This document shows positions 1 through 64,000 of a DNA stretch of 64,000 nucleotides, piece after piece. The notes below the pieces were generated by a model. That model was not told the origin of the DNA and ran no database searches. It saw only the letters and a list, made by a program, of their open reading frames with translations. The position numbers and the translations under genes were made by a program. How positions within the stretch are numbered: the stretch's first letter is position 1; every line of letters starts with the position of its first letter. The DNA comes from Bradyrhizobium sp. CCBAU 53351 (GTDB lineage: Bacteria; Pseudomonadota; Alphaproteobacteria; Rhizobiales; Xanthobacteraceae). The stretch is from positions 682,001 through 746,000 of the forward strand of contig NZ_CP030059.1 of assembly GCF_015291745.1 (NCBI RefSeq). Reading direction: 5' to 3'.

Positions 1-473
1 GCTGCGAGCTCGTTGACGGTGGCGATGCCGTAGTCCGGGTAAATGAAGAGCCACTTCCAGTCGAGCGCGACGACGTCGACCTCGAGCGGGGCCTTGGACT
101 GGTCCACGGCACGGTCGGCATGGATGCGGCCGAGCGTTCGATAGGGGTCGAGCAGGTGCGTGCCCATCCAGGTCAGCGCGCCCAGGCAGACGATGATCAG
201 GAGCGGAGCGGACCAGATGACGAGCTCGAGGGCGGTCGAATGATCCCAGTCCGGCTCGTAGCGGGCCTCGGTGTTGGACTGGCGATAGCGCCAGGCGAAC
301 AGCACCGTCAGCGCCATCACGGGGACGACGATCAGGAGCATCAGGACGGTAGAGATGATGACGAGGTCGCGCTGTTGGGCTGCGATATCGCCGGCTGGCG
401 CCAGCACGACGTAGTCGCAGCCGGTGAGCGCAGCAGCCAGAGGTAGTAGCGCCAGGATCTTGAGACGAGACAC
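1..473 (-). CDS. cyoA: Cytochrome o ubiquinol oxidase subunit II (partial, 3' end outside window)
   Basis: Subunit II of a haem-copper quinol oxidase of the respiratory chain, in the inner membrane with its main domain in the periplasm. I translated the reverse strand from GTG at 473. It gives a lipoprotein signal (VSRLKILALLPLAAALTGC, lipobox LTGC), then two hydrophobic segments (about residues 30-60 and 75-100) around the conserved RYRQSN/YEPDWDHSTALE region. The start of the cupredoxin domain follows (VDVVALDWKWLFIYPDYG, with the subunit II DWKW motif). The frame runs off the window edge without a stop. The GTG start is chosen because it places the signal sequence correctly; no strong ribosome-binding site is visible. 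It is divergent from the MFS gene. cyoBCD would be expected further left, outside this window. Confidence 0.9.
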   Translation of the reverse strand, partial: MSRLKILALLPLAAALTGCDYVVLAPAGDIAAQQRDLVIISTVLMLLIVVPVMALTVLFAWRYRQSNTEARYEPDWDHSTALELVIWSAPLLIIVCLGALTWMGTHLLDPYRTLGRIHADRAVDQSKAPLEVDVVALDWKWLFIYPDYGIATVNELA

Positions 474-540
474 GGGCCGAGCCTTTGAGAATGAGTTTCC
501 TTTGCGGGGCCAAGGGGTAGCTGCGGCGCAGCAATCCGGA

Positions 541-561
541 CATTGGACAATTTGTCCAATG
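541..561. promoter_or_regulatory. Perfect 21-bp palindrome between cyoA and the MFS gene (candidate operator)
   Basis: Arms CATTGGACAA and TTGTCCAATG are exact reverse complements around a single central T at 551. The site lies in the divergent region 474-653. It overlaps a possible upstream ATG (543) of the MFS frame, which argues that translation begins at 654 instead. It resembles a dimeric repressor site; the regulator is unknown and none is encoded next to it. Confidence 0.6.
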
Positions 562-653
562 TTGCAGTGCGGAATGTTGGGTCAGACAGGCTCAGTCTGC
601 CTGGCGCCCCGCCGGGCGGTCGGCTTTGTTTTCAGGACGCTAAGGGCGCACGC

Positions 654-1982
654 ATGGCGACGGCACAGACCCCTGCAATGGCAGATCTCCACTCGGGCGA
701 GCATGGCCACGACCAGGCCAGTCCCGGCGAGATCGCCATCGGCGTCATCATCGGCCGCACTTCGGAATTCTTCGATTTCTTCGTGTTCGCGATCGCCTCG
801 GTGATCGTGTTCCCGCGCCTGGTGTTCCCGTTCGCGAGCGAGCTCACCGGCACGCTCTATTCCTTCATGGTCTTCGCGCTGGCCTTCATGGCCCGCCCGA
901 TCGGCACCGTCATTTTCATGACGGTCGACCGTGCCTACGGCAAGACGGCCAAGCTGATCTCGGCGCTGTTCCTGCTCGGCACCGCCACCGTGGCACTCGC
1001 GTTCCTGCCCGGCTATCACGAGATCGGCGTTGCCGCGATCTGGCTATTGGCGCTGGCGCGTATCGCGCAGGGTCTGGCCTGGGGCGGCGCCTGGGACGGC
1101 ATGGCCTCGCTGCTGGCGCTGAATGCGCCGCCCTCCAAGCGCGGCTGGTACGCGATGGTGCCGCAGCTCGGGGCTCCGCTCGGGCTGATCGTGGCAAGCG
1201 CGCTGTTCGCCTATTTCGCCGGCAATCTTTCGGCCGACGATTTCTTCGACTGGGGCTGGCGCTATCCGTTCTTCGTCGCGTTCGCCATCAACGTCGTGGC
1301 GCTGTTCGCGCGCCTGCGCATGGTGACGACCGAGGAGTACGCCTCGTTGTTCGAGACTCGCGAATTGCAGCCGGCGCGCATCTCCGAGACCGTCGCGCGC
1401 GAAGGCCAGAACATCATGCTGGGCGCGTTCGCGCCGCTGGCGAGCTTTGCGCTGTTTCACATGGTCACGGTGTTTCCGCTGTCCTGGGTGTTCCTGTTCA
1501 CCCGCGAGAGCCCGGTGCGCTTCCTGATCATCGAGATCGTCGCCGCCGTGTTCGGCGTCGGTGCGATCGTTGTCTCCGGCATCATTGCCGACCGGGTGGG
1601 GCGCAAATCGCTGCTGATGGGATCGGCGATCGCGATTGCGATCTATAGCGGCTTTGCCCCGCAGCTGCTCGACGCCGGCGCGTTCGGCGAAACCATCTAT
1701 ATGGTGATCGGCTTCATCCTGCTCGGCCTGTCCTTCGGCCAGTCCTCCGGTGCGATCGCCTCGAACTTCAAGCAGGCCTATCGCTACACCGCCTCGGCGC
1801 TGACCTCGGACATGGCCTGGCTGTTCGGCGCCGGCTTCGCGCCGCTGGTCGCGCTACTGCTCGCCACCAATCTCGGCGTCATCGCATCGGGCGCGTATCT
1901 GCTGTCGGGCGCATTCTGGACGTTGCTGGCGCTCTGGCTCAGCGGCCAGCGCGAGGCCGGCGACATGGACGCGGGGCGCTGA
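654..1982 (+). CDS. MFS transporter, metabolite:H+ symporter (MHS)-like
   Basis: A 442-aa integral inner-membrane transporter of the major facilitator superfamily. About 12 hydrophobic segments are visible. The loop between TM2 and TM3 reads FMARPIGTVIFMTVDRAYGK, matching the family loop-2/3 motif, and the central second-half copy reads GIIADRVGRKSLL. The FFDFFVFAIAS first helix and the RIAQGLAWGG stretch are typical of MHS-type proton-coupled carriers of organic acids. The substrate cannot be read from sequence. The frame is open back to ATG 543, but that start would sit inside the palindrome, so ATG 654 (MATAQTPAM) is preferred. Divergent from cyoA; an MFS gene next to a cyo operon suggests linked control by carbon source or oxygen, which is inference. 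Confidence 0.85.
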   Translation: MATAQTPAMADLHSGEHGHDQASPGEIAIGVIIGRTSEFFDFFVFAIASVIVFPRLVFPFASELTGTLYSFMVFALAFMARPIGTVIFMTVDRAYGKTAKLISALFLLGTATVALAFLPGYHEIGVAAIWLLALARIAQGLAWGGAWDGMASLLALNAPPSKRGWYAMVPQLGAPLGLIVASALFAYFAGNLSADDFFDWGWRYPFFVAFAINVVALFARLRMVTTEEYASLFETRELQPARISETVAREGQNIMLGAFAPLASFALFHMVTVFPLSWVFLFTRESPVRFLIIEIVAAVFGVGAIVVSGIIADRVGRKSLLMGSAIAIAIYSGFAPQLLDAGAFGETIYMVIGFILLGLSFGQSSGAIASNFKQAYRYTASALTSDMAWLFGAGFAPLVALLLATNLGVIASGAYLLSGAFWTLLALWLSGQREAGDMDAGR

Positions 1983-2035
1983 GGCGCGAGCAGTAGCCGC
2001 ATTGCAGGTCCCGCAGGGCTACGCTCTCTCCGGCC

Positions 2036-3571
2036 TCAATCCGCCACGATCTTCACGCGATCGCGCACCTTGACCTGCGCGGTGCGGTCGAGGCCGTTGA
2101 GCACGCGGAAGCGCTCGGCGGGATGATCGACGCCGGCCATGCGGTGGGACAGCGACTCCACGGTGTCGCCGGGCTGCACGGTGATGACCTTGATGCGCAA
2201 GGGGCGGGCGGCCTGGATCTCGTCGAGCGTCAGGCGGCGGAACGAATTGACGGTCTCGCGCGCGTTGCGCTCGCTCTCGGTCGATTTCTGCCTGGTCGCG
2301 AAGATGAAGCGATAGACGTCGCTGCCGAAGCGCAGCGCATAGACCTTGAACTGCCACTGGTCGCCCTTGGCGGTGGCGGACGCGGCCGGGAAGCCGTTGA
2401 TGGTGATGTCTTCGGTGGACGCCTTCTCGACGCCCTCCATCCAGCCGGAATTCAGGTAGTCGCCGAGCGACTGCTCGGCCGGCACGCGCACCACGTCGAA
2501 ACGCATCGCCTGCGCGCCGCCCTCGCGCACGCCGATCACGGCCTGGGCGGTGTTGTCGAGCGTGAAATTATCCGGCGCCTGGAAGGTGAAGCCAAGCTTC
2601 GGATGCAGGAAACGGCGGCCGCGCACGAAACCTTCGCTGGGGTCTTCGCCGTAGACGAGGTTGTCGATCGCGGCGAGATAGGTCTCGCGGTCGCGCTCGG
2701 CGCCTTCGGGGGCCGTGTATTGCCGCGCGATGTTCTGGGCGTTCTGCACACGCTCCGGGGTTGCCGGATGCGATGAGGTGAAATCCTGCGCGCGCGGATC
2801 GAGCGAGGACTTGCCGGCCTTCAGCTCGGCATTGCGCTCCATCGCCGAAAGGAAGCGTGCCGCACCATAGGGGTCGAAATGCGCCTTGGCGGAAATGCCG
2901 ACGCCGATGCCGTCGGCCTCGAACTCCTGCTTGCGCGAGAAGCTCGCCATGGTGAGCTTGGTCTTGGCGAGCGCGAGCGCGGTGAGGTCAGGATCGTTGC
3001 TCATGTCGGTGACGACGCGGGTGACGATCGCGGCCTGGCGCGCCTGGTCCTCGCGCATCGCGGCGTGCTTGGACAGCACATGCGCCATCTCGTGGCTCAG
3101 CACGGAGGACAGTTCCGAGGTGTCGCTCGCGAGCGCCAGCAGGCCGCGCGTGACATAGAGCTGGCCGTTCGGCAGCGCGAAGGCGTTCACCGCGCCGGAA
3201 TTGAGGATGGTGACCTTGTAGCCTTGGTCGGGACGGTCCGAGGCCGCGACCAGCCGGTCGACGGTCTTGCTGACGAGCGATTCGAGCCTGGGGTCGTCAT
3301 AGGCCCCGCCATAGCTCGCCAGGATGCGTTCGTGCTCCTTCTCGGTCGCGGGGGTCTGCGCGACGGCCGGCTTCGGTTTCGGCATCGCGACGGCCGGAGG
3401 GGTCGCGGCAGCCTGGAACCGGCCCATGTCGCCGCAGCCCGCCAGCGCCGTGCTGAGGGCAAGGCACAGCGCAGCCGGCGCAGCCCGCAGGCGGCGGCAT
3501 TCATGCCGTACGTGCCGTTCTAGCACCCCATTCACGTCGTTTAACCCGTGCCCGGCCTGCTCTAAGGCCAT
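2036..3571 (-). CDS. M48 family metalloprotease lipoprotein with C-terminal LysM-like domain
   Basis: Up to 511 aa. Zinc protease of the BepA/Oma1-type M48 family, probably anchored in the periplasm and acting in envelope protein quality control. Visible: a hydrophobic signal ending in the lipobox LAGC (Cys about 46), the zinc motif HEMAH (about 160-164) and the third-ligand segment QEFEAD (about 215-220). A C-terminal LysM-like segment (about 455-510) begins TVQPGDTVESLSHRM. The long N-terminal leader before the signal suggests the real start may be a GTG near 3526 or 3535. With ATG 3571 the gene overlaps the stop of the upstream SNase-like gene by 10 nt, which fits translational coupling. 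The family is clear; the target is unknown. Confidence 0.88.
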   Translation of the reverse strand: MALEQAGHGLNDVNGVLERHVRHECRRLRAAPAALCLALSTALAGCGDMGRFQAAATPPAVAMPKPKPAVAQTPATEKEHERILASYGGAYDDPRLESLVSKTVDRLVAASDRPDQGYKVTILNSGAVNAFALPNGQLYVTRGLLALASDTSELSSVLSHEMAHVLSKHAAMREDQARQAAIVTRVVTDMSNDPDLTALALAKTKLTMASFSRKQEFEADGIGVGISAKAHFDPYGAARFLSAMERNAELKAGKSSLDPRAQDFTSSHPATPERVQNAQNIARQYTAPEGAERDRETYLAAIDNLVYGEDPSEGFVRGRRFLHPKLGFTFQAPDNFTLDNTAQAVIGVREGGAQAMRFDVVRVPAEQSLGDYLNSGWMEGVEKASTEDITINGFPAASATAKGDQWQFKVYALRFGSDVYRFIFATRQKSTESERNARETVNSFRRLTLDEIQAARPLRIKVITVQPGDTVESLSHRMAGVDHPAERFRVLNGLDRTAQVKVRDRVKIVAD

Positions 3572-4332
3572 ACCCCTGTCGGCTCGTTTGCGCCCAGCAA
3601 CTCGACCTGTCCTACGAGGCGTATATCGATACGCGGCCCCGTAGTTCCCTCAACCCAGCCCCGAACTCGAATACGTTTATTCTCCAAGGACTTAAGGGCA
3701 ATTCCGGCGTTTTCAAACGCCGGCAGCGCGCGTTTTGAAATAGTCGCGGCAAAGCCCCGTGTCCAGTTTCGTCCGAAGTTGAGGTAGGTCATTGCCCCAG
3801 CTTGCCGGACGGACAGGACTTTACCCTCGACCACCACAAAGCGCCCGATCCCCGCCAAAATATCGTCCGGACTTTCCGCGTTTTTTATGGCCGACGGGTC
3901 AGCCCAGCTGCCCATTTTTTGGCGCCGCGCCGCTGCTTCCGACGCCATCAGGGCGGCCGCGCAGTCCTTGTCCGTGATTTCGGCGGAGACCATGGCGTCG
4001 CCCTCGGCGAGCAGCATGGCCTGCAGCGAGGTGTCGTTTTCGCCGAGGAAGACCAGCGCGCCCTGGCGGCCATAACGATCCGGCGTGTCGTCGCTGCCGC
4101 GGAGCGCGACGTCGCGGCCGGCGAGCAGCGAGGCCAGCGCGTGTTTCGTGGTCGCCGTGGGCTCGATCCCGATCAGGCGGATTTCGCGGCCGTCGTCGAG
4201 ACGGACGCTGCGCGCATCGATAATGGCGGCGACGCGGCCTTCGCCCTGGGACTCGAATTGGCACGGCGCGGCGAACGCGGCGTCAGCCGCGACGAGAAGG
4301 AATGCGACGATGAGGAAACGTCGTTGCGCCAC
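3562..4332 (-). CDS. Secreted SNase-like (thermonuclease-fold) protein with degenerate active site
   Basis: 256 aa starting at GTG 4332. It has an N-terminal signal peptide (cleavage about AFAA/PCQF) and a staphylococcal-nuclease-like region (about residues 30-145). A second OB-like region (about 160-250) contains VVVEGKVLSV and KRIRVRGWVEG. The SNase core is recognisable as VRLDDGREIRLIGIEPTA...DRYGRQGAL. The usual VDTPE segment is replaced by IEPTA, so the catalytic glutamate equivalent to E43 seems absent, while R of IRL and R of YGRQ are kept. It is therefore perhaps a binding protein rather than a nuclease. It overlaps the downstream M48 gene by 10 nt, so the two are probably co-expressed. 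Confidence 0.75.
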   Translation of the reverse strand: MAQRRFLIVAFLLVAADAAFAAPCQFESQGEGRVAAIIDARSVRLDDGREIRLIGIEPTATTKHALASLLAGRDVALRGSDDTPDRYGRQGALVFLGENDTSLQAMLLAEGDAMVSAEITDKDCAAALMASEAAARRQKMGSWADPSAIKNAESPDDILAGIGRFVVVEGKVLSVRQAGAMTYLNFGRNWTRGFAATISKRALPAFENAGIALKSLENKRIRVRGWVEGTTGPRIDIRLVGQVELLGANEPTGVWP

Positions 4333-4407
4333 GTGGCCCGGAGAGGTTGCGTTGCGGACCGATCATAGCCCATGCGTAGTGGGTCGCGAAGATGTTTCCT
4401 CACGCTC

Positions 4408-4522
4408 CGTCATTGCGAGCGCAGCGACTTGTCCGCTGAAGCCTTCGGCGAAGGCGGAAGCAATCCAGATTTCCGCGGGAAGAATCTGGATTGCTTCGTC
4501 GCAAGAGCTCCTCGCAATGACG
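4408..4522. repeat. Intergenic palindromic repeat, Rhizobiales dispersed type
   Basis: Outer arms CGTCATTGCGAG (4408-4419) and CTCGCAATGACG (4511-4522) are exact reverse complements. A second nested pair lies inside: GCAATCCAGATT (4460-4471) and AATCTGGATTGC (4483-4494). This has the form of a non-coding mobile palindromic element and no reading frame is convincing here. With the palindrome at 4552 it accounts for the 361-nt gap 4333-4693. Confidence 0.8.
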
Positions 4523-4551
4523 ATGCGGAGACACCTTGCGTCTTCTCATCA

Positions 4552-4566
4552 TTCCGCTTAGCGGAA
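4552..4566. promoter_or_regulatory. Palindrome TTCCGCT-T-AGCGGAA, candidate operator (copy 1)
   Basis: Perfect 7-bp arms around a central T, 128 nt upstream of the binding-protein gene at 4694. A 15-nt string (ATTCCGCTTAGCGGA) recurs exactly at 13250-13264, between the divergent acyl-CoA dehydrogenase operon and the SDR gene. This supports a shared regulator, probably a dimeric TetR-type repressor (inference). Confidence 0.6.
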
Positions 4567-4693
4567 AGCGTGCAATTCATCATTCATCTGCATGGCGCCT
4601 CGCGCTTGCTGCGCTGTTGCGCATGCGGCATGATTGCGGCAACACCAATAACCAAGCCGCCATCAGAGACAGGCGATAAGGGAGGTCTTTTCC

Positions 4694-5899
4694 ATGAAGC
4701 ATATTATGTCGGGCATTTTTGCCGCCGCGTTGGCCCTCAGCGCGAATGCCGCACAGGCCCAGGACAAGCCGCCTCTCAAGATCGGCGGCATCCTGGACAT
4801 GTCGAGCCTCTATGCCGACATCACCGGCCCCGGCAGCGAGACCGCGGCCAAGATGGCCGTGGAGGATTTCGGCGGCGAAGTGCTGGGGCGCAAGATCCAG
4901 GTGCTCGCGGCCGACCATCAGAACAAGGCCGATCTCTCCGGCAACATCGCCCGCGACATGCTCGACAATCAGGGCGTCGAGATGATCTACGACGTCGCGG
5001 CGTCCGCGACGGCGCTTGCGGCCGGCGAGATCGCCAAAGCGCGCAACAAGATCATCATGTTCAACGGCCCAGGCTCGATCCGTCTCAGCAACGAGGCCTG
5101 CGGCCCCTACACCATCCACTATGTGTTCGACACCTACGGCCAGGCCAACGTGACCGGCCTTGCCGCGGTGAAGTCGGGCCTCGACAGCTGGTACTTCCTC
5201 ACGGCCGATTACGCCTTCGGCCAGGATCTGGAAAAGGACACCAGTGCCGTCGTCACCAAGACCGGCGGCAAGGTCCTCGGCAGCGTGCGCCATCCGCTCA
5301 ACACCTCGGACTTTTCGTCGTTCCTGCTGCAGGCCCAGGCTTCCAAGGCCAAGGTGATCGGCCTCGCCAATGCCGGCGGTGACACCGTCAACGCCATCAA
5401 GCAGGCGGCGGAGTTCGGGATCATGAAAGGCGGCCAGAAGGTCTCGCCGCTGCTCGTCTTCGTCACCGACATCGACTCGATCGGCCTCGAGACCGCGCAG
5501 GGGCTGCTGCTGGCGGAAGCGTTCTACTGGGACATGAACGACGAAACGCGCGCGTTCTCGAAGCGCTTCATGGAGCGGGTGAAGCGGCCGCCGACCTCGG
5601 CGCAGGCCGGCGTCTACTCCTCCGTCACGCATTACCTGAAGGCGGTGAAGGCGGCCGGCACGACCGACGCGGCCGCTGTCATGAAGGTGATGAAGGAAAC
5701 GCCGATCAACGACTTCTTCGCCAAGAACGGCAAGATCCGGGAGGACGGCCGCATGATCCACGACATGTACCTGTTCGAGGTGAAGAAGCCGTCGGAGTCG
5801 AAGGGCCGCTGGGACGATTACAAGCTGCTCGCCACCGTGCCCGGCAACGAGGCGTTCCAGTCGCTGGAGCAGTCGCGCTGTCCGCTGGTGAAGAAGTGA
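4694..5899 (+). CDS. Branched-chain-amino-acid-type ABC transporter substrate-binding protein
   Basis: 401 aa, periplasmic, of the LivJ/Leu-Ile-Val-binding family (periplasmic binding protein type 1 fold). It has a signal peptide MKHIMSGIFAAALALSANAA with AQAQ cleavage. The mature start, PLKIGGILDMSSLYADITGP, is the classical first strand and ligand loop of the family. A further lobe motif is TADYAFGQDLEKD. The start is set by GGGAGG about 8 nt upstream of ATG 4694. No permease or ATPase genes adjoin, so it is an orphan binding protein. Members next to acyl-CoA catabolic genes often bind aromatic or other organic acids rather than amino acids. It is preceded by candidate operator copy 1, which points to co-regulation with the 10-14 kb genes. 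Confidence 0.87.
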   Translation: MKHIMSGIFAAALALSANAAQAQDKPPLKIGGILDMSSLYADITGPGSETAAKMAVEDFGGEVLGRKIQVLAADHQNKADLSGNIARDMLDNQGVEMIYDVAASATALAAGEIAKARNKIIMFNGPGSIRLSNEACGPYTIHYVFDTYGQANVTGLAAVKSGLDSWYFLTADYAFGQDLEKDTSAVVTKTGGKVLGSVRHPLNTSDFSSFLLQAQASKAKVIGLANAGGDTVNAIKQAAEFGIMKGGQKVSPLLVFVTDIDSIGLETAQGLLLAEAFYWDMNDETRAFSKRFMERVKRPPTSAQAGVYSSVTHYLKAVKAAGTTDAAAVMKVMKETPINDFFAKNGKIREDGRMIHDMYLFEVKKPSESKGRWDDYKLLATVPGNEAFQSLEQSRCPLVKK

Positions 5900-5942
5900 C
5901 GGCGTGAATCGTTGTGACGACGAGCGCGTCCCAACATAGGTC

Positions 5943-6065
5943 GTCATCCCGGGGCTCGCGAAGCGAGAGCCCGGGATCCATCGGGCGGCAGTGACGGTCG
6001 AGAAATGGATTCTCAGGTGCGCAATTGCGCACCATAGTTCGCGCCACGGCGCGCCCCGGAATGAC
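5943..6065. repeat. Composite palindromic repeat downstream of the binding-protein gene
   Basis: The outer arms GTCATCCCGGGG (5943-5954) and CCCCGGAATGAC (6054-6065) match with one mismatch. A first internal hairpin is at 5948-5975 and a perfect 18-bp palindrome GGTGCGCAATTGCGCACC at 6016-6033. It fills most of the gap 5900-6092 and may end transcription of the upstream gene. Confidence 0.75.
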
Positions 6066-6092
6066 TGAGCAAAACAACGAGGAAGGCGTCCC

Positions 6093-6881
6093 ATGAACGA
6101 CATGGTCCTGCAGAAGCTCGAAGGCGGGCTGCTCACCATCACGATGAACCGCCCGGAGCGGAAGAACGCGCTCAACCCGGAGATGGTGGCCGGGCTGGTC
6201 GAGGCGGCGCGGCGCGCGGCTGACGATCCCGAGGTGCGCGCTGTGCTGTTCAAGGGCGCCGGCGGCTCGTTCTGCGTCGGCGGCGACGTCAAGTCGATGG
6301 CGGCCGGCCGCGCGCCGCTGCCGTTCGAGCAGAAGCTTGCAAATCTGCGCCGCGGCATGGAGGTCTCGCGCATCCTGCATCAGATGCCCAAGCCTGTGGT
6401 CGCGCAGCTCGATGGTGCCGCGGCCGGCGCGGGCCTGTCGATGGCGCTGTCCTGCGACCTCCGCATCGCATCCGAATCTTGCAAGATCACCACCGCCTTC
6501 GCCAAGGTCGGCTTCTCCGGCGATTACGGCGGCACCTATTTCCTCACCCAACTGCTCGGCAGCGCGCGGGCGCGCGAGCTCTATCTGATGTCGCCGGTGC
6601 TGACCGCGAGGGAAGCCCACGCGATCGGCATGGTGACCAAGGTCGTGCCGGACGCCGAGATCGACGCCGCAGCCCACGAGCTCGCGCTGTCGCTGGCGCA
6701 GGGGCCCTCGATCGCGCTCGGCTTCATCAAGCGCAACATCAACAATGCCGAACATCTGGCGCTGGAGGATTGCTTCGACGGCGAGGCGATCCATCACACC
6801 CGCTGCGGCGACACCGAGGACCACAAGGAGGCCGCAAAAGCCTTCGTGGAGAAGCGCAAGCCGACCTTCAGGGGCGCCTGA
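6093..6881 (+). CDS. Enoyl-CoA hydratase/isomerase family protein
   Basis: 262 aa crotonase-fold enzyme acting on an enoyl-CoA thioester in the cytoplasm. Motifs: TMNRPERKNAL near the N terminus, the first oxyanion segment SFCVGGDVKSM, and the second oxyanion region DGAAAGAGLSMALSCDLRIA. The residue equivalent to the first catalytic glutamate of rat hydratase aligns with Phe (AFAKVGFSGDYGG), while the aspartate in SGDYGG is of the kind seen in isomerase/PaaG-like members. Isomerase activity is therefore as likely as hydratase. RBS GAGGAAGG lies before ATG 6093. The next gene starts 3 nt after the stop, so these two form an operon. Confidence 0.85.
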   Translation: MNDMVLQKLEGGLLTITMNRPERKNALNPEMVAGLVEAARRAADDPEVRAVLFKGAGGSFCVGGDVKSMAAGRAPLPFEQKLANLRRGMEVSRILHQMPKPVVAQLDGAAAGAGLSMALSCDLRIASESCKITTAFAKVGFSGDYGGTYFLTQLLGSARARELYLMSPVLTAREAHAIGMVTKVVPDAEIDAAAHELALSLAQGPSIALGFIKRNINNAEHLALEDCFDGEAIHHTRCGDTEDHKEAAKAFVEKRKPTFRGA

Positions 6882-6883
6882 CC

Positions 6884-7633
6884 GTGGCGCCCTATATGCG
6901 TCTGCGGCAGATCTGCCTCGTCGCGCCGCAGCTCGTGCCAGTGATCTCCGACATCGCGGAGATCATGGGCCTTGCCGTCTGCTACCGGGACGGCAATGTC
7001 GCGAAATACGGCCTGGAGAACGCGCTGCTCCCGGTCGACACGATCCTGCTGGAGGTTGTCGCGCCTTTCAAGGACGGCACCACGGCCGGCCGCTTCATTG
7101 AGAAGACCGGCGGTCGCGGCGGCTATATGGCGATCTTCTGCTGCAACGATCCCGACGAGCGCGGCCGCAACGCCAATGCGCTTGGCGTGCGCACCGCCAA
7201 CGTCATCGACCACGCGCCCTATCACGGCGTGCAGCTCCATCCCCGCGACTGCCGCGCCGCCTTCATCGAGTTCAATCACACCGAAGGCAGCGACGACATT
7301 CTGGGCCCGTATCCGCCCGCGGGGCCGGATTGGCAGAAGTTCATCCGCAAGGACGTGACGCAGGCGCTTGTCGCGGTGGAGATGCAAAGCCCGGATCCGC
7401 AGGGGCTGGCCGAGCATTGGGGCAAGATCATCGGAATTGCGGCTGATGGCTCCGAGCTGAAGCTGCCCAACGCGACCTTCCGTTTCGCGAAAGGCGTCAG
7501 CGAGATCATGAGCGCGCTGGAGTTTCGGGTGACCGACGTGGCTCAGGTGCTGCATGCCGCCAAGGCCAGGGGGGTCGCGGTGGCCGGCAACGAGTTTCTG
7601 CTGGGTGGGGTGACGTTCCGGCTTGCCGGTTGA
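6884..7633 (+). CDS. VOC (glyoxalase/dioxygenase superfamily)-like protein
   Basis: 249 aa from GTG 6884, chosen because it follows the upstream TGA by only 2 nt with AGGGGCG ahead; ATG 6896 is the alternative. Two pseudo-symmetric halves typical of vicinal-oxygen-chelate proteins are suggested. The first runs from RLRQICLVAPQLVPVISDIAEIMG and the second from DVTQALVAVEMQSPDPQGLAEHWG. Metal ligands are not obvious, so I do not assign a reaction. Genes of this kind beside crotonases and CoA ligases are probably accessory to the same acyl-CoA pathway. It is translationally linked to the crotonase gene upstream. Confidence 0.65.
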   Translation: MAPYMRLRQICLVAPQLVPVISDIAEIMGLAVCYRDGNVAKYGLENALLPVDTILLEVVAPFKDGTTAGRFIEKTGGRGGYMAIFCCNDPDERGRNANALGVRTANVIDHAPYHGVQLHPRDCRAAFIEFNHTEGSDDILGPYPPAGPDWQKFIRKDVTQALVAVEMQSPDPQGLAEHWGKIIGIAADGSELKLPNATFRFAKGVSEIMSALEFRVTDVAQVLHAAKARGVAVAGNEFLLGGVTFRLAG

Positions 7634-7658
7634 GGTCTTGCCTTCCCAGCTCTCAATC

Positions 7659-7705
7659 CGTCATCCTTCGAGGCCTCCGCTGCGCTCCGGCGCCTCAGGA
7701 TGACG
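7659..7705. repeat. Short palindromic repeat (GTCATCC...GGATGAC)
   Basis: Arms CGTCATCCTTCGAGGC and GCGCCTCAGGATGACG enclose a GC-rich turn. It lies between the VOC gene and the acyl-CoA synthetase gene. The form is the same as the element near 57650. Confidence 0.7.
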
Positions 7706-7731
7706 GATAGCCACAAGAGCAGGACCTCAAC

Positions 7732-9846
7732 ATGCCGCATCCGCTCGACAGCTTCTTCGTTCCCGCCAGCATCGCGCTGATCGGCGCCTCGCGCGATCAC
7801 GAGAAGATCCCGGGCCGGCTGCTGTCGATGCTGCGCAAGAACGAGTATCCCGGCAAGATCTACCCGGTGAATCCGAACTATGCCGACATCGACGGGCTCG
7901 CCTGCTACAAATCGATCGGCGAGATCGGCGCGCCCATCGATCTTGCCGTCATCATCATCCCCGCCCGTGCGGTGCTCCCTGCGCTGGAGCAATGCGCCGC
8001 CGCCGGCGTCAGGAACGCCGTGATCATTTCCTCGGGCTTTGCCGAGGAGGGCGGTGACAGCGCGGCGATGCAGGATGCGATCGGGGCGCTGGCGAGGCGC
8101 ACCGGCATGCGGATCTCAGGTCCGAACGCCGAGGGTTTCTTCAGCCAGGTGCAGCGCGTGGCGGCGACGTTCAGTCCGGCCGTGGATGTGAAGCCCGACG
8201 TTGTGCCGCTCGTTGCCACCACGAAGCGGATCGGCATCGTCGCGCAGAGCGGCGGCATCGGCTTTGCCTATTATCACCGCGCACGGGCGCTCGGCGTCGC
8301 CGTCAGCTATGTCGTCAGCTCCGGCAACGAATCCGATCTCGGCGCCGGCGAGTTCCTGGATTACATGGTGCGGGATGCTTCGACCGACGTGATCCTGCTG
8401 TTCATCGAAGGCATCCGCGACGTCGACAAATTTCTTGCCGCGGCCCGGCGCGCCGCAGAGGTGAAGAAACCGATCATCGTCACGAAAGTCGGCCGCTCCG
8501 GTGCGGGCCAGCGCGCGGCGGCCTCGCATACCGCGAGCATGGCCGGCTGGTCGGCGGCCTATGACGCGGTGTTTGCGAAATACGGCTTGATCGTCTCCAA
8601 CGATCTCGACGAGGCGCTGACCATCGCGGCAATGCTTGCCAGCAATCCCCTGCCGAGGGGCGACCGCGTCGCAGTGGTGACGGTGTCGGGCGGAGCCGGC
8701 ATCTGGGGCGCGGATGCCGTGGCACTGCAAGGCTTGCGGGTGCCGGAGCTCTCCGAGCCCATCCAGGCGGGGATCAAGGCGTTGATGCCGTCCTATGGCA
8801 CGGCGCGCAACCCGATCGACGTCACCGCGCAGGGTGTCACCTCGGGCGGCCTGCAGAAGAGCGTCGACTTGCTCACAGTGTCCGACGAGGTCGATGCGAT
8901 CATGGTCGTGCTGTCGCTGTCGAGCGAAGTGCGCAAGCCGTTCAAGGACGGGGAATTGAGGCCTGTGCTGTCCGCGCAGCACAAGCCGGTGGTGTTCTAC
9001 TCCTACACGGTGCCATCCGACTTCGCGCGGCGCGAGCTCGCGAAATCCGGCGTGGTGGTGCTCTCCGGCCTCACCCATGTCGGCACCGCGATGCGGCAGC
9101 TGGTCGATTACGCGAGGTTCAACCTTCCGAAGACTGCGGACGCGACGCGGCTGCCGCCGCGCGATCTCTCCGCACATCTGAAGGCGCCGGTTCTGTCCGA
9201 ATCCGACAGCAAGTCATTGCTCCGCGCCGCCGGCATCGTGCTGCCGGATGAGGTGCTGGTGCGGGACAAGAGCGAGATCGACCAGGCGGTCGGCCGCGTC
9301 GGCTTGCCCTTGGCGATGAAGATCCAGTCGCCCGATATCGCTCACAAGAGCGAGATCGGCGGCGTGCGCCTCAACATTGCCACCAAGGGTGAGGCGTTTC
9401 TCGCGTTCGAGGCCTTGCTCGACGCTGCGCGCAAGCATCGGCCGGAGGCGGATATCCAGGGCGTGCTGGTCGGCCCGATGGCGAAGCGCGGCGTCGAGAT
9501 CATCGTCGGCACGATGCTGGATGAGACGTTCGGTCCCCTGGTGATGGTGGGTCTCGGCGGCATCACCACAGAATTGTTCCGCGATGTCGTCTATCGGCCC
9601 GCGCCGGTGAGTGCGGAGGAGGCGGGCGCGATGCTGGCGAGCCTGAAGGCAGCGCCGTTGCTGAATGGATTTCGGGGAGCGGCAAAGGCGGATGTGGCGG
9701 CTCTGTCGCAACTGATCGCCGATATTTCCGTGCTCGCCGCGCAGCACGCAAAAGAAATCGCGGAGATCGAGCTCAACCCGGTGCTGGTGCACGCCGAAGG
9801 GCAGGGCGTGACGATCGTCGATGCGTTGGTGGTGGGAAGGAAGTAG
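7732..9846 (+). CDS. Fused NDP-forming acyl-CoA synthetase (acetate--CoA ligase family)
   Basis: 704 aa. Interconverts an acid, CoA and ATP/ADP through a phosphohistidine, in the cytoplasm. Order of domains: CoA-binding Rossmann domain (about 1-130; PASIALIGASRDHEKIPG), two succinyl-CoA-ligase-like domains (about 150-460), and an ATP-grasp domain (about 480-700; KIQSPDIAHKSEIGGV and the C-terminal IELNPVLV). The active-site histidine segment is AAASHTASMAGW (about residue 264). This alpha-beta fused form is common in alphaproteobacterial acyl-CoA catabolism. It follows the crotonase/VOC pair on the same strand and probably activates the acid whose CoA ester those enzymes process. The acid is not identifiable from sequence. 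Confidence 0.88.
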   Translation: MPHPLDSFFVPASIALIGASRDHEKIPGRLLSMLRKNEYPGKIYPVNPNYADIDGLACYKSIGEIGAPIDLAVIIIPARAVLPALEQCAAAGVRNAVIISSGFAEEGGDSAAMQDAIGALARRTGMRISGPNAEGFFSQVQRVAATFSPAVDVKPDVVPLVATTKRIGIVAQSGGIGFAYYHRARALGVAVSYVVSSGNESDLGAGEFLDYMVRDASTDVILLFIEGIRDVDKFLAAARRAAEVKKPIIVTKVGRSGAGQRAAASHTASMAGWSAAYDAVFAKYGLIVSNDLDEALTIAAMLASNPLPRGDRVAVVTVSGGAGIWGADAVALQGLRVPELSEPIQAGIKALMPSYGTARNPIDVTAQGVTSGGLQKSVDLLTVSDEVDAIMVVLSLSSEVRKPFKDGELRPVLSAQHKPVVFYSYTVPSDFARRELAKSGVVVLSGLTHVGTAMRQLVDYARFNLPKTADATRLPPRDLSAHLKAPVLSESDSKSLLRAAGIVLPDEVLVRDKSEIDQAVGRVGLPLAMKIQSPDIAHKSEIGGVRLNIATKGEAFLAFEALLDAARKHRPEADIQGVLVGPMAKRGVEIIVGTMLDETFGPLVMVGLGGITTELFRDVVYRPAPVSAEEAGAMLASLKAAPLLNGFRGAAKADVAALSQLIADISVLAAQHAKEIAEIELNPVLVHAEGQGVTIVDALVVGRK

Positions 9847-9860
9847 CGTGCCACAAGCAC

Positions 9861-10000
9861 CGCTGTCGTCCCGGACAAGCGAAGCGCAGATCCGGGACCC
9901 ATAACCACAGGAAGTAGTTTGGCGAAGATTCGGAGTTATCAACTCGCGTGACAACGGCTCCCTGGGATTATGGGTCCCTGCTTTCGCAGGGACGACAGCG
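9861..10000. repeat. 140-bp inverted repeat between convergent genes
   Basis: Arms CGCTGTCGTCCC (9861-9872) and GGGACGACAGCG (9989-10000) are exact reverse complements. Internal shorter hairpins include TCCCGGA...TCCGGGA. It separates the convergent acyl-CoA synthetase gene and enoyl-CoA hydratase operon and may act as a two-way terminator. Confidence 0.75.
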
Positions 10001-10032
10001 GAAGAGTTTGCAGCGTCGGCGCTCTACAACGA

Positions 10033-10845
10033 CTAGCGCCCCTTGAAATTCGCCGCGCGCCGTTCCTCCGTGGCCTTGACGCCTTCCTTGAAATCCTCCG
10101 TCGCACGCAACCTGGTCTGTTCGGCGAGCTCGTGATTGGTGGCGGCCATGACGCGGTCGGCGAGCCCGTTGCGCATGGTGGCGCGGGTGGAGAGCAGGCC
10201 GAGCGGGGAGCATTCGGCGATCTCGCCGGCGAGCTTCATGGCGGCCGCCTTGACCTGGTCCTGCGGCACCAGCTCGTTGGCGAGGCCCCATTTGTACGCC
10301 TCTTCGCCGGTAACGCGGCGGCTGGTGTAGAACATCAGTTCGGCGTTGTTCTTGCCGATCAGTTCCGGCAGCGTGGTCGTCAGGCCGAAGCCGGGATGAA
10401 AGCCGAGCTTGGTGAAGTTCGCGGAGAAGCGCGCCTCGGGGCAGGTGACGCGGAAATCGGCCGACACCGCGAGGCCCAATCCGCCGCCGATGGCGGCGCC
10501 CTGCACGGCGGCCACGATCGGCTTCTTGGCGCGGAAGATGCGTACGGCCTGGATGTAGAGATGGTTGATCGAGCCGAGGTTGTCGGCGGGATCGCCCTTC
10601 TTCTCGGCCTCGCGCGCCTCCTGAGCCTGCCGCGCCGGATCCTGGAAGTTGGCGCCGGCGCAGAACGCCTTGCCTTGCGCCGAGAGAACGGAGGCGCGGA
10701 TCTCGATGTCGCGATCGAACTCGTCGAGCGCGTCCGCGATCTGGTTGATCAGCGAGATGTCGAAGAAGTTCAGCGGCGGGCGGCGGATCTCGATGGTGCC
10801 GACATGTCCGACCTTCTCGACGCCGATGTCTTTATAGGTGCTCAT
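10033..10845 (-). CDS. Enoyl-CoA hydratase/isomerase family protein
   Basis: 270 aa crotonase-fold enzyme, last gene of a three-gene minus-strand operon (acd2-acd1-ech; 15-nt gap to acd1). Features: TIEIRRPPLNFFD near the N terminus, first oxyanion segment AFCAGANFQDPARQA, second GAAIGGGLGLAVSADFRV. The first catalytic glutamate position of classical hydratases is not conserved (ARFSANFTKLGFHPG), while the glutamate in NAELMFYT is present. Substrate specificity, and even hydratase versus isomerase, is therefore open. It probably acts on the enoyl-CoA made by the dehydrogenase pair upstream. Confidence 0.85.
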   Translation of the reverse strand: MSTYKDIGVEKVGHVGTIEIRRPPLNFFDISLINQIADALDEFDRDIEIRASVLSAQGKAFCAGANFQDPARQAQEAREAEKKGDPADNLGSINHLYIQAVRIFRAKKPIVAAVQGAAIGGGLGLAVSADFRVTCPEARFSANFTKLGFHPGFGLTTTLPELIGKNNAELMFYTSRRVTGEEAYKWGLANELVPQDQVKAAAMKLAGEIAECSPLGLLSTRATMRNGLADRVMAATNHELAEQTRLRATEDFKEGVKATEERRAANFKGR

Positions 10846-10860
10846 GATGTCCTCGAAGGT

Positions 10861-12021
10861 TTAGCGCAAGCCCAAGCCGCGCGCGATGATGCCGCGCAGC
10901 ACCTCGGTGGTGCCGCCCTGGATGGTGAGTTTCGGCGCGGTCTTGATCGCGAAATCGAGCTGCCGCTCCAGGGTCTCGCGGTTGGTCGCGGTCTCCTCGA
11001 CGAAGGCGGCGAGATCGCGGACGCGGTGCGGAAGCTGCTGCTCCCAGACCGTGCCGATGTCCTTGACGATGGACGCCTCGACCACCGGCTCCTTGCCGGC
11101 TTCCAACATGCCGGCCACCGAGACCGACATCCGCCGCATGGTGTGGAGCTGCGCGACGAGCCGGCCGATGCCTTCGGCGCTGCGCGTGTCCGGGTTGGGG
11201 CCGACCGCGCGGACCAGCTCGGTCAGCACGTAATAAGTTTCGAGGAAGCGCTCGGGGCCCGAGCGCTCATAGGCAAGCTCGCTCGTCGCCTGCTTCCAGG
11301 CGCCGTCGACCTCGCCGAGCACGTGATCATCGGGCACGAAGAAATCGGTGAAGACGACCTCGTTGAACTCGTACTGGCCGGTGATCTGGCCGATCGGATT
11401 CACCTTGATGCCCGGCTGCTTCATCTTGACCAGGAACTGGGTCAGGCCGTGGCGGCGGTTCTCCTTGGTCGGCGGCGATGTCCGGAAGATCGCGATCATG
11501 TAGTCGGCGATGTGTGCCGACGAAGTCCAGATCTTGGTGCCGTTGATGAGATAGCCGCCGTCGGTCTTGGTCGCGCGCGTCTTCGCGGCGAACAGGTCGG
11601 AGCCGGAGTTCGGCTCGCTCATGCCGATGGCAAAGCAGATCTCGCCGCGGCAGATCCGCGGCAGGATTTCCATCTTGATATGTTCAGGGGCGTACTTCAA
11701 CAGCACCGGCCCGCTCTGGCGGTCGGCGACGAAGAAGCGCCGCGTCGGCGCATTGGCGACGCGCATCTCCTCGGTCACCACGTAACGTTCGAGGAAGGAG
11801 CGCTCCTGGCCGCCATATTTCTTCGGCCAGGTCATTCCCAGCCAGCCCTTGGCGCCGACCCGGCGGGAGAATTCCGGCGCGTCGGTGTCCTCGCGGTTGG
11901 GCTTGTGCGGGTCGAAGGTGCCGGCGGCGATCTCCTCGGCGAGGAAGGCCCGCACCTCCTTGCGCAATTGCTCGCACTTCTCGGGCAGGCGGATCGGATC
12001 GAAACGAAGGGCAGCGGTCAT
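10861..12021 (-). CDS. Acyl-CoA dehydrogenase, subunit 1 of a two-gene pair
   Basis: 386 aa FAD enzyme that oxidises an acyl-CoA to the enoyl-CoA. The start is ATG 12021, with GGGAGAG 7-13 nt upstream; the frame is open much further but that extension has no coding character. Segments seen: EVRAFLAEEI at the N terminus, the substrate/FAD loop CFAIGMSEPNSGSDL, the middle domain GYLINGTKIWTSSAHIADY, and the C-terminal QGGTTEVLRGIIARGLGLR. It lies 16 nt downstream of a second, divergent dehydrogenase gene. This arrangement is known from heteromeric acyl-CoA dehydrogenases that act on bulky CoA esters such as steroid or cyclic side chains. The substrate is inferred only to that extent. Confidence 0.9.
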   Translation of the reverse strand: MTAALRFDPIRLPEKCEQLRKEVRAFLAEEIAAGTFDPHKPNREDTDAPEFSRRVGAKGWLGMTWPKKYGGQERSFLERYVVTEEMRVANAPTRRFFVADRQSGPVLLKYAPEHIKMEILPRICRGEICFAIGMSEPNSGSDLFAAKTRATKTDGGYLINGTKIWTSSAHIADYMIAIFRTSPPTKENRRHGLTQFLVKMKQPGIKVNPIGQITGQYEFNEVVFTDFFVPDDHVLGEVDGAWKQATSELAYERSGPERFLETYYVLTELVRAVGPNPDTRSAEGIGRLVAQLHTMRRMSVSVAGMLEAGKEPVVEASIVKDIGTVWEQQLPHRVRDLAAFVEETATNRETLERQLDFAIKTAPKLTIQGGTTEVLRGIIARGLGLR

Positions 12022-12037
12022 GTGTTTCTCTCCCTGA

Positions 12038-13102
12038 TCAGCGCGATGCCACGAGCGGCCACAATTCGTCGGCCCCTCTGGTGGCGACCAGCTTGCCGAG
12101 CTCGACGGCCCAGTGGCTCTCCGAACCGAAATCGTCGCGCCAGGCCAGCGCCCGCAGCGAATAGCGGTGCAGGATGTGCTCCAGGGTGAAGCCGATCGCG
12201 CCGTGCACCTGATGGGCGATGGCGCCGCCCTTTTCCGCAGCTTCCGCGCAGCGGATCTTTGCGGCGGCGGCTTCGAGATAGACCTCGTCGTCAAAGCTTC
12301 TGGCATTCGCGATGGCGTCGGCCGCCGAGGTCGCCGCCGCAAGCGCTGCGGCGGATTCGCCGGCGAGGCGGGCGAGATTGTGCTGCACCGCCTGGAATTT
12401 CGAGATCTTCTTCTCGAAGGCGACACGCTCGTTGGAATAGCGCACGGAGATGTCGAGCATCGATTCCAGCGCGCCCGCGATCTGCAGGCTGCGCGCAACG
12501 CCGCCCATCAGCATCATCGTGGTCTGGTCAAAGCCCTTCGGCGCAGGCTTGAGCGCGACGGGCTGCACCTTGTCGAGCGTCACGGTGTCGCTGTGGTCGT
12601 AGCCGACATTGAGGCCGGATTCGATCCGGCCTTGGCCGGCATCGACCAGCGCGATCGAAATGCCGTCCTTGCCATGCGCCAGCACCGCAAAATGCTTGGC
12701 CGCTTTCGCAAAAGGCACGCCGCGCGCGCGGCCGGAGAGCGAGCCGTCGGCATCGAGGGTGATGCGATCCCGAGGGGAAGCCGGCAGCACCGTCATCTCA
12801 CCCTCTGGTGACGCGATCTTCGCCTGCGCCAGCAGCCAGCCCGCCAGCATGGTCTCGGCGAGGGGAACTGCGACCGCGAAGCGCCCGGCGGCGTTCAGCA
12901 GCGCAAAACCGTCGGCCAGGCTTGCGCCGGAGCCGCCGAGATCATCGGGCACCCAGGACAAGGGCAGGCCGGCTTCACTCAGCGCCTGCCACAGCGGCGC
13001 CTGCCACGAATTCTTCTTGTCGTTGTTGATGGTTTGCGGATCGGCGAGATCGGCGAAGATCTTCTCCGCGGTCTCGACGACGATGTTGTCACTCTCCGCC
13101 AC
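12038..13102 (-). CDS. Acyl-CoA dehydrogenase, subunit 2 of a two-gene pair
   Basis: 354 aa, first gene of the minus-strand operon. It is shorter and more diverged than subunit 1: the N-terminal helical region is kept (LWQALSEAGLPLSWVPDDLGGSGASLADGF) and the C-terminal domain carries HQVHGAIGFTLEHILHRYSLRALAWRDDFG in two pieces. Alanine-rich helices (about 240-290) form the interdomain bundle. The middle domain lacks the typical SEPNSGSD loop. It is probably the partner chain of a heteromeric dehydrogenase with the downstream gene. Its promoter region (13103-13341) is shared with the divergent SDR gene and contains candidate operator copy 2. Confidence 0.87.
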   Translation of the reverse strand: MAESDNIVVETAEKIFADLADPQTINNDKKNSWQAPLWQALSEAGLPLSWVPDDLGGSGASLADGFALLNAAGRFAVAVPLAETMLAGWLLAQAKIASPEGEMTVLPASPRDRITLDADGSLSGRARGVPFAKAAKHFAVLAHGKDGISIALVDAGQGRIESGLNVGYDHSDTVTLDKVQPVALKPAPKGFDQTTMMLMGGVARSLQIAGALESMLDISVRYSNERVAFEKKISKFQAVQHNLARLAGESAAALAAATSAADAIANARSFDDEVYLEAAAAKIRCAEAAEKGGAIAHQVHGAIGFTLEHILHRYSLRALAWRDDFGSESHWAVELGKLVATRGADELWPLVASR

Positions 13103-13250
13103 AGCGTTCCCCGTGTTTTGCCGTTGGCGCGTCCCGCCTGATCGGGCGACCCGCGCAGGTCTTCTTGCGCCCGATGATCCGAAAAAGCCATGGCCCTGAC
13201 AAGCGTTGATCGCAGGTCAACCTGCGGCGCGGGCATGGGCACCAAGCTAA

Positions 13251-13265
13251 TTCCGCTTAGCGGAG
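13251..13265. promoter_or_regulatory. Palindrome TTCCGCT-T-AGCGGAG, candidate operator (copy 2)
   Basis: Six of seven arm positions pair around the central T. It lies 77 nt upstream of the SDR start and about 150 nt upstream of the divergent acyl-CoA dehydrogenase operon. Exactly the same 15-nt core occurs at 4551-4565. Confidence 0.6.
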
Positions 13266-13341
13266 TTTGCTCGATTTGCAGGGCGCCGCAAACTCGCTAA
13301 ACAGGACGCGAAAGATCAGAGCCACGGGGAAGGACATCAAG

Positions 13342-14127
13342 ATGGCCAAGGACAATCTGTGCGCAATCGTGACGGGGTCGGCCTCCGGCCTTGGCGCGGC
13401 GACCGCCGAAATTCTCGCGCGCAGCGGCGCGCGGCTCGTCATTAATTATTCGTCGAGCAAGACCGAGGCCGAGGCCACGGCTGAGCTCTGCCGCAAGGCC
13501 GGCGCGGCGGAGGTGCTGGTCGCCCAGGGCGACGTCTCGAAGGACGAGGATTGCCGCAGGATCGTCGCGGCCGCCAGCGGATGGGGCCGCCTCGATATCC
13601 TCGTCAACAATGCCGGCACCACCAAACACGTGGCGCATGCCGACCTCGACGGATTGTCGGCCGAAGATTTCCAGCGGGTTTATGGCGTCAATACCATCGG
13701 CCCGTTCCAGATGGTACGCGCGGCGCGCAGCCTGCTCGAGGCCGGCGCGAAGGCCTCGGAGCGGCCCTCGGCCGTGGTCAACGTGTCCTCGGTTGCCGGC
13801 ATCAGCGGCGTCGGCTCGTCGATCGCCTATGCCGCGAGCAAGGGCGCGCTCAACACCATGACGTTGTCGCTGTCACGCGCGCTGGCGCCGCTGATCCGCG
13901 TCAACACGGTGTGTCCCGGCTATATCGATACGCCCTGGTTCACCAAGGGCCGCGGCGAGGCCGGCGCCAAGCAGGTGCGCGACAGCGTCGTGGCGAAGGT
14001 GCCGCTCAAGGTCGCCTCGTCAGCGGAGGATATCGCGCAGCTCGTCTGCTTCCTGGCTATGCCGGCGTCCAGCAACATGACCGGCGAGGTCGTGCGCATG
14101 GATGCGGGGATGCATTTGATCACGTGA
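13342..14127 (+). CDS. Short-chain dehydrogenase/reductase
   Basis: 261 aa NAD(P)-dependent oxidoreductase of the classical SDR family. Visible: cofactor motif TGSASGLGAA (about 11-20), NNAGT (about 90), the catalytic serine in NVSSVAGISG, and the YAASKGA active-site motif (Tyr about 163, Lys 167). The C-terminal CPGYIDTPWF loop follows. The start is ATG 13342, 8 nt after GGGGAAGGA; the frame extends 25 codons further up but overlaps the operator region. It is divergent from the acyl-CoA dehydrogenase operon and probably oxidises a beta-hydroxyacyl-CoA intermediate in the same pathway (inference from position). Confidence 0.9.
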   Translation: MAKDNLCAIVTGSASGLGAATAEILARSGARLVINYSSSKTEAEATAELCRKAGAAEVLVAQGDVSKDEDCRRIVAAASGWGRLDILVNNAGTTKHVAHADLDGLSAEDFQRVYGVNTIGPFQMVRAARSLLEAGAKASERPSAVVNVSSVAGISGVGSSIAYAASKGALNTMTLSLSRALAPLIRVNTVCPGYIDTPWFTKGRGEAGAKQVRDSVVAKVPLKVASSAEDIAQLVCFLAMPASSNMTGEVVRMDAGMHLIT

Positions 14128-14137
14128 GGTGAAGCAA

Positions 14138-14177
14138 CGTCATTCCGGGCTCGCGCTTCGCGCGCCCCGGAATGACG
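14138..14177. repeat. Short palindromic repeat between convergent genes
   Basis: Arms CGTCATTCCGGG and CCCGGAATGACG enclose a GCGC-rich loop. It lies exactly between the convergent SDR and GlsB-family genes, so it is probably a shared terminator. Confidence 0.7.
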
Positions 14178-14182
14178 ACAAG

Positions 14183-14455
14183 CTACCCCTTGATCACGCC
14201 GCTTGCCACCAGCCGGTGCCAGATGAACAGCACCACCACCGCGCCGATGGTGGCCATGATGAAGCCGGCGCCCTGGTCGGGGCTGTAATGGCCGATGGCC
14301 TGGCCGACGAAGGTCGCCAGGAACGCGCCGGCGATGCCGAGGATGGTGGTGAGGATGAAGCCGCTCGGATTGTTCGGCCCGGGCGCCAGCCAGCGCGCGA
14401 TGAGGCCGGCAATGAAGCCGACGACGATGATCCACAACAGGCCGCCCATGCTCAT
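14183..14455 (-). CDS. GlsB/YeaQ/YmgE family small membrane protein
   Basis: 90 aa with three hydrophobic segments (about 5-22, 33-52, 63-82), matching the transglycosylase-associated/YeaQ family in length and in its glycine-rich helices (GGLLWIIVVGFIAGLIARW; GFILTTILGIAGAFLATFVG). These are stress-induced inner-membrane proteins of unknown biochemical role. It ends just beyond a palindromic repeat. The neighbouring YidB-family gene is on the same strand 42 nt upstream, and both may be envelope-stress genes. Confidence 0.88.
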   Translation of the reverse strand: MSMGGLLWIIVVGFIAGLIARWLAPGPNNPSGFILTTILGIAGAFLATFVGQAIGHYSPDQGAGFIMATIGAVVVLFIWHRLVASGVIKG

Positions 14456-14497
14456 GAGTGTGCTCCCCTTCCCGAGAACGCGTCGATCGAGGTTGGA

Positions 14498-15070
14498 TTA
14501 AAGTCTGCCCGAGAGCTCGTTCTCGGTCGGCAGCCGCCCGTCCGGCGTCAGATGGTCGATCACTTGCGGCAGATACTGGCTGAGGCCGTTGAGCAGCTCC
14601 TCGCGCGAGAGGCCGCTCTGGGCGGACAGGCTCTCGATCTGGTCGGCGCCGAGTGCGCTGGCGAGATCGCCCGGCGCGATCGGCTTGTTCTGACCCTTGC
14701 TGACCCAGGAATTCGCGGCGTCGCCGTGGCCGCCCTGCTGCAACTGGTTGAGGAGGTCGCCGAGGCCGCCGCTGAGCACCGTGCCGGCCGCGCCGCCCGC
14801 GAGCAGGCCGCCGAGCCCGCCCTTGAGCAGGCCTCCGAGACCGCCAAGACCGCCGTTATCGGCGGCGACCGGCGGAGGGGCCGGCGTCGGTGACGGTTGC
14901 GGCGCCGTACCGGACTGGTTTGCGGTCATGTGCTTGAACGCCTTCCAGGCGAGCAGGCCGAGCAGCGCCATGGTCATCGGCGACATGCCGCCGGAGGACT
15001 TTTCGGAGCTCGGCGTGGAGGGGCCCCGCGGGCCGTTCTGCATGCCGTTGAGGACGTCGAGTAGACCCAT
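14498..15070 (-). CDS. YidB family (DUF937) protein
   Basis: 190 aa. The start is ATG 15070 (MGLLDVLNGMQNG), with AAGGAGA upstream; longer frames add an unsupported leader. Layout: short N-terminal segment, a hydrophobic stretch (about 30-48; MTMALLGLLAWKAFKHM), a Pro-rich linker, a Gly-rich segment (GLGGLGGLLKGGLGGLLAGG), and a C-terminal helical domain. That domain contains SWVSKGQNKPI and YLPQVIDHLTPDGRLP, the DUF937 signature. The function is not established. Located beside the GlsB-type gene. Confidence 0.88.
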   Translation of the reverse strand: MGLLDVLNGMQNGPRGPSTPSSEKSSGGMSPMTMALLGLLAWKAFKHMTANQSGTAPQPSPTPAPPPVAADNGGLGGLGGLLKGGLGGLLAGGAAGTVLSGGLGDLLNQLQQGGHGDAANSWVSKGQNKPIAPGDLASALGADQIESLSAQSGLSREELLNGLSQYLPQVIDHLTPDGRLPTENELSGRL

Positions 15071-15230
15071 GGTGCTCTCCTTTGGCGTCTCGTTCGGCGA
15101 TTGCGCCGCTGACTGCCCCCGGGGCGAAAACATATGGGGCCGTCATGACCGTTACAAGTCGGATGCGACGCGATTGGTTGCCGGCCTCGCCTCTGCTATC
15201 GAAGGCCGTCTCGTTCAGGGAGCAAGCTCA

Positions 15231-16232
15231 GTGGTTGCGGATCGACCGATCGTTGTGGCCGGCGCCGGCGCCATCGGCTGTTTCGTCGGCGGCATGCTGG
15301 CGGCCGGCGGCCGCCGTGTCGCGCTGCTGGCGCGGCCGCGGGTGAAGACCGAGATCGAGCGGTTCGGCCTGGTTCTGACCGATTTCGACGGCTCCGAGAA
15401 GAAGCTCGGCGCAGGCCAGCTCGCGCTATCGGAGGATCCCGCGATCCTGCACAGTGCCGGCATCGTGCTGGTCACCGTCAAGAGCGCCGACAGCGCCGAT
15501 GTCGCGGATCAGATCGCGCGGCATGCGCCCGAGGATGCCGTCATCGTCTCGCTTCAGAACGGTGTCGGCAATGTCGCGGTGCTGCGCGAGCGCCTCGGTG
15601 GCCGTCGTGTGCTCGCCGGGATGGTGCCGTTCAACGTGATCGCAATGGGCGAGGGCCGTTTCCATCGCTCGACCTCCGGCGACATCCATATCGGCGAGGA
15701 CGCCGCGAACACGGCAGCTGCGCTTTCGGTGCCGGGCCTCAGTGTGCGTGCGAGCCGTGACATCACCGGCGTGCAATGGGGCAAGCTGATCATCAATTTG
15801 AACAACGCGCTCAGCGCGCTGTCGGATATGCCGCTTGCCGCTCAACTGGCGAGCCGCGACTGGCGAAGATTGTTCGCCGACCAGATGGCGGAGGGGCTTG
15901 CCGCGCTGAAGGCCGCGGGCATCGCGCCGGTCTCGGCGACGCCGATCCCGATGAACTGGTCTCCGGCCTTGCTGCGGCTGCCCGATGCGATCTTCAAAGC
16001 GATCCTGGGGCGGACCATGAAGATCGATCCCGAGGCGCGTTCCTCGATGTGGCAGGACCTGAAACACGGCCGCAAGACCGAGATCGACTATCTCCAGGGC
16101 GCCGTGATCGCGCTCGCCGAGCAGAACCATGTCGAGGTGCCGCTGATGCGCCGCATTGTTGCGCTGATCAGGGAAGCCGAGACGGCCGGCAACGGACCGC
16201 CGCGTCTGACGCCGCAGCAGATCCGCGGGTAG
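15231..16232 (+). CDS. 2-dehydropantoate 2-reductase (PanE/ApbA)-family protein
   Basis: 333 aa NADPH-dependent ketopantoate-reductase-fold enzyme. N-terminal Rossmann motif VVAGAGAIGCFVGGMLAAGG; mid-region SLQNGVGNVAVLRERLG, containing the conserved QNG; catalytic-lysine segment QWGKLIINLNNALSALS; C-terminal helical domain with RSSMWQDLKHGRKTEIDYLQG, the family signature including the Glu. GTG 15231 is chosen because AGGGAG lies about 8 nt ahead. It is not near panB or panC, and a second family member lies at 31973, so at least one of the two may reduce another 2-oxo acid. Confidence 0.85.
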   Translation: MVADRPIVVAGAGAIGCFVGGMLAAGGRRVALLARPRVKTEIERFGLVLTDFDGSEKKLGAGQLALSEDPAILHSAGIVLVTVKSADSADVADQIARHAPEDAVIVSLQNGVGNVAVLRERLGGRRVLAGMVPFNVIAMGEGRFHRSTSGDIHIGEDAANTAAALSVPGLSVRASRDITGVQWGKLIINLNNALSALSDMPLAAQLASRDWRRLFADQMAEGLAALKAAGIAPVSATPIPMNWSPALLRLPDAIFKAILGRTMKIDPEARSSMWQDLKHGRKTEIDYLQGAVIALAEQNHVEVPLMRRIVALIREAETAGNGPPRLTPQQIRG

Positions 16233-16256
16233 AGCTTGACGGTGATGGAGCATGCC

Positions 16257-16460
16257 ATGAGGCATTGTCTGAAGATCGGGTTCGCGCTCGTCGCGCTCTG
16301 CGGCATCTCGACGCTTGCTCACGCAAGACCCCCGACGGTCGTGACCTCGCCCGGCTATGACAGGCGCCTGCAGGAGAGCAGGTCGCAATTGGGTGGTCCG
16401 CCGACAGCGACGGCGCCGGTGGTCAAGCCGAAGCGCAGCAAGAAGAAGCACACGAATTGA
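16257..16460 (+). CDS. Small secreted basic protein of unknown function
   Basis: 67 aa from ATG 16257 (MRHCLKIGFALVALCG). GGAG lies 6 nt ahead, and upstream in-frame TTG 16236 and ATG 16245 are alternatives. A clear signal peptide ends in AHA. The mature part is only about 44 residues, with a Lys/Arg-rich tail (KPKRSKKKHTN). It follows the PanE-like gene closely. I recognise no domain. Confidence 0.6.
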   Translation: MRHCLKIGFALVALCGISTLAHARPPTVVTSPGYDRRLQESRSQLGGPPTATAPVVKPKRSKKKHTN

Positions 16461-16476
16461 GGCCACAGACTCCATT

Positions 16477-16514
16477 GTGGTCCCGGACCTGCGCTGACGC
16501 TTCTCCGGGACGAC
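16477..16514. repeat. Short palindromic repeat
   Basis: TGTGGTCCCGGA and TCCGGGACGACA flank GCGCTGACGC-like sequence, with imperfect outer pairing. It lies between convergent genes and is a probable bidirectional terminator. Confidence 0.6.
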
Positions 16515-16553
16515 AGCCGAGTTTGCGGCGGCAGCGGAATGAAGCCGAGGAGC

Positions 16554-17180
16554 TCAGCTCTTCTTCGCCGGCTTGCTCGGCGCCGGGTTGAACAGCTTCT
16601 TCAGGTCGTTCAAGCTTTCCGACAGCCGCGGCCATTCGCAGGAGAAGGAGCCCTTGGTGCAGGGCGCGCCCTTTCGCTGGCCGACGGTTTGCTGCACCTT
16701 CGGCCGCTCGACCGGGACCGGCACGCGGACGCGTTCGGTTTCGGTCTGCAGCGCCACCTGCTGGAGTTGCCGCGCCTGTTGCTCCTGCTGCTCGCGCTGT
16801 TGGCGCGCAGTCGCCTGGGCGGCTTCGTTGTTGCGACGCTCCCTGGCGAGATAGGCGGTGTAGGCTTCGTCGATCTTCTTCTGTTCCTCCGGCGTCGGGT
16901 TGGGCCCGGCGATGTCGAAGGTGCGATCCTGCAGGAAGTCGTAATAGGAATAGCCGCCGCCCGGCTTGCGGCGGCCGGCGAACTTGGCGTTGCAATTGGC
17001 GAGCGCGGAGGTCTTCTCGGCCTTGGTCGCGGCCTTCTCTGCGGCGTCGGCGCATTCCTCGAAGTCGACCGGCGCGCGCTTCCACCATTGCGCCTGGGCA
17101 TGCGGCAGCGTCAGCAGAAGAACTCCTGCTGCGGCAGTGAGAAACAGCGCCGCACGACGCAATGCAATCACGGACGACAT
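16554..17180 (-). CDS. Secreted coiled-coil protein of unknown function
   Basis: 208 aa. It has a signal peptide (about 1-31, ending AQAQ) and a short Cys-containing region (FEECADAAEKAATK...ALANCNAKF). A strongly charged, Gln-rich coiled-coil stretch follows (about 108-150; RERRNNEAAQATARQQREQQ), then a C-terminal region with two more cysteines (APCTKGSFSCEW) and a Lys-rich tail. Four cysteines could form periplasmic disulfides. No family recognised. Divergent from the acyl-CoA ligase gene, with 263 nt between them. Confidence 0.7.
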   Translation of the reverse strand: MSSVIALRRAALFLTAAAGVLLLTLPHAQAQWWKRAPVDFEECADAAEKAATKAEKTSALANCNAKFAGRRKPGGGYSYYDFLQDRTFDIAGPNPTPEEQKKIDEAYTAYLARERRNNEAAQATARQQREQQEQQARQLQQVALQTETERVRVPVPVERPKVQQTVGQRKGAPCTKGSFSCEWPRLSESLNDLKKLFNPAPSKPAKKS

Positions 17181-17443
17181 TCTACGAGAGCATTCCCTGG
17201 CAAACTCAACCCGAACTGAGTCGAGCCAGATTTTTGCCTCTTTATCGCCGGCTTGTCACCCGTGGAACCCGGGAATTTCATGTCTGGGATGCTGACATTT
17301 TGGGCTTGACGTGGCGCGGGAGTCACAGCGCCGTGGCGTCGGGCTGCTACACTTCGCCTCGCAAGCGCCGTACCTGAGGCGATGCCAGAACACGAAACAC
17401 ACAGAATAAGAACAAGACCCAAGAAACGAAATGGAAACGCCCG

Positions 17444-18961
17444 ATGCTGCTGCCCTTGTCCGACGTGCCGCGCTGGTACGCTGAACGCAAGCCACATGGC
17501 ACGATCGCCGTCCGTCATGGGCAGGACACGCTGACATGGGACGAGCTCGAGCGCGGCGCCAACCGGCGCGCGCGGGCGTTCGCGGCCAAGGGTGTCAAGC
17601 CCGGCGATTTCGTCGCGATCGGATTGCCGAACGGCAACGCGTTCTTCGAGACCTCGTTCGCGGTGTGGAAGTGCGGGGCGACGCCGACCTCGCTGTCATG
17701 GCGGTTGCCGCGCGGCGAAGCCGCCGCCGTGCTCGACATTCTCAAGCCCGCGCTGGTGGTCGGCGGCGAAGCCGACTGGAACGCGCCAAACCGTCTGCCG
17801 GCGGATTTCGTGCCGGACGGATTTTCGGATGAGCCGCTCAATCCCCCGGTGGCACGCTATTGGAAAGCCATGACCTCAGGCGGCTCGACCGGCCGCCCCA
17901 AGGTGATCCTCGATCATCATCCGGCGGTGACCGACACCGTCGCCGTGCCGCCGCTCAACATCCCCTTCGGAGTCTCGCTGCTCAATCCCGGGCCGCTCTA
18001 TCACAATGCGCCGTTCATCGTGTCGCATTACGCGCTGTTCACCGGCGGCCAGCTCACCGGCCTCGTCAAGTTCGACGCCGAGGAGACGCTGCGGCAGATC
18101 GAGCGCGAGCGCGTGCAATGGGTCAACTTCGTGCCGACCATGATGCACCGGATCTGGGCGTTGCCGGAACACGTGCGGAGCGCCTACGATTTGTCGAGCC
18201 TCCAGACCGTCTTCCACATGGCCGCTCCGATGCCGCCCTGGCTGAAGGAGAACTGGATCGCCTGGCTCGGCCCGGAGCGGATCTGGGAGCTCTATGGCGG
18301 CACCGAGCGGCAGGGCGCCTGCATCATCTCGGGCACGGAATGGCTGACGCACAAGGGCTCAGTCGGCAAGATCGGCGACATGGCGCGCTTGCGCATCATC
18401 GGCGAGGACGGCAACGACGTCGCGCCGGGCGAAACCGGCGAGATCTATTTCCTCAACAATGATGGTGCGGACGCGACCTACCACTATCTCGGCGCCGAGC
18501 CGAAGCGGCGCAGCGACGGCTGGGAATCGCTCGGCGATATCGGCAGGCTGGATGCGGACGGCTATCTCTATCTCGGCGATCGCCTCGCCGACATGGTGCT
18601 GCGCGGCGGTGCCAACATCTATCCGGCCGAGGTCGAGGCCGCCGTCTCCGAGGCGCCCGGCGTGCGCTCCTGCGTGGTGGTGGGATTGCCCGATCCGGAA
18701 TTGGGTCAGCGCGTGCATGCCATCATCGAGGCGGACGACGGCGCCGACGGTCAGGCCATCGCCGACGGCATGGCGGACTTCCTCAAAGAGCGGCTCAGCC
18801 GCTACAAGCACCCCGAGAGCTTCGAGATCGTCAGCGCACCGCCGCGCGATGATTCCGGCAAAGTCCGCCGCACCCTGTTGCGCGATGAGCGCGCGGCGTG
18901 GTTGAAGGAGGGGCGCGCCTTCCGGATCTGGCCGGCGAAGGCGCGGGCGCACGCCGAATAA
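17444..18961 (+). CDS. AMP-forming acyl-CoA synthetase (ANL superfamily)
   Basis: 505 aa. Activates a carboxylic acid to its CoA ester through an acyl-AMP. AMP-binding core MTSGGSTGRPKVILD (about 144-158), ELYGGTERQG (about 284), SLGDIGRLDADGYLYLGDR (about 364), and the C-terminal lid DDSGKVRRTLLRD with the catalytic Lys. It resembles the bile-acid/fatty-acid CoA ligase branch more than acetyl-CoA synthetase. The RBS before ATG 17444 is weak. It is the first of four co-directional genes (ligase, RraA-type aldolase, cupin, Bug binding protein) spaced 21-48 nt apart, so probably one operon. Confidence 0.87.
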   Translation: MLLPLSDVPRWYAERKPHGTIAVRHGQDTLTWDELERGANRRARAFAAKGVKPGDFVAIGLPNGNAFFETSFAVWKCGATPTSLSWRLPRGEAAAVLDILKPALVVGGEADWNAPNRLPADFVPDGFSDEPLNPPVARYWKAMTSGGSTGRPKVILDHHPAVTDTVAVPPLNIPFGVSLLNPGPLYHNAPFIVSHYALFTGGQLTGLVKFDAEETLRQIERERVQWVNFVPTMMHRIWALPEHVRSAYDLSSLQTVFHMAAPMPPWLKENWIAWLGPERIWELYGGTERQGACIISGTEWLTHKGSVGKIGDMARLRIIGEDGNDVAPGETGEIYFLNNDGADATYHYLGAEPKRRSDGWESLGDIGRLDADGYLYLGDRLADMVLRGGANIYPAEVEAAVSEAPGVRSCVVVGLPDPELGQRVHAIIEADDGADGQAIADGMADFLKERLSRYKHPESFEIVSAPPRDDSGKVRRTLLRDERAAWLKEGRAFRIWPAKARAHAE

Positions 18962-18982
18962 GACAAACGCGGAAGGACCGAC

Positions 18983-19621
18983 ATGACGATCACCATCGCA
19001 GCGAACAGCGTGCCGAAGCCGCCGGCCGAGATCATCGAGGGTTTTCGCGGTGCGCCGACCTCGGTCATTTCGGACAATCTCGCCCGGCTGCCCGGCGCGG
19101 TGGGTCTCAAGCCCTATCATCGCGGCGGCGCACTGGTGGGCACGGCCTTCACCGTGCGCACCCGTCCCGGTGACAATCTCGCCATCCACCGCGCACTGGA
19201 ACTGGTCGGTCCCGGTGACGTCATCGTGGTCGATGGCGGCGGCGACGAGACGCGGGCGCTGGTCGGCGAGATCATGAAGAACATCGCGCAATGGCGCAAA
19301 GCGGAAGGCTACGTCATCGACGGCGCGATCCGCGACGTCGCCGCGTTCGCGGCCGACGACTTCCCCTGCTACGCCCGCGCGGTGATCCATCGCGGTCCCT
19401 ACAAGAACGGCCCCGGCGAGATCAACGTGCCTGTCACGATCGGCGGCAGCGTGATCTCGCCCGGCGACATCGTGGTCGGCGACGAGGACGGCGTGGTGTC
19501 GTTTCCCGCCGCAGGTGCCGCAGCACTATTGGAGACCGTGCGGGCACAGGTGGCGCGAGAGGAGGAGACATTGAAGGCGATCCGCGAGGGCCGCTATCAG
19601 GGTTCGTATGGGAAATCCTGA
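18983..19621 (+). CDS. RraA-family aldolase/decarboxylase (HMG aldolase-like)
   Basis: 212 aa. Members cleave 4-hydroxy-4-methyl-2-oxoglutarate-type substrates or decarboxylate oxaloacetate using a divalent metal; RraA itself regulates RNase E. Seen here: TSVISDNLARLPG, GTAFTVRTRPGDNLAIHRALE, GDVIVVDGGGDETRALVGEIM, and the substrate/metal loop VIDGAIRDVAAF. The GAIRD motif carries the Arg and Asp expected for the enzymes. GEINVPVTIGG and VVGDEDGVVSFP complete the fold. Length and the conserved motif favour the enzymatic branch. Its place between a CoA ligase and a cupin suggests a catabolic step on an organic acid. Confidence 0.82.
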   Translation: MTITIAANSVPKPPAEIIEGFRGAPTSVISDNLARLPGAVGLKPYHRGGALVGTAFTVRTRPGDNLAIHRALELVGPGDVIVVDGGGDETRALVGEIMKNIAQWRKAEGYVIDGAIRDVAAFAADDFPCYARAVIHRGPYKNGPGEINVPVTIGGSVISPGDIVVGDEDGVVSFPAAGAAALLETVRAQVAREEETLKAIREGRYQGSYGKS

Positions 19622-19648
19622 TCAAGGAAAAAGAAAGGGGAGGGCAGC

Positions 19649-20020
19649 GTGAGCCAGAAGGACGAATTCCACAACATCGACAGTCCCGATGACGGCCTGT
19701 TCCGCGAACTCGCCGCGGGAGTGACCACGCGCATCTTCTCCGGCGAGCAGGCGATGCTGTCGGTGGTGACGCTGGCGCCCCATGCGCAGGGCACGCTGCA
19801 CCATCATCCCGAGGAGCAATGGGGCGTGCTGCTCGACGGCTCCGCCATCCGCGTCCAGGGCGATGAGGAGATTGCCGTCAAGAAGGGCGATTTCTGGCGC
19901 ACGCCGGGCAACGTGCCGCACACCATGCGGGCCGGCCCGGATGGTGCCCGCGTGCTGGACATTTTCAGTCCGCCTCGGCCAGAATACAGAAAAGCCGGGT
20001 CGGGCTTCGGCACGACCTAA
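19649..20020 (+). CDS. Single-domain cupin protein
   Basis: 123 aa small beta-barrel protein. Cupin motif 1 is TLHHHPEEQWGVLLDG (His51, His52, His53, with Glu at the expected spacing) and motif 2 is GDFWRTPGNVPHTMRA, giving the usual metal-binding set. GTG 19649 is supported by GGGGAGGG upstream. The role could be enzymatic or a binding/regulatory accessory to the operon; not assignable. Confidence 0.8.
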   Translation: MSQKDEFHNIDSPDDGLFRELAAGVTTRIFSGEQAMLSVVTLAPHAQGTLHHHPEEQWGVLLDGSAIRVQGDEEIAVKKGDFWRTPGNVPHTMRAGPDGARVLDIFSPPRPEYRKAGSGFGTT

Positions 20021-20068
20021 GCGCCAAAGAGCAAAAAGCCGGGCGCGAACCAAAAACGGGAGGGGACC

Positions 20069-21025
20069 ATGACGATCACACGACGCGCGCTGCTCGCTGC
20101 GCCGGCCATTCTCGCAATCACGCCGGCCATGGCGCAGGCCGGCAAGATCACGCTGGTCGTGCCGTTTCCACCGGGCGGCTCGACCGACGCGATGGCGCGG
20201 CTGCTGCAGGCCAGCCTGCAAACCAAGCTCAATCGCATCGTCGTGGTCGAGAACAAATCGGGCGCCGCCGGCGCGCTCGGCGCGGCGCAGGTCGCCAAGA
20301 GCCCGGCGGACGGCACCTCGTTTTTGGTCACGTTCGATTCCCACGCGGTGATTCCGTCCATCCTCGACAAGCCGCCGGTGGACGTCGAGCGCGAGCTGAT
20401 GCCGGTACTGCTCATCGGCACCGCACCTTATGTGATCGCGGCGGGTGCCGACCGCCCCTACAAGAGCTTTGCCGACGTGGTGGCGGCCTGCAAGGCGAGC
20501 CCGGGCGCGGTGAAATATGCATCCGTCGGCATCGGCACGCTCGGCCATCTCGCCATGACCGTGCTCGGCAGCAAGGCCGGCGTCGAGATCATGCATGTGC
20601 CTTATCGCGGCGGCGGTCCGGCGATGAACGACGTGCTCGGCGGCCATGTCGATCTCATCGCGGGATCGGCGGCGCTGGTCGCCGCCCAGCTCGGCACCAA
20701 CATGCTGCGTCCGATCCTGCAGCTCGGCCGCGAGCGGCTGCCGGCCCTGCCTGATACGCAGACCGCGATCGAAGCCGGCTTTCCCGATTTCGAGACACTG
20801 GCCTGGTGGGGCATCTTCGCGCCCGCGGGCACGCCGCCTGACATCGTCGCAGCCTTCGCGGCAGCGTCCAAGGAGATCCTGAGCGAGCCTGCGACCGCCG
20901 CCCAGCTGAAGGAGACGCAGCACATGACGCTGCTGCTGCAGGACGGGGCGGCCTTCAAGACCTTCTTCGACAAGCAGGTCGCCACTTGGGGCAAGGTGGT
21001 GAAGGATAATAATATCAGGGCGTAG
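20069..21025 (+). CDS. Bug/TctC-family tripartite tricarboxylate transporter binding protein
   Basis: 318 aa periplasmic solute receptor. Signal peptide with a twin-arginine-like start (MTITRRALLAAPAILAITPA) and cleavage at AMAQA. Family hallmarks: ITLVVPFPPGGSTDAMARL at the mature N terminus, and VPYRGGGPAMNDVLGGHVD. No tctA/tctB membrane genes are near, as is common for orphan Bug proteins. It is the last gene of the ligase operon and probably supplies the acid that the ligase activates (inference). Confidence 0.87.
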   Translation: MTITRRALLAAPAILAITPAMAQAGKITLVVPFPPGGSTDAMARLLQASLQTKLNRIVVVENKSGAAGALGAAQVAKSPADGTSFLVTFDSHAVIPSILDKPPVDVERELMPVLLIGTAPYVIAAGADRPYKSFADVVAACKASPGAVKYASVGIGTLGHLAMTVLGSKAGVEIMHVPYRGGGPAMNDVLGGHVDLIAGSAALVAAQLGTNMLRPILQLGRERLPALPDTQTAIEAGFPDFETLAWWGIFAPAGTPPDIVAAFAAASKEILSEPATAAQLKETQHMTLLLQDGAAFKTFFDKQVATWGKVVKDNNIRA

Positions 21026-21129
21026 GTGGCCGGCGGCGGTCCTTGCGCATTGGGCGCGGCGAGGGCTTCCGATCCTGTCGCCGCTTTGATATGTACACCC
21101 CCGGGCAACCCGACTGATGCGGGTTCCGC

Positions 21130-21206
21130 GGTCCCGTAGCTCAGCCGGATAGAGCGACGGTTTCCTAAACCGTAGGTCGGAAGTTCGAGTCTTCCCGGGA
21201 TCGCCA
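21130..21206 (+). tRNA. tRNA-Arg (anticodon CCU)
   Basis: A 77-nt cloverleaf with CCA encoded. Acceptor GGTCCCG pairs with CGGGATC, including one G-U pair. D arm: GCTCAGCCGGATAGAGC. Anticodon stem ACGGT/ACCGT closes loop TTCCTAA, so the anticodon is CCT. T arm: GGAAG-TTCGAGT-CTTCC, then discriminator G and CCA at 21204-21206. Confidence 0.95.
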
Positions 21207-21745
21207 TTCTTTCTAGTCCTTTGCCGGCCATTAGCTATCAGAATGAAGCGGAGTCGCTCTGCCGGCACCGGATGGGCGACGCAATTGCAGGCATGCGGTC
21301 GCGGCTGCAATTGAGTCGGGCCCGCGACGTCATGGCCGTGTGGCTAACGACCCCAGGGCGGTGGCCCCGACTGGTGCGCGCAGTACGCCGCTGGTGATTG
21401 GCGAAGCGAGGGCCGGCGACGTGAGGTCGCAACAAATATTAGTATGGACAGGGATCACAACAGGTCGCCGCTCATTTAAATAACGCGCTCGACCGAGAAT
21501 TTAATCCTGATCATTAGTTTCAGTTCGGCGATAATATTAATTTGGGCGGCGGCAGGAATTGCGGCTGCGAGATTAAAAACTCCATGCTCGGGTCAATGAA
21601 TCGTCGCAAAAAAGGCGCGTGCGAATTCGAACACGCGGCTGATGGGGCGGCAAAGGACCAGCTCAAGTTGGACTGAGCCGCGACGTATCGATCAGTATGC
21701 GCATGAAACTCAGTCTGCGCTGCATTGCTCAGGGGATGAACAAAC
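21207..21745. other. Long non-coding stretch between tRNA-Arg and the beta-helix gene
   Basis: 539 nt with no reading frame I would defend. The part around 21430-21545 is clearly richer in A and T than the surroundings (for example AAATATTAGTATGG and GATAATATTAATTTG). It probably contains the promoter of the gene at 21746. No integrase remnant was seen. Confidence 0.6.
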
Positions 21746-24262
21746 ATGGCAATTGCTGGATTTCCAGACGCGAATAGCACCGGTCTTCCTGATGGCGTTA
21801 TCCTGACTCCATCGGGCGACGTAACTATCACTCAACCAGGCACCGTAATCGACGCTCTCGATGTCAAAGGCACCATTACGGTCCTGGCCGATAACGTCAC
21901 GATTCAGAATACTCGCATCACGTCCAGCGATTGGACAGGAATCTGGATCAAGGATGGCATTACAGGAACTGTCGTCAAGGACAGCGAGATTTTAAACGTT
22001 GGAAGTAGCCCAGATGGCGCGAACGGCATTGTCGGGTCCGGCACATTCCTGCGCAACGACATCCATGACGTGGAGAACGGCATTATCGTCACCGGTTCGA
22101 GCCTCGTCCAAGACAATTATATCCATGATATGAATGCGCCGGATGTGCGTCTCGGCACGTCCTTGGGCGGTCCGCACTACGATGGCATTGAGATCGACGG
22201 CGGCGTTTCAGACGTCGTCATTCGGCACAACACGGTCATCAACGAGAACAGCTACGTCTCGGCCGTGATGATCAATAATGACTTCGGTCCGGTTTCCAAC
22301 ATTCAGGTGGACGGCAACTATCTTGCGGGGGGCGGCTATACCCTTTACTCCGATGGCAGCTTCAGCAGCACCGACAAGATTTCCGGCGTCTCGTTCACCA
22401 ACAACGAGCTCGGGCAGGGCAAGTGGGGATACTATTACTTCAGGGACAACACGCCCGTCCTGACGAACAACGACGAACTCGGCACGGGATGGCAGACGTC
22501 GTCTCCGACGACGCCCCCCGCAACGCCCGAAGTCCCGGCAGCACCGACCATCGCATCCTGGTCACCCGATACGGGCAAGACTGGCGACGGCATCACGGAC
22601 GCCAATCAGATCACTCTGCACGGCACCGCCGCGGCTGGCAGCACCGTGAAAGTCTATGACGGTTCGACGCAGATCGGTACGGCGACCGCGACTTCGGCCG
22701 GAAGCTGGGACTATATCACCAAGGTCTTGACCGATGCTAAGCACACGCTGACGGCGACCGCGACCAACTCGTCGGGTCAAACCAGCGCGGCATCGGCTGC
22801 GGTGGCGGTCACCGTCGACACCAAGGCGCCAGCTGCACCGACGATCGCGAGCGACACCGTCAACTCTGCCAACCAAGTCGTTCTGTCGGGGGCTGCCGAA
22901 GCGAACAGCGCGATCAAGGTGTTTGACGGAACGACCCAGGTCGGGACGGCGACAACCAACTCGAGCGGTGCGTGGAGCGTCACGACGTCTGCATTGTCGG
23001 CCGGTTCGCACGCCCTGACGGCGAAGGCGACCGACGTTGCCGGCAACGTCAGTGCTGCGTCGACGGCCGTGGATGCGGTCATTGGTTCTGGGACGACGGG
23101 CTCCACCGGCTCGGGCACGTCGGGCACGGGCACCACAGCGCCCGCCGCGCCGAAAATCGCCTCGTTCTCAAACGATACCGGCACTGCCGGTGATCACATC
23201 ACGAGCGACAAGACGCTGACCCTGGCCGGGACTGCGGTTGCCAACAGCACGGTCAAGGTGCTCGACGGCGCCACCCAGCTCGGCACGGCCACGGCGGATG
23301 CGAATGGAGCGTGGCACTACACCACCGCCGCGCTGCCGGACGGCAAGCACAGCTTCACTGCGACCGACACGGTCTCTGGCGTCACCAGCAAGGCATCGAC
23401 TGCGCTGGACGTGACGGTGGATACCGCTGCCCCCGATGCCCCGGTGCTGTTGAGCGATCCGACCACGCATAACCGCGCCACGGTCTCCGGGACGGCGGAA
23501 GCGGGCAGCTTGATCAAGCTCTACGAGGGCGCGACCCTGCTTGGCACGACGACCGTTGCAAGTGACGGTGACTGGAGCGTGACGACCCCGAATCTCAAGC
23601 ACGGGTCACACACCTTCACCGCGACAGCGACCGACGCAGCCGGCAACACCAGCGCCTTGTCGCAGCCGATCGATCCGCCGATCGGCTCGCACAGCGGTGG
23701 CGGCACCTCGACGGTGGAAGTCACCAATGTACGCCAGCACTCGGATCACACCGCGACGATCAAGGGCACGGCCGATCCCAACAGCGAGATCAAGCTGTAT
23801 GACGGCACGACCTCGGTCGGTTCGTCCACGACGGACGCCGACGGCAAGTGGAGCTTCCAGACCTCCGACCTGTCGGGTAAGTCCCACGCCTTTACCGCGG
23901 AGCAGGTCGACACCACAGACCACGTGGTCGGAACCAGCTCGGGCGCGGCGATGATCGGCTCGGGCCGCAGCGACACGCTGACTGGCACCACCGGCAACGA
24001 TGTCATGGTTGGCAAAGCGGGAGCGGATACGTTCCAGTTTGCGTCGAACTTCGGCCAGGACGTTATCAAGGACTTCGCTGCCCGCGGACCTGCTCACGAC
24101 ACGATCGAGTTCAGCAAAAGCGTATTCGACAGTTTTGCGAGCGTTCTCTCCCACGCGGCCCAGTCGGGCCACGACGTCGTCATCGCGACGGGGAGCGACA
24201 CCCTCACGCTGAAGAACACGCAGCTCGACAAGCTGAACAGCCACGACTTCCACTTCGCGTAG
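21746..24262 (+). CDS. Large secreted protein: beta-helix + five Ig-like repeats + RTX-like C terminus
   Basis: 838 aa with no N-terminal signal peptide. Residues about 1-250 form a right-handed beta-helix of the pectate-lyase/parallel-helix type (repeating DNVTIQNTRI, SEILNVG, NDIHDVENGIIV, DNYIHDM, RHNTVINENSYV). Residues about 267-735 hold five related Ig-like/Bap-type units. Each contains a variant of GTAxxxSTVKVYDGxTQxGT followed by a DGxWxxTTxxLxxGxHxFTA core; units alternate between longer and shorter forms, and a Gly/Thr-rich linker lies near 450-465. The C terminus (about 743-838) has GSGRSDTLTGTTGNDVMVGK and ADTFQFASNFGQDVIKDF, a calcium-binding RTX-like block with a type I secretion-type end. 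It is probably exported by a type I system encoded elsewhere, as an adhesin or polysaccharide-active protein. RBS AGGGGATG. Confidence 0.82.
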   Translation: MAIAGFPDANSTGLPDGVILTPSGDVTITQPGTVIDALDVKGTITVLADNVTIQNTRITSSDWTGIWIKDGITGTVVKDSEILNVGSSPDGANGIVGSGTFLRNDIHDVENGIIVTGSSLVQDNYIHDMNAPDVRLGTSLGGPHYDGIEIDGGVSDVVIRHNTVINENSYVSAVMINNDFGPVSNIQVDGNYLAGGGYTLYSDGSFSSTDKISGVSFTNNELGQGKWGYYYFRDNTPVLTNNDELGTGWQTSSPTTPPATPEVPAAPTIASWSPDTGKTGDGITDANQITLHGTAAAGSTVKVYDGSTQIGTATATSAGSWDYITKVLTDAKHTLTATATNSSGQTSAASAAVAVTVDTKAPAAPTIASDTVNSANQVVLSGAAEANSAIKVFDGTTQVGTATTNSSGAWSVTTSALSAGSHALTAKATDVAGNVSAASTAVDAVIGSGTTGSTGSGTSGTGTTAPAAPKIASFSNDTGTAGDHITSDKTLTLAGTAVANSTVKVLDGATQLGTATADANGAWHYTTAALPDGKHSFTATDTVSGVTSKASTALDVTVDTAAPDAPVLLSDPTTHNRATVSGTAEAGSLIKLYEGATLLGTTTVASDGDWSVTTPNLKHGSHTFTATATDAAGNTSALSQPIDPPIGSHSGGGTSTVEVTNVRQHSDHTATIKGTADPNSEIKLYDGTTSVGSSTTDADGKWSFQTSDLSGKSHAFTAEQVDTTDHVVGTSSGAAMIGSGRSDTLTGTTGNDVMVGKAGADTFQFASNFGQDVIKDFAARGPAHDTIEFSKSVFDSFASVLSHAAQSGHDVVIATGSDTLTLKNTQLDKLNSHDFHFA

Positions 24263-24303
24263 GGGACGGGTCGGCCACACAAGCTGGTACTCAACAGCTG
24301 TCT

Positions 24304-24329
24304 CGGGGGATCTCTTGGGGGATCCCCCG
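24304..24329 (+). terminator. Stem-loop after the beta-helix gene
   Basis: Arms CGGGGGATC (24304-24312) and GATCCCCCG (24321-24329) pair perfectly around an 8-nt loop, 42 nt after the stop. There is no T-run, so this is a weak or factor-assisted terminator. Confidence 0.55.
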
Positions 24330-24377
24330 ACATAGGCATGACTAAAGTTGGACGGCGGGATAATCCCTCCGCCAACG

Positions 24378-24423
24378 GCTTTCTAGAACGCATGTCGGAA
24401 GTTCGAGCCTTCCGGATTCCCAT
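24378..24423 (+). repeat. Degenerate copy of a tRNA 3' half (candidate att site)
   Basis: The 14-nt string GTCGGAAGTTCGAG at 24394-24407 is identical to 21176-21189 in the tRNA-Arg gene. Similarity extends on both sides from the anticodon loop (TTTCTAGAACGCAT against TTTCCTAAACCGTAG) to the 3' end (CCTTCCGGATTCCCA against TCTTCCCGGGATCGCCA). A T-arm GGAAG/CTTCC can still form. No 5' half is present, so this is not a working tRNA gene. Confidence 0.6.
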
Positions 24424-24550
24424 TTTTCATAGGCAAGAGGTATGGTTTGCCGCGCCATTCGGCGCGAAAATTGCTAGAAACGAATGGCTTCCTTCCTCGC
24501 TGGCGGGGCTGCCATGCCGCAGCACCGCGCTGCCTCATCCGGAGACGACG

Positions 24551-25690
24551 ATGCCCTTTGACCTGATCCTGCGCGGGGGCCGCGTGATCGACCCCTCGCA
24601 GAAACTCGATGCCGTGACCGATGTCGCCTTCGCCGGCGGCAAGGTGGCGGCGGTCGGCAGCGCGCTGAAGGCCGATCCGGGCACCGAGGTACGCGACGTC
24701 TCGCAGTTCATCGTCACGCCGGGGCTGATCGATCTGCACACCCACGTCTATTGGGGCGGCACCTCGCTCGGCATCGACGCCGAGGAGTTCTGCCGGCTCT
24801 CCGGCGTCACCACGGCGGTCGATACCGGCAGCGCCGGGCCGGGCAATTTCGCCGGCTTCCGCAAGCATGTGATCGAGCCGAGCCAGGTCCGCATCCTCGC
24901 CTATTTGCATGTCTCGCATGCCGGTATCTTCGGCTTCTCGCACCGGATCATGGTCGGCGAGAGCGAGGAGCTGCGATTGATGAATCCGATCGAGGCCGCG
25001 AAGGTCGCTGATGCCAATCGCGACCTCATCGTCGGCATCAAGGTGCGCGTCGGACTGCATTCCTCGGGCACGTCAGGGGCGGTGCCGCTCGACATTGCGC
25101 TGCAGGTTGCCGACGAGGTCGGCATGCCCCTGATGGCGCATATCGATCATCCGCCGCCGAGCTATGAAGAGGTCCTGGCACGTCTGCGTCCCGGCGACGT
25201 GCTGACCCACGCGTTCCGCCCGTTCCCGAACACGCCCGCAACCGCGCAGGGCACGGTGAAGAAGGCGGTGCTGGATGCGCGCGAGCGCGGCGTGCTGTTC
25301 GACATCGGCCACGGCAAGGGTTCGTTCGCCTTCAAGACCGCGCGCGCGATGCTCGCCAACGGCTTCTATCCCGACACCATCTCATCCGACATCCATCAGC
25401 TCTGCATCGACGGCCCGGCCTTCGACCAGGTCACGACCCTGTCGAAATTCCTGTGCATGGGCATGGAGCTGTCCGACGTGATCGCGGCCTCGACGGTGAA
25501 TGCGGCGATGGCGCTGCGGCGTCCCGAGCTCGGCAGCCTCAAGCCGGGCAGCGTCGGCGACGCCACGCTGATCTCGGTGCGCCAAGGCCAGTTCGACTAC
25601 GAGGACGTCGTCGGCGAGCACCTGATCGGTGATCGCAAGATCGTGTCCGAAGGCGTCGTCATCGGCGGCCGCTGGTGGCATCCGAACTAG
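24551..25690 (+). CDS. Amidohydrolase/deacetylase family metallohydrolase
   Basis: 379 aa cytoplasmic enzyme of the amidohydrolase superfamily, close to the dihydroorotase/D-aminoacylase-like branch. N-terminal beta domain LILRGGRVIDPSQKLDAVTDV; metal site HTHVYWGG (His about 62, 64); Lys in GIKVRVG, a candidate carboxylated lysine; His in MAHIDHPP; THAFRPF; and Asp in ISSDIHQLC. All metal-ligand positions look occupied, so it should be active; the substrate (an acylated amino acid, cyclic amide or similar) is not readable. The start is ATG 24551, with GGAGACGACG ahead; the longer open frame covers the tRNA-like fragment and is rejected. Confidence 0.85.
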   Translation: MPFDLILRGGRVIDPSQKLDAVTDVAFAGGKVAAVGSALKADPGTEVRDVSQFIVTPGLIDLHTHVYWGGTSLGIDAEEFCRLSGVTTAVDTGSAGPGNFAGFRKHVIEPSQVRILAYLHVSHAGIFGFSHRIMVGESEELRLMNPIEAAKVADANRDLIVGIKVRVGLHSSGTSGAVPLDIALQVADEVGMPLMAHIDHPPPSYEEVLARLRPGDVLTHAFRPFPNTPATAQGTVKKAVLDARERGVLFDIGHGKGSFAFKTARAMLANGFYPDTISSDIHQLCIDGPAFDQVTTLSKFLCMGMELSDVIAASTVNAAMALRRPELGSLKPGSVGDATLISVRQGQFDYEDVVGEHLIGDRKIVSEGVVIGGRWWHPN

Positions 25691-25710
25691 AGCTTTGTGA
25701 GGCCGCGAGC

Positions 25711-27321
25711 CTACTCGTTCTTTTCCACATTCCAGAACATCGGCGTTGCCGGGCCGTCGATCACGCCGGTCAGTGATTTGCGCCATGCGCTCGGCGCCTG
25801 GAACTGGCCGAGCGGGATGTAGATCACTTGATCGTAGGCTTCCTTCTGCACGTCGAGGGCGATCTTCTTCTGCTCTTCAGGTGAAGTGGCGCGAGCGAAG
25901 GCGTCGCGCATCTCCTCGAGCTTGGGGTCCTCGGACCAGCCGTACCAGCCGCCACTCGTGCCCTTGCCGCCCATCGGGACGTTGACCAGCGGGTTCAATG
26001 AGTCGGCGGCGCCCTGGTAGGTGAAGAACATGTTCCAGCCGCCTTCCTTCGGCGACTTCTGGCTGGCGCGGCGGGTCACTAAGGTCTGCCAGTCCATGGC
26101 CTGAAGGTCGACCTTGAATCCGGCCTCGCGCAGCAGCTGCGCGACCACGATCGGCTGCGCTTTCAGCAGGATCTGGTCGCCTGGCGCCAAGATCACCACG
26201 GGCGTGCCGTCATAGCCGGACTCTGCCAACGCCTTCTTCGCGTCCGCCATTCCGTTTCCCTTCATCAGGGTCTCGCCGCCGGCATCGCTGGCCAGCGGCG
26301 TATCGCAGATGAAGAATGCGCCGCAGAACTTGTAGTACTTAGGATTGCCGATCTGGGCGTCGAGCACGTCCTTTTGGTTGATCGCGAGCAGCGCGGCGCG
26401 GCGGATCTTCACATTGTCGAACGGCGGGTGCAGGAAGTTCATCCGGCCGAACGACTGGAAGCCGAACTTGTTCAAGATGGAAACAGTGATGTCCGGGTTG
26501 GACTCGAGCGCGGGCAGCATGTCGAACGGCGGAGTTTCAACGAAATCGACATCGCCGGATTGCAGCGCGTTGAGCGCGGTCTGCGCATCCGGCATCGTGA
26601 TCCACTCGACACGGTCGACCTTGACCACCTTGCCGCCCGATGTCCATTCGGCCGGCTCCTTGCGCGGCACATAGTCGGTGTTCTTTTCGTAGATGGCTTT
26701 CACGCCAGGCTGGAATTCGCTCGCGACGAACTTGAATGGGCCGGAGCCGATCTGCTCCGGAATCTGCTTGGTGATCGGGGTCTCGGCCAACCGCTTCGGC
26801 ATCATGAAGGCGACAACGGCCGACGGCTTGGCGATCGTCTCCAGCACCAGGCCATAGGGCTCCTTCAGCTTGAGCACGATGGTCTTGGCGTCCGTTGCCT
26901 CGATTCCCGAAGTGAAGTCCATCAGCTTGCGCGCCATGCCGTCGACGCTCGTGAACCAGCGCTTCAGCGAGGCGACGCAGTCCTCCGCCGTCACCGGCGC
27001 GCCGTCATGCCACTTCAGGCCGTCGCGCAGGGTGAAGGTGTAGGTCAGCTTGTCCGCGGACACCGTCCAGTCGGCCATCTGCGGCCGCACCTTGAAGCTG
27101 GAATCGATGCCCAGCAGCGTATCGTAGACCATGTAGCCATGGTCGCGGGTGATGATGGCCGTCGTGAAGCCGGGATCGGTGACGCGAAGGTCCGACTGCA
27201 TCACCGCAGTCAGGATTTTCTTTCCGGTCGCGGCGGATGCAACCGACGTCCAAGCGGCAGTAAGCGCCGATGGTGCAATAACCGCAAGCTGAAGCAGTTT
27301 CCGTCGCGAGACGTGAACCAT
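25711..27321 (-). CDS. Dipeptide/oligopeptide-type ABC transporter substrate-binding protein
   Basis: 536 aa periplasmic receptor of the SBP_bac_5 (DppA/OppA) family. It starts at ATG 27321 with GGGAGA upstream; the N terminus MVHVSRRKLLQLAVIAPSAL is Tat-like with AASA-type cleavage. Family features: DPGFTTAIITRDHGYMVYDTLLG, LRDGLKWHDGAPVTAEDCVASLKRW, and NFLHPPFDNVKIRRAALLAINQ. It has no adjacent permease or ATPase genes, so it is another orphan receptor. It is convergent with the amidohydrolase gene, whose product could process the peptide-like ligand (inference). Confidence 0.88.
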   Translation of the reverse strand: MVHVSRRKLLQLAVIAPSALTAAWTSVASAATGKKILTAVMQSDLRVTDPGFTTAIITRDHGYMVYDTLLGIDSSFKVRPQMADWTVSADKLTYTFTLRDGLKWHDGAPVTAEDCVASLKRWFTSVDGMARKLMDFTSGIEATDAKTIVLKLKEPYGLVLETIAKPSAVVAFMMPKRLAETPITKQIPEQIGSGPFKFVASEFQPGVKAIYEKNTDYVPRKEPAEWTSGGKVVKVDRVEWITMPDAQTALNALQSGDVDFVETPPFDMLPALESNPDITVSILNKFGFQSFGRMNFLHPPFDNVKIRRAALLAINQKDVLDAQIGNPKYYKFCGAFFICDTPLASDAGGETLMKGNGMADAKKALAESGYDGTPVVILAPGDQILLKAQPIVVAQLLREAGFKVDLQAMDWQTLVTRRASQKSPKEGGWNMFFTYQGAADSLNPLVNVPMGGKGTSGGWYGWSEDPKLEEMRDAFARATSPEEQKKIALDVQKEAYDQVIYIPLGQFQAPSAWRKSLTGVIDGPATPMFWNVEKNE

Positions 27322-27486
27322 TCGCAATTCTCCCGATGCAAACGAGACCGACGGCGGCTGCCGATGACGGGCAGCGTATGGTCTGTCGGCGCACCTTGCA
27401 ATGACGGGTTGTGTCGTAGAATCTCATTCCTTTGCGATCGGGCAAGGGCCGTCGGAATCGGCGGCGTGACGGCAGACCGCTTCGTC

Positions 27487-28084
<598 letters not shown>

Positions 28085-28092
<8 letters not shown>

Positions 28093-28546
28093 GGATATAG
28101 GCCCAGCCCTTGAGTTGCAGATCGACCACGCGTCCGATTCCGAACGGGACGAGGCTCGCGCCCGATATCAGCGGAATGGAGATCTGCTCCTTGGTTTCCG
28201 CGATCGCTTTTGACGACGCGCACATGCTGTAGGCGAGGTTGGGCAGCGACTGCCGCAGCGTCGCGAGCGGCTCGACGAGCGGAGTCTTGTCCGCCCGGAA
28301 CACGTCAATGCCCTTGCCGTTGGCGACCACCTCGATCAGCAATCTCGCACCCCTGTCGGCAAAATGCCTGGAGAGGTTGGCAGAGTAGCTGATCGCATGA
28401 CCCATGACATAGGGCTCGTTGCTGTCGATCAGGATCACGACGCCCTCGGTGAGGCGATCTTCCTTGGCCGCGGCGGTGCCGCCGGCCGTGAGGATCGACG
28501 CGCCTGCGAGCAGGCCCCTGCGGGACCATCCGTTGGCTGGGATCAT
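28085..28546 (-). CDS. DsrE-family protein with signal-like N terminus
   Basis: 153 aa from ATG 28546 (MIPANGWSRRGLLAGASILT). A Tat-like signal precedes a DsrE/DsrF-like domain: VVILIDSNEPYVMGHAISYSANLSRHF, then the characteristic LIEVVANGKGIDVFR. It has LAYSMCASSKAIAE, where one Cys sits at the position typical for persulfide-carrying DsrE proteins, and ends ISGASLVPFGIGRVVDLQLKGWAYIHA. Such proteins relay sulfur or sense redox state. It sits between the DoxX and TlpA genes on the same strand, which strengthens a sulfur/thiol theme. Confidence 0.8.
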
Positions 28547-28565
28547 GGCTGCGGCGTCCAGCTGC

Positions 28566-28994
28566 TCAAAATTGCCGAGCGGCAATCGGCGCCTTGTGGC
28601 CGCGTCCCCACAGCACGAACAGGCTGAGCGCGAGCAGGACGACATTGAGCGGCGTCACAGGCGCTTCGCCGCGCGAGATGTGGAAGACGAGCGCGAACAC
28701 CTGCAACACGGAACAGCCGAGTGCGGCCAGCACCGTCAGCCGCGGCAGGATCCGCGTCAGTGCCGGCAGCAGAATGCCGATCCCGCCGGCGAGATCGACC
28801 AGTCCGATGAAGCGGACGAACGTTGTGGAATGCTGGCCGGCCCAGGGCATCATCGCGGCAAGTTCGGGGATCGGCGTCAGCAGCTTGACCAGCCCGGCCG
28901 CGGTGAAAGCGAAGAAGATCAGGCCCTGTGCGGCCCAAAGGCCGATACGCAGGGCGCGGCCGGGTGTGGTGGTCTCATAGGTGGTAGTGGACAC
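28566..28994 (-). CDS. DoxX family membrane protein
   Basis: 142 aa from GTG 28994, supported by GGAG seven nt upstream; ATG 29027 is an alternative giving 153 aa. Four hydrophobic segments match the DoxX/MauE fold: LWAAQGLIFFAFTAAGLVKLL, FVRFIGLVDLAGGIGILLPAL, LTVLAALGCSVLQVFALVFH, and LNVVLLALSLFVLWG. DoxX proteins are subunits of thiosulfate:quinone oxidoreductase or general redox/detoxification membrane proteins. First gene of the operon with DsrE and TlpA; divergent from a LysR gene. Confidence 0.85.
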   Translation of the reverse strand: MSTTTYETTTPGRALRIGLWAAQGLIFFAFTAAGLVKLLTPIPELAAMMPWAGQHSTTFVRFIGLVDLAGGIGILLPALTRILPRLTVLAALGCSVLQVFALVFHISRGEAPVTPLNVVLLALSLFVLWGRGHKAPIAARQF

Positions 28995-29021
28995 GATGGT
29001 TCTCCAAAACGTGAGGGTCGC

Positions 29022-29060
29022 CACCATTTGATAGTTTCCTGATATTTGATCACTACGTGT
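29022..29060. promoter_or_regulatory. AT-rich divergent control region, DoxX operon / LysR gene
   Basis: A direct repeat ATTTGAT occurs at 29025-29031 and 29044-29050, 19 nt apart, in a low-GC stretch that ends in TGATCACTACGTG. LysR-type regulators commonly bind T-N11-A sites in such positions; the exact operator is not proven. Confidence 0.45.
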
Positions 29061-29097
29061 AATGGGATTAGTTCATTTCTCAGGTGTTGATGATCTT

Positions 29098-29982
29098 ATG
29101 GATTCTCTGACCAGCATGAGGATGTTTTGCCTGGTCGCCGAGCTGAAGAGCTTCGCGACCGCGGCGCAGCGCCTGCGCATCTCGCCCGCGATGGTGAGCA
29201 AGCACGTGATGCAACTCGAGAAGCGGCTGGGCACGCGGCTGCTTAACCGCACCAGCCGGCGCGTCAGCCTGAGCGAAAGCGGCGCGCTCTATTTCGAGCA
29301 GGCGCGGCAGATGCTGGACTCGCTCGACGAGGTCGAAGCCGCCGTCAGCAACGCGACGGTCGTTCCGCGCGGCACGCTGCGGCTGACCGCGCCGGTGTGG
29401 ATGGCGAACACGATCTTCGCGGGCGTGCTGGCGGATTACCAGGCGCGCTATCCGGAGGTCCGCCTCGACGTCGATCTCAGCGGACGGATGGTCAATCTGG
29501 TCGAGGAGGGATTCGATCTCGCCCTGCGCGCGACCGGCGCGCCCGACGAGGCGCTGATCGCGCGCCCCATCACCAAGGTCGCCTTCCATATGGTCGGCGC
29601 GCCCGCTTATCTCGATCGTGCGGGGCGCCCGACCAAATTGGCCGATCTCGCCGGCCAGGCGTTGCTGCACTACGCGCTGTACCCGGGTGAAAGCTTCTCC
29701 TTTGCGGGCGAGCACGGCACCGAGACCGTCAAGCTCAACCCGGTGCTGCGCAGCGGCAACGAAACGCTGCTGCACATGGCCGCGCTGGAAGGCATGGGTC
29801 TCGCTTTCCTGCCGAAATGGTTGGTCGCCGAGGACATCGCCGGTGGCCGCCTCGAGCACGTCATGCCCGGGCAGGTCATCTTCGAAGGAAAGCTGTTCGC
29901 GGTTTATCCGAGCCGCAAATATCTCTCCGCGAAGGTGCGGACCTTCATCGACTTCGTCGTGGCCGACCAGCGGATGAAGTAG
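29098..29982 (+). CDS. LysR-type transcriptional regulator
   Basis: 294 aa from ATG 29098 (MDSLTSMRMFCLVAEL); a 12-codon longer form from 29062 is possible. N-terminal winged helix-turn-helix: SFATAAQRLRISPAMVSKHV and LEKRLGTRLLNRTSRRVSLSESG. An effector-binding domain of about 200 aa follows (RGTLRLTAPVWMANT...LVEEGFDLALRATG). It resembles the branch controlling quinone/oxidoreductase genes. Divergent from the DoxX-DsrE-TlpA operon, it is the natural candidate for its regulator. Confidence 0.9.
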   Translation: MDSLTSMRMFCLVAELKSFATAAQRLRISPAMVSKHVMQLEKRLGTRLLNRTSRRVSLSESGALYFEQARQMLDSLDEVEAAVSNATVVPRGTLRLTAPVWMANTIFAGVLADYQARYPEVRLDVDLSGRMVNLVEEGFDLALRATGAPDEALIARPITKVAFHMVGAPAYLDRAGRPTKLADLAGQALLHYALYPGESFSFAGEHGTETVKLNPVLRSGNETLLHMAALEGMGLAFLPKWLVAEDIAGGRLEHVMPGQVIFEGKLFAVYPSRKYLSAKVRTFIDFVVADQRMK

Positions 29983-30019
29983 CCGCTCACAGCGACCTGA
30001 TTACAGCGACCTGACCCGA

Positions 30020-31165
30020 TCACAGCGACCTGGCGATCAGCAGCTTCATGATCTCGTTGGTGCCGCCATAGATCTTCTGGATGCGGGAATCGATGAAGAT
30101 GCGCGAGATCGGGTATTCCTGCATGTAACCGTAGCCGCCGAACAGCTGCAGGCATTCGTCGGCGGTCTCGACCTGCTTTTCCGAGCACCAGTATTTCGCC
30201 ATCGACGCCGTGACCGTGTCGAGATCTCCGGCGACCAGGCGCTCGATGCACCAGTCGACGAAGACGCGCGCGATCATCGCCTCGGTCTTGCGCTCGGCGA
30301 GCTTGAAGGCGGTGTTCTGGAAATCCATCAGCGGCTTGCCGAAGGCTTTGCGCTCCTTGGTGTAATCGACGGTGAGCTTGACCGCGCGCTCCATCGCGGC
30401 GACGGCGCCGACCGCGAGCGCAAGGCGCTCCTGCGGCAATTGCTGCATCAGCTGAACGAAGCCCTGGCCCTCCTCCTTGCCGAGCAGGTTATCCGGGGGC
30501 ACCGTCACATTGTCGAAGAAAAGCTCCGACGTGTCGGAGGCGTGCAGGCCGATCTTGTCGAGGTTGCGCCCGCGCTTGTAGCCGTCGGCGCCCGCGGTCT
30601 CGACCACGATCAGCGAGATGCCTTTGGCGCCCGCTTCGCCCGTGCGCGCGACGACGATGACGAGATCTGCAGCCTGGCCGTTGGTGATGAAAGTCTTCTG
30701 GCCGTTGATGACGTAGGAATTGCCCTGCTTCTTCGCCGTGGTCTTGACGGCTTGCAGATCCGAGCCGGTGCCGGGCTCGGTCATGGCGATGGCGCCGACC
30801 ATCTCGCCGGAGGCCATCTTCGGCAGCCAGCGCTTCTTCTGCTCCTCCGAACCGTAATTGAGGATGTAATGCGCGACAATGGCGCTGTGCACGGAGACGC
30901 CGGTCGTCAGCTCCGGCACTGTGCTTTCGAGGTCGTCCAGCACCGCGGCGTCATAGGCGAAGGTGGCGCCCAAGCCGCCATATTCCTCCGGCACGCTCGC
31001 CAATAGCGCGCCCATCTCGCCGAGCCCGCGCCAGGCGAAGCGGTCGACCATCTTCTGCTCGCGCCATTTCTCGGCGTGCGGCGCCAGATCCTTGGCGAGA
31101 TATTTCCGGAACTGGTCGCGGAAGACGTCGAGCTCTTCGGTCATCCAGGAGGAGCGATAGGCCAT
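30020..31165 (-). CDS. Acyl-CoA dehydrogenase (long-chain/isovaleryl type)
   Basis: 381 aa from ATG 31165 (MAYRSSWMTEELDVFRDQF); the longer open frame lacks support. FAD enzyme with GAIAMTEPGTGSDLQAVKTTA, GQKTFITNGQAADLVIVVAR, and C-terminal IQKIYGGTNEIMKLLIARSL. The usual medium-chain catalytic Glu site reads IYGGT, without Glu. The alternative catalytic Glu of the isovaleryl/long-chain type is present in LPQERLALAVG. It is complete and probably active, with chain length unknown. Divergent from a small hydrolase gene. Confidence 0.9.
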   Translation of the reverse strand: MAYRSSWMTEELDVFRDQFRKYLAKDLAPHAEKWREQKMVDRFAWRGLGEMGALLASVPEEYGGLGATFAYDAAVLDDLESTVPELTTGVSVHSAIVAHYILNYGSEEQKKRWLPKMASGEMVGAIAMTEPGTGSDLQAVKTTAKKQGNSYVINGQKTFITNGQAADLVIVVARTGEAGAKGISLIVVETAGADGYKRGRNLDKIGLHASDTSELFFDNVTVPPDNLLGKEEGQGFVQLMQQLPQERLALAVGAVAAMERAVKLTVDYTKERKAFGKPLMDFQNTAFKLAERKTEAMIARVFVDWCIERLVAGDLDTVTASMAKYWCSEKQVETADECLQLFGGYGYMQEYPISRIFIDSRIQKIYGGTNEIMKLLIARSL

Positions 31166-31291
31166 GATACCCTCGGTTGCTGCGGCTTGCCTGCTAGGTA
31201 GGCCAGCGGGCGGCGGCAATTATTGTGTTTTCAGGCTGCGCCGGGGACGCTACCAAGGCGGCCGTAACAGCGTCTGTCGGGATGGTTGATT

Positions 31292-31969
31292 GTGGCTGTC
31301 AAAACAAGAGAGCTCAAGCTCGACATCGAGCGCGTCGGCACGGTCTCGGCGATCCTGACGCAGCCTGACAAGGCGCGCGCCTGCTACGTGCTGGCGCATG
31401 GTGCGGGTGCGGATATGCGGCATTCCTTCATGGCGAAGGTCGCAGCAGGTCTCGCCGACCGCGGCCTCGCGACATTCCGCTTCAATTTCCCCTACATGGA
31501 AGAGAAGAAGGGACGTCCCGACCAGCCGGCCGTTGCGCACGCCACCGTCCGTGCGGCGGTGGCGGAGGCGGCGCGGCTATGCCCCGGGATGACACTCGTG
31601 GCGGGCGGCAAATCGTTCGGCGGGCGCATGACCTCGCAGGCGCAGTCCAAGGCGCCGTTGCCCGAAGTGAAGGGGCTCGCCTTCCTGGGCTTTCCCCTGC
31701 ACGCCGCCAAGAAGCCGTCATCCGAACGCGCCGAGCACCTCGCCGGTATCGCCATCCCCATGCTGTTCCTGCAAGGCACCCGCGATGAGCTGGCCGACCT
31801 CGGTCATCTCAGGCCTGTCATCGCATCGCTCGGGGCGAAGGCGACGCTGCACGAGGTCGAAGGCGGCGATCACTCCTTCGCGGTGCTGAAGAGGTCCGGC
31901 CGGACCAATGATGAGGCGCTCACGGAGGTGCTGGACACGCTGGCGGCCTGGATCAACAGTCTCGCCTGA
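31292..31969 (+). CDS. Alpha/beta hydrolase, KANL3/Tex30-like
   Basis: About 225 aa (GTG 31292; TTG 31286 also possible). Fold features: ACYVLAHGAGADMRHSFM with an HGAG oxyanion segment, the nucleophile elbow AGGKSFGGRM (Ser), the acid in LQGTRDELADL, and His in EGGDHSFAVL. This catalytic set is the Tex30/KANL3/dienelactone-hydrolase-like branch. Substrate unknown. It ends 3 nt before the stop of the convergent PanE-like gene. Confidence 0.8.
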   Translation: MAVKTRELKLDIERVGTVSAILTQPDKARACYVLAHGAGADMRHSFMAKVAAGLADRGLATFRFNFPYMEEKKGRPDQPAVAHATVRAAVAEAARLCPGMTLVAGGKSFGGRMTSQAQSKAPLPEVKGLAFLGFPLHAAKKPSSERAEHLAGIAIPMLFLQGTRDELADLGHLRPVIASLGAKATLHEVEGGDHSFAVLKRSGRTNDEALTEVLDTLAAWINSLA

Positions 31970-31972
31970 AGT

Positions 31973-32947
31973 TCAGGCGGAATAGAGCCCCTTGTCCCGC
32001 GCCTTCTGGATTGCCAGCGCCGCGATCAAATCGAGCGTCGGCGTCGACAGGCCGGCGGCGCGCGCGAACGCGGCAGGCGCCCTGACCAGCACGTCGATCT
32101 CCATGGCGCGGCCCAGTTCGTAATCCTGCAGCAGCGAGGGCTTGTGGTTGGGGGCGGGGCCGCTGCGCGTCACGCGCTTGACCTCGGGGATGAAATGCTG
32201 GGCGATGTCGTTGGCCTCGTTCAGCATGCGCGGAATGACCTCGGTAAAAGCAGGATCGTCGCGCACGCCGCGTGCGGTCTGGCCGGTGAGCAGGCACAGC
32301 ACCGACAGCGACATGTTGGTCAGCAGCTTTGACCAGATCGCCTCGCGGATCTCGGCCACCGGCGGAGATTCCAGCCGCGCGTCGTTGAAGACGTTGCGAA
32401 GTTTTGTGATCCGCTCGCAATTGCGGTCGTCGCATTCGCCGATCAGGAGACGGTTGCGGTCCGGGGTGAGGTTATGCACCACGCCGGGCGCGATCACCTC
32501 GTTGGAGGAGAAGACGACACCGCCGATGATCCTCTCCTTCGGTATGCAGGCGCGCAGGCGCCCGCCGGGGTCGAGGAAGGATATGTCCGGCGGCGTCGGA
32601 TGCCGCGGCGGCAGGCCGATCCCGTACCACCAGGGAATGCCGTTCTGCGCGAACACGATGGCGGTATCGTCCTGCAGCAGCGGCTTGACGCTGGCGACCA
32701 GCCCCGGCAGCGCGGTTGCCTTCAGCGTGGAGATCACGACATCCTGCGGCCCGAGCTGGGCCGCATCGCCTGACGCGTTCACCTTGGCGGAGACCTCGGA
32801 ATCGCCGACCCGCAGCTTAAGGCCGGCCGCGCGCGCCGCCTCCAGATGCGCACCGCGCATCACGCATGAAACCTCATGGCCTGCCCGCGCCAGCCGGACC
32901 GCGATGTGGCTGCCGACGGCGCCCGCGCCGAAAATGCAGATGCGCAT
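31973..32947 (-). CDS. 2-dehydropantoate 2-reductase family protein (second copy)
   Basis: 324 aa from ATG 32947. Rossmann motif ICIFGAGAVGSHIAVRLARAG, FAQNGIPWWYGIGLP (the QNG region), AIWSKLLTNMSLSVLCLLTG with the catalytic Lys, and the C-terminal SLLQDYELGRAMEIDVLV signature. The extra GIPWWYG segment is seen in family members that act on substrates other than ketopantoate. Only distantly like the copy at 15231. Divergent from the enoyl-CoA hydratase gene. Confidence 0.85.
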   Translation of the reverse strand: MRICIFGAGAVGSHIAVRLARAGHEVSCVMRGAHLEAARAAGLKLRVGDSEVSAKVNASGDAAQLGPQDVVISTLKATALPGLVASVKPLLQDDTAIVFAQNGIPWWYGIGLPPRHPTPPDISFLDPGGRLRACIPKERIIGGVVFSSNEVIAPGVVHNLTPDRNRLLIGECDDRNCERITKLRNVFNDARLESPPVAEIREAIWSKLLTNMSLSVLCLLTGQTARGVRDDPAFTEVIPRMLNEANDIAQHFIPEVKRVTRSGPAPNHKPSLLQDYELGRAMEIDVLVRAPAAFARAAGLSTPTLDLIAALAIQKARDKGLYSA

Positions 32948-33100
32948 GATGATTCCGTCCTGTCCCTTGGTGCCGTCAGGCCGCAGCATGACACAAGCCG
33001 CCATGCGATGGGCGCGACCGCCCCACGCTGGAAAGATATGGATCGGGGTGCGCCAGCTCGGCCATAGTGCGCGCCAAGGAAACGAAGCGGAGGATCGCCG

Positions 33101-33904
33101 ATGACTGCCAGCCCCGTCCTGTGGACCCTTGATGAGCGTGGGGTTGCAACCGTCACGTTGAACCGGCCGGAGGTCAACAATGCCTATGACGGCGCGCTGA
33201 TCGCGGGCGTGCTCGCGGCCATGGACGAGCTCGGCAAGAAACCCAATTTACGCGTCGTCGTGCTGAGGGGTAACGGCAAGCACTTCCAGGCCGGCGCCGA
33301 TTTGAAATGGATCAACGGCGTGCGGCCGCAATCGGCCGAGGCGAACGAAGCGGCATCCCGTGCGACGTTCGAGGCCGTGCAGCGGCTCAACACGCTGCCG
33401 ATTCCGACGGTCGCCCTGGTGCAGGGCGGCTGCTTCGGCGGCGGCACCGGCGTGATTGCGGCTTGCGACGTCGTGATCGCCGCGGACAATGCGCTGTTCT
33501 CGATCACCGAGGTGCGCTGGGGCCTGACGGCCGCGATCATCATCCCGCAGCTCTGCGATGCCATCGGCGTGCGGCAGGTCCGCCGCTACGCGCTGACCGG
33601 CGAACGTTTTGGCGCCGAGGACGCGCGCCGCATCGGCCTCGTGCACGAGGTGGTGCCGCTCGCCGAGCTCGAATCTGCAGGCAGCAAGGTGGTCGAGCAA
33701 TTGCTCGCCAACGGGCCTGAAGCGATGGCCGAGACCAAGCGGCTTGCCCTGGAGAGCTCGTTCGGCGGAATGGCGGTGGACGATGCGGCTTACAAGCGGC
33801 TCGTGCAGCTGCATTCGCTCAAGCGCCAGAGCGCGGAGGCGGCGGAAGGGCTGGCATCGTTCGCCGAGAAGCGGGCCGGGAATTGGGGCGGCGCGAAGGG
33901 CTGA
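33101..33904 (+). CDS. Enoyl-CoA hydratase/methylglutaconyl-CoA hydratase-like
   Basis: 267 aa crotonase-fold enzyme. TVTLNRPEVNNAYDGALI, first oxyanion segment HFQAGADLKWI, second GGCFGGGTGVIAACDVVIAA. Catalytic Glu is present in FSITEVRWGLTAA, so hydratase activity is plausible; the second Glu position reads RRYALTG. Such sequences are typical of leucine or isoprenoid side-chain degradation, but no carboxylase genes are nearby. The stop lies 4 nt from the convergent small secreted protein gene. Confidence 0.87.
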   Translation: MTASPVLWTLDERGVATVTLNRPEVNNAYDGALIAGVLAAMDELGKKPNLRVVVLRGNGKHFQAGADLKWINGVRPQSAEANEAASRATFEAVQRLNTLPIPTVALVQGGCFGGGTGVIAACDVVIAADNALFSITEVRWGLTAAIIIPQLCDAIGVRQVRRYALTGERFGAEDARRIGLVHEVVPLAELESAGSKVVEQLLANGPEAMAETKRLALESSFGGMAVDDAAYKRLVQLHSLKRQSAEAAEGLASFAEKRAGNWGGAKG

Positions 33905-33907
33905 ACG

Positions 33908-34180
33908 TCAGCAGCCGCGGCAGATGTTGTTGATACTGCGATAGACGGCGTCGTCGTCCTGTCGCATCTGGCGCAGCGTTTCGAGCGTCTTGCTCTCGTC
34001 GTTCGCGGGCGCGGGCTTGCGCTTGGCCGCGAGCTCGTCCTCCTGCCGCTTGTAGCAGGCTTCGCGCTCGAGCTTGGCCTGGATGAAGCGGCAGTTCTGC
34101 TCCACGGCTACGGCGGGAGCGCTGCAGAGCGCGAGAGCGACGAGGGCGGGCAGGGCGAATTTCACGACGATCGAATCCAT
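33908..34180 (-). CDS. Small secreted protein of unknown function
   Basis: 90 aa from ATG 34180 (MDSIVVKFALPALVALALCS). A signal peptide ends near AVAVE. The mature region has four cysteines (NCRFI, EACYK, NICRGC) and a charged helix (KLEREACYKRQEDELAAKRK). No family recognised; periplasmic location inferred. Confidence 0.7.
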   Translation of the reverse strand: MDSIVVKFALPALVALALCSAPAVAVEQNCRFIQAKLEREACYKRQEDELAAKRKPAPANDESKTLETLRQMRQDDDAVYRSINNICRGC

Positions 34181-34255
34181 GGCGGCCCTTCTCTCAGGTC
34201 CGCCGGTTAAGGGCAACCATCTTATGGGGCGTGTAGCCCGCATGCGAGGCGCTGC

Positions 34256-35140
34256 CTACAGCGACGGCGTGAGTGACGTTTTCAGCAGTGTCAGCAGCGC
34301 CTGCACCGCGGCGGCATTGCGCCGACGCTCGGGGATCGCGGCCTTCACCCATAATTCCGGAATCGGAAAGTCGCGCAGCACCGGCTTCAACGTCCCGTCG
34401 CGCAGGGCGTCGGCGACGAGATAATGCGAGAGTAGCGCGATGCCGTTGCCGGCGACGGCGCTGCGCGCCAGCACGTGTCCCTCGTTGGAGGAGAGCAGCG
34501 GGCTGACCTGGATGCTGATGCGGCCGCGCGGTCCGTCGAACACCCATTCCGGTCCGGTCGGCAGGAAGCTGAGGCAGCGATGCTCGACCAGATCGCGCGG
34601 ATGCTTCGGCGTGCCGTGTTTCTTCAGATAGGCCGGCGAAGCGCAGAGCAGCCGCTTCAGCGCACAAAGCGGCTCATCGACCACGCCGCCGAAGGAATGC
34701 GGGAAGGCGCCGATGGCAATGTCGAACCCTTCGGTGACCGGATCGACCGGGCGATCGATCAGCACGATATCGAGCTTCAGCCGCGGGTTCTGGGTCTGGA
34801 ACGCGCTGAAGGCGTCCGCGAGCCGCGCCACCGTGAGCGAGGTCGGGGCCTTGATGCGGAGGTGATCGACGAGGTCGTGGCCCTTCTCGCCCATGCGCGA
34901 GAGCAGGTCGGTCGCATCGGTGACGACGCCGCGGGCGCGGTGCACGTAGCGCTGCCCGGCTTCGGTCAGCCGCAATTGCCGGGTCGAGCGGTGAAACAGC
35001 AGCGTGCCGATCCGCGCCTCCAGCTGCGTGACGCGTTTTGCGACCACCGAGGTCGAGACCCCCAGCTTTCGCGCGGCGGCGGAGAAGCCGGCGGCATCGG
35101 CAGTGGCTAGGAAGGCCTGCAGGTTCACGAGGATGTCCAT
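34256..35140 (-). CDS. LysR-type transcriptional regulator
   Basis: 294 aa. N-terminal DNA-binding domain AFLATADAAGFSAAARKLGV, followed by VVAKRVTQLEARIGTLLFHR; effector domain with FDIAIGAFPHSFGG and VLARSAVAGNGIALLSHYLV. Divergent from the FAD oxidoreductase/ABC operon, with 111 nt between; it is the likely regulator of that operon. Confidence 0.9.
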   Translation of the reverse strand: MDILVNLQAFLATADAAGFSAAARKLGVSTSVVAKRVTQLEARIGTLLFHRSTRQLRLTEAGQRYVHRARGVVTDATDLLSRMGEKGHDLVDHLRIKAPTSLTVARLADAFSAFQTQNPRLKLDIVLIDRPVDPVTEGFDIAIGAFPHSFGGVVDEPLCALKRLLCASPAYLKKHGTPKHPRDLVEHRCLSFLPTGPEWVFDGPRGRISIQVSPLLSSNEGHVLARSAVAGNGIALLSHYLVADALRDGTLKPVLRDFPIPELWVKAAIPERRRNAAAVQALLTLLKTSLTPSL

Positions 35141-35251
35141 CTCGACCTTTCTCGATTCGCGTAAGCTGATCGCGTATTTTGGTAGATTGTAGCCCGCTGC
35201 GCGTTAATTCATAGTCGCCCCAAGCAAAGGAAATTCGGGAAGGGACGCGCC

Positions 35252-36619
35252 ATGCGGGCCACGACGATCGAAGAACCGGCACGCCAGGTGCCGCTCTATG
35301 GCGAATATGAAGTCGTCGTGCTCGGCGGCGGTCCCGCCGGCATCGTCGCGGCGGCTTCAGCTGCGCGGGCCGGGCGGAAGACGCTGCTGATCGAGCGCTA
35401 CGGCTTCCTCGGCGGCATGGGCACGGCGGCCGGCGTCACCAATTTCTGCGGCTTACATGGCAATGTCCATGGCGAGCACCGGCGGCTGGTGCAGGGCATG
35501 GCGTCCGAGCTGCTGGCGCGGATCGATCGGCTGGGTGGCCTCAACACGCCGCACCTGATTCTCGGCAAGGTGTTCGCCCAGGCCTACGACACCGCTGCCT
35601 ACAAGATCGCGGCCGACGAGCTGCTCGCCAGCCACAAGGTGCACATCCTCTTCCATGCGCTCGGCGCCGGTGTCGTGATGAGCGATGACAGCCGTATCGA
35701 CGCGCTGATGGTCGAGACCAAGGCCGGCCGCCAGGCGGTGCGATCTGAGATCTTCATCGATTGCTCCGGCGACGGCGACCTCGCGGTGTGGGCCGGCGCG
35801 CCCTTCGAGATCGGCGACGCGGACGGTCATCCGCTCTATCCCTCGATGATGCTGCGTCTCAACGGCATCGATCCCGAAAGGGCGGGCGACGCCTGGCGTA
35901 CCATCCCGCAATTAATGGAGAAGGCGACCGCGGCCGGCACGCACACATTCCCGCGGAAAAGCGCGATCGTGCGGCCGCAAAAATCCGGCATCGAATGGCG
36001 GGTGAATTTCACGCAGGTGGCGCGCGAGGACGGTCACGCCATCAACGGCGTTGAGCCCGACGATCTCACCCGCGGCGAGATCGAGGGCCGCAAGCAGGCG
36101 CTCGCCGCATACGCGTTTTTGCGCAGCACTGTGCCGGGCTTTGAAAAGTCCTACATCGTCGATTTGCCGCCGCAGCTCGGCATCCGCGAGACCCGTCGCG
36201 TCACGGGCGGCTACCAGCTCAGCGGCGAGGACGTACTCGGCTGTGCCTCGTTTACGGATTCCATCGGCGTCAATGGCTGGCCGATCGAGGCCCATGTTCC
36301 CGGCGATGTCGTCTTCACCTTCCCGCCGATCCCGGAATCGCGTGGCTATAACGAGTTGCCCTACCGGATGCTGGTCCCCGAGGGCGTCGACAACCTGCTC
36401 GTCGCCGGCCGCTGCGCCTCCATGACCCATGAGGGCCAGTCGGCGGCGCGGGTCTCCGGTGCCTGTTTCGTGATGGGGGAGGCTGCCGGTTCCGCCGCCG
36501 CGCTGGCGCTCTCCGGAAACCGGATCCCACGCGAAATCCCCATTGAAAAGTTGCAGGAAACGTTGAAACAACAGGGCGCCTTCATCGGCCGGGACCAGGC
36601 GCTGCCTGAAGGTTTGTGA
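35252..36619 (+). CDS. FAD-dependent oxidoreductase (FAD_oxidored family)
   Basis: 455 aa. FAD-binding motif EVVVLGGGPAGIVAAASAARAG (shown here in part; Gly-rich loop about 25-31), LLIERYGFLGGMGTAAGV, FIDCSGDGDLAVWAGAPFE, and the C-terminal second FAD contact LLVAGRCASMTHEGQSAARV. The PGFEKSYIVDLPPQLGIRET stretch is typical of this family, whose members often act on unusual organic substrates. First of four co-directional genes; it probably oxidises what the following importer brings in. Confidence 0.85.
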   Translation: MRATTIEEPARQVPLYGEYEVVVLGGGPAGIVAAASAARAGRKTLLIERYGFLGGMGTAAGVTNFCGLHGNVHGEHRRLVQGMASELLARIDRLGGLNTPHLILGKVFAQAYDTAAYKIAADELLASHKVHILFHALGAGVVMSDDSRIDALMVETKAGRQAVRSEIFIDCSGDGDLAVWAGAPFEIGDADGHPLYPSMMLRLNGIDPERAGDAWRTIPQLMEKATAAGTHTFPRKSAIVRPQKSGIEWRVNFTQVAREDGHAINGVEPDDLTRGEIEGRKQALAAYAFLRSTVPGFEKSYIVDLPPQLGIRETRRVTGGYQLSGEDVLGCASFTDSIGVNGWPIEAHVPGDVVFTFPPIPESRGYNELPYRMLVPEGVDNLLVAGRCASMTHEGQSAARVSGACFVMGEAAGSAAALALSGNRIPREIPIEKLQETLKQQGAFIGRDQALPEGL

Positions 36620-36666
36620 CGGGCTTGCAATAGAACGACCAAGACAACGACGGCGGAGGAAACGGG

Positions 36667-37671
36667 ATGATCGGGATGGTGCGGCTCGCGCTTGCGGGTC
36701 TTCTGGCGATCACGGCGATTGGCACGGCGCGGGCCGAGGACGCGTTGAAGGCCAGGATCGGCGTGCTGCGCCTGTCCTCCTCCGCGCCGGTCTTCATCGC
36801 GCAGGACAAGGGCTATTTCCGCGAGGCCGGCTTAGAGGTCGAGCTGAAATTCTTCGACGCGGCCCAGCCGATCGCGGTCGCGACGACCTCGGGCGACGTC
36901 GATTTCGGCATCACCGCCTTCACCGCGGGTCTCTATAACCTTGCCGGCAAGGGCACGCTGAAGGTGATCGGCGGCATGAGCCGCGAGAAAGCCGGCTATC
37001 CCCTGATCGGCTATTTCGCCAGCAACAACGCTTACGCCGCCGGGCTGAAGACGCCGAAGGACCTCGCGGGAAAACGCGTGGCGATGACGCAGGTCGGATC
37101 GAGCTTTCACTATTCGCTCGGCCTGCTCGCCGACAAATACGGCTTCAAGCTCGCGGACGTGAAGATCGTGCCGCTGCAATCGCTGTCGAATGCGGCCGCC
37201 GCGCTGAAGGGCGAGACCGTCGATGCCGCGCTGCTGCCGATCTCCACCGCGCGCAAGCTGATGGACGAGGGCGGCGCGAAATTTTTGGGCTGGGTCGGCG
37301 ACGAGACGCCCTGGCAGCTGGGCGCGGTGTTCGCCTCGCCGAAAACGCTGACCAACAAGGCGCTGGTGACGAAGCTGCTCGGCGCGCTCGCCAAGGCCGA
37401 CCGCGAATATCACGACGTCATCCTCGCCGCGATGAAGGACGGCGTCGCGCCCATCAACGACAAGACGAAACCGCTCCTGGAGATCATCGCCAAGTATACC
37501 AACCTGCCGGTCGAGCAGGTGGTCGGCAATTGCGCCTATATCGACCCCGACGGCAAGCTGGATGTGAAGAACGTCGACAACCAGATCAAATGGCTGCAGG
37601 AGCAGGGTTTTGCCGACAAGGGTTTTGACGCGGAGGCGATCATCGCCAAGGACTATGTGAAGGCGGATTGA
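36667..37671 (+). CDS. NitT/TauT-family ABC transporter substrate-binding protein
   Basis: 334 aa periplasmic receptor. Signal peptide ends ARAE. Mature start ARIGVLRLSSSAPVFIAQDK followed by GYFREAGLEVELKFFD; further family segments are GDVDFGITAFTAGLYNLAGK and DLAGKRVAMTQVGS. The start is supported by GGAGGAAACGGG before ATG 36667. With the ATPase and permease genes downstream it forms a complete importer. The ligand is probably a small organic sulfonate, pyrimidine-like or carboxylate compound; not determinable. Confidence 0.87.
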   Translation: MIGMVRLALAGLLAITAIGTARAEDALKARIGVLRLSSSAPVFIAQDKGYFREAGLEVELKFFDAAQPIAVATTSGDVDFGITAFTAGLYNLAGKGTLKVIGGMSREKAGYPLIGYFASNNAYAAGLKTPKDLAGKRVAMTQVGSSFHYSLGLLADKYGFKLADVKIVPLQSLSNAAAALKGETVDAALLPISTARKLMDEGGAKFLGWVGDETPWQLGAVFASPKTLTNKALVTKLLGALAKADREYHDVILAAMKDGVAPINDKTKPLLEIIAKYTNLPVEQVVGNCAYIDPDGKLDVKNVDNQIKWLQEQGFADKGFDAEAIIAKDYVKAD

Positions 37672-37687
37672 GAGCAGAAACCAGTTC

Positions 37688-38461
37688 ATGGACCTGATCG
37701 CCAGCCACATCACCCACCGCTTCGGCGATCTCGCCGTGCTCGACGATGTCTCCTTCACCGTCGGCGCCGGCGAGGTGGTGGCGATCGTGGGGCCTTCCGG
37801 CTGCGGCAAGAGCACGCTGCTGTCGATCCTCGGCGGACTGTTGCAGCCGACCTCCGGCGCGCCCGAACTCCGGGGCTCGCCGCCGGCGGACAGCCTCAAT
37901 CCGCTGACCTTCGTGTTCCAGGACTTTGCGCTGCTGCCCTGGGCGACGGTGGAGGAGAATGTCGAATTCCCGCTGCTGCACACCCAGCTTTCGGCCGTGC
38001 AGCGACGCGCGCTGGTCGAGGACGCCTTGCGCCGCACGACGCTGACTGATTTCCGTAAAGCCTATCCGAAACAGCTTTCCGGCGGCATGCGCCAGCGCGT
38101 CGGCATTTCGCGCGCGCTCGCAGTCAAGCCGGCCATCCTGCTGATGGACGAGCCGCTGTCGGCGCTGGATTCGCAGACCCGCGAATTGCTGATGGAGGAT
38201 TTCGTCCGCCTGCTCGCCGATGGCGGCATGGGCGCGGTCTACGTCACCCACAATCTCGAAGAGGCGGCGCGGCTCGCCGACCGCATCGTGGTGCTGTCGC
38301 GCAGGCCCGGCCGCATCCGCGAGGTCGTGACCGTGCCGATGACGCGCGCTGCGCGCGGGGAGGCTGAAGCGCGCGAAAAGCTTCCGGCGCTGCAGAACCA
38401 GATCTGGTCGCTGATCCGCAACGAGGCGATCGACGCCGAGCGCGAGGTCCAGCATGCTTGA
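37688..38461 (+). CDS. ABC transporter ATP-binding protein (NitT/TauT type)
   Basis: 257 aa. Walker A VGPSGCGKSTLL (about 37-48), Q-loop FVFQDFALLPWA, signature LSGGMRQRVGISRAL, Walker B ILLMDEPLSALD, switch His in YVTHNLEEA. All catalytic motifs are intact. It is followed by a permease gene overlapping by 8 nt. Confidence 0.93.
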   Translation: MDLIASHITHRFGDLAVLDDVSFTVGAGEVVAIVGPSGCGKSTLLSILGGLLQPTSGAPELRGSPPADSLNPLTFVFQDFALLPWATVEENVEFPLLHTQLSAVQRRALVEDALRRTTLTDFRKAYPKQLSGGMRQRVGISRALAVKPAILLMDEPLSALDSQTRELLMEDFVRLLADGGMGAVYVTHNLEEAARLADRIVVLSRRPGRIREVVTVPMTRAARGEAEAREKLPALQNQIWSLIRNEAIDAEREVQHA

Positions 38462-39275
38462 TCGCGCGCCGGCCGAAATTGCGAAAGACGCTGCAACCCG
38501 GCGCGTCCGCTTCCGCGGCGCCGGCTTCGTGCCGGCATCGAGCCGCTACGGCGGCTGGATCGCGCTCGCGATCGTCATCGCGATCTGGCAGGCCGCAGGC
38601 AGCGCCGGCCTCGTCAATGCGCTGTTTCTGCCGACACCCGCCGCGATTGTCCGTGCGATCTATCAGCTCGCGATCTCCGGCGCGCTCTGGCAGCATCTGT
38701 CGGCCTCGCTGCTGCGCATCGGCGTAGGCTGGCTGCTCGGCACGGCGGCGGGCGTCGCTGTGGGCTTTGCCATCGGCCTGTCCAGGCTGGCGCGCAGCGT
38801 TGGCATCACCTTCATCTCGGCGCTGTTCCCGATCCCGAAGATCGCGCTGCTGCCGCTGCTCATTCTTTGGCTCGGCATCGGCGAAGAGCCGAAGATCGCG
38901 ACGATTGCGCTCGGGGTGTTCTTCTCGACCGCGATCTCGGTCTACAGTGGCGTCGATGCGGTGCCGCGAAACCTCATCCGCATGGCGCAGAGCTTCAACG
39001 TCCCCTTCGCGACCATCGTGCGCAAGGTGATCTGGCCGGGCGCGCTGCCCGCGATCCTCGCCGGCTTTCGCATCACGGCCTCTGTCGCGCTGCTCCTCGT
39101 CGTCAGCGCCGAGATGATCGGCGCCCAATACGGCATCGGCGCCTTCGTGCTGCAGGCCGGCAATCTGATGCAGACCGATCAGCTGCTCGCGGGCGTCGTG
39201 ATCCTGTCGGTGTTCGGCCTCGCGGTCGGCAAGCTGATCGGCTGGCTGGAGGTGCGGTTGCTGCACTGGCGGTAG
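38454..39275 (+). CDS. ABC transporter permease (NitT/TauT type)
   Basis: 273 aa with about six hydrophobic segments and the ATPase-contact (EAA) loop near RMAQSFNVPFATIVRKVIWPG. ALFPIPKIALLPLLILWLGI precedes GEEPKIATIALGVFF. It overlaps the ATPase gene by 8 nt and ends the oxidoreductase-importer operon. Confidence 0.92.
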   Translation: MLDRAPAEIAKDAATRRVRFRGAGFVPASSRYGGWIALAIVIAIWQAAGSAGLVNALFLPTPAAIVRAIYQLAISGALWQHLSASLLRIGVGWLLGTAAGVAVGFAIGLSRLARSVGITFISALFPIPKIALLPLLILWLGIGEEPKIATIALGVFFSTAISVYSGVDAVPRNLIRMAQSFNVPFATIVRKVIWPGALPAILAGFRITASVALLLVVSAEMIGAQYGIGAFVLQAGNLMQTDQLLAGVVILSVFGLAVGKLIGWLEVRLLHWR

Positions 39276-39309
39276 CGGCAATCCGCGCTGCCACCTTTTC
39301 TGTTTCCGA

Positions 39310-39345
39310 AGATGGTGATTACGCTTTCGGCTAATCCACCCTACG
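39310..39345. repeat. Small dispersed hairpin (GATTACGC...GGCTAATCC)
   Basis: GGTGATTACGCTTTCGGCTAATCCACC folds into a short hairpin of the kind widespread after bacterial genes. It lies between the convergent permease and gentisate dioxygenase genes and is a probable terminator. Confidence 0.5.
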
Positions 39346-39351
39346 AGAGCC

Positions 39352-40392
39352 TCACGCGTTGCCGCGATCTTCCCTGAACAGATCCAGCTTCTGCTGCACC
39401 GGCCGGTCCGAGAAGCTGAACAGCACGGCATCCTCATCCGCCTCATGCGTGACCCAGTGCCAGCTCGGCACCACGAACAGATCGCGCGGGCCCCATTCGA
39501 ACACGGTATCGCCGATGCGGCTGCGGCCCTTGCCCTCAATCGGGCAGAACACCGTCGCATCCGTCGAACGATAGCGCGCGGTCTTGAAGCCCTTCGGCAG
39601 CAGCTGGATGAAGGTGCCGATGGTCGGCATCGCGAAATCGCCGGTCTCGGGGTTGCTGAACTTCAGCTTCAGCCCGTGGCAGGCGTCCCACTCCTGGCTC
39701 GTTCGAGCCTTCTCCAGTGCCTCACGCGTGTAGGCATAGGGATAGCTGAAGATCGGCGAGGTCTTCGAGCTCCGCTTCACATCGACCGGCAGCAGATTGT
39801 GGCCGTAGCGCGCAAAGCTGTCGCCCGCGGGTCTTGTGATCTTCTGCTGGTCCTCTTTCGATCCCTCGGCGAAGGAGCAGTCGAAGAACTGCACCAGCGG
39901 AATGTCGAGGCCGTCGAGCCAGAACATCGGCTCGTTGGTTTCGTTGGAATGATCGTGCCAGGTCATCGATGGCGTGATGATGAAATCGCCCGGCTCCATC
40001 GCGGTGCGCTCGCCGTCCACGGCGGTGTGGGCGCCCTTGCCTTCGAGCACGAAGCGCAGCGCCGACTGGCTGTGCCGGTGCGCCGGTGCGACGTCGCCGG
40101 GCACCACCATCTGCACGCCGGCATAGAGTGAGGTCGTGATCTTGGACTGGCCGCGCAGGCCGGGGTTCTCCAGCACCAGCACGCGGCGCTCGGCTTCCTT
40201 GGCGGTGATCAGCTTGCCGGCCTCGATCATGTAGTCGCGGATGACGTCGAATTGCCAGAGATGCGGCCGGCAGGCGCTCTTCGGCTCCGGCGTGATCAGA
40301 TCGCTCATCACCGTCCACAGCGCGGTGAGGTTCTCGCCGTCGATCTTCTTGTAGAAGGCCTCGCGCTCCGGCGTCTTGGTCACGGCTTCCAT
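39352..40392 (-). CDS. Gentisate 1,2-dioxygenase
   Basis: 346 aa bicupin ring-cleavage enzyme that opens gentisate to maleylpyruvate using Fe(II). N-terminal cupin with metal triad His105/His107 (APAHRHSQSALRFVLEGKG) and His146 (TPSMTWHDHSN). The second cupin (VFCPIEGKGRSRIGDTVFEW, LFVVPSWHWVTHEAD) lacks a full triad, as in the family. Very close relatives can be salicylate 1,2-dioxygenases, so direct salicylate cleavage is an alternative. Divergent from the isomerase-MarR pair; a candidate MarR box begins 25 nt upstream of the start. Confidence 0.9.
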   Translation of the reverse strand: MEAVTKTPEREAFYKKIDGENLTALWTVMSDLITPEPKSACRPHLWQFDVIRDYMIEAGKLITAKEAERRVLVLENPGLRGQSKITTSLYAGVQMVVPGDVAPAHRHSQSALRFVLEGKGAHTAVDGERTAMEPGDFIITPSMTWHDHSNETNEPMFWLDGLDIPLVQFFDCSFAEGSKEDQQKITRPAGDSFARYGHNLLPVDVKRSSKTSPIFSYPYAYTREALEKARTSQEWDACHGLKLKFSNPETGDFAMPTIGTFIQLLPKGFKTARYRSTDATVFCPIEGKGRSRIGDTVFEWGPRDLFVVPSWHWVTHEADEDAVLFSFSDRPVQQKLDLFREDRGNA

Positions 40393-40417
40393 GGCGGCGC
40401 TCCCGTTCGTTTTGTTG

Positions 40418-40442
40418 ATTGACAGTATACTGACGATCTAGG
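40418..40442. promoter_or_regulatory. Candidate MarR operator, copy 1 (ATTGACAGTATACT...ATCTAGG)
   Basis: Contains the perfect palindrome CAGTATACTG (40423-40432). It matches the box at 44459-44483 at 23 of 25 positions. It lies between the divergent gentisate dioxygenase and maleylpyruvate isomerase genes. On the minus strand TATACT also resembles a -10 element, so binding there would block the promoter. Confidence 0.7.
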
Positions 40443-40505
40443 TAGCGTCAATGCGAGGGACGGCGTACAAGGCCCCAAAATGACCGAGGATATAGGGAGG
40501 TCCCA

Positions 40506-41138
40506 ATGAAGCTGCACGGCTATTTCCGCTCCAGCGCCGCCTATCGGGTGCGGATCGCGTTGAACCTCAAGGGCCTCAAGGCCGCGCACTTGCCGCATCA
40601 TTTGCGCAAGGGCGAGCAATGTGCGCCCGCTTATCTCGCCATCAACCCGCAAGGCCTCGTGCCGGCGCTGGAGAACGATGGCGGTGCTGTGCTGACACAA
40701 TCGGTCGCGATCATCGAATGGCTCGACGAGACGCACCCCAATCCGCCGCTGCTGCCGAAAGATGCACTGCGGCGCGCCAAGGTGCGGGCGTTCGCCCTGG
40801 CGATCGCCTGCGACACCCATCCGGTGCAGAACCTGAAAGTGCTGGCGCGGCTTCGCGAACTCGGTCTGGCCGAAGAGAAGGTCCAGGAGTGGGCCGCCTG
40901 GGTCAACCGCGAAGGGCTGTCGGCCTGCGAGACGCTGATCAAGGACGAGCCGGGGCCGTTCTGCTTCGGCAATGCGCCGACGCTGGCCGATCTCTGCCTG
41001 GTGCCGCAGCTCGCCAATGCGCGCCGCTTCGGCGTCGATGTCTCGGCCTATCCGCGCCTGCTCAAAGCGGAGACCGCGGCCAAGGGGCTGGCGGCGTTCG
41101 CCGAGGCCGCACCGGAGAAGCAGCCCGATGCCGAGTAA
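40506..41138 (+). CDS. Maleylpyruvate (maleylacetoacetate-type) isomerase, GST zeta family
   Basis: 210 aa cytoplasmic glutathione-dependent cis-trans isomerase. N-terminal thioredoxin-like domain KLHGYFRSSAAYRVRIALNL, with the zeta-class SSxxxRVRIAL motif, INPQGLVPALE and LTQSVAIIEWLDE; the helical domain contains NLKVLARLRE and PTLADLCLVPQLANARRFG. Beside gentisate dioxygenase it should convert maleylpyruvate to fumarylpyruvate. Strong RBS GGGAGG. Its last 11 nt overlap the MarR gene. Confidence 0.88.
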   Translation: MKLHGYFRSSAAYRVRIALNLKGLKAAHLPHHLRKGEQCAPAYLAINPQGLVPALENDGGAVLTQSVAIIEWLDETHPNPPLLPKDALRRAKVRAFALAIACDTHPVQNLKVLARLRELGLAEEKVQEWAAWVNREGLSACETLIKDEPGPFCFGNAPTLADLCLVPQLANARRFGVDVSAYPRLLKAETAAKGLAAFAEAAPEKQPDAE

Positions 41139-41640
41139 GCCGCCTCCTCCGATCACGATCGATGCGGTCTATGCCGCGCCGGGCTATCTGTTCCGGCGCA
41201 TGCAGCAGATCGCGGTTTCGATCTTCATGGAGGAGTGCAAGGCGTTCGACCTGACCCCGGTGCAATATGCCGCGCTGATCGCGATCCACACCCATCCCGG
41301 CATCGACGCCACACGGCTGTCGGCGGTGATCGCCTTCGACCGCTCCACGCTCGGCAGCGTGATCGAGCGGCTGCAGGCCAAGGACTTTGTCGAGCGCAAG
41401 CCGGCGCCCGAGGACAAGCGGATCAAGCTGCTCTACCTGACCAAATCAGGCGCCGCGATCCTGCGCGAGATCATTCCCGCCGTCGAGCGTGCCCAGGCGC
41501 GCATGCTGGAGCCGCTCAAGCCGGCCGACCGCAAGACGCTGATGGCGTTGATGTCGCAGCTCGTCGACCTCAATAACGAGGCCTCGCGCGTGCCGTTGCG
41601 GGCGGAAGATGCGCTGGAGCATCTGGGGAGGGGTGGGTGA
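41128..41640 (+). CDS. MarR-family transcriptional regulator
   Basis: 170 aa from ATG 41128, which overlaps the isomerase stop by 11 nt; GGAGAAG precedes it. Winged helix core: LTPVQYAALIAIHTHPGIDA, LSAVIAFDRSTLGSVIERLQ, DFVERKPAPEDKRIKLLYLT. Longer open frames run through the isomerase gene and are shadows. It is the natural candidate for binding the two matching boxes at 40418 and 44459 and for sensing an aromatic acid or its CoA ester (inference). Confidence 0.88.
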   Translation: MPSKPPPPITIDAVYAAPGYLFRRMQQIAVSIFMEECKAFDLTPVQYAALIAIHTHPGIDATRLSAVIAFDRSTLGSVIERLQAKDFVERKPAPEDKRIKLLYLTKSGAAILREIIPAVERAQARMLEPLKPADRKTLMALMSQLVDLNNEASRVPLRAEDALEHLGRGG

Positions 41641-41694
41641 GGGGACGACAGCGAGAGTGTGGTGACGCGGTTGCTTCACATCCTCAACGTCGTC

Positions 41695-43308
41695 TCACAT
41701 CCTCAACAACGCCTGCCGATCGATCTTCCCCGTGCCGGTCTTCGGCAGCTCGTCGGTGAAGATCACTTCGCGCGGATATTTGTAGGGCAGCAGCTTGCCC
41801 TTCACATAGTCCTGCAGCCGCCGCGTCGCGTCGCCCTGGTTGACCGTGCGGTTGTTCATCACCACCACGGCCTTCAGCGTCATCCGGCGGTCCGGCAGCT
41901 CGGCGGCGAACACCGCGCATTCGCGGATCTCGGGGTGGTCGGCGAGGCACAGCTCGACCTCGAGCGGATAGACCCATTGGCCGGAAATCTTGATGAGATC
42001 ATCGGCGCGGCCGCGGAAGAAGTGGAAGCCGTCGGCATCCCTGACGAAACGATCGCCGGTGTAGATCCAGCCACCCTCGCGGATGGTCTCGGCGGATTTG
42101 TCCGGCCGGTTCCAGTACAGCGGCGTGTTGGAATCGCCGCGCACCCACAAAATGCCTTCCTCGTTGTCGGCGACGTCGCGGCCGTCCTTGTCGCGCAGCG
42201 CGACCTCGTAGCCGGGCACGCGCAGGCCTGCGGCACCGAGCTTCTTCTGCTCGGGCCGGTTGGAGAGATAGATGTGCAGCACCTCGGTGGAGCCGAGGCC
42301 TTCGACGATCTCGAGGCCGGTGAGCGTCTTCCAGCCGTTGAAGACCTCGGCCGAGAGCACCTCGGCGGCGGAGAGCGCCATGCGCAATGACAAGAAGTCG
42401 GTCTTGTCCGCGCCGTCAGCCTTGGTCAGCGACGTATAGAGCGTCGGCAGGCCGAAGAAGACCGTCGGCCTGTACTGCGCGATCGCCGCGAAGATCGACG
42501 CGGGCTTCGGCTGGCCCGGCAGCAGCAGCGTCGCCGCGCCCGCCGAGAACGGGAAGGTGACGGAGTTGCCGAAGCCATAAGCGAAGAAGATTTTCGGCAC
42601 GGAGAAGCAGATGTCGTCAGGCGTCAGCTTCAGCACGCTCTGCGCGAAGGCGGCCTCGCTATAGGCCATGTCGTGCTGGAGATGCACGATGCCCTTGGGC
42701 CGTCCGGTCGACCCCGAGGAATACATCCAGAACGCCATCTCGTTGCGCTGCGTGGGGGCTTCGGCCAGCTCGGCCGGCAATTGTGCGAGCCAGTCTGCCG
42801 CCGCAACCGCTTTCGGCGCCGCATGGTCGCGCACCTCGCCATTGACGACGATCAGCGTATCCAGCTTCGTGTCCTTGCAAGCTTCCGCATTGAAGCGCGA
42901 GCAGAACTCGGACTCCGCCACCGCAACTTCAGCCCCGGAATCGGCGAGATAGAATTGCAAGAGGTCCGGCGGCGTCAGCGTGTTGATCAGGAGCGGCACG
43001 AAGCCGGCGCGCACCGCGCCGAAGAACGCGGCCGGATAGGCCGGGGTGTCGTCGAGGAACAGCAGCACGCGGTCGCCGCGCTTCAGGCCGAGCGAAGCCA
43101 GGCCGTTGCCCCAGCGGCAGGCGTCCGCGCAGAGCTCGCCATAGGTCCGCGTGCCCGCGGGGCCCAACAGCGCGAGCTTGTCGCCACGGCCCTTGCCGAG
43201 ATTGTCGAATAGGACGCGGCTGGCGTTGTAAAGTTCCGGAACGGCAAAGCCGATCTCGCGTGCCCCCGCGCTGTCGGCGGGCACCTGGTCGAAAATCTCG
43301 TTGCTCAT
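41695..43308 (-). CDS. Benzoate-CoA ligase family protein (probable salicylate/aryl-CoA ligase)
   Basis: 537 aa AMP-forming ligase. The start is ATG 43308, overlapping the upstream stop as ATGA. AMP motif MYSSGSTGRPKGIVHLQHDM (about 197), the benzoate-ligase-type segments VPKIFFAYGFGNSVTFPFSA and GLPTLYTSLTKADGADK, GWIYTGDRFVRDADGFHFFR, and the C-terminal catalytic Lys in LPKTGTGKIDRQALL. It is coupled to an aryl-CoA hydroxylase-like gene, and gentisate genes lie 1.3 kb away. The likely reaction is salicylate (or a related benzoate) to its CoA ester. Confidence 0.88.
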   Translation of the reverse strand: MSNEIFDQVPADSAGAREIGFAVPELYNASRVLFDNLGKGRGDKLALLGPAGTRTYGELCADACRWGNGLASLGLKRGDRVLLFLDDTPAYPAAFFGAVRAGFVPLLINTLTPPDLLQFYLADSGAEVAVAESEFCSRFNAEACKDTKLDTLIVVNGEVRDHAAPKAVAAADWLAQLPAELAEAPTQRNEMAFWMYSSGSTGRPKGIVHLQHDMAYSEAAFAQSVLKLTPDDICFSVPKIFFAYGFGNSVTFPFSAGAATLLLPGQPKPASIFAAIAQYRPTVFFGLPTLYTSLTKADGADKTDFLSLRMALSAAEVLSAEVFNGWKTLTGLEIVEGLGSTEVLHIYLSNRPEQKKLGAAGLRVPGYEVALRDKDGRDVADNEEGILWVRGDSNTPLYWNRPDKSAETIREGGWIYTGDRFVRDADGFHFFRGRADDLIKISGQWVYPLEVELCLADHPEIRECAVFAAELPDRRMTLKAVVVMNNRTVNQGDATRRLQDYVKGKLLPYKYPREVIFTDELPKTGTGKIDRQALLRM

Positions 43309-44444
43309 GCCTCGTCTCCGCCGTTCTTGGCGGCCTCGTAGCGGGCCATGAAGGCCGGGGACATGTGGCGCAGGCGTGCATCGTCGATGCGGCCGGAGCG
43401 CGTGATGTAGCTGTAGGCGAAGTCCATCAGGTCGAGCTGCATGTGCTGGGCAAAATGCTCGTACCAGAAGGCGCTGGTGCGCGCGGCGTTGACGAGCTTC
43501 TGCACCACCGGTTTTCGCGCCGCCTGGTAACGATGCAACGCGGTCGACAGGTGCGCATCCGATTCCAGCGCCTTGACCAGCGCAATGGCGTCCTCGATGG
43601 CGAGCCGCGTGCCCGAGCCGATCGAGAAATGCGCGGAGTGCAGGGCATCGCCGAGCAGCACCATGTTCTTGAACGACCAGTGCTCGTTCCAGACCCAGGG
43701 GAAGTTGCGCCAGACCGATTTGTTGGAGACCAGCGAGCGGCCGCCGAGCGTGTCGGCGAACACTTCCTCGCAGACGCCCTTGGACTGCTCGACGTCCTTG
43801 TAGGCGAAGCCATAGGCCTGCCACGTCGCGTGATCGCATTCGACCAGGAAGGTGCTCATGGTCGGCGAGTACCGGTAGTGATGGGCGTTGAAGGCGCCGC
43901 GGTCGGTCTTCACGAAGGTTTGCGACAGCGTGTCGAAGCGCTTCGAGGTGCCGTACCAGACGAACTTGTTGGAGGAATAGGACAGCGAGGTGCCGAAATC
44001 GCCTTCGAAGGCGCGGCGCACCAGTGAGTTCAAGCCGTCGGCGGCGACGATCAAATCGTGGCCATTGAGCTGGTCGATGGTGTGGATCTGCGTGTCGAAG
44101 CGCGGCGTGACGCCGACGCCGAGCGCGCGCTGCTGCAGGAATCTCAGCAGTTCCAGCCGTCCGATCGAGGAGAAGCCGACGCCGTCGATGGCGACGCTGT
44201 CGCCGCCGAGGTTCAGCGTGATGTTCTCCCAGCTCTCCATATGCGGCGCGATCGCGTCGACCGTCTCGGGGTCGTCGGCGCGCAGGAATTCCAGCGCCTG
44301 GTCGGAGAACACGACGCCAAAGCCCCAGGTCGCGTCGGCCGGGTTCTGTTCGAACAGGTCGACTTGATCCTCGGGGTGGCGCTTCTTCCAGAGATAGGCG
44401 AAGTAGAGCCCACCGGGCCCACCGCCAATCACGGCGATCCGCAA
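43305..44444 (-). CDS. FAD monooxygenase, salicylyl-CoA 5-hydroxylase (SdgC)-like
   Basis: 379 aa flavoprotein. FAD motif IAVIGGGPGGLYFAYLWKK at the N terminus, LFEQNPADATWGFGVVFSD, the mid-protein DLIVAADGLNSLVRRAFEGD, and the second FAD contact VLLGDALHSAHFSIGSGTRL. This is the aryl-CoA hydroxylase type also found as the N-terminal part of 2-aminobenzoyl-CoA monooxygenase. In the known salicylate pathway of Streptomyces, SdgC hydroxylates salicylyl-CoA at C5 before gentisate forms. Start is TTG 44444, fixed by GGGAGG six nt upstream and by the immediate FAD motif. The coupled ligase gene overlaps it by 4 nt. Confidence 0.84.
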   Translation of the reverse strand: MRIAVIGGGPGGLYFAYLWKKRHPEDQVDLFEQNPADATWGFGVVFSDQALEFLRADDPETVDAIAPHMESWENITLNLGGDSVAIDGVGFSSIGRLELLRFLQQRALGVGVTPRFDTQIHTIDQLNGHDLIVAADGLNSLVRRAFEGDFGTSLSYSSNKFVWYGTSKRFDTLSQTFVKTDRGAFNAHHYRYSPTMSTFLVECDHATWQAYGFAYKDVEQSKGVCEEVFADTLGGRSLVSNKSVWRNFPWVWNEHWSFKNMVLLGDALHSAHFSIGSGTRLAIEDAIALVKALESDAHLSTALHRYQAARKPVVQKLVNAARTSAFWYEHFAQHMQLDLMDFAYSYITRSGRIDDARLRHMSPAFMARYEAAKNGGDEA

Positions 44445-44458
44445 CGTCTGCCTCCCTA

Positions 44459-44483
44459 ATTGACAGTATACTTACTATCTAGG
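44459..44483. promoter_or_regulatory. Candidate MarR operator, copy 2
   Basis: Same 25-nt box as at 40418-40442 with two differences. It lies 14 nt upstream of the hydroxylase TTG start and in the same orientation relative to the controlled minus-strand gene. On the minus strand TATACT would serve as the -10 element, giving a very short leader. Confidence 0.7.
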
Positions 44484-44633
44484 GGTAGACTAATGTGCTC
44501 CGGCGTCCGGCGCCAGCGGAATTATCCGCCGGCGCGGGCGCGCCGAAACTCATTATCGGACGCACGTTTTGCGCGCATCCGAACCGTCAGGGCGGAATCA
44601 TAGCCAAACCGCGCCGGCTTGGCTATTCGCGCA

Positions 44634-44849
44634 TCAGACGCAGCGCTTCACATAGACCCCGTTCACCAGCACCCTGGTGCAGCGGACCACCGGAACCGGC
44701 TTGCGAACCACGACGGCCGCGTTCGGCCCGGCGCAGCCGGCGCGATAGACCCCGCGGGCGCACACCACCGCATTGGCGTCGGTGGCATCAAAGGTCATGG
44801 TCGCTCCGAAGGCGAGCAGCGCAGAAGCAACGAGCAGCAATGTACGCAT
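44634..44849 (-). CDS. Small secreted cysteine-containing protein
   Basis: 71 aa from ATG 44849 with GGGAGGACAAC upstream. A signal peptide (MRTLLLVASALLAFGA...) ends near ANAVV. The mature part is rich in Val and Arg and has four cysteines (VVCARGVYRAGCAGP, VVRCTRVLVNG, KRCV). Similar short proteins are frequent in Bradyrhizobium-like genomes; function unknown. Confidence 0.72.
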   Translation of the reverse strand: MRTLLLVASALLAFGATMTFDATDANAVVCARGVYRAGCAGPNAAVVVRKPVPVVRCTRVLVNGVYVKRCV

Positions 44850-44959
44850 GTTGTCCTCCCGGTCTTGTCGTGATCGAAATCGGACGCCTGAAAAAGATTT
44901 GTCGTTGCAGGCGTGCGGCGAATTCATCCACCGCACGCCGCTCATCGTTGCGTGCCGCC

Positions 44960-45802
44960 TTATCGCGCGGCAAAGGGTGCCAGCACGTCCCTGCACGCCG
45001 GCGAAAGCGATGCGGCATTGCTGGCGAGGCATTGCATGATGCGGCCGGCGCCGACCTCGACGCCGGCGCAAATCGCGCGGATGTCGGCGCCACAGGCCGA
45101 TCGAGCTACGAACAGTTCTTCGCGCGGCCGCATCGGGCGCAGCACCAGCACGGTGGGGGCTGCGGCAGGCGCTGCCGCCGCACCCGCCGCCGGCGCAGCG
45201 GTGGTCGCCGCGCCGCCGCCGGTTGCGGCGCTCACGGCCTTCTCGCAGGCCGGCGAGACCTTGGCCTTGTTCTTCTCCAGGCATTCGAGCGCTGGCGCGC
45301 CGCCCGGCGGCACGCTGGCGCAGACCTTGGGATAATCGCCGCGGCATGAGCTCTTGATCGCAGCAAGTTGCGCGCTGCTCGGCTGCTTGGGTGCAGCGGT
45401 CTTCGGCGCCGGCGGTGCAGCGGCCGGCTTTGCAGCGGGCGCCGATTCAGCCTTCGGCGCGGCAGGTGTCGGCGCCGGCTCCGCTTTGGGAGCCGCTTCG
45501 GTCTTCGGCGCAGCGGCGGGAGCGGCTTCGGGCTTCGCAGCCGCGGGCGGCGCGATCGCGCGAACCGCGGTCTGGCATCCACCCGAGAGGCTCGACATGT
45601 TCTTCTGCAGACATTGAAACGCTTCGGTGCCGCCGGGCGTCACGCTCGAACAGTGCGCCATGAAGTCGGAGCGGCACGCGGACCGGATGGCGCTCTTCTG
45701 GGCCTCGGTCGGCGCCTGCGCGAATGCGCCTGCTGCAGTTGCGAACAGTGCCGCCGCCAGCAACGCCGTGCGCGTTGAGACATGTTTCAACGTATTGAAC
45801 AT
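44960..45802 (-). CDS. Secreted protein with three cysteine-rich (GLG1-like) repeats
   Basis: 280 aa from ATG 45802 (MFNTLKHVSTRTALL); the upstream extension to 45847 is less likely. A signal peptide ends GAFAQ. Three units of the pattern C-x3-(D)-x3-C-x8-G-x5-C-L-x6-L/V-S-x2-C are visible: ACRSDFMAHC...QCLQKN...GC, SCRGDYPKVC...ECLEKN...AC, and ACGADIRAIC...QCLASN...AC. They are separated by long Ala/Pro/Lys-rich linkers (about 100-155 and 205-232). Four Cys per unit suggests two disulfides each, so an extracytoplasmic location. Role unknown. Confidence 0.8.
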   Translation of the reverse strand: MFNTLKHVSTRTALLAAALFATAAGAFAQAPTEAQKSAIRSACRSDFMAHCSSVTPGGTEAFQCLQKNMSSLSGGCQTAVRAIAPPAAAKPEAAPAAAPKTEAAPKAEPAPTPAAPKAESAPAAKPAAAPPAPKTAAPKQPSSAQLAAIKSSCRGDYPKVCASVPPGGAPALECLEKNKAKVSPACEKAVSAATGGGAATTAAPAAGAAAAPAAAPTVLVLRPMRPREELFVARSACGADIRAICAGVEVGAGRIMQCLASNAASLSPACRDVLAPFAAR

Positions 45803-45958
45803 TGGGATGAATTCCTGCCCTGTCGATATCGTTCGACGCTTAATCAAAGTCGCGCAATCGCAATCGTCGCGAGTGATGCCTCGCGAACGATATCATTGGC
45901 CGCTTCGGCCTCTACCGCAAGTAGATTGTGCCGGCGCGAATGCGATGAGCCGACGTCG

Positions 45959-46960
45959 TCAGAGTCTGACCATGCGCTTGCCGCGGTTCTCGCCCGCGAG
46001 CAGCCCGATCAGCGCCTTCGGCGTGTTCTGCAATCCGTCGATGATGTCTTCCTGCACCTTCAGCTTGCCGGATTTGACCCAGCCCTGGAGATCGGCGAGC
46101 GCGCGGGGGCTCTCCTTCATGTAGTCCATCACGATGAAGCCCTGCATGACGAGCCGCTTCACCACGATCAGGCCCGGCACGCCGCGCGGGCCGTGCGCTG
46201 CGGGCGCGCCGTCATATTGCGAGATCGCGCCGCAGCAGGCGATGCGGCCGTAATTGTTCATCTGGGGCAGGCAGGCTTCCAGAATGTCGCCACCGACATT
46301 GTCGAAATAGACGTCGATGCCCTTGGGCGCCGCCGCGCGCAGCGCCTTGAACACCGCGCCGTCCTTGTAGTCCACGGCGGCGTCGAAGCCGAGCTCGGAG
46401 GTCAGCCAGTTGCACTTGTCCGCGCCGCCGGCGATGCCGACCACGCGGCATCCCCTGATCTTGGCGATCTGTCCGACGATCGAGCCGACCGAGCCTGCGG
46501 CCGCGGAAACCACCACGGTCTCGCCCTCCCTGGGCTTGCCGATCTCGAGCAGGCCGAAATAGGCGGTGAGGCCGGCGATGCCGAATACGCTGAGCAGATG
46601 CGTCATCGGTTCGAGCTTCGGCATCTTGGTGAGGTGCTTCGCCGGCACCGCGGCAAATTCCTGCCAGCCGGTGTCGCCGAACACGATGTCGCCGGCAGCC
46701 AGGCCCTCAGCCTTCGAGCTGACCACCTCGGCAATGGCGCCGCCGGCCATCACGCTGTTGGCCTCGACCGCGGAGCGGTAGGTCGCGCCGTGCATCCAGG
46801 CACGGTTGGCGGCGTCGAGTGAAATGTATCGCACGCGCAGCAAGGCCTCGCCGTCTTTCGGTTCCGGCACGGCACCGTCCACCATCTTGAAATGCTCGGG
46901 GCCGAGCTTGCCGCTGGGTTTTTCGACCAGCAGAATTTGGCGATTGGTGCTGCCGCTCAT
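45959..46960 (-). CDS. NADP-dependent MDR oxidoreductase (CurA/leukotriene B4 dehydrogenase-like)
   Basis: 333 aa medium-chain reductase of the 2-alkenal/prostaglandin reductase branch, without zinc. N-terminal ILLVEKPSGKLGPEHFKMVD; DTGWQEFAAVPAKHL; FGIAGLTAYFGLLEIGKP; cofactor motif VVVSAAAGSVGSIVGQIAK; FDNVGGDILEACLPQMNNYG, the family hallmark. ATG 46960 with GAGGGA upstream. Reduces activated double bonds; physiological substrate unknown. Confidence 0.9.
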   Translation of the reverse strand: MSGSTNRQILLVEKPSGKLGPEHFKMVDGAVPEPKDGEALLRVRYISLDAANRAWMHGATYRSAVEANSVMAGGAIAEVVSSKAEGLAAGDIVFGDTGWQEFAAVPAKHLTKMPKLEPMTHLLSVFGIAGLTAYFGLLEIGKPREGETVVVSAAAGSVGSIVGQIAKIRGCRVVGIAGGADKCNWLTSELGFDAAVDYKDGAVFKALRAAAPKGIDVYFDNVGGDILEACLPQMNNYGRIACCGAISQYDGAPAAHGPRGVPGLIVVKRLVMQGFIVMDYMKESPRALADLQGWVKSGKLKVQEDIIDGLQNTPKALIGLLAGENRGKRMVRL

Positions 46961-47172
46961 GGCGTTTCCCTCTTTGATCGTCTTGACGATTATTGATGCA
47001 GCCGCCGCAAACAAAACGAGCAGGCCGCATGCGTTGTGCGCTGCGTGAAGGCTAGATCGCGGCGTGCGATTTCACAACGGGAACATCGTGAAAACGCGAT
47101 CACACGCAAAGCGTGTTGCGTCGCTCAAATATCTGCGACATCATGAAGCGCCGGTGTACGTGGGGGTAAGCG

Positions 47173-48471
47173 ATGTCGAACAGGTTCACGCAATACATTC
47201 TGGCCGCGATGGTGCTCGGCATCGTCATGGGGGCAGCGATCTACAACTTCCTGCCCGACACGCGCGCCGAGTGGGCCTCCGCCATCAACCTGATCGCCAT
47301 GATGTTCCTGCGCCTGATCAAGATGATCATCGCGCCCCTGGTGTTCGCGACCCTGGTCGGCGGCATCGCCCATATGGGATCGGGCTCCAAGCTCGGCCGC
47401 ATCTTCGCCAAGACCATGGGCTGGTTCATCAGCGCCTCCTTCATCTCGCTGCTGCTCGGCCTGATCATGGTCAATTTGCTGCAGCCCGGCGCCAACTTCC
47501 CGGGCACGCTGCCCCAGGCCGGGCAATCGACCGGCCTGCCGGTGTCGGCCTTCTCGATCGAGAAATTCCTCACCCATCTGATCCCGACCTCGATCGCGGA
47601 TGCGATGGCGCAGAACGAGATCCTGCAGATCGTGATCTTCGCGGTGTTCTTCTCGGTGGCGATGGGCTCCATGCCCGAACGTTCGAAGCCGATCCTCGCG
47701 ATGATCGACGACGTCGGCCATATCATGCTCAAGGTCACGAGCTACGTGATGCTGTTCGCGCCGCTCGCGGTGTGGGCCGCCATCACCGCGACAGTCGCCA
47801 AGAACGGCCTCGCCGTGCTCTGGAAGCTCATCGTCTTCATGGGCGGCTTCTATCTCTCGCTGATGATCCTGTGGGCGATCCTGGTCGTGGTCGGCTTCGT
47901 CGTGATCGGGCCGCGCTACAGTCATCTGTTGAAGCTGGTTCGCGAGCCGCTGATGATCGCGTTCTCGACCGCGAGCTCGGAGGCGGCCTATCCGAAGACG
48001 CTCGAGGCGCTCAACCGCTTCGGCGCCTCCTCGCGCATCTCCAGCTTCGTGCTGCCGCTCGGCTATTCCTTCAATCTCGACGGCACGATGATGTACTGCA
48101 CCTTCGCGGCCGTCTTCATCGCGCAGAGCTATCACATCGACATGTCGCTCGGCACCCAGCTCGCGATGCTGGCGACGCTGATGATCACCTCCAAGGGCGT
48201 CGCCGGCGTGCCGCGCGCCTCGCTCGTCGTGATCGCCTCGACCTTGGCGCAGTTCAACATCCCCGAGGCGGGCCTGTTGATGATCATGGGCATCGACACC
48301 TTCCTCGACATGGGCCGCAGCGCCACCAACGTGATCGGCAACACGCTGGCGACCTCGGTCGTGGCCAAATGGGAAGGCGAGCTCGGGCCTGAGCACGCGA
48401 TGGGACCCGGCGATGCCGTGCCTGATGACATGATTCCCGGCGAGGTGCCCGCGATGGCCGGCCATGGGTAG
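47173..48471 (+). CDS. Dicarboxylate/amino acid:cation symporter (DAACS family)
   Basis: 432 aa inner-membrane carrier of the GltP/DctA family. Multiple hydrophobic helices; FLRLIKMIIAPLVFATLVGG near the N terminus, the serine-rich hairpin AFSTASSEAAYPKTLEALNR, and the transport core GYSFNLDGTMMYCTFAAVF, SKGVAGVPRASLVVI, IDTFLDMGRSATNVIGN. The conserved Asp/Asn residues for cation and carboxylate binding appear intact. Only 9 nt separate it from a periplasmic binding-protein gene, an unusual partnership. Confidence 0.92.
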   Translation: MSNRFTQYILAAMVLGIVMGAAIYNFLPDTRAEWASAINLIAMMFLRLIKMIIAPLVFATLVGGIAHMGSGSKLGRIFAKTMGWFISASFISLLLGLIMVNLLQPGANFPGTLPQAGQSTGLPVSAFSIEKFLTHLIPTSIADAMAQNEILQIVIFAVFFSVAMGSMPERSKPILAMIDDVGHIMLKVTSYVMLFAPLAVWAAITATVAKNGLAVLWKLIVFMGGFYLSLMILWAILVVVGFVVIGPRYSHLLKLVREPLMIAFSTASSEAAYPKTLEALNRFGASSRISSFVLPLGYSFNLDGTMMYCTFAAVFIAQSYHIDMSLGTQLAMLATLMITSKGVAGVPRASLVVIASTLAQFNIPEAGLLMIMGIDTFLDMGRSATNVIGNTLATSVVAKWEGELGPEHAMGPGDAVPDDMIPGEVPAMAGHG

Positions 48472-48480
48472 GAGCGAACC

Positions 48481-49434
48481 ATGGGCCAGATCCTGGCGAG
48501 GTCGTTGACCTCAGGCCGCCTGAGGCTCGCGGCATCGTTGCTCGCGACCTCCTTGTTGGCTGCGTCGTTGTTCGCGACCCCGGCGCTCGCGCAGACCGGC
48601 GAAGGGCTGAGCCCGACGCTGTCGGCCATCAAGACGGCGCACACCGTGCGGCTCGGCTATCGCGAGAGCTCGCCGCCGTTCTCCTTCCTCGACCAGTCGG
48701 GCCGCCCGATCGGCTACAGCCTCGAGCTCTGCGAGGCGATCGTCGAGGAGATCGGCGTCGAGGTCGACGACCCCAATCTCAAGATCGACTACGTCAAGGT
48801 CACCTCGGACGGCCGCATCGACGCCGTGCTGCAGAACAAGATCGACCTGGAATGCGGCTCGACCACGGCCAATGCCGAGCGCGGCAAGCGCGTCGCCTTC
48901 TCGCCGCTGATGTTCGTCGCGGGCACCAAGCTGATGGTGGCGAAAGCATCCACCGTGCAGTCGCTGGTTGACCTGAAGGGCAAGACCATCGTGGTGACCA
49001 GGGGCACCACCAACGAGCAGGCGATCCAGGCGGCGGACAAGAAGTCCGCATTGGGGCTGAATATCGTCGCCGGCACCGATCACGAGCAGTCCTACCAGAT
49101 GCTCGCCGACGGCAAGGCGGACGCGTTCGCGACCGATGACATCCTGCTCTTCGGGCTGATCGCGCGCCACAAGGCGCAGGACAAATTCCGCGTCACCGGC
49201 GATTACCTGTCCTACGATCCCTACGGCATCATGTTCAGGAAAGGCGAGCCGCAATTGTCCGCCGTCGTCGAGCGCGCCTTCCGTAAGCTCGGCTCCAACC
49301 GCGACCTCGTCCCGCTCTACAACAAATGGTTCACCGCGCGACTTCCGACCGGCGAACGCCTGAACGTGCCGATCTCGCTGCAGCTGGAGGAGGCGTTCAA
49401 GGCGATGGACGATTCGGCGAGCGCGAATAATTAG
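48481..49434 (+). CDS. Amino-acid ABC-type substrate-binding protein (GltI-like)
   Basis: 317 aa periplasmic receptor with a signal peptide ending ALAQ. Family segments: VRLGYRESSPPFSFLDQSGR, PIGYSLELCEAIVEEIGV, DLECGSTTANAERGKRVAFS, VVTRGTTNEQAI, and the C-terminal NKWFTARLPTGERLNVPISL typical of glutamate/aspartate receptors. No ABC permease or ATPase follows; the gene is joined to the DAACS symporter gene instead. It probably feeds or senses the same acidic amino acid or dicarboxylate (inference). Confidence 0.87.
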   Translation: MGQILARSLTSGRLRLAASLLATSLLAASLFATPALAQTGEGLSPTLSAIKTAHTVRLGYRESSPPFSFLDQSGRPIGYSLELCEAIVEEIGVEVDDPNLKIDYVKVTSDGRIDAVLQNKIDLECGSTTANAERGKRVAFSPLMFVAGTKLMVAKASTVQSLVDLKGKTIVVTRGTTNEQAIQAADKKSALGLNIVAGTDHEQSYQMLADGKADAFATDDILLFGLIARHKAQDKFRVTGDYLSYDPYGIMFRKGEPQLSAVVERAFRKLGSNRDLVPLYNKWFTARLPTGERLNVPISLQLEEAFKAMDDSASANN

Positions 49435-49450
49435 TTCACGCTCGCGCCGC

Positions 49451-49625
49451 GAACTCGCTGCCTTCCCTTCTCCCCTTGTGGGAGAAGGTGGCGCGAAGCG
49501 CCGGATGAGGGGTATCTTTCCGCTCATTCGGATGAGAGTTGGATTCGCGGAGAGAACCCTTCACCCGTCTCACCGCTTCGCGGTGAGCCACCCTCTTCCA
49601 CAAGGGGAGAGGGGGCAGCGAGTTC
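49451..49625. repeat. 175-bp inverted repeat element
   Basis: Ends GAACTCGCTGCC and GGCAGCGAGTTC are exact reverse complements. The inner arms TCTCCCCTTGTGGGAGA and CCACAAGGGGAGAGGG pair further, and a smaller hairpin CACCGCTTCGCGGTG lies inside. It fills the gap between convergent genes and is of the dispersed Rhizobiales type. Confidence 0.8.
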
Positions 49626-49629
49626 TCCG

Positions 49630-50430
49630 CTAATTTTCCCCAAACACCCGATCCAGCGCCGCGTCATATGTCGCCTGCACCAGCTCCGGATGCAGCTTGC
49701 CTAACGCTTCCATCATCACGCCGGAATTGATCTCGAGCACGCGCCATTCGCCGTCGACGCGCACCACGTCGATCGACGCAAACACAATGCCGGTGGTGCG
49801 CGCGGCCTCGGTCGCGAGCTTCACGCAGGCCGCACGAGTCTCGCCATCCGCCAGCAGCACCGGCTTTGCGCCGGCATCGAGATTGTGCCGCCAATCCGTG
49901 CCACGCTCCTTGCTGTAGACGATTAGGGGCACATCATCGAGCAGCACCACACGGACCTCGTCCTCGATCGCGACATAGGGCGAGATCACGAGCCCGGTGC
50001 TCATCGAGAAAACCTCGCCCGTTGCGTGGTCGAGCTCCGCCTCATTCGTCACCTTGAACACCGAGCGCCCCGATGTTCCCTCGTTCGGCTTGATCACCAC
50101 GCCTTGAGGATTGTCGTGGAGCAGCTCGAGCATCGCGTCCCGCCAGTCGGCGCCAACGACGTTCCCGCCCAGCTTCGGATTGAGGAAGAGGTGATGCGCG
50201 ATGCAGGGCACGCCCGTGAGTGCCAGCACCTCCGATGTCGCCGATTTGTCATTGGCGAGACGATGCGCGACGGCGCTGTTGAGGCCGATGTCGTAGCCGA
50301 AGGCGAAGCGCCGCTCGTTGCCCCGGCGCATCGCGATCAGCCAGCCGCCGGCGCGGACATCGACGGCGATGCCGTGGTCGGCACAATAGCGCCGAATTGC
50401 CTGAACGAAGATTCGCTCGCCGCCTGCCAT
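49630..50430 (-). CDS. ATP-grasp domain protein (RimK-like)
   Basis: 266 aa from ATG 50430 (MAGGERIFVQAIRRYC); the frame is open to 50565. ATP-grasp segments: VVIKPNEGTSGRSVFKV (Lys and Gly-rich loop), VISPYVAIEDEVRVVLLDDV, and the metal-binding end SIDVVRVDGEWRVLEINSGVM. An N-terminal subdomain has HRLANDKSATSEVLALTGVP, as in amino-acid/peptide ligases. It likely forms an amide or peptide-like bond. Substrate and partner genes are not evident. Confidence 0.8.
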   Translation of the reverse strand: MAGGERIFVQAIRRYCADHGIAVDVRAGGWLIAMRRGNERRFAFGYDIGLNSAVAHRLANDKSATSEVLALTGVPCIAHHLFLNPKLGGNVVGADWRDAMLELLHDNPQGVVIKPNEGTSGRSVFKVTNEAELDHATGEVFSMSTGLVISPYVAIEDEVRVVLLDDVPLIVYSKERGTDWRHNLDAGAKPVLLADGETRAACVKLATEAARTTGIVFASIDVVRVDGEWRVLEINSGVMMEALGKLHPELVQATYDAALDRVFGEN

Positions 50431-50816
50431 CTGCCTCAACCGTTCGTTTCGATCAGTCCTGGCGCGAAAAGCCGCAAAAATGCGGGGATCGGCGCCAAGC
50501 GGGGTGGAAATCAGAGCTATTCTTAATGAAATTCTCGCGAGCGCGACGGAAATTAAGTGCTGCAATCGAGGTCCGGAGGGAAAAGAAATTGCCCTTCCTG
50601 CAAGCCGGGCAGCAGATTCATTAATCCTGCGGCCAATTCAGCCGCAAATGCCGGTTTGATCGGCATCAATTGCACCCGAAACGAGGTTGATTATTGGTCT
50701 CAATGGCGTAGATCACACACGCGAAATCCTCCGCCATGGCAATGGTGTCCGCCCCGTTTTCAGGGCCGGGCAACGCTTTTGCCCCAAAACCGCAATTATT
50801 CGGAATATCGAAAATC
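50431..50816. other. Divergent intergenic region, ATP-grasp gene / fpr
   Basis: 386 nt without a credible gene. It includes a lower-GC stretch (50515-50560, 50685-50700), a small stem TGCCGG-TTTGAT-CGGCA near 50651, and presumably both promoters. I see no recognisable SoxR or OxyR box. Confidence 0.5.
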
Positions 50817-51590
50817 ATGAGCGCGTTTTACCGAGAGAAGGTTCTGTCCGTTCAGCACTGGACCGACACGTTGTTCAGCTTCCGCGCCACGCGCGATACC
50901 GGTTTCCGCTTCCAGAACGGCCAGTTCGCCATGATCGGCCTCGAAGTCGACGGCCGTCCGCTGCTGCGCGCCTACAGCATGGCGAGCGCCAACCACGAGG
51001 AAGAGCTCGAGTTCTTCTCGATCAAGGTTCAGGACGGTCCGCTGACCTCGCGCCTGCAGAAGATCAAGGAAGGCGACACCATCCTGGTCGGCCGCAAGGC
51101 GACCGGCACGCTGATCACCGACAACCTCATCCCCGGCAAGCGGCTGATGCTGCTCTCGACCGGCACGGGCCTCGCGCCGTTCGCGAGCCTGATCAAGGAC
51201 CCCGACGTCTACGAGCAGTTCGAGTCCATCGTGCTGGTGCACGGCTGCCGCCAGGTCTCCGAGCTCGCCTATGGCGAGAAGCTGGTCGCGAATTTGCGCG
51301 AGGATGAGCTGTTCGGCGAGCTGCTCGCCGACAAGCTCGTGTACTATCCGACCGTGACCCGCGAGCCGTTCAAGAACCGCGGCCGCATTACCGACCTCAT
51401 CAACTCCGGGCAGATCTTCACCGACATCGGGCAGTCGCCCCTCGACATCGAAACCGACCGCATCATGATGTGCGGCAGCCCGGCGATGCTGGAAGAGCTG
51501 AAGGTGATGTTCGAAGGCCGCGACTTCATCGAAGGAAGCGGCAACAAGCCTGGCCATTTCGTGATCGAGAAGGCGTTCGTCGAGCGGTAA
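50817..51590 (+). CDS. fpr: Ferredoxin--NADP+ reductase
   Basis: 257 aa, the usual length of bacterial Fpr. FAD motif RAYSMASANHEEELEFFSIK (RxYS), GPLTSRLQKIKEGD, NADP-binding STGTGLAPFASLIKD, VHGCRQVSELAYGE, CGSPAMLEELKVMFE, and the C-terminal AFVER ending diagnostic for the subclass. ATG 50817 is chosen because it aligns with the family N terminus (MSAFYREKVLSVQHW). Transfers electrons between NADPH and ferredoxin/flavodoxin in the cytoplasm. Confidence 0.93.
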   Translation: MSAFYREKVLSVQHWTDTLFSFRATRDTGFRFQNGQFAMIGLEVDGRPLLRAYSMASANHEEELEFFSIKVQDGPLTSRLQKIKEGDTILVGRKATGTLITDNLIPGKRLMLLSTGTGLAPFASLIKDPDVYEQFESIVLVHGCRQVSELAYGEKLVANLREDELFGELLADKLVYYPTVTREPFKNRGRITDLINSGQIFTDIGQSPLDIETDRIMMCGSPAMLEELKVMFEGRDFIEGSGNKPGHFVIEKAFVER

Positions 51591-51620
51591 GCGCCGCTCG
51601 CAGCCATCAATTCAGCTGCC

Positions 51621-51652
51621 GTCCCGGGTCTGCGCTGGCGCTTGCCCGGGAC
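51621..51652. repeat. Short palindromic repeat after fpr
   Basis: GTCCCGGG (51621-51628) and CCCGGGAC (51645-51652) flank TCTGCGCTGGCGCTTG. It lies 30 nt after the fpr stop and is a likely terminator. Confidence 0.65.
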
Positions 51653-51873
51653 GACACCGGCGTTTGTGGCGTCAGCCGCGGGCTTGCTTTCCATTGCGCC
51701 GCCTGTACCGGCCCCGCCGTCCGAACATCCCCCTTTGCTGCACCGCACCCCGCCCATCGGGCTGATTGATTTGTCTCGGCCAAATTCGCTAGCCTGAAAC
51801 AAGGGCCGCGTCATATCCGTATGACAGGCGAGGGCGTATCGTACTGCCTCATGCTGGCGAGAGGATCGGAATC

Positions 51874-53592
51874 GTGGCCAACGACACCAAGACGCAGGAA
51901 TCCGCCCAATACTCAGCCCCCCAGCACGCATCCCCCAAACGCCTGCCGCTGGCGGAAGAGGGGATCATGGAAACCCTGCTGCTGCCATTCTCGCCGCGCT
52001 TCATCGTGCTGACGATCTGCGCGGTCGTCACCGCGCTGTTGATCGGCATCGGCATCGCCGACCGCAAGATCTTCGACATCCTCTTGGTGCCGATCCTGAT
52101 TTTCGGCGCGCTGACGCTGCTCGGTGTCCGCGATCTCCTGCAGAAGAGCCACGCGGTGCTGCGCAACTATCCGATTTCGGCGCATATCCGCTTCCTGCTC
52201 GAAGAGATCCGCCCCGAGATGCGGCAATATTTCTTCGAGAGCGAGAAGGACGGCATGCCGTTCTCGCGCGACACCCGCGCGGTGGTCTATCAGCGTGCCA
52301 AGATGGAGCTCGACAAGCGTCCGTTCGGCACCCAGGAGGACGTCTACCGCGAGGGTTATGAGTGGATGCATCACTCGGTCGCGCCGAAGACGCACGCCCA
52401 GGAGAAATTCCGCATCACCATCGGCGGCCCCGACTGCAAGAAGCCGTATTCGGCATCGGTGTTCAACATCTCAGCGATGAGCTTCGGCGCGCTCAGTCCG
52501 AACGCGGTGCGGGCGCTCAATGCCGGCGCGAAGAAAGGCGGCTTCGCGCATGACACCGGCGAGGGCGGCGTCAGCCCCTATCATCGCGAGATGGGCGGCG
52601 ACATCATCTGGGAAATCGGCTCCGGCTATTTCGGCTGCCGACGTCTGGACGGCGCCTTCGATCCCGAGGCGTTCGCGCGCGTCGCCGGCGACGACCAGAT
52701 CAAGATGGTCGAGCTCAAGGTCAGCCAGGGCGCCAAGCCCGGCCATGGCGGCGTGCTGCCGGCGGCAAAAGTCTCGGAGGAGATCTCCAAGATCCGCGGC
52801 GTCGCGATGGGCGAGGACTGCATCTCGCCGGCCTCGCACCGCGCGTTCTCCACGCCGACCGGCATGATGCAGTTCATCGCCGAGATGCGCCGCCTCTCGG
52901 GCGGCAAGCCGGCCGGCTTCAAGCTCTGCATTGGTCATCCCTGGGAATTCCTGGCGATCTGCAAGGCAATGCTCGAGACCGGCATCTATCCTGATTTCAT
53001 CGTCGTGGACGGCAATGAAGGCGGCACCGGCGCGGCGCCGCTGGAGTTCATGGATCATCTGGGCATGCCGATGCGCGAGGGCGTCAATTTCGTCCACAAC
53101 GCGCTGATCGGCATCAATGCGCGCGACCGCATCAGGATCGGCGCGTCCGGCAAGATCGCCACCGCCTTCGACATGGCGCGGGCGATGGCGATCGGCGCGG
53201 ACTATTGCAACTCGGCGCGCGGCTTCATGTTCTCGCTCGGCTGCATCCAGTCGCTGAGCTGCCACACCGATCGCTGTCCGACCGGAGTGGCGACGCAGGA
53301 TCCGACGCGGGCGCGCGCCCTCTACGTGCCGCTCAAGATCGATCGCGTGCACAATTATCACCACGCGACGCTGCATTCGTTGACCGAGCTGATCGCCGCC
53401 GCGGGCCTCGAGCATCCGCAGCAGCTGCGTCCGATCCATTTCAGCCAACGGACGTCGACGACGCAGGTGCAATCCTTCGCCCAGCTCTATCCGGCGCTGC
53501 GTCCGGGCGAGCTGATCGACGGCACCGAGGACCCGCGCTTTAGCGATGCCTGGCGGATGGCACGGGCGGACACGTTCCAGCCGGTGCTGTAG
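51874..53592 (+). CDS. Membrane-anchored FMN-binding glutamate synthase-family protein
   Basis: 572 aa. Two hydrophobic segments near the N terminus (about 42-62 and 68-85) precede a GltS-type (beta/alpha)8 FMN domain: SVFNISAMSFGALSPNAVRA, GEGGVSPYHREMGGDIIWEI, VSQGAKPGHGGVLPAAKV, IVVDGNEGGTGAAPLEFM, and RIGASGKIATAFDMARAMAI. A cysteine cluster GCIQSLSCHTDRCPTGVATQ matches the 3Fe-4S site of glutamate synthase. No glutaminase domain is present, so the ammonia source and true substrate are unknown. GTG 51874 with GAGGATCGG upstream. Confidence 0.87.
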   Translation: MANDTKTQESAQYSAPQHASPKRLPLAEEGIMETLLLPFSPRFIVLTICAVVTALLIGIGIADRKIFDILLVPILIFGALTLLGVRDLLQKSHAVLRNYPISAHIRFLLEEIRPEMRQYFFESEKDGMPFSRDTRAVVYQRAKMELDKRPFGTQEDVYREGYEWMHHSVAPKTHAQEKFRITIGGPDCKKPYSASVFNISAMSFGALSPNAVRALNAGAKKGGFAHDTGEGGVSPYHREMGGDIIWEIGSGYFGCRRLDGAFDPEAFARVAGDDQIKMVELKVSQGAKPGHGGVLPAAKVSEEISKIRGVAMGEDCISPASHRAFSTPTGMMQFIAEMRRLSGGKPAGFKLCIGHPWEFLAICKAMLETGIYPDFIVVDGNEGGTGAAPLEFMDHLGMPMREGVNFVHNALIGINARDRIRIGASGKIATAFDMARAMAIGADYCNSARGFMFSLGCIQSLSCHTDRCPTGVATQDPTRARALYVPLKIDRVHNYHHATLHSLTELIAAAGLEHPQQLRPIHFSQRTSTTQVQSFAQLYPALRPGELIDGTEDPRFSDAWRMARADTFQPVL

Positions 53593-53692
53593 CGGCACCG
53601 CTTCGCCCCACCGCGATACCGGTCCGCACAATCACGCCGAGAGCGGGGCGGGCTTTTAACGGTTGGTTCAACTTTGGGTGTAAATTGTGCCC

Positions 53693-53932
53693 ATGGACGA
53701 ACGACGCGACAAGGCGAGACATCGTGTGCTGAAGGCCGGAACGATCGAGTTCGGCGGCGGCGCGATCGACTGCACCGTCCGCAACCTGTCCGACACCGGC
53801 GCTGCGCTCGACGTCACCAGCCCGGTCGGCATCCCCGAACATTTCACGCTGTTTGTCCCGGCCGACGGAGCCCATCTGTCCTGCACCGTGGTCTGGCGCA
53901 AGGAGAAGCGGATCGGCGTGCGGTTCGGGTGA
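53693..53932 (+). CDS. PilZ-domain protein
   Basis: 79 aa single-domain protein from ATG 53693. It has the RxxxR motif (RRDKARHRVLKAG) and the second c-di-GMP motif CTVRNLSDTGAALDV, in the D/NxSxxG form, followed by VVWRKEKRIGVRFG. It therefore probably binds cyclic di-GMP. Its partner is not evident; the chemoreceptor lies 1.5 kb further on. Confidence 0.87.
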   Translation: MDERRDKARHRVLKAGTIEFGGGAIDCTVRNLSDTGAALDVTSPVGIPEHFTLFVPADGAHLSCTVVWRKEKRIGVRFG

Positions 53933-53968
53933 GGGGGAGTTGGAGCGCTATTCGCGACGCCGCTCGCC

Positions 53969-55264
53969 TCATCCCGTCTCGACCTCGCTCAACCGGCTCG
54001 CCAAGATCTTGTCGATCCGTCGTCCGTCGAGATCGATCACCTCGATATGCCAGCCGCCGAAGTCGAAGGCATCGCCGGTGTCGGGCAGCGCGCTGAATTG
54101 TTGCAGCACGAGGCCCGCCACGGTGTTGTAACGGTGCGGCGGCAATTCGACGCCGAGCAGCTCGCCGAATTCGTCGACCGGCATCCAGCCGGAGATCAGG
54201 AATGAATCGTCTGCGCGCCTGACATAAGCCGGCTCCGGCGGTCCCGCTTCAGAATGGAAGGCGCCGACGATCGACTCGAGGATGTCGGCGGCCGTCACCA
54301 TGCCTTCGAAGCCACCATATTCGTCGTAGACGAAGCCGACATGAACCGGAGCAGTTTTCAGAATGGTCAGCACGTCGCGCGCGTCTGCCGACGCCGGGAT
54401 GCCGGGCGCCTCGCGCACCAGCGCGCGCAGATCGGGCTCGCGTTCGTTCATAAAGGCGACCAGGAGGTCCTTGGCCTGGAGCACGCCGATCGGCTTGTCG
54501 CGGTCGCCGTCGGAGACGGGAAAGCGCGAGTGCGGGCTCTTGGCGATGATCTCCTGGATGGCGGCGAAATCGTCGTTCAGGTCGATCTCGTCGACCTCCG
54601 TGCGCGGCGTCATGACCGCGCCCACCGGACGGTCGCCGAGCCGCATCACGCCGGCGATCATCTCCTTCTCGCCGGGCTCGAGCACGCCTGCGCTCTCGGC
54701 CTCGCTGACGAGGTGATGGATCTCGTCCTCGGAGACCTTCTCCTCGGACTTGCCGCCGCGGCCGAGCAAAGTGAGGATCAGCTTGCCGGAGAGGTCGAGC
54801 AGGAAGACCAGCGGCAGCGAGACCTTCGCGAGAATGTGCATCGCCGGCGCGACCCTCACCGCAATGCTCTCGGGGTCGCGCAGCGCCACCTGCTTCGGCA
54901 CCAGCTCGCCGACGATCAGGGTGGCGTAGGTGATCAGCGTGACGACGAGGCCGACGCCCACGATGTCGGCAACGCCGGGGGACAGGCCGAGCTCGAGCAG
55001 CCATTGCGTCAGCCGCTGTCCGAGCGTCGCGCCCGAGAACGCGCCGGAGAGCACCCCGACCAGTGTGATGCCGATCTGCACCGTCGAGAGGAACTTGCCG
55101 GGATCGGCCGCCAGGGTCAGCGCCCGCTCGGCGCCGCGCACGCCCTTGGCCGCGAGCAGCGACAGCCGGGCCGGACGAGACGAGACCACGGCCAGCTCGG
55201 ACATGGACAGGAGGCCGTTGATGACGATCAGGACGACGACGATGACGAGTTCGACGGAGAGCAT
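53969..55264 (-). CDS. CNNM/HlyC-CorC family transporter-like protein
   Basis: 431 aa inner-membrane protein. DUF21 membrane domain (about 1-190; VIVVVLIVINGLLSMSELAV at the start, GITLVGVLSGAFSGATLGQR), then a CBS pair (about 210-335; MTPRTEVDEIDLNDDF, RFPVSDGDRDKPIGVLQAKD) and a C-terminal CorC/HlyC domain (about 345-425; SGWMPVDEFGELLGVELP, YNTVAGLVLQQFSALP). Relatives handle Mg2+ or Co2+. Complete length for the family. Confidence 0.92.
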   Translation of the reverse strand: MLSVELVIVVVLIVINGLLSMSELAVVSSRPARLSLLAAKGVRGAERALTLAADPGKFLSTVQIGITLVGVLSGAFSGATLGQRLTQWLLELGLSPGVADIVGVGLVVTLITYATLIVGELVPKQVALRDPESIAVRVAPAMHILAKVSLPLVFLLDLSGKLILTLLGRGGKSEEKVSEDEIHHLVSEAESAGVLEPGEKEMIAGVMRLGDRPVGAVMTPRTEVDEIDLNDDFAAIQEIIAKSPHSRFPVSDGDRDKPIGVLQAKDLLVAFMNEREPDLRALVREAPGIPASADARDVLTILKTAPVHVGFVYDEYGGFEGMVTAADILESIVGAFHSEAGPPEPAYVRRADDSFLISGWMPVDEFGELLGVELPPHRYNTVAGLVLQQFSALPDTGDAFDFGGWHIEVIDLDGRRIDKILASRLSEVETG

Positions 55265-55507
55265 CGGGTTTCCGAGGTAAGGGAGTGTGGCCGGATTAGC
55301 GGCACACGCCTTGATATAGGTATTCGGCGAGGAAATGCCGTCAATTTTGCCGCATCCGAACGCCCCAGGGAACCCGCGCGCGACAATGGTCCCGGAGATC
55401 CGCGACCACCTGACACTCCGCGGAACTACGGAGCGATGCTTAACGGCCCCTTAGTGGCCCGCCGCTAGGTTTTCGAGATTGCAGAAATGTATTCGGGGGA
55501 CCCAAAG

Positions 55508-57583
55508 ATGCGGATCGGGAAGCTTTTCGCGCTGTCGATGCTGACGGTGACGGTTTTTGCGGTCATCCTCGGCGCCGAGGTGCTGATACCCCAGACGCGC
55601 ATCTTCACGAACCGCTCCGACGCCATCAAGACGGTCGATGCCTTTGGTGCGATGCTGACGGTCAGCCAGCATGTCGCCGGACTTCGTGCGCCCTACATCT
55701 CGCCGATCTTCCAGGAAGGCGTTGCGACGCAGGCGCAGAGCGAAGCGGCCGGGAAGGCTGCGAAAGCGGCCGATGCCGGATTCGAGGCCGCAAGGCGCGC
55801 CGTCCTGGTGCTCGATGACAGCGCAGCGATGATCGAAACCCTGGATCGCACCGCCCGACGGCTGAAGGATATCTATACTGCGGCAGACCGCGCGATGAGC
55901 GTTCCCCTGGCGGCACGCGACAGTGCCGTGGTCAAGGGCTTCCTGCCCGCCGTTGCCGAAGTCATCAGCAACATCGAGCCCATCATGAACCGGCTCGAAG
56001 GGCAGGTCGTCAATGCCGATTCCTCGCTCGCGGCGCTCTTGAGCCTGGCGCGGACCGCACAGGATCTGCGTGTCTCGGCCGGCAGCCGCGCCGCCACACT
56101 GTCGCCGGCGCTGTCCGCGCGTCGCCCGCTCGTAGCGGCCGAATTCTCGCTGATGGACCGCATGCAGGGGCGTGTCGAAGCCGACCGCGAGCGCATCGAA
56201 GCCGGCATGCAGCAGCTCGGCAATCCGCCCCGCATCGCCTCCGCACTGAAGGCTGCGACGGAATCCTATTTTGGCAAAGCAGCTCCGATCGTGGACAAGG
56301 AGATGCCCGCGGCAAGAGGCGACGGCAAGTATGGCACCAACGCCGAGGAGCTGGCGAACGTCATCGTCCCCGCCATCCAGATGTTCTACGGCGTGCGCGA
56401 CGCCGCGCTGGCCGAAGCGGCCGAGCGTGCCATTGCTGCGCGCAACGGCGCCCTGGCGATGCTGGCGTTGGCCGGCGTTGCCGTGCTTGCCCTGCTCGGA
56501 ACCCTCGGTGGCGTGACCATGATGCTGCGCAGCCGCGTGGTGACGCCGCTCGGCCGGATCGCGGACGTGATCGGAACGCTCGCCGCTGGACAGCACGACG
56601 TCGAGATTCCCGCGACGGGCCGCAATGACGAGATCGGCCAGGTGGCGGGCTCGCTGCAGCACTTCAAGAATTCCTTGCTCGCCAAGAAGCAAGCCGACGA
56701 GGCGGCCGCGGTCGAGGCCGAGGCGAAGCTGCGGCGCAGCCAGCGCATGGACCAGATCGCGCGCGAATTCGAAGCCATGATCGGTGACGTCATCAACACG
56801 GTGTCGTCGGCCTCGTCCGAGCTGGAAGTGTCCGCGGGCACGTTGACCAGCACGGCCGATCAATCGGAGAAGGTCACCGCAACCGTCGCGGCCGCCTCCG
56901 AACAGGCTTCCACCAACGTGCAGACCGTGGCCGCGGCGGCCGAGGAGATGGCCTCCTCGGTCGACGAGATCAGCCGCCAGGTGCAGGACTCCGCGCGGAT
57001 CGCCGGTGAGGCGGTGCAGCAGGCCGGGCGGACCAACGACCATGTCGGCGAACTCGCCAGGGCCGCGGGGCGGATCGGCGACGTCGTCGAGCTCATCAGC
57101 CAGATCGCGGGCCAGACCAATCTTCTCGCCCTCAACGCCACCATCGAGGCGGCGCGCGCCGGCGAGGCCGGGCGCGGCTTCGCGGTCGTCGCCTCCGAGG
57201 TCAAGGCGCTCGCCGAGCAGACCGCCAAGGCCACCGGCGAGATCAGCCAGCAGATCTCGGGAATTCAGGCCGCGACGGACGAATCCGTCGGCGCCATCAA
57301 GGCGATCGGCGACACCATCACCCGCATGTCGGAGATCGCGTCCGCGATCGCCTCGGCGGTCGAGGAGCAGGGCGCGGCCACGCGGGAGATTTCCCGCAAC
57401 GTGCAGCAGGCCGCGCGCGGCACCCAGCAGGTCTCCGCCAGCATCGTCGACGTCCAGCGCGGCGCCAGCCAGACCGGCTCGGCGTCCGCCAACGTGCTCA
57501 ATTCCGCGAGATCGCTGTCCGGCGAGAGCACGCGCCTCAAGATCGAGGTCGGAAAATTCCTGGACGCCATCCGCGCGGCGTAG
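55508..57583 (+). CDS. Methyl-accepting chemotaxis protein
   Basis: 691 aa from ATG 55508 ([19 protein letters not shown]); the frame opens 7 codons earlier. TM1 about 5-25, a long periplasmic helical sensor (about 30-310), TM2 about 314-339, HAMP about 340-393 ([21 protein letters not shown]), a signalling domain with the hairpin [20 protein letters not shown] / [20 protein letters not shown], and a flanking helix [21 protein letters not shown]. The ligand is unknown. No che genes adjoin. Confidence 0.93.
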
Positions 57584-57645
57584 AGCTCGAGCGTCTCTCT
57601 CCGCTCAGAGAGACAATCACATTTGAAAAGCGACGTGCCCGCGGC

Positions 57646-57780
57646 CCATCCTTCGAGACGCGCGCAAATGCGCGCTCCTCAGGATGAGGACGGAGTGTGC
57701 GGCTGCAGCTTCAACGGGCGCTGACGCTGCTGAGCCTGATCCTGAGGAGCCCGCGCAAGCGGGCGTCTCGAAGGACGAGG
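57646..57780. repeat. Pair of inverted palindromic elements
   Basis: The first element (57647-57688) reads CCATCCTTCGAGACGCGCGC and ends CTCCTCAGGATGAGG. The second (57737-57780) is roughly its reverse complement, starting CCTGATCCTGAGGAGC and ending CGTCTCGAAGGACGAGG. Together they form a long inverted repeat in the gap between the convergent chemoreceptor and porin genes. Confidence 0.7.
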
Positions 57781-57811
57781 CGCGCGCCCGGACGGCGCCG
57801 TCAGTCGTCGC

Positions 57812-59806
57812 TCAGAACTCGCCGTGCAGCCGTCCTGAGAACACCGACACCGGGCCGCGGTCGGCATTGTAGGCGGGGTTGACGATGAGCTGGTAGTCGG
57901 CCGTGAAGGTCAGCGCCTTGTTCAGCGCGTAGGCGTAGTAGGTCTCCAGCACGCGTTCCCTGCGGTAGTTGAGCCGGCCATCGCCAATCAAGGGGCCGAG
58001 GCCGCCGGCGGCGATGAAGTCGCGATGGTCCTGCGACAGCGCGTTGACGGCGCCCGCAAGTGCGACGACGTCGTCGGGCCGGCCCCATCTCGTTCCTTTC
58101 ACCGAGACGCCGCCGGACAGGCTGCGGTCGATGTCCGTGAAGGCCATGATCTCGTTGCGGCCGTCGTTCCAGCTCCAGCGGCCGAACACGCCGAAATCGT
58201 CGGTGATCGCCTGCTCGACGTTGAAGGCGTAGCCATATTTGATACGGCCGCGACGGGTCTGGGTGATGTCGACGCCGAATGCCGGATTGTCCAGCGTCTC
58301 GCGATAGCTGCCGGAGAACGCGCTGTTGACGAAGCCGAGCGTGCGCAGCTTGCCGGGCATGCCGAATAGTGAATAGCGCGTCTCGAGCTCCATGACATAT
58401 TCGCCGCGGCGGCCGACATTCATGTCGAAATTGTTCGAATTGGAAACAGCGCCCACCAGGAAGTAGCCGGCGCGCAGCGCCCACTGCTTCTGATTCAATT
58501 CCGCGGTGGCGCCATAGCCCAGGCCGAGCTTGTCGGCGGCATAGTCGAAGGCGCCCGACGCCCAGATCGACCAGTTCATGAAGTCCTTGCGCGGATCATG
58601 CGCGTAGGAATTGCCGTCGAATACGTCGACCACGGAGAATTTGCCGACCTGCAGGGTCAGGCGTGAGACGTCGACCTTGCTCGCGAGTTGAAACTGACCG
58701 CTGGCAAGCTCCTCCTGCTCGCCGCCGAAGCCGAAGGTGTGGCGCACGAACAGCCGCGAGGCGTTGAAATGCGGATAGGGGAAGCCCGACTTCTGCGCTT
58801 CGCCATTGGTGAAGCCCGCGGCGCCCGTCGTGTTGTTGAAACCGAAGCCCTGGAGTAGCTCGGGATTGAAATAGACCTCGCCGCCGTCCCACAGCCGCGC
58901 ATTCAGATAGAGCGAGTTGCTCCAGGTCTGCTGGAAATCCGGGGACGGCAGCAGGCTGTTGGGCCCGGTATAGGGCGCGCGGAACGCCGGGTAGCCCTGC
59001 CCCAGCGCGGTCGACTGGCCGTGGATCTCCCAGCGGTTCGACTCTGTGTCGGTGACGTCCGACTTCGGATTGTAGGTCGGCACGCCCGGCCAGTCGATCT
59101 TGCGATTGAGACCGATCCGCAGGCTGTGAAAATCCATCGACGAGGCATATTGCGCGCCGGAGGGGAAGGTGACGTTGGCGTTGTCGAACTTGCTGTAGAG
59201 ATATTCGAGCCGCGCGGTCCAATGCGGGGCGAAGGCATATTCGGCGCCGCCGCCCGCGGTCCAACCGAGCCGTGTGTGCAGCACCTTCTCTTCGACGCCG
59301 CCGTTCGGCGTCGAGAGAAAGCGCTCGCCGGTGAAGGCTGCGCCGCCGGTGGCGTAAAACAGCCAATTGCCGCTGGTGTAGCCGAGCCGCGCGCGCAGGC
59401 TAGCGACATAGTCCCAGCGTTCCTCCGCGAACGACAGCGCGGTCCCCGTCGACGACACCACGTGGTTGGAGGGCAGATAGTTCGGAAAGGAAATGTCGCC
59501 TTCGACGCCGAGCAGCAGGCCCGAATTGAGGCGCCAATTGTAGCCGGCCTGCACGCCGCCGGTCGCGCCGGTGAAGACGTTGTTGTCGGTTGCGAACAAG
59601 GGATCGGTCAGCGTCGCCGATGAGGTGCCGCGGGTGACGCCGACATGCGCGCCGATATAGAGGCCAGTCCAGTCATAGACCGCTTTCAGCGCCGGCGCCT
59701 TCAGCGGCAGATCGGCGGCACGGCTGGCGGCGGGAACGGCCAGCACGCCCGAGGCGATTGCCGCAGCTGTCCGCAAGTACCTGAAGCGATAGCCCCTCAA
59801 CGTCAC
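57812..59806 (-). CDS. Two-barrel outer-membrane protein: Omp25-like barrel fused to OprB-type porin
   Basis: 664 aa from GTG 59806 (VTLRGYRFRYLRTAAAIASG), or 680 aa from ATG 59854. After a signal ending SRAAD, residues about 45-255 are an 8-stranded Omp25/RopB-like barrel: VYDWTGLYIGAHVGVTRGTS, GGVQAGYNWRLNSGLLLGVE, YVASLRARLGYTSGNWLFYA, GWTAGGGAEYAFAPHWTARL, LRIGLNRKI. Residues about 270-664 match carbohydrate-selective porins (OprB): NRWEIHGQSTALGQGYPAFR, GGEVYFNPELLQGFGFNNTT, TLQVGKFSVVDVFDGNSYAH, and ALTFTADYQLIVNPAYNADR with a terminal aromatic (HGEF). Both domains look complete. It probably takes up sugars or other solutes across the outer membrane. Confidence 0.86.
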   Translation of the reverse strand: MTLRGYRFRYLRTAAAIASGVLAVPAASRAADLPLKAPALKAVYDWTGLYIGAHVGVTRGTSSATLTDPLFATDNNVFTGATGGVQAGYNWRLNSGLLLGVEGDISFPNYLPSNHVVSSTGTALSFAEERWDYVASLRARLGYTSGNWLFYATGGAAFTGERFLSTPNGGVEEKVLHTRLGWTAGGGAEYAFAPHWTARLEYLYSKFDNANVTFPSGAQYASSMDFHSLRIGLNRKIDWPGVPTYNPKSDVTDTESNRWEIHGQSTALGQGYPAFRAPYTGPNSLLPSPDFQQTWSNSLYLNARLWDGGEVYFNPELLQGFGFNNTTGAAGFTNGEAQKSGFPYPHFNASRLFVRHTFGFGGEQEELASGQFQLASKVDVSRLTLQVGKFSVVDVFDGNSYAHDPRKDFMNWSIWASGAFDYAADKLGLGYGATAELNQKQWALRAGYFLVGAVSNSNNFDMNVGRRGEYVMELETRYSLFGMPGKLRTLGFVNSAFSGSYRETLDNPAFGVDITQTRRGRIKYGYAFNVEQAITDDFGVFGRWSWNDGRNEIMAFTDIDRSLSGGVSVKGTRWGRPDDVVALAGAVNALSQDHRDFIAAGGLGPLIGDGRLNYRRERVLETYYAYALNKALTFTADYQLIVNPAYNADRGPVSVFSGRLHGEF

Positions 59807-59969
59807 AACGCCGCCCCCAACACACGAATGGTCCCCATTCGCCGCAGCCGACATCCCTGCCGATTCGCGACGATCCTGTCATCAGGTCCTTGGCTTGTTC
59901 ACGCGATCTGTCGAGATGATCTCGGTTCGGCGCGATTTCTTCCAAGGTTCCAGATCTTGGCACGAACAT

Positions 59970-59990
59970 TATTGCGATTAATTCGCAATA
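59970..59990. promoter_or_regulatory. 21-bp palindrome TATTGCGA-N5-TCGCAATA upstream of the porin gene
   Basis: Arms TATTGCGA and TCGCAATA are exact reverse complements around TTAAT, about 165 nt upstream of the porin start. The spacing and A/T centre recall metal-regulator boxes of alphaproteobacteria but the sequence does not match a known consensus well. Candidate operator. The rest of the gap 59807-60181 holds only the terminator below. Confidence 0.5.
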
Positions 59991-60061
59991 GCAACTGGCG
60001 TGGATTGTCACATGGAGTGTTTCGCATCGCTGTGTGACGGGACGGCAACAAATTCGAGGGG

Positions 60062-60105
60062 GCCGAAAAGAAGACCCCGCCCGGGGGGGACAGCCGGGCG
60101 GGGTC
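60062..60105 (-). terminator. Rho-independent terminator of the small secreted protein gene
   Basis: On the minus strand GACCCCGCCCGG pairs perfectly with CCGGGCGGGGTC (12 bp; positions 60094-60105 and 60073-60084), followed by the T-rich tail CTTCTTTTC. It lies about 76 nt after the stop at 60182. Confidence 0.85.
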
Positions 60106-60181
60106 GGGGGCACGACACGGGGTGGATGAGGCGCCCGTGTCGGACGCAGGATCCACGAGAGATCGGCCTCAGGTACTCAAA

Positions 60182-60445
60182 TCAGTAGCAGGTACGAACG
60201 CGGCCGACGTACTGGCCGAAGGCGTTGTACTGGGCGACCCAGCCGCAGCGGTGATAGCCGTAGTAATAGGGGTCGTTGCTGGCGGCGATCGCAGAGCCGA
60301 CGACGGCGGCAGTGGCGATGCCGGCACCGACACCCCAGACCCAACCGGGCTGCTTGGCTTCGGCCGAGGAGGTGGTGGACACGATGCTGCCGGTGACGGC
60401 GAGGGCAGCGAGGGCGACGGCGGCAATCTTGGTCTTGATCGACAT
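60182..60445 (-). CDS. Small secreted Gly/Tyr-rich protein of unknown function
   Basis: 87 aa from ATG 60445 (MSIKTKIAAVALAALAVTG), with GGAG 6 nt ahead; longer frames are unlikely. The signal peptide ends near AEAKQ. The mature part has a glycine/alanine hydrophobic segment (WVWGVGAGIATAAVVGSAIA) and an aromatic tail (NDPYYYGYHRCGWVAQYNAF; ending RVRTCY). Two cysteines could pair. A type common in Bradyrhizobium-like genomes; no function known. Confidence 0.75.
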   Translation of the reverse strand: MSIKTKIAAVALAALAVTGSIVSTTSSAEAKQPGWVWGVGAGIATAAVVGSAIAASNDPYYYGYHRCGWVAQYNAFGQYVGRVRTCY

Positions 60446-60584
60446 GTGAAACTCCATCCGGGTTGAGGCGGTCCGTTGTGGCCCGCGTGCCCAGTTTGAC
60501 GGAGGCTCCACGCGTCCGGTTCGAATGCGGCAAAGCCGCTGCCGGACCTGTGAACTTTCTCGAATGATTCCAGCAGGATATGGG

Positions 60585-61391
60585 CTAGCCCAGAGGCCCC
60601 TTGGCGAGCCTGTTCACGTCGAAGTTATCGACCTCTTCAAGCAATTCGCAAAAGGCCCTCGCGCCCTGGTCGAGCAGCCGCTCGCCTTTCGCAGGCTCAG
60701 CCAATGTCGCGTTGCCGACTGCGCCGCTGGCGTTGAGATCCTGCGCCTGCCAGGCAAAGGGCGCGGGCCGCTGCGTCGACAGCCAGCGATATTGCTTCGC
60801 CATCGCGACACTGCTCGCGGGAAAATCCGCGACCGCATCTTTCCGCACCTGATCGGGATAGCGCGCCAGCATGATCGAGGTCTCGATCGCGCCGCCGTGG
60901 ATGCCGTGACGCACTTCCTCGGCCGGGAACAATTGATCCGCGCCCGACAGCCGTGACCACGATGTCGTCACCACGAACAGCTTGTGATGCGCGCGCAGGT
61001 CCTGCGCGACCAGCATCATCGCCGCGCTGTTGCCGCCATGGCTGGTGATGATGACGAGCTTCTTCACGCCGCGCCGCGCGATGTCCTCGCCGATCCCGGT
61101 CCACCGCTTCAGCGCCGCTTCGTTCGGCAGCGTCTGCGTGCCCGGATAGTCGATATGCTCGGTGGAGATCCCGATCGGTTCAACCGGCAGGAACGTCGCT
61201 GGAACGCTTCCCGGCAACAGTTCGCGCACGCGGGCCAGATAGGCGTCAGCGATTAGCACGTCTGTCGTGAGCGGCAGATGGGGGCCATGCTGTTCGGTCG
61301 CCGCCAGCGGCAGCACCGCGATCCAGCGCGCCGTCTCCGCGGCGGGCGCATCGGCCCAGCGGATTGCGGTCCAGTCGTGGGACGGCGTCAT
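60585..61391 (-). CDS. Creatininase family protein
   Basis: 268 aa from ATG 61391 (MTPSHDWTAIRW); GTG 61418 is an alternative. Metal-dependent amidohydrolase family. Metal-binding segments: LPLAATEQHGPHLPLTTDVL (Glu, His, Asp), IITSHGGNSAAMMLVAQDL (His), and HGIHGGAIETSIML (Glu). All key ligands are present, so activity is likely. The substrate could be a cyclic amide or related compound. Divergent from the NitT/TauT importer operon at 61545, which may supply it. Confidence 0.88.
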   Translation of the reverse strand: MTPSHDWTAIRWADAPAAETARWIAVLPLAATEQHGPHLPLTTDVLIADAYLARVRELLPGSVPATFLPVEPIGISTEHIDYPGTQTLPNEAALKRWTGIGEDIARRGVKKLVIITSHGGNSAAMMLVAQDLRAHHKLFVVTTSWSRLSGADQLFPAEEVRHGIHGGAIETSIMLARYPDQVRKDAVADFPASSVAMAKQYRWLSTQRPAPFAWQAQDLNASGAVGNATLAEPAKGERLLDQGARAFCELLEEVDNFDVNRLAKGPLG

Positions 61392-61430
61392 CAAGGTTTC
61401 TTTGCCCGAATTTGTCACGTAATTTGCGCT

Positions 61431-61469
61431 ATCAGGGGATGCGGACCCGGCTGGTTCGCGTCCCCTGAT
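61431..61469. promoter_or_regulatory. 13-bp stem inverted repeat between creatininase and importer genes
   Basis: ATCAGGGGATGCG (61431-61443) pairs with CGCGTCCCCTGAT (61457-61469) with a single G-U, around a 13-nt loop. It lies 75 nt upstream of the importer start and 40 nt upstream of the creatininase start. Operator or leader hairpin; no known riboswitch class matches. Confidence 0.5.
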
Positions 61470-61544
61470 GTCATGCGGTTCTATCGCGTTGCGTTCATAT
61501 GAGCCAGATGCGATTGGGTTTTAAGCGATCGACGGAGTGCCATT

Positions 61545-62567
61545 ATGCCCCCCATTCACATGCGGCGAACGCTCATTGCGGGCCTCTTGGCCGCTTTCGT
61601 CTGCAGCATCCCGGCGCGCGCGGAGACGCTCGACAAGGTCACCTTCGGCACCAATTGGGTCGCCGAGGCCGAGCACGGCGGCTTCTTCCAGGCGGTGGCC
61701 GACGGCACCTACAAGAAATACGGGCTCGACGTCACCATCGTCCCCGGCGGCCCCAACGAGAACAACCGGATGCTGCTGATCGCCGGCAAGATCGATTTCT
61801 TCATGGCCGCGAACACGCTGATGTCGTTCGACGCGGTCGCCAACAACGTTCCCGTCGTGACCATCGCCGCGATCTTCCAGAAGGATCCGCAGGTGATGCT
61901 GACGCAGCCGGATGCCAAGGTTGCGAAGCTCGAGGACCTCAAGCCGCTGACGCTGTTCGTCTCCAAGGAGGGCATGGGCAGCTATTTCCAGTGGCTGAAG
62001 TCCGAATACGGCTTCAGCGAGAAGAACGTCCGCCCCTATAATTTCAATCCGCAGCCCTTCATCGCCAATCCCAAGAGCGCCATGCAGGGCTATGTCACCT
62101 CCGAGCCGTTCGCGGTGGAAAAGGCGGCGGGCTTCAAGCCCAACGTGCTGCTGCTGGCCGACTATGGCTTCAACACCTATTCGACCCTGATCGAGACGCG
62201 CCGCGACATCGTCGAGAAGAAGCCCGATCTCGTCCAGCGCTTCGTCGATGCCTCCATGGTCGGCTGGTACAACTACATCTATCGCGACAATTCCGCCGGC
62301 AACGCCATGATCAAGAAGCTCAATCCGGAGATGACCGACGATCTGCTGGCCTATTCCGTCGCCAAGATGAAGGAGCACGGCATCGTCGATTCCGGCGACA
62401 GCTTGAAGAACGGCATCGGTGCGATGAGCGACGAGCGCTACTCCTCCTTCTTCAACAAGATGGTCAAGGCCGGCGTCGTGAAGGCGGATCTCGACTTCCG
62501 CAAGTCCTACACGCTGCGCTTCGTCAACAAGGGCGTCGGCGTCGAGCTGCGTCCGAACAAGCCGTAG
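61545..62567 (+). CDS. NitT/TauT-family ABC transporter substrate-binding protein
   Basis: 340 aa periplasmic receptor of the NMT1/SsuA-like fold. Signal peptide MPPIHMRRTLIAGLLAAFVC, cleavage near ARAE. Mature start VTFGTNWVAEAEHGGFFQAV resembles thiamine-precursor/pyrimidine-type receptors. Also present: LDVTIVPGGPNENNRMLLIA, DFFMAANTLMSFDAV, VSKEGMGSYFQWL. GGAG precedes ATG 61545. It is followed by ATPase and permease genes. A pyrimidine- or nitrogen-heterocycle-type ligand is a guess from the family. Confidence 0.88.
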   Translation: MPPIHMRRTLIAGLLAAFVCSIPARAETLDKVTFGTNWVAEAEHGGFFQAVADGTYKKYGLDVTIVPGGPNENNRMLLIAGKIDFFMAANTLMSFDAVANNVPVVTIAAIFQKDPQVMLTQPDAKVAKLEDLKPLTLFVSKEGMGSYFQWLKSEYGFSEKNVRPYNFNPQPFIANPKSAMQGYVTSEPFAVEKAAGFKPNVLLLADYGFNTYSTLIETRRDIVEKKPDLVQRFVDASMVGWYNYIYRDNSAGNAMIKKLNPEMTDDLLAYSVAKMKEHGIVDSGDSLKNGIGAMSDERYSSFFNKMVKAGVVKADLDFRKSYTLRFVNKGVGVELRPNKP

Positions 62568-62577
62568 CGCAAGGTCG

Positions 62578-63393
62578 ATGTCTGCAGTCAAGACCTCGTC
62601 CGCCGTCGAGACCGGCCTGTCGCATCTCGCCGTCAGCCTGCGCGGCGTGACGAAGACCTATGACAACGGCATCACGGCGCTCGGCCCGTTCGACCTCACG
62701 GTCCGCAAGGGCGAGTTCATCTCGCTGCTGGGCCCGTCCGGTTGCGGCAAGTCGACGGTGCTGCGGCTGATCGCGGAGCTCAGCGCGCCGTCCTCCGGGA
62801 TCGTGCGGGTGGCGCGCCACGAGGGCGAGGCGCAGCCGGGGCACGGCATCGGCTTCGTGTTTCAGGAGCCGACCCTGATGCCCTGGGCCAGCGTGCGCGA
62901 GAACGTGCGGCTGCCGCTGAGGCTTGGCGGTGTGCCGAAGTCCGAGGGACGCGCGCGTGCGGACGCTGCGCTGGCCAGCGTCGGGCTCGCCGATTTCGCA
63001 GATAGCTTTCCGCGCGAGCTCTCCGGCGGCATGAAGATGCGGCTGTCGCTGGCGCGCGCGCTCGTCACCGATCCCGACATCCTGCTGATGGACGAGCCGT
63101 TCGCCGCGCTCGACGAGATCACGCGCTTCCGCCTCAACAACGACCTGCTCGCGCTGTGGCGAGCCCTCGGCAAGACCGTCATCTTCGTCACCCATTCGGT
63201 GTTCGAATCCGTCTACCTGTCGCAGCGCGTGGTGGTGATGACGGCACGGCCGGGCCGCATCCAGGCCGACATCCGCATCGAGACGGTCGAGCCGCGGGGC
63301 GAAGAGTTTCGCACGTCGACCGCTTACGGCGACTACTGCCGCAAGGTCTCGGGCGCGCTGGCGCCGTCCTATTCGGGGCAGTCGCTGCTATGA
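62578..63393 (+). CDS. ABC transporter ATP-binding protein (NitT/TauT type)
   Basis: 271 aa. Walker A LLGPSGCGKSTVL, Q-loop FVFQEPTLMPWA, signature LSGGMKMRLSLARAL, Walker B ILLMDEPFAALDE, switch His VTHSVFES. Motifs intact. It overlaps the following permease gene by 4 nt (ATGA). Confidence 0.93.
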   Translation: MSAVKTSSAVETGLSHLAVSLRGVTKTYDNGITALGPFDLTVRKGEFISLLGPSGCGKSTVLRLIAELSAPSSGIVRVARHEGEAQPGHGIGFVFQEPTLMPWASVRENVRLPLRLGGVPKSEGRARADAALASVGLADFADSFPRELSGGMKMRLSLARALVTDPDILLMDEPFAALDEITRFRLNNDLLALWRALGKTVIFVTHSVFESVYLSQRVVVMTARPGRIQADIRIETVEPRGEEFRTSTAYGDYCRKVSGALAPSYSGQSLL

Positions 63394-64000
63394 GCGCGCA
63401 AGCCCCCGTCACCGCGCAGCCGCAAGGCGCGCTGCGCCTGATGCTTCCCGTCATCGTGTTCGCCGCCGGTCTCATCGCCTGGGAACTGGTGGTCCGCCTC
63501 AAGGAGATCCCGCCCTACGTGCTGCCGGCGCCCTCGATCATCGTCCTGACACTGTTCAAGGACTGGGCCGTGCTGTCGCAATCGCTCGTCACCACGCTCC
63601 TGACCACACTCGAAGGTTTTATCGCGGCCAGCATCGGCGGCATCGCGCTGGCGCTGTTGTTCAACCAGTCGAAATGGGTGGAATATTCTCTCTTTCCCTA
63701 CGCGATCGTCCTTCAGGTCACCCCGGTGATCGCAATTGCGCCGCTCCTGCTGATCTATTTGGAACAGCAGACCGCGGTCGTGGTCTGTGCCTTCATCGTC
63801 GCCTTTTTCCCGGTGCTGTCCAACACCACGCTCGGGCTCAATTCGGTCGATCGCAACCTCACCGGCCTGTTCCAGCTCTATGGCGCATCAAAGCCCCAGA
63901 CCCTGCGGTTTCTCAAGCTGCCCGCCGCACTGCCCTACATTCTCGGCGGCCTGCGCATCGCCGGCGGCCTGTCGCTGATCGGCGCGGTCGTGGCCGAGAT
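63390..64000 (+). CDS. ABC transporter permease (partial, 3' end outside window)
   Basis: ATG 63390 overlaps the ATPase stop as ATGA. The translated part (about 203 codons) has at least four hydrophobic segments (LRLMLPVIVFAAGLIAWELV, GFIAASIGGIALALLFNQSK and others) and the ATPase-contact loop LYGASKPQTLRFLKLPAALP. It runs off the window without a stop. Third component of the importer beginning at 61545. Confidence 0.9.
   Translation, partial: MSAQAPVTAQPQGALRLMLPVIVFAAGLIAWELVVRLKEIPPYVLPAPSIIVLTLFKDWAVLSQSLVTTLLTTLEGFIAASIGGIALALLFNQSKWVEYSLFPYAIVLQVTPVIAIAPLLLIYLEQQTAVVVCAFIVAFFPVLSNTTLGLNSVDRNLTGLFQLYGASKPQTLRFLKLPAALPYILGGLRIAGGLSLIGAVVAE

Follow-up and report, generated by a model that had tools for sequence, protein, structure and literature searches.

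A probable gentisate-module MarR regulator and its predicted operator at a putative salicylyl-CoA operon of Bradyrhizobium

Genes at the locus

The window, i.e., the whole 64-kb stretch of Bradyrhizobium DNA analyzed here, carries five genes that the first-pass annotation had assigned to a salicylyl-CoA to gentisate set. All five were confirmed at the places given by their reading frames and their matches to NCBIfam/Pfam, and are listed below together with the two boxes and the promoter discussed later.

39352..40392, minus strand: gentisate 1,2-dioxygenase (GDO), 346 aa; TIGR02272 at 632.8 bits (cut-off 442.1); best PDB match 2d40 (E 1.6e-119)
40418..40442, no strand assigned: box 1, a predicted binding site of MarR that covers the -10 of the GDO promoter; its 18-bp core (40419-40436) matches TTGACAGTATACTGTCAA at 16/18
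40424..40451, minus strand: GDO promoter from the promoter scan, TTGACG-16-TATACT
40506..41138, plus strand: maleylpyruvate isomerase (MPI) of the glutathione-S-transferase/MaiA type; TIGR01262 at 263 bits (cut-off 171)
41128..41640, plus strand: MarR-family regulator, 170 aa; PF12802 and PF01047 (winged-helix domain present); PDB relatives 6pcp and PcaV (4fht)
41695..43308, minus strand: aryl-CoA ligase of the benzoate-CoA-ligase family; TIGR02262 at 487.7 bits (cut-off 375.25); 2v7b (E 5.5e-113)
43305..44444, minus strand: single-component FAD-dependent aryl-CoA hydroxylase that starts at TTG and is SdgC/CehH-like in its gene context
44459..44483, no strand assigned: box 2, a predicted binding site of MarR that covers the -10 of the hydroxylase-ligase operon and matches TTGACAGTATACTGTCAA at 15/18 in its core (44460-44477)

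The stop codon of the hydroxylase gene overlaps the ATG of the ligase gene by 4 nt (ATGA), and the MPI and MarR genes share 11 nt. Given these overlaps, three transcription units are likely, namely hydroxylase-ligase, GDO, and MPI-MarR. The aryl-CoA ligase gene adjoins the aryl-CoA hydroxylase gene and GDO lies at the same locus, both as expected of a CoA-dependent salicylate-to-gentisate pathway. A Shine-Dalgarno-like GGGAGG precedes the TTG start of the hydroxylase gene, and the motifs GGGPGG, DG, and GD in its product, as well as HxH in GDO, were recognized by eye. The best NCBIfam match of the hydroxylase (379 aa) in the profile scan was PRK08255, the bifunctional salicylyl-CoA 5-hydroxylase/oxidoreductase, with 402.6 bits against a cut-off of 1078. 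The match spans positions 1-382 of 768, the N-terminal half alone, and the hydroxylase is not a full-length, two-domain protein scoring above that cut-off. Its closest PDB structure is VioD (3c4a). The likeness to SdgC is drawn from gene context.

Upstream of GDO (window 34256-39275), we observed genes for a LysR regulator, an FAD-dependent oxidoreductase, and an NMT1/SsuA-type ABC transporter (binding protein, ATPase, and permease). The permease of this type adjoins GDO at many Bradyrhizobium loci also, and uptake of an aromatic acid is a possible function of the transporter.

Two boxes and a predicted operator

The first-pass annotation had noted two 25-nt boxes, identical at 23/25 positions, just upstream of the two minus-strand units (GDO and hydroxylase-ligase), and direct comparison bore out both the identity and the positions. 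The core of box 2 stops 15 nt upstream of the hydroxylase start codon, and box 1 also lies between divergent units, with GDO to the left and MPI-MarR to the right. A third copy was absent from the 8.34-Mb genome with up to 3 mismatches allowed, leaving two copies in all, and 100 shuffles of the window gave 0 box matches; these two results rule out chance as the origin of the box. On the minus strand of both boxes, TATACT fits a -10 element. The promoter scan of the window did not find a hydroxylase promoter, a good -35 being absent there.

Judged from the sequence, the box imperfectly reproduces an 18-bp palindrome, TTGACAGTATACTGTCAA, placed over the -10 element. We searched 195 sampled Bradyrhizobium genomes for the exact 13-mer TTGACAGTATACT and found it in 162/195, while the reversed-pattern control gave any hit in 10/195. 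The 13-mer was missing in 33/195, and all four of those inspected (G006, G015, G025, and G032) carry variants. In G089, G200, and G203, the forward and reverse 13-mers overlap with their starts 5 bp apart, so that these three genomes contain the perfect palindrome. A near-palindromic site at the target promoters, as expected of the operator of a MarR repressor, is present, being exact in three genomes and matched at 16/18 and 15/18 in the window, where the mismatches have left one arm, downstream of the -10, unchanged and the opposite arm degenerate. In the GDO promoters of Bradyrhizobium (61 distinct sequences), both TTGACGCTA and the AGTAT-CTGTCAAT block are conserved in at least 90% at each column shown. 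Among 20 fetched Bradyrhizobium loci, the box (at least 13/18) was found before the hydroxylase gene in 20/20 and before GDO in 19/19 of those containing GDO. The search for conserved synteny and the box, proposed with the first-pass annotation, thus recovered one kind of site upstream of both minus-strand units genus-wide. A one-mismatch copy of the 13-mer occurs at C1:4845455 (L187), where no related gene was seen nearby by eye; the same search with the reversed-pattern control gave 2 hits.

The box accompanies MarR, not IclR

To the set of hydroxylase loci we admitted hits of at least 300 bits that begin no more than 5 residues from the start and have at least 80 nt upstream, and identical coding sequences were dropped. 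A locus was regarded as MarR-linked when a MarR of at least 60% lay within 6 kb and as IclR-linked when an IclR lay within 3 kb; L219 was counted as MarR-linked. Among the 121 distinct loci, the box (at least 13/18) was present in 60/61 MarR-linked loci versus 0/30 IclR-linked loci, in which the highest score was 12. In shuffled sequence the score averaged 9.2, and single shuffles scored as high as 14/18. A high score by itself is therefore no proof, and more weight lies on the constant position of the box: in the 60 boxed MarR-linked loci the box ends 13-17 nt upstream of the start codon, and 15 nt upstream in 38 of them. The sole MarR-linked locus without a box at the hydroxylase gene, L219, retains both IclR and a thioesterase. 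Where neither regulator was in reach, the box was found in 5/30 loci (L001, L037, L125, L130, and L251), all of the Bradyrhizobium type and on fragments (L001 being the window's own short one) that are too short, or cut off too early by a contig end, to include a MarR; these five were put in the MarR group for the tree. Leaving out L219, a linked ligase was present at 38 loci without the box, and 29 of these had an IclR gene within 3 kb.

Outside Bradyrhizobium, we analyzed the best 17 MarR places, found in 16 of the 64 matching non-Bradyrhizobium genomes; being the top-ranking matches, they favor close relatives. In these other genera of the family, boxes were found just upstream of module genes at 15 of the 17 places, the exceptions being L234 without a box and L228 with a box solely outside the scored zones. 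In total, 24 boxes fell inside module-gene zones versus 3 outside in 225 kb, with 0.4 expected per shuffled set, and paired sites 15 bp apart occurred at 8/17 places. No hydroxylase-ligase pair was seen in the fetched stretch at 16/17 places. GDO was found at 9/17 (two of those at 34%) and a 3-hydroxybenzoate-6-hydroxylase homologue at 7/17, of which five are 82-83% identical to the gene at L042 and two are at 52-54%. On the NCBIfam model for 3-hydroxybenzoate 6-monooxygenase (cut-off 459), the L042 gene scored 573.8, L218 546, and L229 529.8. Since the box occurs at 60/61 MarR-linked versus 0/30 IclR-linked loci, and at MarR places of other genera without hydroxylase-ligase, the predicted operator is a companion of the MarR gene, not of the salicylyl-CoA genes.

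As the -10 element is part of the box, some of the conservation of the box is promoter conservation. The boxes could then be conserved promoter elements alone (a -10 or face-to-face promoters) instead of a regulator site, in agreement with the fit of TATACT to a -10 and with TTGACA, which could serve as a -35 on the other strand. An open frame on the opposite strand, 44495-45349 (+), begins 12 nt past box 2 and may be a divergent gene; it is antisense to a cysteine-rich-repeat gene and gave no match in a Pfam scan. We nevertheless consider a promoter-only origin very improbable and reject it, because the conserved block does not end with the promoter but includes GTCAA downstream of the -10, at the hydroxylase as well (59 distinct sequences), because the genome holds just two copies, and because the box tracks MarR, being found with MarR in other genera and missing at 30/30 IclR-linked hydroxylase loci.

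Predicted route and substrate of the hydroxylase

The gene set fits the order salicylate, salicylyl-CoA, gentisyl-CoA, gentisate, maleylpyruvate, and fumarylpyruvate, in support of the CoA-dependent route proposed in the first-pass annotation, and it probably degrades salicylate via the coenzyme A ester. The ligase would form salicylyl-CoA, to which the FAD hydroxylase would add a 5-hydroxyl to yield gentisyl-CoA. Gentisate would then be released by a thioesterase whose gene lies elsewhere, or by hydrolysis that occurs spontaneously. GDO would cleave the ring to give maleylpyruvate, MPI would isomerize the latter, and an unlinked hydrolase would finish the route. To call the route complete was too strong, as the thioesterase and the fumarylpyruvate hydrolase are represented in the genome by unlinked candidates only. 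Neither gene had been seen in the first-pass annotation, and likewise none was found among the listed frames of the window. At 60/61 MarR-linked loci a gentisyl-CoA thioesterase was absent within 3 kb, L219 alone having one. The best thioesterase candidate in the genome of the window is at 32%, and the fumarylpyruvate hydrolase candidates are L091 (54-55%) and L095 (45%). The idea that the box marks the missing fumarylpyruvate hydrolase was rejected, as the sites at L091 and L095 were never above 11/18; none of the 16 hydrolase-family loci scored for the box exceeded 12/18.

As for the substrate, the presence of GDO in the set implies that the product should be gentisate, which makes salicylyl-CoA the most economical substrate of the hydroxylase. 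An argument that the ligase supplies the hydroxylase comes from three lineages (G052, R. leguminosarum, and Pseudosulfitobacter) in which both are encoded in a single frame. Another aryl-CoA could also lead to gentisyl-CoA, namely 4-hydroxybenzoyl-CoA (by an NIH shift), 3-hydroxybenzoyl-CoA, or 2-aminobenzoyl-CoA (with loss of the amino group). The hydroxylase family is indeed broad (7,994/8,000 scored candidates at E <= 1e-30), and its top NCBIfam match is a two-domain enzyme with a score under the cut-off. The FFAYG and STE-x-LHI stretches of the ligase, whose residues we take to belong to the substrate pocket, are retained in agreement with benzoate-CoA ligases, and such a benzoate-like pocket leaves the ring substituent unfixed. 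The names of hydroxylase homologues in protein databases are generic and indicate no substrate, and the PDB relatives (VioD) do not decide on it. On the other hand, the presence of GDO points to gentisate as the product, a separate hydroxylase for 3-hydroxybenzoate is found at 18/61 MarR-linked loci, and the same genome has a separate paralogue, a 788-aa open frame at 39%, which is presumably the likelier aminobenzoyl-CoA enzyme. We thus regard these other substrates as rather unlikely, and salicylyl-CoA remains the preferred one. The homologues in Agrobacterium/Rhizobium (64-65%) accompany thioesterase, hydrolase, and isomerase genes.

Hydroxylase-CoA ligase fusions of 909-917 aa were observed at L181, L182, and L045; those of R. 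leguminosarum (L181) and Pseudosulfitobacter (L182) are annotated merely as benzoate-CoA ligase family. A record titled Klebsiella pneumoniae (L148, a metagenome bin) has a hydroxylase of the mostly alphaproteobacterial group and is perhaps mislabelled.

Role of the MarR regulator and its inducer

We consider it likely that GDO, MPI, and MarR form a module for the cleavage of the gentisate ring and that its putative MarR repressor also controls the salicylyl-CoA branch. In its ligand-free state, a MarR dimer would cover the -10 of both minus-strand promoters by occupying the 18-bp operator there, and a ligand, most likely gentisate, would release it from the operators. Box 1 lies between GDO and MPI-MarR, so MarR may also control itself. 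The predicted inducer is gentisate rather than salicylyl-CoA, since both branches have gentisate as an intermediate, and since MarR relatives occur in clusters without a CoA ligase, which makes a CoA ester unlikely as the ancestral signal. The alignment of MarR with PcaV and 6pcp covers an N-terminal GHLxRR-like stretch, which we assume to hold the ligand arginine.

The first-pass annotation had regarded the MarR as dedicated to the salicylate route, so that it would sense salicylate or salicylyl-CoA and exist for the salicylyl-CoA pathway. CouR, according to the available text on it, is a MarR protein that senses a CoA thioester. Moreover, no close 3-hydroxybenzoate 6-hydroxylase was found in the genome of the window (best 37%), and the MarR may here serve the salicylyl-CoA branch alone. 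This description did not hold for the sister genera, in which related MarRs with the box stand at gentisate and 3-hydroxybenzoate clusters without hydroxylase or CoA ligase, making the MarR unlikely to be a dedicated salicylate sensor. Among the best 17 places, boxed MarR relatives (60-78%) are found with eight GDO clusters in whose reach neither ligase nor hydroxylase was seen; a 3-hydroxybenzoate-6-hydroxylase homologue is present in all but one of the eight, with L218 and L229 above the NCBIfam cut-off, and the 3-hydroxybenzoate hydroxylase is still present at the 18/61 MarR-linked hydroxylase loci. Thus, we hold a dedicated salicylate system to be improbable and favor the shared gentisate module, with the reservation that a related MarR may have switched its ligand.

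A 3-hydroxybenzoate-6-hydroxylase-like gene was observed after MarR at L038 (in which it appears split into two frames), L039, L041, L042, and L052, and two routes may accordingly feed gentisate under one regulator.

History of the operon and its regulator

The hydroxylase tree contained 99 of the 121 rows, as 22 rows drawn randomly from 30 close relatives (at least 92% identical) were omitted. The boxed hydroxylases formed one side of a single branch (95/78; 98% of 200 bootstrap trees), of which the SH-aLRT of 78 is slightly under the starred level, and the IclR-linked hydroxylases surround this boxed clade. The hydroxylase-ligase operon would originally have stood beside a divergent IclR, often with a thioesterase, which is linked at 19/30 IclR-linked loci. 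At the base of Bradyrhizobium, the operon would have lost the linked IclR and thioesterase and acquired a MarR operator. The salicylyl-CoA genes thus apparently owe their control to a neighboring gene set for another aromatic acid. In its full form, we propose, with belief and doubt evenly balanced, that the salicylyl-CoA operon came under the gentisate-sensing MarR of a 3-hydroxybenzoate/gentisate module in a single event at the base of Bradyrhizobium, through the gain of one operator at the -10, and that IclR and thioesterase left the locus.

In L219 (G260), the order hydrolase-GDO-boxes-MPI-MarR lies beside ligase-hydroxylase-thioesterase-IclR, which looks like the state before the capture. 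The L219 hydroxylase clusters with that of Desertibaculum (L134), outside L126 and L141, the two closest IclR-linked outgroups, in whose fetched flanks IclR was present and no MarR was found. From this grouping, the two modules may have met more than once. If the proposed takeover is true, the product gentisate switches on the use of salicylate, with control shared with that of 3-hydroxybenzoate. The locus would then be a case of an operon swapping regulators in which before-like and after forms are found in living genomes, and it supplies a concrete predicted operator with a testable inducer.

Comparison with known systems

The salicylate genes of Rhizobium sp. X9 are reportedly named cehGHI, and the set is said to include a gentisyl-CoA thioesterase. 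CoA-dependent salicylate catabolism via salicylyl-CoA and gentisyl-CoA is reported for this strain (Zhou et al. 2021, Mol Microbiol, doi 10.1111/mmi.14771), and the alphaproteobacterial route from salicylyl-CoA via gentisyl-CoA to gentisate is the same as that at the Bradyrhizobium locus, which differs in lacking a thioesterase and in its predicted MarR control. With this route published, the pathway itself is already known. The sdg system of Streptomyces sp. WA46, as far as the available text goes, has the intermediates, the hydroxylase step, and gentisate dioxygenase in common with the Bradyrhizobium locus; its named enzymes include a salicylyl-AMP ligase as well as a probable salicylyl-CoA synthetase (PMC4600096). 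At the Bradyrhizobium locus, a separate salicylyl-AMP ligase and CoA synthetase were not found, a single gene of the benzoate-CoA-ligase family being present. The SdgC gene of one Massilia strain is described as salicylate-induced in the available text.

In the mhbRTDHI clusters of Burkholderia xenovorans LB400, a MarR-type regulator stands beside gentisate genes and is a proposed repressor, as here; the available text (PMC3572157) proposes transporter control by MhbR, predicts another operator, and does not describe a CoA branch. The IclR-linked clusters of Agrobacterium/Rhizobium (L179 and L183), with hydroxylase and ligase 64-65% and 64-66% identical to those of the Bradyrhizobium locus, respectively, have a divergent IclR, a hotdog-type thioesterase, another GDO type (33-34%), and a fumarylacetoacetate-hydrolase-family gene, and are without the box. 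No description of this MarR, its operator, or the IclR switch was found in the titles and abstract openings of the open-licence literature. What appears new here is the predicted operator, its genus-wide conservation, and the putative change of regulator.

Occurrence in Bradyrhizobium

A hydroxylase match at E <= 1e-140, a threshold at which the boxed hydroxylase and a second, IclR-linked copy are counted alike, was found in 189/195 sampled Bradyrhizobium genomes. One of the six misses, G024, has the hydroxylase gene in two pieces. Salicylate is a plant defence hormone, and the presence of this hydroxylase type in nearly all of the genomes suggests that salicylate breakdown may be a core trait of the root-associated Bradyrhizobium.

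Several loci depart from the common arrangement. The Bradyrhizobium MarR match at L203 (G378) has an in-frame TAG. The ligase gene is absent between hydroxylase and MarR at L035 (G017), L109, and L074 (G129); the two of these genomes tested, G017 and G129, have a 61% ligase elsewhere, which in G017 belongs to a cluster with IclR and a thioesterase. A second hydroxylase-ligase-GDO cluster with IclR and a thioesterase and without the box was observed at L036 (G017), L046 (G034), and L047 (G018), the last of which has, by eye, a frame like an aromatic-acid transporter between ligase and GDO.
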